From positions 3,593-37,438 of the forward strand of contig NZHF01000040.1 of assembly GCA_002691305.1 (NCBI GenBank): 33,846 bases of DNA, written 5' to 3'. Of the stretch, positions 1-33,846 are shown in pieces; positions within the stretch are counted from its first letter, which is position 1; every line of letters begins with the position of its first letter. The notes below the pieces were generated by a model. It worked only from the letters and a program-made list of their open reading frames with translations, was not told the origin of the DNA and ran no database searches. This stretch comes from Gammaproteobacteria bacterium. Lineage in GTDB: Bacteria; Pseudomonadota; Gammaproteobacteria; Steroidobacterales; UBA11654. Made by a program: the position numbers and the translations under genes.

Positions 1-194
1 CCCCAGGCAATGGGCCATGTGTTTAAGGGAATGTTCAATAATCCAGCATCGGTTAGAATCTGAAGATCATGTTTTAGCAAAACATCATCTGGAGTGCCCC
101 ATGGAGATGCCTCCACATCTTTTATTGATAGACACAACAAGAGCAATAAAAATAGGTATTTCACCTTAATTTTTTTTCTCCAATACTTTTTCAT
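1..194 (-). CDS. Wzi-like capsule assembly protein, N-terminal fragment
   Basis: Only the first 64 codons lie in the window; the gene runs off the left edge. The translation has a basic n-region, a run of Leu (LFLLLLLCL) typical of a Sec signal peptide, then a mature start reading SPWGTPDD, followed by HDLQILTDAG and PLNTWPIAW. This matches the N-terminus of Wzi-family outer-membrane capsule assembly proteins, where a short helix carries an 'L-x-DAG-x-I/L ... P-x-x-TWP' pattern. By family knowledge the protein would be an outer-membrane beta-barrel that helps hold surface polysaccharide. Three in-frame starts are possible: ATG at 194, ATT at 170 (7 nt behind GGAG) and GTG at 164. The ATG is the conservative choice; the ATT or GTG gives a more typical signal-peptide length. 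The family call is from recognition of a short segment, so it is moderate. Confidence 0.6.
   Translation of the reverse strand, partial: MKKYWRKKIKVKYLFLLLLLCLSIKDVEASPWGTPDDVLLKHDLQILTDAGLLNIPLNTWPIAW
178..181 (-). promoter_or_regulatory. Shine-Dalgarno-like GGAG before an in-frame ATT of the wzi-like gene
   Basis: On the minus strand GGAG is followed by seven A residues and then ATT AAG GTG in the frame of the Wzi-like protein. Spacing to ATT (7 nt) is ideal; spacing to GTG at 164 is 13 nt, which is long. The ATG at 194 lies upstream of this site and would not use it. It may mark the true start, but the alternative ATG start cannot be excluded. Confidence 0.3.
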
Positions 195-272
195 GTGTGG
201 CATTCTACTCTTTCGTTAAAAAATCTAAACAAATTCTGCATTTTCTACGAATGTTATATGATTGTGACCGAT

Positions 273-2135
273 ATGTTTATAAATTGCCTTAAAAGAACTT
301 CTCTAGTCATCCTAGCAGGTTATCTTGCCTCCTGCAGTATTCCAAAAACAGATCTTGAGCCTGATCAGATGACCCTTCTCACCATCGAGAAAGGAGAAAT
401 CATAGGATCAAGCAATGACAAGACCTTTCAATGGCTCGGTATTCAATATGGCTCCATTCCAAATTCAAGCTACCGATGGAAAAAAGCGAGTGAAACAGAA
501 GCATGGGAGGGAACCTTTGAGGCATTGGAATTCGGAAACACATGCATTCAAAGAGGATCGCTTATCAATACGACTAAAAGAAGAAATTGGGGTGAAATCA
601 TCGGTTCTGAGGATTGCTTGTATCTCAATGTTTGGTCACCATTGGATGCATTGGACTCATCATCAAGTAAAATACCGGTAATGGTTTGGATTCATGGTGG
701 AAGCAATGTTTCCGGAAATTCTGATTTTTATGATCCCAGCGAGCTGGTTAAAACGCAAAATGTCATTGTCGTAAGCATTAATTATCGATTGGGACCATTC
801 GGGTGGTTCAGACACCCCAATATAACTTCAAATTCTGAAAATGCTGAAGATCAATCTGGGAATTATGGGAATCTAGACACCGTTCAGGCACTCGAATGGG
901 TGCAGAAAAACATCGGATATTTTGGCGGAGATGCATCCAATGTCACTATATTTGGTGAATCTGCTGGCGGATACAACGTGGCCGCATTGCTGTCTGCAAA
1001 GAATGCAAAAGGACTGTTTCATAAGGCCATTATCCAGAGTGGCGGAATCAAGCCAGGAGACATTGATCATTCGGAGTCATATTTAGAAGAGAATCTGCCT
1101 TGGAAAAATTATTCATCCAGAGAATTGGTCAACCAGCTTATTCTAAACAAGGGCATGGCTACTGATCGTGATTCAGCGAAATCCTTGCAAGAGGGTATGT
1201 CCCATTCTGAGATAGAAGGATTGATGAGAAATGCTTCTTCAGAAGAAATTTTTCAAGCTTATTTAACAACTAAAATTAATACCAATGAAATGCTGAGACC
1301 ATTCCCGGATGGTTTTGTATTGAGTGAGCTTGGTGTTTTGGGTTCCTTGGAGAGTGGATTTAATAGTGATATTCCAATCATGATTGGGACAAATCGAGAT
1401 GAGATGAAATTATTTCTCCTTGATAACCCTCGGTTAACCAAAGAGTTTCTTGGAATACCGAGAATCAGAGATCTGGATTTATGGAATGCAGTTTCCAGGC
1501 ATAGAACCAATGCTTGGAAGTATCTGGCTGTCGATGGACCTTCTCAGAGTCTTGCAAATCGCGGAAGAAGCAACGTCTTTGCCTATCGATTTGACTGGGA
1601 TGATGAGCCAAAAAAATATGGGGTAGATTTAAAAAATTTACTTGGAGCAGCACATGCTTTTGAAATCCCTTTTGTCATGGGCAACTTCGATAAAGACGCT
1701 CTCACGAAATATATACTGAGTAAAAAAAACATGAATGAGGTTAAAACGCTATCCCATGCAATGATGAGTTATTGGGCAGAGTTTGCTTACAAGGGTGATC
1801 CGAATAAGGGCAGAAACGGAGACTTAACTGATTGGGAGTCTTGGAATCCAAGAGAAGACTACAATAAGTTTATTGTATTTGATTCCGTTATTGATGGGGG
1901 CATAAGAATGACAAAAGATTTTCTGACCGAAGAAAATTTAGTCGGAATGTTAGCCGTGGATGACCAGATAAAGGATAATAAGTGGAAATGTGAAATTCTT
2001 GATGCAGCGATCATGTTTGATAATTTTGCTGATCATGACCTTCTGAATGAATTTAACGATCAAAAGTGCAGCGATCTTGATCCTGCTTCAGAATGGAGAA
2101 AATACTGGTACGATGAAAAGAAGAAACGATTCTAG
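273..2135 (+). CDS. type-B carboxylesterase family lipoprotein
   Basis: About 620 residues. A hydrophobic N-terminal segment ends in a lipobox (L-A-S-C, Cys about residue 21), so it is probably a lipid-anchored envelope protein. The body is a carboxylesterase type-B alpha/beta hydrolase. It shows the EDCLYLNVWSP signature, an oxyanion-hole segment (VWIHGGS), the nucleophile elbow GESAGG (Ser about residue 230), an acid residue in GTNRDE and a catalytic His in GAAHAFEIP. It should hydrolyse carboxylic esters; the substrate is unknown. The start is uncertain: ATG codons at 258 and 273 are both in frame and neither has a good ribosome site; 273 gives the most usual lipoprotein signal. The C-terminal 60 residues beyond the hydrolase core are charged and have no recognised domain. 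It lies head to head with the wzi-like gene and 8 bp upstream of the EVE gene. Confidence 0.85.
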   Translation: MFINCLKRTSLVILAGYLASCSIPKTDLEPDQMTLLTIEKGEIIGSSNDKTFQWLGIQYGSIPNSSYRWKKASETEAWEGTFEALEFGNTCIQRGSLINTTKRRNWGEIIGSEDCLYLNVWSPLDALDSSSSKIPVMVWIHGGSNVSGNSDFYDPSELVKTQNVIVVSINYRLGPFGWFRHPNITSNSENAEDQSGNYGNLDTVQALEWVQKNIGYFGGDASNVTIFGESAGGYNVAALLSAKNAKGLFHKAIIQSGGIKPGDIDHSESYLEENLPWKNYSSRELVNQLILNKGMATDRDSAKSLQEGMSHSEIEGLMRNASSEEIFQAYLTTKINTNEMLRPFPDGFVLSELGVLGSLESGFNSDIPIMIGTNRDEMKLFLLDNPRLTKEFLGIPRIRDLDLWNAVSRHRTNAWKYLAVDGPSQSLANRGRSNVFAYRFDWDDEPKKYGVDLKNLLGAAHAFEIPFVMGNFDKDALTKYILSKKNMNEVKTLSHAMMSYWAEFAYKGDPNKGRNGDLTDWESWNPREDYNKFIVFDSVIDGGIRMTKDFLTEENLVGMLAVDDQIKDNKWKCEILDAAIMFDNFADHDLLNEFNDQKCSDLDPASEWRKYWYDEKKKRF

Positions 2136-2143
2136 GAGATGAC

Positions 2144-2596
2144 ATGCAATTTTGGCTTATGAAATCGGAACCTGAAACCTACAGCATAGATGACCTAAAG
2201 GAATTTCAAACGGATCATTGGGATGGAATCCGTAATTATCAGGTAAGAAATTTTTTCAGAGATCAGATGAAAATTGGTGATAAAGCATTTTTTTATCATT
2301 CCAATTGCAAAGAACCAGGAATAGTAGGATTGATGGAGATTGCAAGTGAGGCATATCCTGATCACACTGCCTTCGACTCCAAAGAGAAATACTTTGATGC
2401 AAAAAGTGATCCTGAGAATCCAAGATGGTTAATGCTCGATGTGAATTATATTCGACACACCAAAAGAAATATTACACTCTCGGAGTTACGTGGTCACAGT
2501 TCTATAAAAGAGATGAGACTTTTGCAAAAAGGCAATCGTTTATCCGTAATACCCATGACAAAAGAAGAGTGGGAGTATATCCTGGGATTGGAATGA
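2144..2596 (+). CDS. EVE domain-containing protein
   Basis: A 150-residue single-domain protein that starts FWLMKSEPETYSIDDL and continues with WDGIRNYQ and AFFYHSNC, the standard signature of the EVE family (the family of human THYN1). EVE is a PUA/YTH-like fold whose members are thought to bind modified bases, often in DNA; the ligand here is not known. AGGAG lies 5 nt before the ATG, so the start is well supported. The gene is 8 bp downstream of the esterase and overlaps the next gene by the ATGA tetranucleotide, so the three are probably co-transcribed. Family identification is secure, the cellular role is not. Confidence 0.9.
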   Translation: MQFWLMKSEPETYSIDDLKEFQTDHWDGIRNYQVRNFFRDQMKIGDKAFFYHSNCKEPGIVGLMEIASEAYPDHTAFDSKEKYFDAKSDPENPRWLMLDVNYIRHTKRNITLSELRGHSSIKEMRLLQKGNRLSVIPMTKEEWEYILGLE

Positions 2597-2997
2597 AACA
2601 ATTCACTCAATTAGCCGGTATCTTCACCTTATTATTCTCTGCAGCCATCTATGCTGAGGATTCAAAAGTATTTTTTATCGAGCCTTCAAATGGAGATACC
2701 GTTGATCAAACATTTGAGGTTGTATTTGGCATCAGCGGAATGACTTTGGCTCCTGCTGGAACTTATGAGGCCGGTACCGGCCATCATCATTTGATCATTG
2801 ATTCTCCACTGCCCGATCTTACAATGCCTGTTCCGGCAACAAAAAAACATCTACACTTTGGTAAAGCTCAGGATCGAGTCAAGATCACACTGGAGCCTGG
2901 CAAGCACACATTGCAGATGATCCTAGGAGATGGAAATCACATCCCTCATAAGGCACCCATTTATTCTGAAATAATTGTTATTGAGGTTCGGCCCTAA
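2593..2997 (+). CDS. secreted DUF4399 protein
   Basis: 134 residues: a clear Sec signal peptide (hydrophobic stretch to about residue 20, cleavage near AIYA-ED) and then a small beta-rich domain with 'FIEPSNGDTV', a GHHHLIID metal-binding-looking histidine cluster and 'HTLQMILGDGNHIPH'. These are the hallmarks of DUF4399, a periplasmic family of unknown function often described as rod-shape-determining-like. The start is the ATG of an ATGA overlap with the EVE gene; a longer in-frame reading back to 2425 lies inside the EVE gene and would bury the signal peptide, so it is rejected. The 3' end overlaps the convergent hydrolase gene by 20 bp. Confidence 0.85.
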   Translation: MKQFTQLAGIFTLLFSAAIYAEDSKVFFIEPSNGDTVDQTFEVVFGISGMTLAPAGTYEAGTGHHHLIIDSPLPDLTMPVPATKKHLHFGKAQDRVKITLEPGKHTLQMILGDGNHIPHKAPIYSEIIVIEVRP

Positions 2998-3811
2998 CGC
3001 TCTCAACTTTTTTCATGAATGATGAAATGAGATCAATTGTTTCTTCGACACACAGTTCTGTTGAGGCAATCCCTGATTCTCCTAGAGATTCAATCTCAAC
3101 TCCTTGAAGATCATTTTTTATGATTTCTAATTTATAGTGAAAAAAGTCATCAATGGCCGACATGACCATCAGTGGTGCATGTATTGTTTTAATCAATGAC
3201 TTAAAGTCTTGATCCCAAACGGCTGCAAAGGCTTGCTCACGACCTTTGATTGATCTTATTGCCCCTAAAAACTCAGTATTTACCAAATCAGAATCGTAGG
3301 ATGGAAAGAGTGATTTCATTAATTCAAATGTTTCCAAGAGATATTTTCCTTCAGCATCTTGTTCCACATTCTTTGAAGTCATTTTTTTAAATGATTCCCG
3401 TTCATCCTTATCTAAGTAGGCCACACCATTGAGCATAAGTGATAATGTTTGGTCTTTTCGAATTTTTGCGATCTCAGCAGCAATGTGTGTTCCTGTGTGG
3501 TGTGCATAAATATGAAAACGATCAATGCCAAGGGCATCGATGCATTCACAAATCCAGTCACAATAATTTTTCATATTGGGCGATCCATCTGGGTCAAATG
3601 AAGCGCCAAATCCAGGAGTATCAAAAGCATATAATGGTCGATCATTGAACATTGCCCTCATCATCGGCTCATACATTTTGGAGCTTGAGGGAGTGCGATG
3701 CAGGAGGATGAGAGGTATTCCGTCTGAGCATTCATTCGTTCGATAGTGAATTTGACCGATAGGAAGAGATAGATATGCTTTTTTTATAAAATTATTATTC
3801 GCTTTTATCAT
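2978..3811 (-). CDS. alpha/beta hydrolase-fold protein with His at the nucleophile position
   Basis: 277 residues of alpha/beta hydrolase fold: an oxyanion-type loop (LILLHRTPSSS), then FDTPGFGAS, then the nucleophile elbow. The elbow is normally G-x-S-x-G; here residues 103-107 read A-H-H-T-G, so the Ser position is His105. Related sequences with a 'HTG' elbow are known in several bacterial lineages, so this looks like a subfamily trait rather than damage. Whether it hydrolyses esters is doubtful. A late acidic residue (AIDDFF) is visible, but I cannot place a clear catalytic His near the C-terminus. It is transcribed away from ubiX with a 47-bp gap. No ribosome site is visible before the ATG. 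Substrate unknown. Confidence 0.75.
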   Translation of the reverse strand: MIKANNNFIKKAYLSLPIGQIHYRTNECSDGIPLILLHRTPSSSKMYEPMMRAMFNDRPLYAFDTPGFGASFDPDGSPNMKNYCDWICECIDALGIDRFHIYAHHTGTHIAAEIAKIRKDQTLSLMLNGVAYLDKDERESFKKMTSKNVEQDAEGKYLLETFELMKSLFPSYDSDLVNTEFLGAIRSIKGREQAFAAVWDQDFKSLIKTIHAPLMVMSAIDDFFHYKLEIIKNDLQGVEIESLGESGIASTELCVEETIDLISSFMKKVESVRAEPQ

Positions 3812-3842
3812 GGTTCTTAGACTAATCTAATTGCTTATAAAT

Positions 3843-3851
3843 TGATATAAT
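3843..3851 (+). promoter_or_regulatory. extended -10 promoter of ubiX, probably leaderless
   Basis: TGATATAAT is a perfect extended -10 element (TGnTATAAT). No convincing -35 lies 16-18 nt upstream, which is typical of extended -10 promoters. The last T is only 7 nt from the ATG of ubiX at 3859, so transcription should begin at or next to the start codon. Confidence 0.55.
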
Positions 3852-3858
3852 CCGGATC

Positions 3859-4422
3859 ATGAAAAGAATAATTGTTGGAATTTCAGGTGCTAGCGGTGTT
3901 ATTTACGGCATTCGACTTCTTGAGATGCTCAAAGAAATCAAAGGCGTTGAATCACATTTGGTGATGACCAATGGTGCCAAACTGAATATTTCTCTCGAAA
4001 CTGACTTTGACTCAAAAGCCGTCGAAGAGCTCGCTGATGTGGTTCACAATGATAAAAACTTGGGAGCCAATATTGCCAGTGGTTCATACGAAACAGAAGG
4101 CATGATTATTGCTCCATGCTCCATGAAAACACTTTCTGCTGTTGCGAATTCGTATGCTGCAAATCTCATCGTCAGGGCAGCAGATGTCGTCCTGAAAGAA
4201 CGGAGAAGTCTCATCATTATTCCAAGAGAAACGCCACTGCATTTAGGGCATATAGATCTTCTTCGGAAAGTCTCTTTAATGGGCGCTCATGTGGTTCCAC
4301 CGAATCCCGCTTTCTACAACGATCCAAAATCAATTGATGACATCATTAACCATACTGTTGGAAGAGTTTTGGATTTGATTGGCATCGACAATGATGTGGT
4401 TAGCCGATGGAAGGGTGTATAG
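3859..4422 (+). CDS. ubiX: UbiX-family flavin prenyltransferase
   Basis: 187 residues, the usual length. It makes prenylated FMN (prFMN) from FMN and dimethylallyl phosphate, the cofactor of UbiD-type decarboxylases. Visible signatures: the N-terminal flavin loop GISGASGVIYG, the IIAPCSMKTLSA segment, the KERRSLIIIPRETPLHLGH motif with the Arg and Glu that contact FMN and the prenyl donor, and the C-terminal PAFY segment. The start is the ATG right behind an extended -10 box. It is followed after 6 bp by the UPF0306-like gene, and a UbiD-family gene lies 1.4 kb downstream on the same strand, its likely client. It could serve ubiquinone synthesis or another prFMN enzyme. Confidence 0.95.
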   Translation: MKRIIVGISGASGVIYGIRLLEMLKEIKGVESHLVMTNGAKLNISLETDFDSKAVEELADVVHNDKNLGANIASGSYETEGMIIAPCSMKTLSAVANSYAANLIVRAADVVLKERRSLIIIPRETPLHLGHIDLLRKVSLMGAHVVPPNPAFYNDPKSIDDIINHTVGRVLDLIGIDNDVVSRWKGV

Positions 4423-4428
4423 CAAAAC

Positions 4429-4941
4429 ATGACCGAATTGTCCGCTGAAGGAATACAAAAAAATTTAATCGAGATGCTCAAAGAGCATCACACAGTTACC
4501 ATATCGACAAGAGACGAAGCATCCGTTTGGTCTGCAACTGTATTTTATGTCTCAGACCCAAATCTGAACCTATTTTTTCTGTCTGCTCACAAAAGCAAGC
4601 ACATTCAGCATATCAATATGATTCCCGAGGTTTCGGCAACGGTCTATAAGGATCAGAAAGATTGGGAGAAAATAAAGGGAATTCAGATGTCAGGTATCGT
4701 TGAGGAGCTTAAAGGTCAAGATCGAGAAGATGCGATCAGTCAATATCTTGTAAAATACAAATATCTGAATCGCGTGATCAATGAGCCAATGAATCAAGAC
4801 GAAGAGAAAATTGGTTCACAATTTGCATCCATTCCATTTTTTAAATTGAAGCCAATCTTCGTAAGAATCATTGATAATCAAGTTGCATTTGGCTACAAAG
4901 AGCAAATTGAAAAAAGAAATGGGAGATGGGAGTTATTCTAG
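4429..4941 (+). CDS. UPF0306/YhbP-like, pyridoxamine-phosphate-oxidase-fold protein
   Basis: 170 residues with the split-barrel fold of the PNPOx-like family. The layout resembles E. coli YhbP (UPF0306): an N-terminal helix, HHTVTISTRDEASVWSATVFYV, LFFLSAHKSKHIQHI (the phosphate-binding Lys/His stretch) and a central 'GIQMSGIVEEL' strand. Members usually bind FMN or F420-like flavins, but the reaction is unknown. It is 6 bp behind ubiX and so probably co-transcribed with it, which would fit a flavin link. The 3' end overlaps the convergent SDR gene by 4 bp. The fold call is firm, the subfamily call moderate. Confidence 0.75.
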   Translation: MTELSAEGIQKNLIEMLKEHHTVTISTRDEASVWSATVFYVSDPNLNLFFLSAHKSKHIQHINMIPEVSATVYKDQKDWEKIKGIQMSGIVEELKGQDREDAISQYLVKYKYLNRVINEPMNQDEEKIGSQFASIPFFKLKPIFVRIIDNQVAFGYKEQIEKRNGRWELF

Positions 4942-5726
4942 AGGTCGTCCGATGAATAGCTTGCAAGCTGTCCAAGGTGAGCACCACTGTCAATGATCAA
5001 AATTTCTCCAGTAATCAAAGGTGCACCTTCTAAAAACCAAACTAAGACCTCTGCCACATCTTCAGCAGATGCCACTTTTCTCAACGGAAGACTAGCCTCT
5101 GCTTCCTCAATTAAGGAATCATATGCTTCATCACTCATCCCGCCTTTTAGCCATCGAGTTTTTATGGGCCCAGGTGCCACCGCATTGATTCTAATTTCAG
5201 GTCCTAAAACATGGGCCAAAGATTTAGTCATTGCATTGAGCGCAGCTTTTGAAGTGACATAAGCTATCGATGATCCCATTGCGTTGACTCCAGCCAATGA
5301 TGAGTCATTTACAATCGCACCCGATCCTTCTTTTTTCATATGCGGGACCACTGCTTTGATCATTTGGTAAGCGCCAACAACATTGACAGCATAAATTGAT
5401 TGGAAATCATCCATGGTTAAGCCATCCAGATTCTCAAAGAAATTGAATTTTGTTCTACCTGCATTATTGACAAGGTAATCTATTCGTCCCCATTTATTTA
5501 TGGCAGCTGAGACCATCGCTTGGCATTCATCATCTTTTGACACATCTGCTTGAATTACAATCGTCTCAGCACCTTTTTCTTCAGCCAATTTTGCTGTTTC
5601 CATAGCCTCGTCTTTTGATCGCGTGTAATTGATGACAACGTTGCAATCTTTTTCTGCCAAAAGAACTGCTGTAGCTGCACCGACACCGGTTGCAGATCCA
5701 GTAATAATCGCTACTTTTTTACCCAT
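4938..5726 (-). CDS. SDR-family NAD(P)-dependent oxidoreductase
   Basis: 262 residues of a classical short-chain dehydrogenase/reductase: dinucleotide loop TGSATGVGAA (residues about 9-18), NNAGRT in the middle, a conserved Ser in NDSSLAG, the YVTSK active-site pair, and a C-terminal PLxxxxxxEDVAEVLVWFL segment seen in FabG-like members. It should oxidise or reduce an alcohol/ketone with NAD(P)(H). Substrate not identifiable. It is convergent with the UPF0306-like gene and head to head with the UbiD-like gene across a 119-bp gap that must hold both promoters. Confidence 0.9.
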   Translation of the reverse strand: MGKKVAIITGSATGVGAATAVLLAEKDCNVVINYTRSKDEAMETAKLAEEKGAETIVIQADVSKDDECQAMVSAAINKWGRIDYLVNNAGRTKFNFFENLDGLTMDDFQSIYAVNVVGAYQMIKAVVPHMKKEGSGAIVNDSSLAGVNAMGSSIAYVTSKAALNAMTKSLAHVLGPEIRINAVAPGPIKTRWLKGGMSDEAYDSLIEEAEASLPLRKVASAEDVAEVLVWFLEGAPLITGEILIIDSGAHLGQLASYSSDDL

Positions 5727-5845
5727 GAGATCTCGCTTAATATTCGTTTTCTATTGTATCGATTAAACTTAACAAAATCTTTGATTTAATTTGGATACCC
5801 GACAAGGCACAATATCCTATAGATAAAGATTAAGGGAGATAAAGA

Positions 5846-7342
5846 GTGCAATTTAATGACATGAGAGGATACATCGATGTCCTTAGAAAAGAGAACTTGC
5901 TACATGATTTGGATATCGAACTAAATGTAGCCAGAGAAACATCTGAGCTTCAAGCTCTAATGAGACATTTGCACAATGAAGACGGGCCTGCACTCTTATT
6001 GAATAATCTGGCAGGCTACAACATGCCGGAGATACCTCTTTTATTCAATCCTTATGGAACTCGGGAAAGAACAGCAATGATCTTGGGAGAGAAGGATCCT
6101 CTTAAGGCAAAAGCAAAGCATGCAAATGTTTTGGCTGATCAATCCAGTTGGATTGAGCCCAATATTATCAGCAAGCAAGACTCACCTTGTAAGCAAAACT
6201 TAATTTCAGATAGAGACATTGACCTGTCAAAGCAGCTTCCTCATGCTTGGTTTGCCAAAGAAGGTCCATCGTATATCACGAATGCCATTGTGATCACTAA
6301 AGATCCAGAGACAGGGATTGCGAATACGGGATGTTATCGACTGACGCAATTATGGAATGCATCTCATCCTCATGGGGAAATATATTCAGAAGAAGAGCAA
6401 AGAAGATGTTTATCGATCTTTGCATTTTGGAATCCCCCAGGCAATCACATAGGTCTTCACTGGGCAAAAGCACAAGAGATGGGAAAACCATTGGAAATTG
6501 CCATTGCTTGCGTTGTTGATCCAGTAGTTCAATTGGCCAGCGCAACCAGTCTGCCATTCGGATTGGATGAGATGAATTTTGCAGGCGGATTAAAAGGAGA
6601 AGCAATCGATGTAGTTCCTTGTGAGACCATTGATATCGATGTACCCGCAAGAGCGGAGTTAATCATAGAAGGTCAGTTCTTGCCAAATAGGGACGTTACC
6701 ATTGGGCCTCATTCTAATCCAATTGGCTATTACGATGATGAGCAATTATTCCCTTTAATGGAGGTTCAATGCATTACTCATAGAGATGAACCCATATGGT
6801 ATTCAACAATGGAAATGATGCCTCCATTTGATCACAATTACATGGCTGTTTTGCCTATAGAAGGCGAACTACTCAGTGATCTCCAAAGTAAAATTCCAGA
6901 GGTTAAAGATGTGGTGGTTACTCCAAATCTGAGTTATCTCATTCAGCTTTCCGTTGACGGAGCTCAAAAGCCGCATCCTGAATTTGGAAAGTATGTTTTG
7001 CATGCAGTTTGGGGCGCAAGTGGCAGATGGGGAAGGACTGCAAAAATTGCAGTCGTGGTAGGACCGGATGTAAATCCCTATGATCTAAATGAGGTTGAAT
7101 GGGCAATATTGACCCGTGTACAACCGCATTCAGACACCATCATTAACAAATCGGGACAAGCATTTCTGATGGATCCATCGGCACCGAAAGATTCTACCCA
7201 TGGCATTGCGCTTCAATCCGAGCAAATGGGTATCGATGCAACAATTAAAGTATTTGAGCGTTTTCATTCGTATCCTGAATACAGCAATGCTGACCCTGAA
7301 GCTGTCTCAGCAATTGCTGCAAAATTAAAAGGATCGTTCTAG
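5846..7342 (+). CDS. divergent UbiD-family (prFMN) protein
   Basis: 498 residues, the usual UbiD length, aligning by eye along its whole length with UbiD/Fdc decarboxylases. The cofactor and metal-site residues look kept: Asn160 and Arg165 in NTGCYR, His174 or His176, and Glu242 in LDEMNFAGG. The motif that normally carries the two catalytic Glu/Asp (E-G-P-x-G-[ED], Fdc1 E277 and E282) reads I-G-P-H-S-N here, so the positions are Ile286 and Asn291. The start is a GTG 7 nt behind GGGAG. A possible sigma70 site (TTGGAT, 16 nt, TATCCT) lies about 40-60 bp upstream. The pepM gene follows after 16 bp, so it may lead the phosphonate operon. Decarboxylase activity is not assured, and a role in ubiquinone synthesis is only one option. 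Confidence 0.85.
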
Positions 7343-7358
7343 TCGGCTTTATCAAAAG

Positions 7359-8978
7359 GTGACTGTGAGTAAGAAAACAAAGCAGTTTAGAGAATTGCTA
7401 CTCAGCAAAGATCTTGAATTCTTGCTGGAGGCACACAATGGAATCAGTGCAAAGATTGGAGAAGAGGCAGGTTTTAAGGGCCTTTGGGCAAGCGGATTAG
7501 CAATATCTGCTCAGTACGGCGTTAGGGATAGCAATGAGGCCAGCTGGACCCAAGTGCTTGAGAACATAGAATTCATGTCTGATGCCAGCAATATACCAAT
7601 TATGCTTGATGGCGACACCGGTTACGGCAATTTCAATAATGTCAGGCGTTTGGTTAGGAAACTTGAGCAAAGAGACATTGCAGCAGTTTGCATTGAGGAT
7701 AAGCTTTATCCTAAAACCAATAGTTTCATAGATGGAGATAAGCAAGAGCTTGCCGATATAGAAGAGTTTTGCAGTCGAATTAAGGCAGGTAAAGATGCTC
7801 AGATTGACGATGATTTCTCTATCATTACCAGGATTGAGGCATTCATTGCTGGATGGGGTTTAAGTGAAGCCTTAAAAAGAGCAGAGGCTTATCATGAAGC
7901 AGGTTCCGATGCGATTTTAATCCACAGCGCAAAATCCGATCCAAGTGAAATCTTGGCTTTTAAAAAAGAATGGGGCGATACCTCGCCCGTGATAGTGGTT
8001 CCAACAAAATATTACTCAACACCAACAGAGGTGTTGGAGCAAGAGGGATTCTCCATTGCCATATGGGCAAACCACATGATCAGGTCTTCAATCAAAGCCA
8101 TGCAGGAATCTGCCAAACAGATTTTTGAATCGTCTTCAATTCTTACAATTGAGAATGAGATTGCCTCGGTGAAAGAGATTTTCAGATTACAAGGCGTTTC
8201 AGAGCTGAAAGAAGCCGAAGCAAATTATTTGCCTAAAAAAGAAACAACCGCTGAGGCAATCATTCTAGCTGCTTCGCGAGGTGAAGCCATGGGCAGTCTG
8301 ACCGATGATCAGCCCAAAACCATGATCCCATTAAAAAATAAAAGTATGCTGGAGCACATTACCGAGATATATCGTAACCATGGCGTCAATAATATTCATG
8401 TCGTTCGAGGATATAAAAAGAAGGCAATTAACATCCCTGAACTACACTATATCGATAACGATGATTTTGATGTCACTTCTGAGTTGTCTTCTTTTCAAAA
8501 AGCCATTGAACAGATCGATGGCGACACGTATTGCTCATTTGGCGATGTTCTATTTAAACCTTACATGCTTGATTTAATGGATGACTCTGAGGATGATTTG
8601 GTCCTGCTTATCGATACTCAATGGAGGGATTCTGTAAATAAAGGCAGGGCAGCGGACTATGTAAAATGTTCTCAACCTCATTCGAGAGCCAATTATACCG
8701 ATCCAATTTTTTTAGACTCTGCGGGGGAAACGCTCGATGAAGAGTCCATTCATGGAGAATGGATGGGCATCATTAAAATTTCTTCAAAGATTATTCCTCT
8801 TATAAAGAATGAGGTAAATGCCCTATCAAAAGGAGAGGATTTTCATTCGATGAAAATGCACCATTTTTTGGAACATCTTTGCAAGATTAAGCAGCCAATC
8901 AGAGTGGTCTATACCACTGGAAATTGGCTTGATGTCGATACACTTGAAGACGTCATAAGAGCTAGTAATTTCATATGA
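7359..8978 (+). CDS. pepM: PEP mutase fused to a nucleotidyltransferase-like domain
   Basis: 539 residues in two domains. Residues about 10-290 are phosphoenolpyruvate mutase, an isocitrate-lyase-superfamily barrel that converts PEP to phosphonopyruvate and forms the C-P bond. It has [17 protein letters not shown] (metal-site Asp) and the diagnostic EDKxxPKxNS motif at about 113-122. Residues about 297-539 are a sugar-nucleotidyltransferase-like fold ending in [12 protein letters not shown]. Its nucleotide loop is atypical ([13 protein letters not shown] instead of LAAGxGxRLG), so catalysis by this half is uncertain. Start codons are GTG at 7359 or GTG at 7365; AAGG sits 5 nt before the second. 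The 3' end overlaps ppd by ATGA. First committed step of the AEP pathway. Confidence 0.93.
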
Positions 8979-10129
8979 TTTACGCGAACAAATTTTTAGA
9001 TGAAGCATTTCATCTGGGTTTTAATACCTATACAGGTGTTCCTTGTTCATTCTTAAAGCCTTTGATCAATGCATCAATGGAGTCAGATCGTTTATCATAT
9101 ATTCCCGCTGTCAATGAGGGCGATGCTGTAGGCATTGCTGCTGGAGTCTATCTTGGTGGAGGTATGCCTGTTGTGATGTTCCAAAATTCTGGATTGGGCA
9201 ATGCCGTCAACCCATTTACGTCCTTGATTCAAACTTTTGAAATACCCATCTTAATGATTGCCACATTGAGGGGTGATCCTGAGAATGAGCCCGATGAGCC
9301 TCAACATCAACTGATGGGTAAAATAACAACTCAACTTCTTGACTTGATGCAAGTCAGCTGGTCTTGGTTTCCTGAAAACGACGATGAGTTGACCAAGGCA
9401 ATGGCAACCATTAAAGATCGAATACTTGATTGCCAACAACCACATGTTTTAGTAATGAAGAAAAACTCGGTTGAGCCATTTGATCTGTCTGAAAATACTG
9501 AAAGTTCGATTAATCATATTGCAGCCATGGATGATTACGAGAATGAAGCGTCGGGTCTGGTCAGCAGAAGTGAGGTTATAAAAGTTCTGATAGAAAAAAC
9601 AAATGAAGAAGATGATCTGATCATTGCTACTACAGGATACACCGGAAGAGAACTCTACGCTGCCGGGGATCGAAACAATCATTTTTATATGGTTGGCTCA
9701 ATGGGCTGTGCGATAGATATAGGGTTAGGCTTATCAATTATGCAGTCGAATAAAAGAGTGATTGTCATCGATGGCGATGGTGCTATTCTCATGCGTCTAG
9801 GTGCCATGTCAACGGTTGGTTTTATGGCTCCTGAGAACCTGACCCACATTGTGTTAGACAATGGCGCATACGAATCTACCGGATCCCAAAGAACGGTCTC
9901 CTCGATACTGGATTTTAAGATGCTTGCTCATTCAAATCGTTACAGAAACTCAATGAAGTTAAGTTCCTTGAGTGACCTTGCCTCACTCCTTGATTCAGAT
10001 AGAAAAGGGCCAAATTTTATTCATTTCCCAATAAAAAAAGGAATAGCGAGCAAGTTACCACGTCCTTCAATCTCCCCAAATGATGTTGCACAAAGATTTA
10101 GAAAAAATATAGAAAATACAAATGATTAA
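8975..10129 (+). CDS. ppd: phosphonopyruvate decarboxylase
   Basis: 384 residues, a thiamine-diphosphate enzyme that turns phosphonopyruvate into phosphonoacetaldehyde and CO2, pulling the unfavourable PEP mutase equilibrium forward. The N-terminal pyrimidine-binding domain has [12 protein letters not shown] and the glutamate in [12 protein letters not shown]. The C-terminal domain has GSMGCA and the Mg/diphosphate motif [15 protein letters not shown] (Asp about residue 266), followed by a conserved Asn in [12 protein letters not shown]. Length and order match the known phosphonopyruvate decarboxylases rather than sulfopyruvate decarboxylase, and the neighbours settle the choice. The start overlaps pepM by 4 bp and the 3' end overlaps the aminotransferase gene by 8 bp, so translation is probably coupled. 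Confidence 0.95.
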
Positions 10130-11219
10130 TCAAAAGCAAAATATCTTACTCAATCCGGGTCCAGTCAATATGTCGGATCGTGTAAAAAAACAAATGATCA
10201 GTGAAGATTTCTGTCACCGCGAAAAAGAATTTTCAGATTTGATACAAGATCTCAATTCACAGTTGGCAACTACTTATGAGGATATGATGGATTATGAATC
10301 CGTAATCCTAACCAGTTCCGGAACTGGTGCCGTTGAGGGGATGCTGACTTCATTTATACACGAAGAGAAGTCACTCATTGTGAGTAATGGCGTTTATGGC
10401 GAAAGGATGGAGAAGATTCTTCGTGCCCAGAATAAAGCTTACCATGCCATCAAATTTGATTGGCTTGATCCAATAGATGTCCAGTCAATTGCAGATTCTA
10501 TTGATGCCGATCGGAGCATTAAAAACTTAATTTTAGTGCATCATGAAACAACCACAGGCCGATTGAATAAATTGCAAGAAATAGGTCAGCTGTGTAAGAA
10601 ATATGATCTGAGTTTATACCTCGATGGCGTCAGCAGTTTTGGTGCAGAAGAAATAATGGCAGACGAGATTAATCTAAAAGCTGTTGCTGCATCTGCAAAC
10701 AAATGCCTTCATGGCGCACCCGGTCTTGCTTTTGTGATTGCGCATAAGGATCAATGGAAGAGGATCCCAAAGGAACCTTCTGGAGTTTATTTTGATTTGC
10801 ATGGTTACTATCACATGCAAAAAACCGATGGATTCTCACCGTTCACTCAAGGCACCCATTTGGTTAATGCTCTTCATGAGGCGATGCTTGAATTCAAAGA
10901 AATGGGTGGATGGAAAGCAAGAAATGCCTTATTCCAAAGCAGAGCTGAACAAATATATCTTTGTCTGCATCAGCTTGGCATCAAAACGTTGATACCAAAA
11001 GAAGATTACTCATCTGTATTGAGATCTTATCGATTGCCAGAAGATATTGCGTACCAAGACTTACATGCCTTTATGAAAAATAATGGATTTGTGATCTACC
11101 AAGGACAAGGCAGCTTTAAAGAGAACATTTTCAGAATTTCAACTATGGGACATATTGAAGAATCACACATCACTTTGTTATGCGATCTATTTGAAGACTT
11201 TTTCAATAATCATGGTTAA
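10122..11219 (+). CDS. phnW: 2-aminoethylphosphonate aminotransferase
   Basis: 365 residues, a class-V PLP aminotransferase that interconverts phosphonoacetaldehyde and AEP. It starts with LLNPGPVNMS, has FCHREKEF, SSGTGAVEGM, LDGVSSFGAE and the Schiff-base lysine in ASANKCLHG (about Lys194), all typical of AEP aminotransferases. Enzymes of this family also work in AEP breakdown, but with PEP mutase and the decarboxylase directly upstream and no phosphonoacetaldehyde hydrolase in sight, the direction here should be synthesis. It overlaps ppd by 8 bp and the cytidylyltransferase gene by 8 bp. Confidence 0.93.
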   Translation: MINQKQNILLNPGPVNMSDRVKKQMISEDFCHREKEFSDLIQDLNSQLATTYEDMMDYESVILTSSGTGAVEGMLTSFIHEEKSLIVSNGVYGERMEKILRAQNKAYHAIKFDWLDPIDVQSIADSIDADRSIKNLILVHHETTTGRLNKLQEIGQLCKKYDLSLYLDGVSSFGAEEIMADEINLKAVAASANKCLHGAPGLAFVIAHKDQWKRIPKEPSGVYFDLHGYYHMQKTDGFSPFTQGTHLVNALHEAMLEFKEMGGWKARNALFQSRAEQIYLCLHQLGIKTLIPKEDYSSVLRSYRLPEDIAYQDLHAFMKNNGFVIYQGQGSFKENIFRISTMGHIEESHITLLCDLFEDFFNNHG

Positions 11220-11982
11220 GGAAGCTGTAATTTTAGCAGCAGGAATGGGAAGCCGATTGGGGAATCAAAACGATCAAAAGCCAAAAGGATTTTTACAATT
11301 GGGCAATCAACCCATTATTGAGGAGTCAATCAAGAAATTGATCAAGTGTGGTATTGAGAAAATCTGGATTGTAACTGGCTATCAATCTCACTACTTCAAA
11401 GAATTAACCGAACGTTATGATTCCACCGTGTGTCTTGTCAGTAATGAGGAGTTTGATCAATCGGGAACATTGCATTCACTTTCAATGATTGCAGAAAAGG
11501 TATGTCCTCCATTTTTATTACTCGAGTCCGATATCATTTTTGAATACAGAGCAATTGAAAAAATTTTGAACCATCGAAACGAAGACTGCCTTCTATTGAG
11601 TGGTTTCAATGAATGTGGCGATGAGGTATTTGTTGAAACCAATCGTGAAGAATTGGTATTTATGTCAAAAAATATGCATGAGCTTAGCCGTCCTCCAGCC
11701 GGTGAATTGGTTGGAATTACAAAAATTGGAAAAGAATTATTTTTAAAAATGATGCAGTTTTATAACAGCGATGAAAAAAATAAATTGGCCGATTATGAAA
11801 CCGATGCATTGGTTGCGGTTGCTGGAGAGATCTCAATTCCCTGTCTAATAATAGATGATTTAATATGGTCAGAAATAGATGATCAGTCTCATCTTAAACG
11901 TGCTAAGGAAGAAATTTATCCCAAGGTTATTGAAACTGATTTAAAATATTTTTCTAAATCATCCAATCAAAGGCATTTGTAG
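11212..11982 (+). CDS. pntC: PntC-type CTP:AEP cytidylyltransferase
   Basis: 256 residues, a complete small nucleotidyltransferase. The loop LAAGMGSRLGNQ, then KPKGFLQLG, is the full NTP-binding signature, and LLESDIIF supplies the metal-binding Asp. By known pathways, PntC enzymes join CTP and AEP to CMP-AEP, which marks phosphonate for transfer to lipid or glycan much as CDP-choline does. The chosen ATG overlaps the aminotransferase gene by 8 bp; a longer reading from 11155 lies inside that gene and adds residues before the natural first beta strand, so it is rejected. Unlike the domain fused to PEP mutase, the active-site loop is intact, so this is probably the working cytidylyltransferase. 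A LicC-like activity on choline or ethanolamine phosphate is possible but less likely here. Confidence 0.85.
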   Translation: MVKEAVILAAGMGSRLGNQNDQKPKGFLQLGNQPIIEESIKKLIKCGIEKIWIVTGYQSHYFKELTERYDSTVCLVSNEEFDQSGTLHSLSMIAEKVCPPFLLLESDIIFEYRAIEKILNHRNEDCLLLSGFNECGDEVFVETNREELVFMSKNMHELSRPPAGELVGITKIGKELFLKMMQFYNSDEKNKLADYETDALVAVAGEISIPCLIIDDLIWSEIDDQSHLKRAKEEIYPKVIETDLKYFSKSSNQRHL

Positions 11983-12180
11983 GTGAAAAAAAGATTAATA
12001 ATTTTCTCAATGGCATCCATTTGCTATACGAATGCGGCTCATGCATATCTTGATCCAAGTACAGGCGGCATGCTGATTTCAGCAATAATAGGAATGTTCG
12101 CTACACTGGGACTGGTGATTAAGTCATATTGGTATAAATTAAAGTCACTCTTTAGAAAGAAAGAAAAAAGGATGGATTGA
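11983..12180 (+). CDS. 65-residue membrane protein with a YLDPSTG motif
   Basis: Begins with a GTG that directly abuts the stop of pntC. It has a signal-like N-terminus (KKRLIIFSMASICYTNAAHA), a short exported motif AYLDPSTGG, one transmembrane helix (about residues 29-47) and a strongly basic tail (YWYKLKSLFRKKEKR). Small proteins with 'YLDPGTGS' followed by a single helix and a basic end recur next to polysaccharide and cell-surface genes in many bacteria, but I know of no assigned function. It lies 9 bp before the TagF-like gene, in the same operon. It could be a small subunit or anchor for the following enzymes. That is inference. Confidence 0.75.
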   Translation: MKKRLIIFSMASICYTNAAHAYLDPSTGGMLISAIIGMFATLGLVIKSYWYKLKSLFRKKEKRMD

Positions 12181-12189
12181 TTATTCGAT

Positions 12190-13314
12190 ATGAAAACTTT
12201 CTTTAAGGAGTTCCAAGGATATCAAGCATACAAGAAACTTCCCAAATCGTTTAAAGAAATTGTTTTCTATTCAGAGAGTTTTCAAGATTGGCACCATCTC
12301 AAGCCGCTTTTGTGCGGATTATTGAATCAAAAAATGACGGTTACCTATGTCACGTCAGATGAAGAAGATCCTGGATTACTGAAACAGTCTCCAAATTACA
12401 GGTCCATCTATATCGGTAAGGGTTTTTTTAGAATTCTTTTCTTTCAGTACTTAAAGGCAAAGTTATTCATTTTAACCATGATGGACTTGGATAATTTTGA
12501 ACTAAAGAGATCTATACATCCAGTTCATTATGTCTATCTATTTCATACACTTGGCAGCACTCACATGGTTGATCGAGAAGAGTCATATGATCATTACGAC
12601 ACTATATTCTGTGCAGGCCCTCATCAGAAAAACGAAATTGAGAAAAGGGAAGCAATCAAAGAGGTTAGAAAAAAAAATTTGATTCAATATGGATACCCCA
12701 GACTTGAGAAATTGGTTCAGATTAAATCGAAGGCTGATGAGAAAGACAAAGTTGTTCTTCTGGCGCCAACATGGGGAAATGAGAGCCTAATCAATACAAT
12801 TGGGGAGGATGTTTGTACAAAGATTATAGAGAGTGGATTCAAACTTATTCTAAGGCCACATCATGAAACATTGAAGAGAACACCGGAGGTGATTTCTCAG
12901 ATTGAGAATAGATATAAAAATAATCAATCCTTTACATTGGTTACGGAAATGAGTGATACCGACTCCCTCTTGAGCTCAGATATTTTAATATGTGATTGGT
13001 CAGGAACGGCAATTGAATATGCATTAGGCCTAGAAAAGCCAGTCATATTCATTGATACACCGCCACGAGTGAGAAACCCCAATTGGAAAGAATTAAAATC
13101 TGAGCCATTGGAAATAAGCATCAGAGAAAAAGTGGGTCAAATAATTTCCCCAACAAATCTCAATGACTTGTCATCTGCTATTACTCAATTATTGAGAAAC
13201 GATCAAACCTTTCCCGACCAGATGAAATCATTGCGTAAAGAATTTGTATATAATTTAGGTCTTTCAGAAATCGTTGGCCCAGAAGAGATAAAAAAATTAT
13301 TAAAAACACTCTAA
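12190..13314 (+). CDS. TagB/TagF-like CDP-alcohol phosphotransferase
   Basis: 374 residues of the CDP-glycerol glycerophosphotransferase family (GT-B-like fold, used in teichoic acid synthesis). Evidence: VYLFHTLGSTHM, FCAGPHQKNEI, LLAPTWGNESLI, LILRPHHET and the C-terminal donor-site block SDTDSLLSSDILICDWSGTAIEYALGLEKPVIFIDTP. It has no signal peptide or membrane helix and would act at the inner face of the membrane. Classical members use CDP-glycerol or CDP-ribitol. No gene for making either is nearby, but the four preceding genes make a CMP-activated phosphonate, so CMP-AEP is a reasonable donor candidate (inference). The acceptor is unknown. It overlaps the start region of the YejM-like gene. 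Confidence 0.85.
   Translation: MKTFFKEFQGYQAYKKLPKSFKEIVFYSESFQDWHHLKPLLCGLLNQKMTVTYVTSDEEDPGLLKQSPNYRSIYIGKGFFRILFFQYLKAKLFILTMMDLDNFELKRSIHPVHYVYLFHTLGSTHMVDREESYDHYDTIFCAGPHQKNEIEKREAIKEVRKKNLIQYGYPRLEKLVQIKSKADEKDKVVLLAPTWGNESLINTIGEDVCTKIIESGFKLILRPHHETLKRTPEVISQIENRYKNNQSFTLVTEMSDTDSLLSSDILICDWSGTAIEYALGLEKPVIFIDTPPRVRNPNWKELKSEPLEISIREKVGQIISPTNLNDLSSAITQLLRNDQTFPDQMKSLRKEFVYNLGLSEIVGPEEIKKLLKTL
13282..13287 (+). promoter_or_regulatory. Shine-Dalgarno-like GAAGAG before ATT start of the YejM-like gene
   Basis: A purine-rich stretch (AGAAGAGA) ends 8 nt before an in-frame ATT at 13296. No ATG, GTG, TTG or CTG occurs in this frame between the stop at 13251 and a TTG at 13377, yet clear YejM-type sequence is coded between 13300 and 13377. 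The match to the anti-Shine-Dalgarno is only fair, so the site is tentative; coupling to TagF translation may help. Confidence 0.35.
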
Positions 13315-15092
13315 AACTAAATTTTCCTTCAAGTTGGTTCCTTTGGTACGGTTTCTTTAATGGACTTATAGCCTCTTTGATATCGATTCAGTATCTCCTT
13401 TTCTATCCTTCGACTATGACGTGGTTGTCTGCGAGTTATATTCTATTTGCAACTTTGACTCATTTTATATCGATACATTATTTACCGCTTCTTTTGCTCT
13501 CATTGATTCATCGGATAGTGGACATGAAAAAAACACTGGTCCTCTTTGCAATAATTTATGGATCAATCATTAATACACTGATCGTGATGGATGCGAATTT
13601 TTTTACAACCAATCGATTTCATATGAGTCTTATGACCGCAATCCTTTTTGACAGTTCGACCTATATATTCCTATTGCTTCAGCTCATGATTATGATCGTT
13701 TTCCATTATTTTCTTGGCAATGAAATAGGCAAGTCCCTAAAAAAAAGAAAAGGCAAGACTTTTGTCGGTATTTCTCTAACAGCTGTCGTTATCAGTGCGT
13801 GGATATATGTTCAAGGTGTTCATATTTGGGCAGATGCAACCTATCAATCATCCATCACAACTTTCACAAGATATTTGCCATTATTCAGACCTATTCATGC
13901 CAAAAGAGATCTTGCTAGGTTGGGTTTGATCGATTCAGATCGATTGAGAAAAGAGAGTCTGTCCCGGCAAAAAATAGATTCAGAGTTACTTTATCCAAAG
14001 AATGAGTTGCAGTGCAGGATTGATGAGCAATCAAATAATGTATTGATTATTCTGATCGATGCCTTGCGTCCCGAGATGATCAATGACGCGGTTATGCCCA
14101 ATACAACAAAACTTTTCTCCGATAGCGTCAGCTTTGACAATCATTATTCAGGTGGGACCTCATCCAGAATGGGTATGTTTTCACTTTTTTATGGTCTGCC
14201 TTCTACATATTGGAGAGTGTTTCATGACAATCTCAAACCTGCGCTGATGATTTCAAATTTTGATGAGCATAATTATGATATTCAGGCCATCAGTTCATCA
14301 GGGTTAGGAAGTCCTGCAGTCCTTGATAGGACTGCTTTTGCTGGTATTTCCAATATCAATCTCAAGCCACTAGATGATTCTGAAACAGCCAGTTTAGAGT
14401 TGGTGACCGATCGTTGGGTGAATGGATTTGATCAAGGCCAGGGATCTAAATTTTTCACCTTATTGCATTATGATCCTCCAATCAATGAAGCAAACCCAAA
14501 TCAATCTTTGGGTATCACCAATGGATTTTTAAGAAAAGATGATGAAGCACACAATCTTGAAGTATCAAGATATATCCAATCAATCCGACATGTGGATAAG
14601 GAGATTGGAAGGTTAAGCGATGTTTTGAATGAAAGAGACATGCTCAAAAATACCATAGTGATTTTGACCTCAGACCATGGTTATGAACTCGATGATTATC
14701 AAACCAATTATTACGGCCATTCTAGTAATTATAGTCCCGCTCAAACCAAGGTCCCTCTGAAGATCATTTGGCCAAATAGAAATTCTGATAACTATTCATT
14801 TCGATCGTCTCATCATGATTTTGCACCCACCTTATTGAAGGAAGTCTTGGGTTGCTCAAACAGCTACTCGGATTACAGCACCGGCAATAATTTATTTGAT
14901 CAAAAGCCTTGGAATCATTTAATCGCTGGTAGTTACGACTCCTTTGCAGTTTTGACAAGAGAAAAAACGATCATTTCTTATGGGAGTTACTTTGAAGTTA
15001 GAGATCAAAACTACAATCCCACTGACATCAAAAACACAGATTACAGGGACATTGAGGATGCAATATCCGATATGAGTGAATATTACAAATAA
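13296..15092 (+). CDS. YejM/PbgA-like membrane protein of the alkaline phosphatase superfamily
   Basis: About 598 residues from the ATT start (E. coli YejM has 586), or 571 from the first canonical codon, TTG at 13377. An N-terminal DUF3413-like region with about five membrane helices leads into HIWADATYQSSIT and LPLFRPIHAKRDLARLGL, which match YejM closely, and then a periplasmic sulfatase/AlkP domain. The AlkP metal and nucleophile residues look present: Asp255 (LIDALRP), Thr288 (SGGTSSRMG), Asp460-His461 (TSDHG) and His475 (YGHSS). E. coli YejM/PbgA lacks the DHG-type site and works in LPS control. This protein may therefore be an active phospho- or phosphono-transferase/hydrolase. The first helix (SWFLWYGFFNGLI) is coded upstream of 13377 and matches the YejM N-terminus, which favours the longer form. 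It overlaps tagF and is joined to the YidC-like gene by TAATG. Confidence 0.85.
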   Translation: MIKNTLKLNFPSSWFLWYGFFNGLIASLISIQYLLFYPSTMTWLSASYILFATLTHFISIHYLPLLLLSLIHRIVDMKKTLVLFAIIYGSIINTLIVMDANFFTTNRFHMSLMTAILFDSSTYIFLLLQLMIMIVFHYFLGNEIGKSLKKRKGKTFVGISLTAVVISAWIYVQGVHIWADATYQSSITTFTRYLPLFRPIHAKRDLARLGLIDSDRLRKESLSRQKIDSELLYPKNELQCRIDEQSNNVLIILIDALRPEMINDAVMPNTTKLFSDSVSFDNHYSGGTSSRMGMFSLFYGLPSTYWRVFHDNLKPALMISNFDEHNYDIQAISSSGLGSPAVLDRTAFAGISNINLKPLDDSETASLELVTDRWVNGFDQGQGSKFFTLLHYDPPINEANPNQSLGITNGFLRKDDEAHNLEVSRYIQSIRHVDKEIGRLSDVLNERDMLKNTIVILTSDHGYELDDYQTNYYGHSSNYSPAQTKVPLKIIWPNRNSDNYSFRSSHHDFAPTLLKEVLGCSNSYSDYSTGNNLFDQKPWNHLIAGSYDSFAVLTREKTIISYGSYFEVRDQNYNPTDIKNTDYRDIEDAISDMSEYYK

Positions 15093-16537
15093 TGTCAGTT
15101 ATGATCAGAATATGCCTATTGATATTCATATTTTCTCAGCAAGCACTCGGCCTTGAGCAACCACTTGATCAAAATCATTTTGGCCAGATTACATTCGATC
15201 CAAACAAACCTTCGATCCAGAGATGGATGACATGTTATCCAGATTGTTCATCAAAAAATAAGATCTCTTCGGAGCTGAATATTGAGTCAAACATATTTTT
15301 AAAGATTTTGGATAGCAATGGCATTCCTCACAATGACTATGAGATGAAATCACGAAAAGTGGGCGATAAATTCAAGATTACCTACACCCGAAGCGATTAT
15401 GAAGATGGGATCTCAGAAGTGGTTTTTCAAAATAATCCAAAAAATGGTTTTGTAGAGCTCATGATTCAATCAGAAAAGGATATTCAGGTTGAAATTGATC
15501 CAGACAAGCTTTTGATTGAGGAAGATATCTATGGAATGGGCAGTATCTATAACGGTTCATGGTTGGTCAGGTTGTCTGATCAGGGCTCTGAGAATATAAC
15601 CGCACTCAGTCAAGTTATTGTTCAAAAAAGCTCTTGGATTGGTGCTCGAACAAGGTTCTGGACATTTCTAATTTCTCCTGAAAATCATGAAGCAACGGCC
15701 AATAGAATCACTGAATCAGAGCTGGGATTGAAACTCACATCAACTGCTGAAGACGGTTTGCATCATTTCATTTTGTATTTTGGCCCGCTGAATACAAAAC
15801 AATTGGTCGGTTCTGAGCCAGAACTTAGGCAGCTTATGTATGCGGCACTTTGGGATTGGCTGAGGCAATTATGCTTTTTCATTGATTGGATCTTTTTCTG
15901 GTTATTCAATTTTTCTGGGAATGCTGGATTATCAATCCTTCTTCTTGCATGCGTATTAAAAGTCATCATTTACCCTCTGAACCGAGTCGCTGAAAAATGG
16001 CAGGATGATGTGAATATTACTCACTCCATGTTGCAACCAAAAATCGATGAAATAAAAGATAATTATTCGGGCGAAGAGGCTAATGACAGGATCATGAAGC
16101 TCTATAAAGATAAAAATATAAATCCTTTTTACTCAATAAAAAGTTTATTTGGTTTTCTGATACAGATCCCCGTTTTCATAGCGGTCTTTGATGTTTTGGG
16201 AGAATCAATATATCTATTGGGGGAATCTTTTGTTTTTATCAATGATTTAAGTAAACCGGATCAGTGGGCAACACTTCCAATTTTTATACCCTTTTTTGGA
16301 TCTTCGTTGAATCTTTTACCGCTGTGCATGATGATAATCAGCTTGTTGAGCGCCTATCTGTACTCAGATAAAAATCTAAACAAGAGTTTACTGGATAATC
16401 AGAAAAGAAAATTATATCTCATGTCTGTTTTATTCTTTGTATTGTTGTTCACATTCCCATCGGGGATGGTGCTTTATTGGACGACTTCTAACTTTCTTCA
16501 ATTGATGCAAACACAAATAAAAAAGGCTCTTCAATAA
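15092..16537 (+). CDS. YidC/Oxa1-like insertase paralogue
   Basis: 481 residues. A signal-peptide-like start (LLIFIFSQQALG-LEQ) is followed by a periplasmic domain of about 230 residues, shorter than YidC's P1 (about 300). Then comes the five-helix insertase core: LSILLLACVLKVIIYPLNR, the MLQPKIDEIKDNY coiled segment, LYKDKNINPF, LIQIPVFIAVFDVL and FPSGMVLYWTTSN. The groove arginine of YidC (Arg366, in 'VRGIMYPL') is Lys here. The gene sits at the end of the phosphonate/surface operon, not in the usual rnpA-yidC-trmE setting, so it is probably a dedicated second copy; the housekeeping yidC would lie elsewhere. It may insert or hold the YejM-like enzyme or the 65-residue protein (inference). 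Its stop lies inside a terminator hairpin. Confidence 0.9.
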   Translation: MSVMIRICLLIFIFSQQALGLEQPLDQNHFGQITFDPNKPSIQRWMTCYPDCSSKNKISSELNIESNIFLKILDSNGIPHNDYEMKSRKVGDKFKITYTRSDYEDGISEVVFQNNPKNGFVELMIQSEKDIQVEIDPDKLLIEEDIYGMGSIYNGSWLVRLSDQGSENITALSQVIVQKSSWIGARTRFWTFLISPENHEATANRITESELGLKLTSTAEDGLHHFILYFGPLNTKQLVGSEPELRQLMYAALWDWLRQLCFFIDWIFFWLFNFSGNAGLSILLLACVLKVIIYPLNRVAEKWQDDVNITHSMLQPKIDEIKDNYSGEEANDRIMKLYKDKNINPFYSIKSLFGFLIQIPVFIAVFDVLGESIYLLGESFVFINDLSKPDQWATLPIFIPFFGSSLNLLPLCMMIISLLSAYLYSDKNLNKSLLDNQKRKLYLMSVLFFVLLFTFPSGMVLYWTTSNFLQLMQTQIKKALQ

Positions 16538-16550
16538 AGAGCCTTTTTTT
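16521..16550 (+). terminator. intrinsic terminator closing the phosphonate/surface operon
   Basis: A perfect 11-bp inverted repeat (AAAAGGCTCTT / AAGAGCCTTTT) around a 5-nt loop (CAATA), running straight into a T-tract. The stem includes the last codons and stop of the YidC-like gene. Because the left arm starts with an A-run, it could also act for the convergent PuuD-like gene on the other strand. Confidence 0.9.
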
Positions 16551-16565
16551 AGGATTGATGTTTAT

Positions 16566-17165
16566 TTACATAAAGAATCCGTGACCGGCGCCTACCATAC
16601 TCATCAACATTGGAATGGACAGCATTGTATTGGTTCTTGAAGCAAGAAAAGCAGTTCTTGCTGCTTTTGCTTTTTCCTCTGCGGTCGCTTCAACGATACC
16701 AAGAACTTTTTTCTGATTTGGCCAAATTAAAACCCAAACATTAAACAGCATGATGGTCCCCATCCAAGCACCGATTCCTATCGTTGTGGCATATGCATTT
16801 CCACTTCTCATGCCGAGCTCAAAAGCATCACCGAGCACACCGTTTAGATGCAAATAAACTGCACCAGTCAACCAGGTAACCAAGGCCGCCCATCTGAACC
16901 ATAGAAGTGCTCTTGGAGCGACATACTTAGAGATTGCTGCCGGTCCAGGTCCACCCTCGTCCGCATTTGCTTCTGCAACGGAGGGAACTTGGACAAAATT
17001 AAAGTAATAAAGAAGACCGATCCAAGCCACACCTGCTGACACATGCAACCAAATGACAATTGATTGGATGCCATTGACTGAAGCGGTTGTATTGCCAATT
17101 GCAATCACCACAGCTATAACCAGTCCAGTTATAATTGTGCCAGTGATTTTGTCTAATGGATTCAT
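16566..17165 (-). CDS. PuuD-like (urate oxidase N-terminal family) membrane protein
   Basis: 199 residues. Several membrane helices with the family pattern IWLHVSAGVAWIGLLYYFNFVQVP, YVAPRALLWFRWAALVTWLTG and a C-terminal FLASRTNTMLSIPMLMSM; conserved His (LHVSAG) and Arg residues suggest quinone or haem contact. The match is to the membrane half of urate hydroxylase PuuD (Urate_ox_N). The cytochrome c domain present in full PuuD is missing, so a urate oxidase role cannot be claimed. Starts at 17171 and 17165 are both ATG; AGGGG lies 7 nt before the second and only 1 nt before the first, so 17165 is chosen. No purine genes adjoin it. Confidence 0.8.
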   Translation of the reverse strand: MNPLDKITGTIITGLVIAVVIAIGNTTASVNGIQSIVIWLHVSAGVAWIGLLYYFNFVQVPSVAEANADEGGPGPAAISKYVAPRALLWFRWAALVTWLTGAVYLHLNGVLGDAFELGMRSGNAYATTIGIGAWMGTIMLFNVWVLIWPNQKKVLGIVEATAEEKAKAARTAFLASRTNTMLSIPMLMSMVGAGHGFFM

Positions 17166-17269
17166 AAACATACCCCTAATGATTTCTTAACAAATAGAAT
17201 TATAACAATTTTTTTTAGAGTGAAACAAATCATCGAAAAATTATTCATTATTTTTAGAGCTTAAGAATC

Positions 17270-17275
17270 TATAAT
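17270..17275 (+). promoter_or_regulatory. -10 box upstream of grxD
   Basis: A consensus TATAAT lies 26 nt before the ATG of grxD, leaving a short leader with AGGAG 6 nt before the start. The -35 region is AT-rich with no clear TTGACA match. It would also drive aceF and lpdA, which follow closely. Confidence 0.4.
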
Positions 17276-17301
17276 ATAAACATCAAAATTAGGAGTAATC
17301 G

Positions 17302-17619
17302 ATGACACTAGATGAACGAATAAAGAATCAATTGGAAGAGTTTCCTCTAATCCTATACATGAAGGGAACGCCAGATTTTCCACAATGTGGGTTTTCAGCA
17401 AAAGTTTGTGGAATCCTGAAAGCTTCGAATAAACGATTTGCCTTTGTCAATATTCTCGAAGATCACGAAATACGAGAGGGCCTTAAGACCTATTCAAATT
17501 GGCCAACTTTTCCTCAGCTGTATGTCAATGGTGAGCTGGTAGGTGGATCGGATATTATAGAGCAACTCTATGAATCCGGTGAACTCACCACATTGCTTGA
17601 TTCTGTTCAAAAGAACTGA
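17302..17619 (+). CDS. grxD: monothiol glutaredoxin GrxD (CGFS type)
   Basis: 105 residues, full length for the family. Active site QCGFSAKV preceded by LYMKGTPDFP, then the WPTFPQLYVNGELVGGSDI segment that holds glutathione (cis-Pro, GGSD). CGFS glutaredoxins bind a [2Fe-2S] cluster with glutathione, often with a BolA partner, and pass it to target proteins. AGGAG 6 nt before the ATG supports the start. It lies 21 bp before aceF, so they may share a transcript; lipoate synthesis needs Fe-S clusters, but a functional link is only a guess. Confidence 0.97.
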   Translation: MTLDERIKNQLEEFPLILYMKGTPDFPQCGFSAKVCGILKASNKRFAFVNILEDHEIREGLKTYSNWPTFPQLYVNGELVGGSDIIEQLYESGELTTLLDSVQKN

Positions 17620-17628
17620 CTGCTTTTC

Positions 17629-17632
17629 GGAG
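17629..17632 (+). promoter_or_regulatory. Shine-Dalgarno GGAG before the ATT start of aceF
   Basis: GGAG ends 8 nt before an in-frame ATT at 17641. The only in-frame stop (TAG at 17635-17637) and the absence of any ATG, GTG, TTG or CTG before 17707 force the first lipoyl-domain strands to begin at ATT (17641) or ATC (17638). The spacing favours ATT. Confidence 0.6.
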
Positions 17633-17640
17633 TATAGATC

Positions 17641-18951
17641 ATTCCAAAAAATGAGAAAGTTTTAGTCCCTGATCTCGGCGATTTCAGTGATGTAGAAGTC
17701 GTTGAAATGCATGTGCAGCCTGGTGACAGGCTAAATATTGACGATCCAATCCTCACTTTAGAAACCGAAAAAGCAGCCATGGAGATCCCCAGCCCTGTTT
17801 CAGGCAAATTGATTGAGCTATATGTCCAAAACGGAGATAAAATTAATGAAGGTTACGACCTTTGTTTAATGGAGATTGCAGAGACAGATACCAAAGTTGA
17901 AGAAAAAGAAAAAAATACAGAACCACAAAAAAAGAATGAAACAATAAAAAAGGAAAAGTCGACACAGATCACTCAGGCTCAAAGGAAACCTATAGAGAGT
18001 AAAAAGAGTGATCGAGAATTCTTTAATACCTCTGTTGCCTCCGTTCATGCGAGCCCATCTGTCAGAAAATTGTCACGTGAACTGGGCGTCGATTTAAATC
18101 AAGTCAATGGATCTGGAATGAAAGGCCGGATTCTTCCAGAGGATCTCAAATCATTTGTCAAAGCAGCAATGAGTGGAAACATTGTTGGTGTTCAATCGGC
18201 TCTTCCGGAACTGCCTGTCGTTGATCATTCAGCATTTGGGGATATTGAAAGCGTTCCGTTGAGCAGGATAAAGAAGATATCGGGACCAAGGCTTCAAGCC
18301 AGTTGGATCAATATTCCGCATGTCACACAGCATGATGAAGCGGATATCAATTATCTGGAGCAATTGAGATTGGATTTGAAGAAGTCTTATAAATCAGATG
18401 GAATATCCCTTTCAATCCTACCATTCATTGTAGTCGCAGTTTCTCAGCTCTTGAAACAAATGCCCGATTTTAATTCATCATTGGATGAAAAGAACTCAGC
18501 ACTCATACACAAGAGGTACGTCAATATAGGGTTTGCAGCAAATACTGAGAAAGGCCTTATGGTTCCTGTCATAAAAAATGCAGATCAAAAGAGCCTAAAG
18601 GAAATCTCACAAGAGCTTGTGAAGTTGAGTGAAGATGCTAGAAACGGAAAGATCAAGTTAGAAGATCTCCAAGGCGGAACATTTACGATATCCAGTCTAG
18701 GTGGTTTTGGAGGAGTAGGATTCACACCAATCATTAATCCACCCGAGGTTGCCATACTCGGTGTCGCTCGAGCACAGATAAGACCCATCATGATTAAAGG
18801 AAAATTCTTACCAAGACTTATTCTTCCTCTTTCATTGTCTTATGATCATCGAGTCATAGACGGTGTTGGAGGGATTCAATTCACAACTGCACTGAAACAA
18901 ATGCTTGAGAATCCGGAATCATTTCTACCTGAGGAGACGAGTGATGGCTGA
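17641..18951 (+). CDS. aceF: dihydrolipoamide acetyltransferase, pyruvate dehydrogenase E2
   Basis: 436 residues from the ATT start. Domain order: one lipoyl domain (starts KVLVPDLGDF; lipoyl-lysine in ETEKAAMEIP at about residue 44), a charged Lys/Glu-rich linker, an E3-binding domain (ASPSVRKLSRELGVDL...GRILPEDL), and the catalytic domain ending in the DHRVIDG active site. It transfers acetyl groups to CoA. E. coli AceF has three lipoyl domains; one is common elsewhere. The first ATG in frame (17707) would cut off the first beta strands of the lipoyl domain, so initiation at ATT is inferred. E1 (aceE) is not next to it; upstream is grxD. Overlaps lpdA by 8 bp. Confidence 0.93.
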   Translation: MPKNEKVLVPDLGDFSDVEVVEMHVQPGDRLNIDDPILTLETEKAAMEIPSPVSGKLIELYVQNGDKINEGYDLCLMEIAETDTKVEEKEKNTEPQKKNETIKKEKSTQITQAQRKPIESKKSDREFFNTSVASVHASPSVRKLSRELGVDLNQVNGSGMKGRILPEDLKSFVKAAMSGNIVGVQSALPELPVVDHSAFGDIESVPLSRIKKISGPRLQASWINIPHVTQHDEADINYLEQLRLDLKKSYKSDGISLSILPFIVVAVSQLLKQMPDFNSSLDEKNSALIHKRYVNIGFAANTEKGLMVPVIKNADQKSLKEISQELVKLSEDARNGKIKLEDLQGGTFTISSLGGFGGVGFTPIINPPEVAILGVARAQIRPIMIKGKFLPRLILPLSLSYDHRVIDGVGGIQFTTALKQMLENPESFLPEETSDG

Positions 18952-20674
18952 AATAAGAATCCCCGATCTCGGTGATTTTGATGAGGTAGTGGTTGTCGAG
19001 GTTCATGTCACAGAAGGAGACAGCATTCAGGAAGGAGATCCGATATTAACGCTCGAGACTGAGAAGGCTGCAATGGACGTACCAAGCACCGTTTCCGGTG
19101 TTGTTGAAAATGTTGTTGTTGGAATCGGTGACAAGGTATCAAATGGAGATTTAGTCAGCAATGTATCGCCTCAGACAGGACAGGACTCAGAAATACCAAT
19201 GAAATCGAACGATGATGAGCCAGAGCAACAAATTGAATCCAGCAATGCAACCGATCAACCAATGCAATCGGAATACGATTACGACTTGATTGTTCTGGGC
19301 GCTGGCCCTGGTGGTTATGCGGCTGCGTTCAGGGCTTCTGATCTGGGCTTAAAAGTGGCTTTGGTCGATAGAAATGCAGACTTAGGCGGAGTTTGTCTCA
19401 ATGTAGGATGCATCCCCTCCAAGGCTTTTCTTCATGCGGCAAAGATCTTAGACGACTCAAAAGAAGCCGAGATCAGCGGCATAAAATTCAACGAGCCAGA
19501 AATTGATTTATCCAAAATGAAATCTTGGAAAAACAATATCATTAAAGGATTAACAGGAGGACTCAAAGGGCTCGCTCAAAAAAGAAATGTTGAGGTGATC
19601 CAAGGTACGGCCACATTCTTGTCAAAAAGAGAAATTGAAATCATTCATGAAGGCAAATCTAAAAAAATGTCCTCTAAGCAGTTCATCGTGGCAGTGGGTT
19701 CTGAGCCTGCTGAACTCCCATTCTTGCCTAATGACCCACGAATTATTGATTCCACAGGCGCTCTGGAACCAAATGAAGTTCCTTCAAATATTTTGATCAT
19801 TGGTGGCGGCATTATAGGCCTTGAAATGTCGACAATATATTCCGCCTTGGGTAGCGAAGTTACGATCGTTGAGTTAACAAAAGATTTGATGCCTGGAACG
19901 GATCCTGATCTTGTGAGACCGCTCGAAAAAATTCTTAAAAAGAAGTGCAAAAGCATTATGAAATCAACTCAGGTGATCTCAGCTGAACCTTCTGATCAAG
20001 GGATTGACGTGTCTTTTAGGCAAGACGATAAAGAATTCAGCGAGATATTCCAAAACATTCTTGTTGCAGTGGGAAGGCAATCAAACGGAAACCTTCTTGG
20101 TTTAGATGCAATTGGAGTCAATATAGACGAGCGAGGCATTATCGGTGTCGATAAGCAATTCAGAACCAATGTTGAGTCGATTTTTGCAATTGGTGATGTG
20201 ATCGGTGATCCCATGTTGGCGCACAAAGCAAGCCACGAAGGAAAAATTGCTGCTGAAGTGGTCTCAGGACATAAAGTTACAAATGATGTCCGATGTATCC
20301 CATCCGTTGCATACACTGATCCAGAGGTTGCTTGGGTTGGGCTTTCAGAGGAGGAGTGTAAAGCAAAGGGCTTTGATTATGGGAAAGGAATTTTTCCATG
20401 GTCAGCCAGCGGTAGATCGCTCACGATTGGTAGAAATGAGGGCATGACAAAGTTGCTCTTTAATAAATCGACGAAGAAGATCATTGGAGGTGGAATCGTT
20501 GGCCCCAATGCCGGCGACTTAATCGCAGAAATTGCTTTAGCAATCGAAATGGATTGCGATGTGAGTGACATTGCTCTTACAGTGCATCCTCATCCCACAT
20601 TGTCTGAAACCGTTGCCATGGCAGCTGAGATGTTTGAGGGAACGATTACCGATTTATATATAAAAAGCCCATAG
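18944..20674 (+). CDS. lpdA: dihydrolipoamide dehydrogenase with fused lipoyl domain, E3
   Basis: 576 residues. An N-terminal lipoyl domain (AEIRIPDLGDF, lipoyl-lysine in ETEKAAMDVP), an acidic/Gln linker to about residue 110, then a full flavoprotein disulfide reductase. It shows the FAD loop GAGPGGYAAAF, the redox pair GGVCLNVGCIPSK, the NAD loop IGGGIIGLE, FAIGDV, and the C-terminal dimer motif HPHPTLSE with the catalytic His-Glu. It re-oxidises dihydrolipoate on E2. Lipoyl-E3 fusions occur in several beta- and gammaproteobacteria. The start is the ATG 7 nt behind GAGGAG; a longer reading from 18905 is within aceF and is rejected. It converges with the MFS gene at 5 bp. Confidence 0.96.
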   Translation: MAEIRIPDLGDFDEVVVVEVHVTEGDSIQEGDPILTLETEKAAMDVPSTVSGVVENVVVGIGDKVSNGDLVSNVSPQTGQDSEIPMKSNDDEPEQQIESSNATDQPMQSEYDYDLIVLGAGPGGYAAAFRASDLGLKVALVDRNADLGGVCLNVGCIPSKAFLHAAKILDDSKEAEISGIKFNEPEIDLSKMKSWKNNIIKGLTGGLKGLAQKRNVEVIQGTATFLSKREIEIIHEGKSKKMSSKQFIVAVGSEPAELPFLPNDPRIIDSTGALEPNEVPSNILIIGGGIIGLEMSTIYSALGSEVTIVELTKDLMPGTDPDLVRPLEKILKKKCKSIMKSTQVISAEPSDQGIDVSFRQDDKEFSEIFQNILVAVGRQSNGNLLGLDAIGVNIDERGIIGVDKQFRTNVESIFAIGDVIGDPMLAHKASHEGKIAAEVVSGHKVTNDVRCIPSVAYTDPEVAWVGLSEEECKAKGFDYGKGIFPWSASGRSLTIGRNEGMTKLLFNKSTKKIIGGGIVGPNAGDLIAEIALAIEMDCDVSDIALTVHPHPTLSETVAMAAEMFEGTITDLYIKSP

Positions 20675-20679
20675 CTCAA

Positions 20680-21828
20680 TTATTCCGTTCGGTTTCGGAA
20701 GAGCATAAAGTAAATCAAAACTGACAATGCGATAAATGATCCCGAGAAGTAGTTTATCAATGAAGGATTCCCCGTGCTTAATATGGATGCAATCACTGCA
20801 TGACCAATTGCAATTCCTCCTAATTGTGATGCAGGGATCATGACAGAATAATTGCCGGACTTATCAACCGAAGCAACCATGCCCATTAAAAAAGGCCCAA
20901 CAAAGTTCCAAGCAACTTGAAAGCAAATGGCTCTCAGCATGAATCCAATCCAAGTGATCTCACCACTAAAACTCATTATGATTAAAATCTGAATAGAAAG
21001 TGCTCCAAATACCGCATAAGACCGATCTATTTTACCAATCAGCATCGAAGCTGAAATTGGACCTATGATGCTCATTGCTGTACTTATGAATAATGCTCGA
21101 CCTATGGCATCGCCCGATAAACCATTGTTTATGCCATATGGCACTAGATTATTAAAAAATGGACCAACACCCATTTGCCATATAGCCATGATCAAAAGGC
21201 CTATGAGCGGAAGAAAGAGCATCTTTGATGACCCGTCAGTATTGATATTATTCAATTCCGATTGCTTCCCATCATTTAAATCTTTTATGAAATAGAGCCC
21301 AATGACAGCAAGAGCTATAGCAGGATAGGTCATTCCTACAATGCCATATTTTGACATCGCGATTGGAACAAGAAGAGCCGTTAAGGACCCCATGATTACT
21401 TGTGCAGCAATGGTGTAGGAGAAATTCTTGTCTGGATTTATCGTTCTGCCAATTGCCGCTACACCCAAAGAAAAGCATAAGCCATGACCGAAAAGACCCG
21501 TGATGAATCGAACAGTAAGGAATAATGGAAAGGAATGCTCATCAGAGAATTCAATGCTGGATATTAAGTTTCCAGCAACAATGACAGCAATCCCAAAATA
21601 TGCAATGGTTCTCCATCTGAATTTCTGTATCCAGAAAAATCCCAACATTGATGACAACGCCATTCCTGCAATCTCAGCGGAAGATACTAAGTTTGCCTGA
21701 GATTGGTTGAATCCCAACTCAGATATAATACCGCCGACAAAGAATGGCATCCCAAAAACAAAAAAAACGCCCACGCAACCTACAATGATGGCTGCAAGTA
21801 CTTCTGTTTTTTTATCTATCAAAGCCAT
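20680..21828 (-). CDS. MFS transporter
   Basis: 382 residues with about 12 hydrophobic helices in two halves joined by a hydrophilic loop (NDGKQSELNNINTDGSS). RWRTIAYFG after the second helix resembles the inter-helix motif of the major facilitator family. Helices carry few charged residues and no clear substrate signature, so drug, sugar or metabolite export or import cannot be told apart. No ribosome site is visible before the ATG. It is divergent from nth with only 26 bp between the starts, so the two promoters must overlap the coding ends or be leaderless-like. Confidence 0.8.
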   Translation of the reverse strand: MALIDKKTEVLAAIIVGCVGVFFVFGMPFFVGGIISELGFNQSQANLVSSAEIAGMALSSMLGFFWIQKFRWRTIAYFGIAVIVAGNLISSIEFSDEHSFPLFLTVRFITGLFGHGLCFSLGVAAIGRTINPDKNFSYTIAAQVIMGSLTALLVPIAMSKYGIVGMTYPAIALAVIGLYFIKDLNDGKQSELNNINTDGSSKMLFLPLIGLLIMAIWQMGVGPFFNNLVPYGINNGLSGDAIGRALFISTAMSIIGPISASMLIGKIDRSYAVFGALSIQILIIMSFSGEITWIGFMLRAICFQVAWNFVGPFLMGMVASVDKSGNYSVMIPASQLGGIAIGHAVIASILSTGNPSLINYFSGSFIALSVLIYFMLFRNRTE

Positions 21829-21854
21829 TCAATTATTATGCTACATTTGATTTT

Positions 21855-22508
21855 ATGAATAAATCAGAAAGGGCTAAATTCATTATGGATGCTTTGAACG
21901 AATCGTATCCTGAGACCCCTATCCCGTTGAATCATATTGATAACTATACTTTATTGATTGCCGTCTTGCTGTCTGCACAATGCACGGATAAAAGGGTCAA
22001 TGAGGTCACTCCAGGACTGTTTGAACTGGCATCTGACCCTCTTTCGATGACAAAGCTAGCGGTGGAATCGATCTATGAGATCATCAAGCCTTGTGGATTA
22101 GGCCCAAAAAAATCAAAAGCAATCAGCGATCTGTCCCATATTTTGATCAATGAATATGATCAAAAAGTGCCTGAAAGCTTCGAGGCATTGGAGCAATTGC
22201 CCGGTGTTGGTCATAAAACAGCATCAGTGGTTATGAGCCAAGGCTTTGGGCATCCAGCTTTTCCTGTGGATACACATATTCATCGATTGGCTCATCGATG
22301 GGGTCTCAGCAATGGAAAGAACGTTCAAAAAACCGAAAAGGATCTAAAAAATATCTTCCCTGAATCTGCTTGGAATAAACTTCATCTGCAAATGATCTTT
22401 TGGGGGAGGGAGTACTGCCAAGCACGAGCATGTTATGGTCTCGAGTGTTATATATGTGAGTCTTGTTACCCAAAACGCAAGACTCCTGTTAAACATAAGC
22501 GGGGATAG
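21855..22508 (+). CDS. nth: endonuclease III (DNA glycosylase/AP lyase)
   Basis: 217 residues, standard length. It removes oxidised pyrimidines and cuts abasic sites. Seen: LLSAQCTDKRVN, the helix-hairpin-helix LPGVGHKTA with the catalytic Lys, VDTHIHRLAHRWG with the catalytic Asp, and a C-terminal Cys cluster. The cluster has five Cys spaced C-x4-C-x4-C-x2-C-x2-C, unlike the classical C-x6-C-x2-C-x5-C; first-to-last distance is the same (17 residues). The gene lies near metG and dcd as in Pseudomonas-type genomes, but without the rnf genes that often adjoin it. No ribosome site is visible. Confidence 0.95.
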   Translation: MNKSERAKFIMDALNESYPETPIPLNHIDNYTLLIAVLLSAQCTDKRVNEVTPGLFELASDPLSMTKLAVESIYEIIKPCGLGPKKSKAISDLSHILINEYDQKVPESFEALEQLPGVGHKTASVVMSQGFGHPAFPVDTHIHRLAHRWGLSNGKNVQKTEKDLKNIFPESAWNKLHLQMIFWGREYCQARACYGLECYICESCYPKRKTPVKHKRG

Positions 22509-22512
22509 GTTA

Positions 22513-22854
22513 TCAGTTTACTCTTTGCCCCGGTTTTGCCTTGTCGTCTGGCGAAATCAAGAATACTCCCGAATCATCGTCACCGGATGCCAGCAACATG
22601 CCTTCAGAAACTCCAAAACGCATTTTTCTTGGTTTAAGATTAGCAACGACCACAATCAGTTTTCCAATTAAGTCAGAAGGATCATAGTATCCTTTGATGC
22701 CTGCAAAGATGGTTCTTTCTTCTGTGCCAATATCCACCCTTATTTCAAGGAGTTTATCAGCCTCTTCGACATCTTTTGCATCGATAATCTTTGCCACTCT
22801 TAGGTCAACATTCATGAACTGATCAATGTTGATGATGTTTTCTTCATTACTCAT
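22513..22854 (-). CDS. free-standing tRNA-binding domain of methionyl-tRNA synthetase
   Basis: 113 residues, all of it the OB-fold EMAP/Trbp111-type tRNA-binding domain: [58 protein letters not shown]. In E. coli this is the C-terminal end of MetG. Here it is a separate gene whose ATG overlaps the metG stop (ATGA), so it is probably made in step with MetG and joins it as a dimerising, tRNA-binding subunit. A CsaA-like chaperone role is the other reading, but the position argues for MetG. Confidence 0.9.
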
Positions 22855-24485
22855 TGTTTAATTATCCTTTTAATATCTTCCTCTTGAATTCTAGTGAGGA
22901 GGTTTTCATAATCGTTTATTTGATGATCCTTGATCGCATCAGTAATATCTGACCAATTGAGGTCAGACAAGTTCATGAATGACTCCACATTTCTTGCAAC
23001 CTCAGGCATCACAGGTTTTAACAGGATGGTTAATTTTAGAAACATATTGAGCGCATTGGTGCAGACTCTTTGCACGTCTTCTTTTTCATCTTTGTTCTTT
23101 ATCATGATCCATGGTTTTTCTTGATCCAAGTATTGATTTGCTTTGTCAGCCAAAAGCATGATTTTTCTCATTGATTGGCCAAATTCACGTTTTTGATAAA
23201 GCTCTTTTATCTCTCCTGTTTCATCATTGAATGCATCCAGCAAATCATCATCAATTGATTCTGAGAGTTTGTTTTCAAAATGGTCTCTTATAAATTTTGA
23301 ACTTCGACTGGCAATGTTGATCCATTTTCCGATTAGATCTGCATTGATTCTGTTTCGAAAATCTTCCGTGTCTAAATCAAAGTCATCTATACCCGATGAA
23401 CTCTTATAAGCGAAATAATATCGCAGACATTCCGGATCAAGATGATCGAGATATGTTCTGGCTTTGATCAAAGTTCCTCTCGATTTGGACATTTTCTGAC
23501 CATTTACCGTCAAGAAGCCATTGACATAAATCGCATCCGGTTTCTTAAGGCCGGCACCTTCTAAAACAGCAGGCCAAAAGAGTGCATGGAAGTATATGAT
23601 GTCTTTGCCGATAAAATGAACCATATGTGTATCTGAATCATCTTTGAGGTATTCCTCAAATTCTAGTTCGGATTTATCTGATAAGTTTTTTAGTGATGCA
23701 AAATATCCAATGGGTGCGTCCAGCCAAACATAAAAGTATTTATCCTTCTCGCCCGGAATAACAAAGCCGAAGTAGGGAGCATCTCTCGAGATATCCCAAT
23801 CCCTCAGTCCAACGTCAAACCATTCTTTTAGTTTTGATTTTACCGATGGATGAATGTCGATTGTTTCGATCCATCCTTCAAGCATGTCATTAAACAGAGT
23901 CAGCTTCATGAAGTGATGTTCGGATTCTTTTAAGCTTGGCGTTTCACCTGAGATGGCAGAGATTGGATCAATTAGATCGGTCGGCTTGTATGTCGCACCG
24001 CACTTTTCACAATTGTCCCCGTATTGATCTGGTTCGTTGCATTTGGGACACGTTCCTCTGACATAACGATCGGGTAGAAACATATTTTCTTTGTCGTCAT
24101 AGGCCTGCTCAATAATTTCTGTTCGAACACAGTCGTTCTCTTTAAGCTTTTTATAAATTTCTTTGACTAAATCTTCATTCTCTTTTGAATGAGTTGTGTG
24201 ATAGTTATCGAAGGATATATGGAAATCTTCGAAATCCATTTCATGTTGACGAGTGTACTCTGCTGCAAGTTCTTCTGGTTCAACACCCAGCCCCTCTGCG
24301 CTCAGCATAATTGGAGTCCCATGCGCATCGCTTGCACAGACAAAGACCACGTCATGGTCGTGCATTCTTAAAAATCGAGACCAAATATCAGCTTGGATGT
24401 ATCCAACCATATGGCCAATATGAATCGGTCCATTGGCATAGGGCAAGGCATTGGTTATAAATATCTTTTTATTTTCAAGATTCAT
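22851..24485 (-). CDS. metG: methionyl-tRNA synthetase, core subunit
   Basis: 544 residues. Class I synthetase charging tRNA-Met: [17 protein letters not shown] carries the HIGH signature, the connective-peptide zinc knuckle is [18 protein letters not shown], and the KMSKSRG loop is at about residue 340. The helical anticodon domain follows. The C-terminal tRNA-binding domain found in E. coli MetG (677 residues) is absent and is coded by the next gene instead. It lies 15 bp downstream of the RND gene on the same strand, with a Shine-Dalgarno-like AGGTAAG rather far (about 15 nt) from the ATG. Confidence 0.97.
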
Positions 24486-24500
24486 GATGTTTTGATCATC

Positions 24501-26984
24501 TTACCTGAGTTTCATTAACAGCACAGGCAGGAGCGTTAAATTAGCAAATAAAGCAAGCAACATTGCAAATGCGGTGAATAGACCAAAATAGATTGTTGGA
24601 ATGAAATTGGAAAATGCCAAAATTGAGAATCCCAAGATAATGATGACGGAGGTGTAATAGATTGCTTGACCGGTGCTGTTGTGAGCATTCTTTATGGCAA
24701 CATCAGCATGAGAAGAGTCTAGTATTTCTTCTCTAAAACGATGTACATAGTGAATCGAGTGATCGACACCAATGCCGATACAAATGGCAGCAATTGTAAT
24801 GGTCATGATATCGAGTGGTATATTCATTAAGCCCATTAGTCCCAAGACGGAAGAGGAAGCTATGATACTGGGAATCACCGCAATGACGGCAAACTTGATC
24901 GATCTAAACAAGAACAGGAACATTATCATGATTGCAGCAAAGACGAATCCAATCGTTAAGATTTGAGAAGTGATCAGGCTTTCAAGAACATTGTTGTATA
25001 AAACAAGCATACCGGTTAGCTTCACTTGAGATTCTTTGAGCCCAAGCTCTGATGTTAGATCGCGTTTTATTTTTTTTAGAAGTTCACCTCGTTGCAAATC
25101 TGGATAGGACTCATAGACCCTAAAAGAAATCCTGAGTTGATTTCCATCTTCTGAAAGATACGGATCAAAGAGTGCCTCTTTTACATCATCTGGCACTTTC
25201 TTATAGAGAACAGACAGAAAGAAGGTATCCATCTCATCTCCATCATTCAGAGTTTGAAGAACATCCATCGTGGTATCAAATGAAATCACCTTTCCTGCTT
25301 CATTCAACGATTCCAAATAGTCGTGCACTGCTTCGATTGTCTTCAGGCGATATGAGTTATACCAGTAGCTGTCACCACCGATGTCGTATTCGCCATCGTC
25401 ATCTTCAAAGAACGCCTCATCAAAGAAATCATCTTCGATAATATTTTCATCGTCTTCAACATTAAAGAAATCAGGATCGGCTTCAATGATGATATCAAGC
25501 GGAGTTGTTCCGCCCAGCTGCGAGTCAATCACGCTTAGGCCCTGAAAGATCTCTGTGTCTTCTTTGAAAGCTTTAATGAATTGATTTTCAGCAGTCAGTT
25601 TTGTGATACCGGAAATGCTTATTGCAAAGACGATTGTAAATAAGATGAGAATCTGTGTTGGTTTTTGAATCACAAGATTTGCAAAGGCATTGGTCAGCTT
25701 ATGTGTTTTATCTTCTTTCACTTGATGATCAATTTTAGAAAATAGACTGAGCAATGCCGGGAAAAGATTGAATACCAAAATAAAAATCACTCCCATGCTG
25801 ATCAACATCATCCAACCAAAATCGATGACAGGTCGTATACCTGCTATTAAAAGTGACCCGAAGCCAACCATCGTCGTTATTGTCGTGAAGAGGCACGGCT
25901 CGAGCTTGTCTCGCATGGTCATTACAATCAATGAAGAATGATTTTCTTCAGGGAATAATTTTACAAGCTCTCTGTATCGAACAGTCAGGTGAACCGTTAT
26001 CGAAAGACTGAAAATCAACAATAAAGCCACAAAATTTGCTGAAACAACTGTGACAGGCCAAGACATATAGCCCAATACACCTGTCATGATCATCAGTCCG
26101 ATAAGGCAGCAGACCATTGAAACGATCATCCATTGAGGATTTTTAAATATAACCAATAGTGCAATCACTAAAAACATCAGTATCAATAATCCAAATAACT
26201 GAATGTCGTTTTGAATGTAATCAATCATGTCCACAGTGATCATTGGCACACCACCGAGGAAAATCTCTGCCGATGACTTGTACTGGTCCAGAACACTTCT
26301 TACATCTGATACCATCGTAGCGGTTTCATTTCTTTCGTCTTTTCTGAGGCTTTTTACTTCTGATGTGAGTCGGTCAAGCTCCTTTAACTCCATTGCAGAC
26401 AGATCGGAGTCTAATCTTTTTGCTCTCAGCGCATCTCTTTTATCGATCAGTGACTCCAGCTCAACATTTAATCTGATATTCAGAAGCATTGCTGTTGTTT
26501 TCGAGTCTTCACTGATGATGAGGTTTCTGTATAGATTGCTTGTTGTGAGTTCAATTTTAGCCAATTCTTTATCGGTCTCTGGACTTAAAAAGGTTGGAGC
26601 AGAATCTGCAATTTCAGCAAGGCTCTTGGGTGGAGACTTAAGCAATGGAACATCTAAAATGCTCACGACGGATTCAATTTGGTCCAATTTGGATAAATCT
26701 TTCTTAAGATTGGTTAATAGATCGATTGTTTTTTCATCAAATAAGTCAATCTTTGGACTGATGGTAACCACTAAAAATTCATCATCGCCATATCTTGCTT
26801 TGATGTTTCGATAATATCTCAAGTCTTCGTCGTCCTGAAGAAGGAGTGAATCCGAAGAGGCATCGAGCTCAAAATACTGAATGTTGTATGAAAAGAAACC
26901 CAAAAAAGTCAGAATCACCAGGATCGTTATGAACGGATTCATGGTTGGTCTTTCCAATTGCCAATTGATGATCTTTTTTATCAT
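24501..26984 (-). CDS. RND/MMPL-superfamily exporter (COG1033 type)
   Basis: 827 residues with two repeats of one helix, a large extracytoplasmic loop, then five helices: the layout of small RND 'predicted exporters' such as HpnN relatives. Visible: FELDASSDSLLLQDDEDLRYY after helix 1, a coiled-coil-like stretch around residues 180-225, ITVHLTVRYREL, and GVDHSIHYVHRFRE in the second half, where the Asp/His may relay protons. The second loop holds a strongly acidic insert (about residues 490-530, many D/E and few bases). Likely cargo is a lipid or other hydrophobic molecule. It takes the place next to metG where mrp often sits in related bacteria. Confidence 0.85.
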   Translation of the reverse strand: MIKKIINWQLERPTMNPFITILVILTFLGFFSYNIQYFELDASSDSLLLQDDEDLRYYRNIKARYGDDEFLVVTISPKIDLFDEKTIDLLTNLKKDLSKLDQIESVVSILDVPLLKSPPKSLAEIADSAPTFLSPETDKELAKIELTTSNLYRNLIISEDSKTTAMLLNIRLNVELESLIDKRDALRAKRLDSDLSAMELKELDRLTSEVKSLRKDERNETATMVSDVRSVLDQYKSSAEIFLGGVPMITVDMIDYIQNDIQLFGLLILMFLVIALLVIFKNPQWMIVSMVCCLIGLMIMTGVLGYMSWPVTVVSANFVALLLIFSLSITVHLTVRYRELVKLFPEENHSSLIVMTMRDKLEPCLFTTITTMVGFGSLLIAGIRPVIDFGWMMLISMGVIFILVFNLFPALLSLFSKIDHQVKEDKTHKLTNAFANLVIQKPTQILILFTIVFAISISGITKLTAENQFIKAFKEDTEIFQGLSVIDSQLGGTTPLDIIIEADPDFFNVEDDENIIEDDFFDEAFFEDDDGEYDIGGDSYWYNSYRLKTIEAVHDYLESLNEAGKVISFDTTMDVLQTLNDGDEMDTFFLSVLYKKVPDDVKEALFDPYLSEDGNQLRISFRVYESYPDLQRGELLKKIKRDLTSELGLKESQVKLTGMLVLYNNVLESLITSQILTIGFVFAAIMIMFLFLFRSIKFAVIAVIPSIIASSSVLGLMGLMNIPLDIMTITIAAICIGIGVDHSIHYVHRFREEILDSSHADVAIKNAHNSTGQAIYYTSVIIILGFSILAFSNFIPTIYFGLFTAFAMLLALFANLTLLPVLLMKLR

Positions 26985-27083
26985 TTCTTTGTCTTACTGT
27001 TACTGGTGGATGTTTAAATTTTAGTGCATCATACTATCTACAATAAATAGTTTAATTTATTTCTTTTAATTATCTTTTAGGCG

Positions 27084-27650
27084 ATGACGATCAAATCTGA
27101 TAAATGGATCAAGAAAATGGCTCAAAATCATAAAATGATAGAGCCTTTCACCGATTGTCAAATTAGAAATACAGATGGGAATGATCTGATTTCCTATGGG
27201 ACATCCAGCTTTGGTTACGATGTTCGTTGTGCGACTGAGTTTAAGGTTTTTACGAACATTAACTCAGCCATCGTTGATCCGAAATCATTTGATGAGAATA
27301 GTTTTGTCAATTTTGATTCCGAAGTATGCATAATTCCTCCAAATTCATTTGCCCTTGCAAGGACGGTTGAGTATTTCAGGATTCCAAGAAATGTTTTGAC
27401 CATATGTTTAGGTAAATCAACCTATGCGCGTTGTGGAATTATAGTGAATGTGACTCCACTTGAACCAGAATGGGAAGGGCATGTCACACTTGAATTTTCA
27501 AACACCACTCCACTTCCAGCAAAAATATATGCCAATGAAGGCGTGGCTCAGATGATATTTCTTGAATCAGATGAGGATTGCGAGGAGTCCTATTTGGATC
27601 GGAAAGGAAAATACCAAGGGCAGATCGGGGTTACATTGCCTAAAACTTAG
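27084..27650 (+). CDS. dcd: dCTP deaminase
   Basis: 188 residues, close to the E. coli enzyme. It deaminates dCTP to dUTP, feeding thymidylate synthesis. Signatures: SIKSDKW-like start, [52 protein letters not shown] with the catalytic Glu, and [12 protein letters not shown] at the end. Very highly conserved, so the start is sure. It is divergent from the RND exporter (99-bp gap) and its stop overlaps that of purN by 4 bp. Confidence 0.98.
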
Positions 27651-28309
27651 TCGTGTTTTATAACTTTGGGTTCGTTCAGTGGAGCGCCATCGATATAAAT
27701 TCTTCCAGACTCTATAGATAGCCTTTTTTCACTGAACCACTGGATTGCTTTTGTGTAGATGATGTACTCACCCTGCTGCACTTTCTTTTGAAGGGTATGA
27801 CGGTCGTCATTGTTTTCTATATTGCATTGATATTGAATAATCACTGGCCCATCGTCCAGTTCTGAAGTCACAAAATGAACACTGGCTCCATGGAGGCGTT
27901 CTTGATTATCAATCACTCTTTGGTGCGTGTTTAGTCCTTTATACTTGGGAAGGAGTGACGGATGGATATTTAGAATTTTGCCTGCAAAAGAATTGCAAAA
28001 GCTTGAATTCAGTATTTTCATGTATCCAGCTAAAATAATTAAGTCCGGATCGAGTTCAACCATCTCCTTCTCCAAGCATTGATCAAATTGTTTGCGATCT
28101 TCAAAAGAAGAGAAATCAAATATTGTTGCATCAATGCCTTCTTTTTCTGCTCTTTGAAGTCCTTTTGCTGCTGGATTGTCTGAGATAACGGAGATGAGAT
28201 CGATCTTCAGCGATTTGTCTTTAATGTTGTCGATGATGGCTTGGAGGTTCGTCCCGCCGCCAGATATTAAACAAACCGCTCTACATTTTGATTGGTTTTC
28301 ATCACTCAT
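27647..28309 (-). CDS. purN: phosphoribosylglycinamide formyltransferase (GAR transformylase)
   Basis: 220 residues. Transfers a formyl group from 10-formyl-THF to GAR in purine synthesis. It shows [13 protein letters not shown] (GAR phosphate loop), [12 protein letters not shown], the catalytic Asn-His-Asp set in [18 protein letters not shown] and [14 protein letters not shown], and [11 protein letters not shown] near the end. It overlaps purM by 8 bp, as in other gammaproteobacteria where purMN form one unit. Confidence 0.97.
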
Positions 28310-29342
28310 GGTTAATGATCACAGATGTTTCACCGCTCTCGATGAATCCGATATCATATGCATTTATGCCTGCATTTTGAAAATGCTGGATCACTGAATC
28401 CTTGAGACCATCCTTCACGATGAGAACGTATCCAATTCCACAATTAAACGTTCTAAGCATTTCATCCGAATCGATATTAGCCTCTTGCTGAATCCAATTG
28501 AAAACTGGAGGCAAACTCCAACTCTTTGTATTGATGATCGCTTGAAAACCATTCGGGATAGCCCTTATGATGTTGTCTTGGAATCCACCGCCAGTGATGT
28601 GCGCCATTGATTTAACATCAAATTTTTCAAGACAGCTCAGTACTTGACGACTGTAAATGATTGTCGGTTTGATGATTTCCTTTTCAAGCTTATCGCCGTT
28701 AAGAATTTGATTCAGATCCACCGAATTCTGTTCAATTAATTTTCTGATCAGTGAATACCCATTTGAGTGAGGACCGGATGAACCAAGACCTATGATTGCA
28801 TCGCCTTTAGTTATGCTCGATCCATCAATGATTCTATTGTAGTCAACGATCCCAACGCAAAACCCAGCTAGGTCAAAGTCACCCGATTGATAAACTCCTG
28901 GCATCTCAGCGGTTTCACCACCGATCAGTGCCATTTCAGATTGCAAGCAACCATCGGCAATTCCTTTTATGATTCGTTTTGCTTGTGAATTATTGAGTTC
29001 TGAAGTTGCAAAATAATCAAGAAAAAAGAGGGGTTTTGCACCCGATGTGATGATGTCGTTAACACACATGGCAACCAGATCTATGCCAACCCCCTCGAGG
29101 ATATCGATTTGTTGTGCCAATTTTACTTTTGTCCCAACACCATCCGTACCAGAAACAAGAACGGGACGCTCATAATCTTTTGCATTCAGCTCAAATAAAC
29201 CACCGAAGCCACCAATATTCGACAACACATTATCGTTCAAGGTTTCTTTGATTATTGGTTTGATTTCATCAATCAAATCATTGGCTTTATCAATGTCTAC
29301 GCCTGAATCCGAATATGTTATTTTTGACTTTTGGTTACTCAT
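28302..29342 (-). CDS. purM: phosphoribosylformylglycinamidine cyclo-ligase (AIR synthetase)
   Basis: 346 residues, normal length. ATP-dependent ring closure giving aminoimidazole ribotide. Signatures: YSDSGVDIDKAN, LVSGTDGVGTKVKLA, GVGIDLVAMCVNDI, GGETAEMPGVY, GLGSSGPHSNGYSLIRKL and HITGGGFQDNI. First gene of the purM-purN pair. AGGA touches the ATG directly, so the ribosome site is poor. A 95-bp AT-rich gap separates it from the divergent PgsA-like gene. Confidence 0.98.
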   Translation of the reverse strand: MSNQKSKITYSDSGVDIDKANDLIDEIKPIIKETLNDNVLSNIGGFGGLFELNAKDYERPVLVSGTDGVGTKVKLAQQIDILEGVGIDLVAMCVNDIITSGAKPLFFLDYFATSELNNSQAKRIIKGIADGCLQSEMALIGGETAEMPGVYQSGDFDLAGFCVGIVDYNRIIDGSSITKGDAIIGLGSSGPHSNGYSLIRKLIEQNSVDLNQILNGDKLEKEIIKPTIIYSRQVLSCLEKFDVKSMAHITGGGFQDNIIRAIPNGFQAIINTKSWSLPPVFNWIQQEANIDSDEMLRTFNCGIGYVLIVKDGLKDSVIQHFQNAGINAYDIGFIESGETSVIINHE

Positions 29343-29437
29343 TCCTAAAAAGTGTGTCCTTTCTAATCCGAGCTATGATAATTAATTGAAAATCTATATT
29401 ATCATTATGACAATTATTAATCTTTGAGATATTCTCG

Positions 29438-30013
29438 ATGAGTTCATATTTTCAACTACGAATGTCATATATTCCGAATGCAATTTGCATTCTTAGGATC
29501 ATCTTAGTGATCCCTATTATCGATTTTTTATGGGATAAGCAATATGAGAATGCTCTAGGACTCATAGCAATAGCGGGCATCTCTGACTTCCTTGATGGTT
29601 TCTTAGCCAAAAGAAATAATTGGAGATCAAAGTTAGGTGCAGCACTGGATCCAGCGGCAGATAAAATTCTTTTAGTGAGTGTATTTGTAACGCTTTATTT
29701 TATGGATTTGATCCCATTTTGGTTAATGGCAACGGTATTGATGAGGGATTTCATGATCTTATTTGGTCTGGCTCTGTATTATTATTTTATAGAAAAACCC
29801 AATCCCAATCCGTCATTTATCAGTAAGTTCAATACAAATCTACAGATCTTCTTTGTGCTTTTCGTCATTGCGGGGCAGATTTTCAGCTCAAATTTTGATC
29901 TTCTAATTCAATTCACAGGAGCATTGGTCTTTCTCACTTCGATCCTCAGTGGAATGGATTATTGGATTTCATGGTCTATCAAAGCCAAGCAGATCATTAC
30001 CGCAAAGGCCTGA
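29438..30013 (+). CDS. PgsA-like CDP-alcohol phosphatidyltransferase
   Basis: 191 residues, several helices, with the CDP-alcohol phosphotransferase motif near residue 50: SDFLDGFLAKR, then GAALDPAADKI. The usual D-x2-D-G-x2-A-R reads D-x2-D-G-x2-A-K-R, a small shift. PgsA-like enzymes make phosphatidylglycerophosphate from CDP-diacylglycerol; the length fits PgsA. The ATG at 29462 is an alternative start. Directly before hda (6 bp), an arrangement seen in other gammaproteobacteria, so it may instead be a second, hda-linked member of the family. The main pgsA could be elsewhere. Confidence 0.85.
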   Translation: MSSYFQLRMSYIPNAICILRIILVIPIIDFLWDKQYENALGLIAIAGISDFLDGFLAKRNNWRSKLGAALDPAADKILLVSVFVTLYFMDLIPFWLMATVLMRDFMILFGLALYYYFIEKPNPNPSFISKFNTNLQIFFVLFVIAGQIFSSNFDLLIQFTGALVFLTSILSGMDYWISWSIKAKQIITAKA

Positions 30014-30019
30014 AAACAA

Positions 30020-30700
30020 GTGAAACAGATCCCGCTTCCAGTAGAGATCTCTCAATACATGACTTTTGAGAGTTTTTTTGTTGGTCAGAATTCCGCATTA
30101 ATTGATGCATTAAACGCTCAAGATCAAAAATTAATATGGATCACCGCAGAGACGGGTAATGGTAAAACTCATCTTTTGAGTTCGTTATGCAACCAGTATG
30201 ATTTAGATAACAAGCGCATCCAATACCTTAGTATGAATGACTCAGATGACTATTCGCCAGAGATCATTGAAGGGCTAGAAGGGCTGGACTTGATTGCCAT
30301 CGATGATATTGATTGCGTGATAGGGCAATATACATGGGAAGAGAAATTGATGGTTCTTTATGAGAGCATTTTAAATTCGAACACTCGATTAATCATGGCG
30401 TCTAAAAAGACACCAAAGGGTTTGAATTTTCAGATTCCAGATTTAGCATCCCGTTTTTCATTGGGATTACTATTTAAGATTAATCCGCTTGATGATGATG
30501 AACTTGTTGTTGCAATTCAATATCATGCCAATGCCAGAGGATTCGACTTGCCTGATGATTCCGCTCAATTCATTATGAAGCGAACGGTCAGAAGTGTGAC
30601 GTCTCTGATGGATATTTTAGACATCCTCGAATACGAGTCATTATCCAGTCAGAGAAAATTGACCATACCGTTTATCAAGTCAGTATTGAAGATTGGCTGA
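30020..30700 (+). CDS. hda: DnaA regulatory inactivator Hda
   Basis: 226 residues with a GTG start. It begins KQIPLPVEI, which matches the short clamp-binding motif that ties Hda to the beta clamp. An AAA+ domain like that of DnaA follows: Walker A AETGNGKTHLL, Walker B LIAIDDID, the sensor/arginine-finger region DLASRFSLGL. The DNA-binding domain of DnaA is absent, as expected. Hda with the clamp stimulates ATP hydrolysis by DnaA and stops re-initiation. It is 6 bp behind the PgsA-like gene and close to purMN. Confidence 0.93.
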   Translation: MKQIPLPVEISQYMTFESFFVGQNSALIDALNAQDQKLIWITAETGNGKTHLLSSLCNQYDLDNKRIQYLSMNDSDDYSPEIIEGLEGLDLIAIDDIDCVIGQYTWEEKLMVLYESILNSNTRLIMASKKTPKGLNFQIPDLASRFSLGLLFKINPLDDDELVVAIQYHANARGFDLPDDSAQFIMKRTVRSVTSLMDILDILEYESLSSQRKLTIPFIKSVLKIG

Positions 30701-30774
30701 ACCACCCTCTGATTATCATATGGACGTTGCATGATTAGATTGATATTCTTTGAATTGTTAATGAAACCATTGAA

Positions 30775-31077
30775 ATGAAGAATTATTTAATATCTATCAT
30801 CGTACTATTTGCACTCAGTGCATGTGCAACATTGCCGCCGTTGCAAGAGATGAGCAACGCAAGGCAAACCATTGCAGCAGCAAAGGGAATGAATTCTAAT
30901 GCTGAGCAATCCGAGAAGATTCTGGAGGCAGAACGCCTCTTATCTAGGGCTGAACGAAGGATGGAAGTGAATCTCTATGAGCCTGCCAGACAGGATGCAT
31001 TAAGGGCCCAGAAAGAAGCAATTGAGTTCATTGAATGGGCCATTTCAAAATCGTCAAATCAGGAAGAAAAAGACTAA
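30775..31077 (+). CDS. DUF4398 lipoprotein
   Basis: 100 residues: signal peptide with lipobox LSAC (Cys17), then a mostly helical body (MSNARQTIAAAKGM, AERLLSRAERRMEVNLYEPARQDALRAQKEA) that fits DUF4398, a family of small outer-membrane-type lipoproteins of unknown role. Residue 19 is not Asp, so sorting to the outer membrane is expected. The gene ends exactly where the convergent proS ends. Promoter not clear in the 74-bp gap after hda. Confidence 0.8.
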   Translation: MKNYLISIIVLFALSACATLPPLQEMSNARQTIAAAKGMNSNAEQSEKILEAERLLSRAERRMEVNLYEPARQDALRAQKEAIEFIEWAISKSSNQEEKD

Positions 31078-32316
31078 TCATCCCTTGAGATGGGAAACGA
31101 TCTCATTTATTTTGACTTCTGTTGTCTCACCCGTTCTTCTTGAGGTGATTTCGAGTTTATTTTGCTCGATACCTCTTTTGCCGACAATCACATTTGTGGG
31201 TATACCCATTAAGTCCGCATCTGCAAATTTAACTCCCGCTCTCTCGTCTCGATCATCGATCATGACTTCAATGCCGTCTGCTCTGAGCTCTTGATAAATT
31301 TTTATGGCATGATCCATTACAGTGGAATCATTCTTATCATTTAGAACAATGATTGATATTGCAAAAGGCGAAATGGCTTTTGGCCAAATGATTCCTTTAT
31401 CATCATGGTTTTGCTCAATTGCTGCAGCAACAATTCTTGAGATTCCAATACCATAGCAGCCCATATAAGGATTGACATTCTTCCCATTGGAATCCAAGAC
31501 TTCAAGCTTCATCGATTGGCTGTATTTATCACCCAACTGAAAAATATGTCCCACTTCAATTCCTCGTGCATAAGTTAGCTCTCCACCATTTGGAGCATTC
31601 TTTCCATCCAATGTTTCAACATTGGCAGCAAAGTTTTCACCATCACAAAAAGCGATTTCATCTTCACCAGACTCTGCGATGACATGAAACTCATGAGATA
31701 TTGAGCCGCCAATTTCTCCGCTAGTTGCTTTTACTTTTCTGAAGTTCAGCTCTAATTTTCTAAAGATGCTTTCATAGGTTTGACTCATCTTTTCATATTC
31801 TTCCTCAAGAGATTCTTGGTTTAAGTGAAATGAGTAAGCGTCTTTCATTAAAAACTCTCTGGCCCTCATTACACCGAAACGAGGTCTGATTTCATCTCTA
31901 AATTTAGTTTGAATCTGATAGAAATTTGCAGGCAATTGTTTATAGCTTTTTATGCTTTTTCTCAGTATGTCTGTAATGACCTCTTCATGTGTTGGACCGT
32001 AGCAAAATAGACGATCATGACGATCATGAATTTGCAGCAATAGATTTCCATAGTCGTCCCATCTTTGAGTTTCCTGCCACAGCTCAGAAGGTTGAATGGT
32101 CGGCATCAGCACTTCAAGCGCACCCGATTCATCCATTTCGTTTCTTACGGTCTGCTCAATTTTTCTTAAAACTTTTAGGCCAAAAGGCATCCAAGTAAAT
32201 ATTCCAGAGGCCAATTTCTTTATAAGTCCAGACCTCAACATAAGTTGATGCGACATCAATTCTGCATCGGATGGGGCATCTTTGAGTGTTCGAAGGGGAT
32301 AATTCGATAATTTCAT
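31078..32316 (-). CDS. proS: prolyl-tRNA synthetase without the editing insertion
   Basis: 412 residues, against about 570 for the usual gammaproteobacterial ProRS. All three class II motifs are present: the N-terminal LASGIFTWMPFGLKVL region, motif 2 TKFRDEIRPRFGVMRAREFLMKDAYSF, and motif 3 GIGISRIVAAAIEQ. So is the anticodon domain with GVKFADADLMGIP. Between SHEFHVIAESGEDEI and YARGIEVGHIFQLG the roughly 160-180-residue INS domain, which clears Ala-tRNA-Pro, is replaced by a short linker, as in alphaproteobacterial and mitochondrial enzymes. The protein is otherwise intact, so this is a natural short form. Confidence 0.96.
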   Translation of the reverse strand: MKLSNYPLRTLKDAPSDAELMSHQLMLRSGLIKKLASGIFTWMPFGLKVLRKIEQTVRNEMDESGALEVLMPTIQPSELWQETQRWDDYGNLLLQIHDRHDRLFCYGPTHEEVITDILRKSIKSYKQLPANFYQIQTKFRDEIRPRFGVMRAREFLMKDAYSFHLNQESLEEEYEKMSQTYESIFRKLELNFRKVKATSGEIGGSISHEFHVIAESGEDEIAFCDGENFAANVETLDGKNAPNGGELTYARGIEVGHIFQLGDKYSQSMKLEVLDSNGKNVNPYMGCYGIGISRIVAAAIEQNHDDKGIIWPKAISPFAISIIVLNDKNDSTVMDHAIKIYQELRADGIEVMIDDRDERAGVKFADADLMGIPTNVIVGKRGIEQNKLEITSRRTGETTEVKINEIVSHLKG

Positions 32317-32394
32317 ATTGAAATAGTAAGTAAAAACCCAACTAAATGCATCAAATCATCGGATATATTGTTTGCATAATCTAGAAATCCAATT

Positions 32395-32422
32395 TTTACA
32401 TGCCCCATGATTTATTTATAAT
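32395..32422 (+). promoter_or_regulatory. sigma70 promoter of pssA, probably leaderless
   Basis: TTTACA (5 of 6 bases of the -35 consensus), 16 nt, then a perfect TATAAT ending 6 nt before the ATG of pssA. The predicted start of transcription falls on or next to the A of the ATG, and no Shine-Dalgarno is present. Confidence 0.6.
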
Positions 32423-32428
32423 GTTGCG

Positions 32429-33214
32429 ATGGCTTTGAGAAAAGAAAAAAATCGAGAAAAGGTAAACTTAAAAAAAGGGATATTCATTTTGCCCAATTTG
32501 TTCACATCAGCAAATTTATTTGCGGGTTGTTTTTCAATCTTTTCTTCGATGGATGGGAAATATGAGTTGGCAGTCATATCCATCATTGTTGCTGTTTTCT
32601 TAGACGGACTAGATGGGAAGGTGGCGAGAGCCGCAAATGCTGTTTCTGATTTTGGCAAAGACTACGACAGTCTTTGCGATCTCATTTCATTCGGTGTCGC
32701 GCCATCGATACTTTTTTATTCTTGGGCGACAAATAACTTCATCGATGTAATCAATGTTAGGTTTTTATGGCTGCTGTCATTTTTCTATATTGCTACAACC
32801 GCATTGAGACTTGCTCGATTCAATAATCATCTCGTTCTCAAATCAGAGAATTATTTTATAGGATTGCCTTCTCCTGCCTCCGCAACGTTAGTAACCGTAA
32901 TGCTTTGGCAGTGTGTCATTCATTCATTTAATGATTTTACTGCTCTGATTATCATTTCACTCTTTTTTATGACCGCAGCCATACTTATGGTTTCAAAAGT
33001 TGAATACAACAGCTTCAAGGATTTAAGAACGTTGAATAGAATGCCATTCAATGGTGCGTTATTGATTCCACTTATTTTTATCTTAATAATCATTGATGCT
33101 CCAAATGTTCTCAGTGTCTTATCAATCGCCTATCTAATCTCCGGTTTAGTTGCTGCATTGATAGGAGTTTTCAGGAATTCAGCTAAAAAGAAAGAAAGCA
33201 ACCTCTCGGATTAG
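32429..33214 (+). CDS. pssA: CDP-diacylglycerol--serine O-phosphatidyltransferase
   Basis: 261 residues. Makes phosphatidylserine, the precursor of phosphatidylethanolamine. About eight helices; the CDP-alcohol phosphotransferase motif reads LDGLDGKVARAANAVSDFGKDYDSLCDLISFG with the DGxDGxxAR and GxxxDSxxD pattern of the membrane-type (subclass II) synthase. It has the typical FILPNLFTSANLFAG start and a RLARFN segment. Subclass II is common in most bacteria but differs from the PLD-type enzyme of E. coli. It is followed after 3 bp by the uracil-DNA glycosylase gene. Confidence 0.93.
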   Translation: MALRKEKNREKVNLKKGIFILPNLFTSANLFAGCFSIFSSMDGKYELAVISIIVAVFLDGLDGKVARAANAVSDFGKDYDSLCDLISFGVAPSILFYSWATNNFIDVINVRFLWLLSFFYIATTALRLARFNNHLVLKSENYFIGLPSPASATLVTVMLWQCVIHSFNDFTALIIISLFFMTAAILMVSKVEYNSFKDLRTLNRMPFNGALLIPLIFILIIIDAPNVLSVLSIAYLISGLVAALIGVFRNSAKKKESNLSD

Positions 33215-33217
33215 ACC

Positions 33218-33846
33218 ATGTCTTCGAGATTAAAAACGTTTCAATCATTAGGGATTGATGCTTATCAATTAAGAGAGGCATCAGTAAATCCTGACTCGAT
33301 TCAACAGAGTGAATGGCCAATGATTGAATCACAGGTATCCAATTGCAAAAAATGCTCTCTTCATAAAGGGCGCAATAATACAGTCTTTGGAGATGGAAAC
33401 AGGAATTCAGATTGGTTTTTTATCGGCGAGGCACCCGGTAAAGAGGAGGATCTAGAAGGAAAGCCATTCATTGGTAGGGCAGGGCGTTTATTGACCGAGG
33501 TTATCTTTTCCATGGGATTATCAAGAGAGGATGTTTTTATTGCCAATATTCTAAAATGCAGACCACCAGATAATCGCGATCCTAAGCCTGAAGAGGTGAA
33601 ACAATGTTTTTCGTATCTAGAGAAGCAAATCGAATTGGTCAATCCGAAGATCATAGTTGCAGTCGGAAGAATTGCGGCTCATTCATTACTCGGTACCGAT
33701 TTACCGATGGGCAAACTCAGAGGCAAGATACATGGTTTTGGACCCAGTGAAATCCCCACATTGATTATTTATCATCCCGCATATCTTTTAAGAAGCCCGT
33801 CAAAAAAGAAAAAAGTATGGGAAGATTTACAATTGGTGAATGACTT
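33218..33846 (+). CDS. type-4 uracil-DNA glycosylase, C-terminal end cut by the window
   Basis: 209 codons are visible and the reading frame is open at the right edge. Family-4 signs: two cysteines in CKKCSLHKGR and a third in ILKCRPPDNRDPKPEE that hold the Fe-S cluster, motif GEAPGKEEDLEGKPFIGRAG, IVAVGRIAAHSLLG, and the YHPAYLLR motif. It excises uracil from DNA. The N-terminus (about 45 residues before the first Cys pair) is a variable leader seen in many members. It should end within a few residues of the window border. The start ATG follows the pssA stop by 3 bp. Confidence 0.92.
   Translation, partial: MSSRLKTFQSLGIDAYQLREASVNPDSIQQSEWPMIESQVSNCKKCSLHKGRNNTVFGDGNRNSDWFFIGEAPGKEEDLEGKPFIGRAGRLLTEVIFSMGLSREDVFIANILKCRPPDNRDPKPEEVKQCFSYLEKQIELVNPKIIVAVGRIAAHSLLGTDLPMGKLRGKIHGFGPSEIPTLIIYHPAYLLRSPSKKKKVWEDLQLVND

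Follow-up and report, generated by a model that had tools for sequence, protein, structure and literature searches.

Eight tightly packed genes of a marine gammaproteobacterium probably form one system for making, activating and attaching 2-aminoethylphosphonate (AEP), in which a headgroup-specific front end is coupled to a general attachment module. The latter, composed of a YLDP microprotein, a TagF-like transferase, an AlkP-superfamily enzyme and a YidC paralogue, is a real module in the Gammaproteobacteria sampled. A previous, sequence-only reading of this DNA had presented the operon as a full make-and-attach device for surface AEP, and the eight-gene block common to four families, together with gene fusions, speaks for that, but the back half has proved not to be phosphonate-specific.

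Organization of the operon

The window (the whole 33,846-nucleotide stretch analysed) belongs to a 1.48-Mb genome that is 64% complete. Domain searches and reading of open reading frames place eight densely spaced plus-strand genes at 7359-16537, in the order PepM-NTase, Ppd, AEP aminotransferase, PntC-like NTase, YLDP, TagF-like, YejM-like AlkP and YidC, all of them present as the sequence-only reading had it.

5846..7342, + strand: UbiD-family decarboxylase (PF01977/PF20696/PF20695; TIGR00148, 269 bits against a cut-off of 245)
7359..8978, + strand: PEP mutase (PepM) with a C-terminal NTP_transf_3 domain (PF13714 + PF12804; TIGR02320)
8975..10129, + strand: phosphonopyruvate decarboxylase (Ppd; TIGR03297)
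10122..11219, + strand: AEP aminotransferase, PhnW/AepZ type (TIGR03301)
11212..11982, + strand: PntC-like nucleotidyltransferase, predicted CTP:AEP cytidylyltransferase (6PD1 match)
11983..12180, + strand: YLDP microprotein (signal peptide, AxA/YLDPSTGG, one TM helix, basic tail)
12190..13314, + strand: TagF-like transferase, soluble GT-B fold, predicted CMP-AEP transferase (PF04464)
13317..15092, + strand: YejM-like membrane AlkP-superfamily enzyme (DUF3413 + sulfatase fold; PF11893, PF00884)
15092..16537, + strand: YidC-like protein, operon clade (PF02096, TIGR03592)
16519..16549, no strand assigned: intrinsic (bidirectional) terminator, a 14-bp stem then a T-run

From pepM to yidC the successive intergenic distances are -4, -8, -8, 0, +9, (+62) and -1 bp, so that the limit of 9 bp originally put on the gaps holds for six junctions but not for that between tagF and the AlkP gene, where the start is probably mis-set. 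The apparent 62-bp gap there arises from taking the first ATG, GTG or TTG in frame, a TTG at 13377; protein conservation in relatives reaches approximately 13317, the frame is open to 13254, and the relatives' AlkP genes are likewise without a usual start codon at the conserved N-terminus. On these sequence grounds translation probably begins at an ATT (13296 or 13299) inside the 3' end of tagF. The single terminal terminator that had been described is indeed there, as the hairpin with T-runs at 16519-16549. A terminator dividing the two halves, which the sequence-only reading had named as something that would tell against it, has no comparable counterpart between them in a hairpin scan of the block, an additional hairpin at 14316-14335 being within the AlkP coding sequence. 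The UbiD gene, which ends 16 bp ahead of the pepM start, may be the first gene of a putative pepM-yidC transcript. Relatives L003-L006 likewise have it ahead of pepM, with an overlap of the pepM start in one of them (L005), and it occurs near some family f15 loci.

Predicted synthesis and activation of AEP

That the first four genes synthesize and activate AEP, as initially read, is supported at the sequence level by equivalog-level or close matches. PepM scores 388.8 bits against TIGR02320 (cut-off 319.55), a 10-residue stretch of its translation fits the diagnostic signature EDKxxxxxNS, and the nearest solved relative of the PepM domain is PEP phosphomutase 1M1B. Its identification as PEP mutase was thus right but overlooked a fused C-terminal NTase domain. 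Ppd is above the cut-off for TIGR03297 (399.8 bits against 312.5), and the aminotransferase, at 338.2 bits (E=7e-101) against TIGR03301, narrowly misses the equivalog cut-off of 360.8 and is a close homologue. The operon accordingly holds two NTase domains, one fused to PepM and one standalone. Absence of the GxGxRL loop from the fused domain, and its presence in the standalone one, makes the latter the better candidate for CMP-AEP synthesis. The closest solved relative of this PntC-like protein is 6PD1 (Nucleotidyl transferase/aminotransferase; E=4e-45), presumably the Treponema denticola PntC-AEPT (PntC-aminotransferase), followed by LicC 1JYK (E=5e-12). By strong sequence resemblance, PepM, Ppd and the aminotransferase would convert PEP to AEP, and the PntC-like NTase would convert AEP to CMP-AEP.

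Recurrence of the back half

Genomes sampled from the order, the class and the phylum were screened with a TagF-like profile, and the loci were read with family HMMs built in this analysis. Matches came from 47 of the 296 genomes sampled in the order and from 12 of the 369 sampled in the class; in the 398-genome phylum sample only gammaproteobacterial genomes matched, and none outside the class. A plasmid search with TagF gave no match and one with YidC gave ordinary-looking YidCs only. The resulting survey base is 39 TagF-like loci in 13 families of sampled Gammaproteobacteria. YLDP is beside or fused to TagF at 38 of these, YidC is nearby at 33, and 32 have an AlkP-superfamily gene nearby; several missing-gene cases fall at contig ends. 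YLDP and TagF are a single protein in five loci (L050, L051, L052, L108 and L110), as are YidC and AlkP in L050 and L051, and the repeated fusion of these pairs argues that their members work together. In view of the recurrence and the fusions, chance neighbourhood of the four genes is rejected. An apparent AlkP-YidC fusion in L097 was rejected, its domains being in different frames, and the frameshifted copies in L006/G009 are probably sequencing error since adjacent housekeeping genes are also broken.

The AEP version accounts for 22 loci in four families (f1, f7, f11 and f15). The closest relatives keep all eight genes, and the recurrence of the block in other families, at 35-60% protein identity, puts its gene order above chance. 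The converse survey, of 20 other gammaproteobacterial pepM loci, found nearly all to comprise NTase, PepM-NTase, Ppd and aminotransferase genes, with the TagF/YLDP/YidC module absent from nearly all; seven of them adjoin hopanoid genes, and one (L179) has a YejM-like AlkP, with PF04464 genes farther off. The AEP front end therefore has at least two genomic settings, and the original supposition that the last four genes travel with pepM is correct for four families but not for most other pepM operons in the class.

The TagF-like transferase and its small partner

The 374-aa TagF-like protein scores 47.7 bits against PF04464 (cut-off 22.1) and far below the equivalog cut-offs for TarF (25 against 550 bits) and TarB (17 against 500). 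Among PDB folds its AlphaFold model (pLDDT 93) is matched best by TagF 3L7K, with CDP-glycerol bound, and the next matches include a CMP-bound capsule polymerase. With the TagF/TarF/TagB CDP-glycerol transferases it shares the GT-B fold and the His and DxS motifs, H119, H224 and DxSG being invariant or nearly so across 34 relatives. It differs from them in being one short domain with no polymerase extensions, at 14% identity over the structural match. The YLDP protein beside it, 65 aa with the motif AYLDPSTGG, matched no Pfam, NCBIfam or PHROG family. In the TagF tree the AEP-type proteins form a single clade (support 100/98), which would be expected of a TagF that reads the headgroup, and hydroxyethylphosphonate- and phosphoramidate-type proteins are intermixed; going by the sequences, the transferase appears to go with the headgroup, with some swapping. 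Fold and motifs suggest that the cytosolic enzyme, tethered to the membrane by YLDP, would take the phosphonyl group of CMP-AEP and attach it to an acceptor in the membrane (a lipid carrier, a lipid or a lipid-linked glycan), releasing CMP.

The AlkP-superfamily enzyme

Homology of the AlkP protein to YejM (5I5H/6XLP) is full-length (E=2e-43), and with YejM/PbgA/LapC and EptA/LtaS it shares an N-terminal DUF3413 membrane domain and a periplasmic sulfatase fold. Calling it YejM-like is warranted by this end-to-end homology, but the name is loose: the operon enzyme retains IDALRP, SDHG and GH motifs, whereas the metal-site motifs are absent from E. coli and Salmonella YejM, which have AGRG and a gap at the SDHG and GH positions; unlike YejM it adjoins a headgroup pathway; and the AlkP gene at other loci is of a different AlkP subfamily. 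Catalysis is uncertain since the position of the EptA-type nucleophile is occupied by Thr in the window's family and by Asn in f7, f11 and f15. Nor is the enzyme strictly required at the locus, given the absence of its gene at the AEP-type f15 loci L099 and L100. By analogy with EptA and LtaS, its active site would be periplasmic and it would either hand the headgroup to the final surface acceptor or trim it.

The resemblance to YejM, and the finding of no second YejM-type gene in the 64%-complete genome, would also fit the last four genes being LPS-homeostasis genes, a YejM/LapC regulator plus a spare YidC, that share a transcript with the AEP genes and are functionally unconnected to them. 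This is very improbable, and largely refuted by co-occurrence, as the set turns up again beside unrelated headgroup pathways and with a different AlkP subfamily, partly as fusions. The protein also scores only 204.6 bits against the YejM/LapC model NF038282, far under its cut-off of 825.

A second YidC

The operon YidC is above both cut-offs, for PF02096 (117 against 35 bits) and TIGR03592 (123 against 84), and its AlphaFold model (pLDDT 86) matches E. coli YidC 6AL2 over the full length, periplasmic domain included (Foldseek E=1.5e-18). A branch with 100/100 support separates operon YidCs from ordinary ones, and an ordinary YidC is also present in 13 of 14 genomes checked, the exception being G010 (88% complete). 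What had been taken for a dedicated YidC is thus a distinct second one, fixed in most copies and in a clade of its own. Fold and basic groove residue are those of YidC/Oxa1 insertases, but it is tied to TagF and YLDP in the loci seen, and most copies have Lys at the position of the E. coli YidC groove Arg (L046-L048 have Arg, and L050, L051 and L108 have Asn). The short forms have no periplasmic domain.

It would act as a private insertase or flippase, seating YLDP or AlkP, or moving AEP-lipid across the inner membrane. A role mainly as lipid scramblase or flippase for the headgroup lipid made by TagF, rather than as protein insertase, is favoured by the fact that E. coli YidC, like other Oxa1-family insertases, scrambles lipids in vitro (PMC10491306). 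The partner genes encode lipid and headgroup enzymes, and the fusion to AlkP, the substituted groove Arg and the short forms point the same way. Set against this are the retained core fold with its full-length YidC match, the persistence of a basic groove residue in most copies, and YLDP itself, which as a tiny N-out membrane protein is of the type inserted by YidC; on balance a mainly flippase role is rather unlikely, if well short of negligible.

Interchangeable front ends and glycan settings

Family f7 alone has three front ends with the same module. One is that for AEP (L101-L103). Another, of hydroxyethylphosphonate type, has CTP_transf_like-PepM, Ppd and an iron alcohol dehydrogenase (L104, and likewise L049 of f165). 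The third is of phosphoramidate type (L026 and L105 in f7, and also L046 and L053). The front-end enzymes of this last type resemble those of the Campylobacter jejuni O-methyl phosphoramidate (MeOPN) pathway, with its glutamine kinase route (PMC6429109). The sister loci have, where complete, a glutamine-kinase-like PPDK_N/PEP-utilizer protein (NF004508, 935 bits), and with it an NTase, a formyltransferase-like protein and a GATase that matches gamma-glutamyl-CDP-amidate hydrolase (E=3e-40, below its cut-off). Unlike the C. jejuni cluster, in which other transferases are used, three of the four also carry YLDP, TagF and YidC; in L053, YLDP and YidC were not found within the 15 kb read. L050 has a front end of PF01467-PepM, Ppd and a PF01467-AepZ fusion, and L047/L048 have a LicC-like NTase only. 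No pepM was found genome-wide in the phosphoramidate- or LicC-type G053, G953, G402, G398, G168, G382 and G284. In G825, G848, G976, G1038, G154 and G252, the module loci have no pepM near them within the stretch read, and a PepM-family match is elsewhere in the genome (below cut-off in G154). The module thus also stands behind phosphoramidate-type genes, or behind a LicC-like NTase on its own, in genomes that yielded no pepM, and the phosphonate-specific reading of the last four genes has to be given up. Elsewhere, the same module would be driven by other activated phosphorus groups.

Several non-AEP modules sit amid GDP-mannose, GT25, bacterial sugar transferase, NeuB and asparagine-synthase-type EPS genes, for which reason their acceptor is probably a surface glycan. 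The settings of several swapped modules are O-antigen, sialic-acid-type or EPS loci. No glycan genes are near the window locus, which would suit a module that makes a polymer or a free phosphonolipid, TagF being a polymerase or lipid headgroup transferase, instead of one that decorates glycans; TagF and its nearest fold matches are, moreover, polymerases. Such an outcome is improbable, as the protein, at 374 aa, is without the additional domains found in TagF polymerases, AEP and phosphoramidate offer no second hydroxyl for chain growth, and the sister modules lie in glycan loci. Attachment of AEP at the surface is the outcome preferred for the window's operon, by steps that would run in the order of transferase, YidC and AlkP.

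Relation to known systems and implications

The nearest known counterparts are the PepM-PntC phosphonyl tailoring operons, which in the available portions of Rice et al. (2019, PMC6697681) have, as here, a PepM-NTP_transf_3 fusion and second NTase, Ppd, AEP aminotransferase and CMP-AEP logic, the co-occurrence in clusters of a fused NTase and another nearby being noted there. Their partners differ, those portions naming LicD-like phosphotransferases and glycosyltransferases with no mention of YidC, YLDP or AlkP, and terming the steps after CMP-phosphonate formation enigmatic. Literature searches (pepM/YidC, pepM/CDP-glycerol/sulfatase, YLDP/YidC and YidC/phosphoramidate), mainly of open-access papers and weak evidence of novelty, found no description of the module. 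The operon is apparently phosphonyl tailoring with a new, undescribed attachment module. Marine phosphonate producers are thought to place phosphonates on surface glycoproteins (PMC8931226).

A broader proposal, tentative and somewhat doubtful, makes YLDP-TagF-AlkP-YidC a general, hitherto undescribed machine for attaching headgroups in Gram-negative envelopes. Its dedicated YidC paralogue would flip the carrier of the headgroup or seat it, and bacteria would alter their surface chemistry by swapping front ends (phosphonate, hydroxyethylphosphonate, phosphoramidate and possibly phosphocholine). With a fixed module of four genes behind three to four activated-phosphorus pathways, there are concrete candidate transferases and a testable attachment step. 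If true, the link of a YidC paralogue to a lipid or glycan pathway would broaden the known roles of the YidC/Oxa1 family.

Gene starts and frames

In the stretch 13296-13377 of the window, the YejM-like gene appears to start at an ATT inside the 3′ end of tagF, and in relatives too the corresponding start region is devoid of ATG, GTG and TTG. In G009, the genome of a relative, at L006 and L031 both the operon genes and the adjoining housekeeping genes are frameshifted, probably reflecting sequencing error, not decay.

Variant gene neighborhoods

Two genes of UbiD/UbiX type precede pepM in the window:

3859-4422, UbiX-like gene, accompanying the UbiD gene
5846-7342, UbiD decarboxylase, separated from pepM by 16 bp

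At some loci of family f15, pepM likewise has UbiD nearby. The operon neighborhood in this family holds another PEP-mutase/isocitrate-lyase superfamily protein, with about 30% identity to PepM:

Loci with the second superfamily protein
L023, L025, L091-L096, L099, L100

At L109 (genome G1060) a single 650-aa ORF (9765-11714) combines TagF-like and ABC ATPase domains, and a second TagF-like gene adjoins it. At L047 and L048, the YLDP-TagF-AlkP-YidC module is accompanied by a single LicC-like NTase and adjoins an asparagine-synthase-type gene that is typical of exosortase/EPS style clusters; pepM was not found in the genomes bearing these two loci.

At other gammaproteobacterial pepM loci (L168, L169, L171, L174, L175, L180 and L181), the NTase, PepM-NTase, Ppd and AT genes adjoin hopanoid genes, namely hpnH/DUF3463 radical SAM, hpnI-like GT2 and MlaC-like hpnM, with MlaA and dxs additionally present at L181. 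A hopanoid-AEP pathway is possible there.
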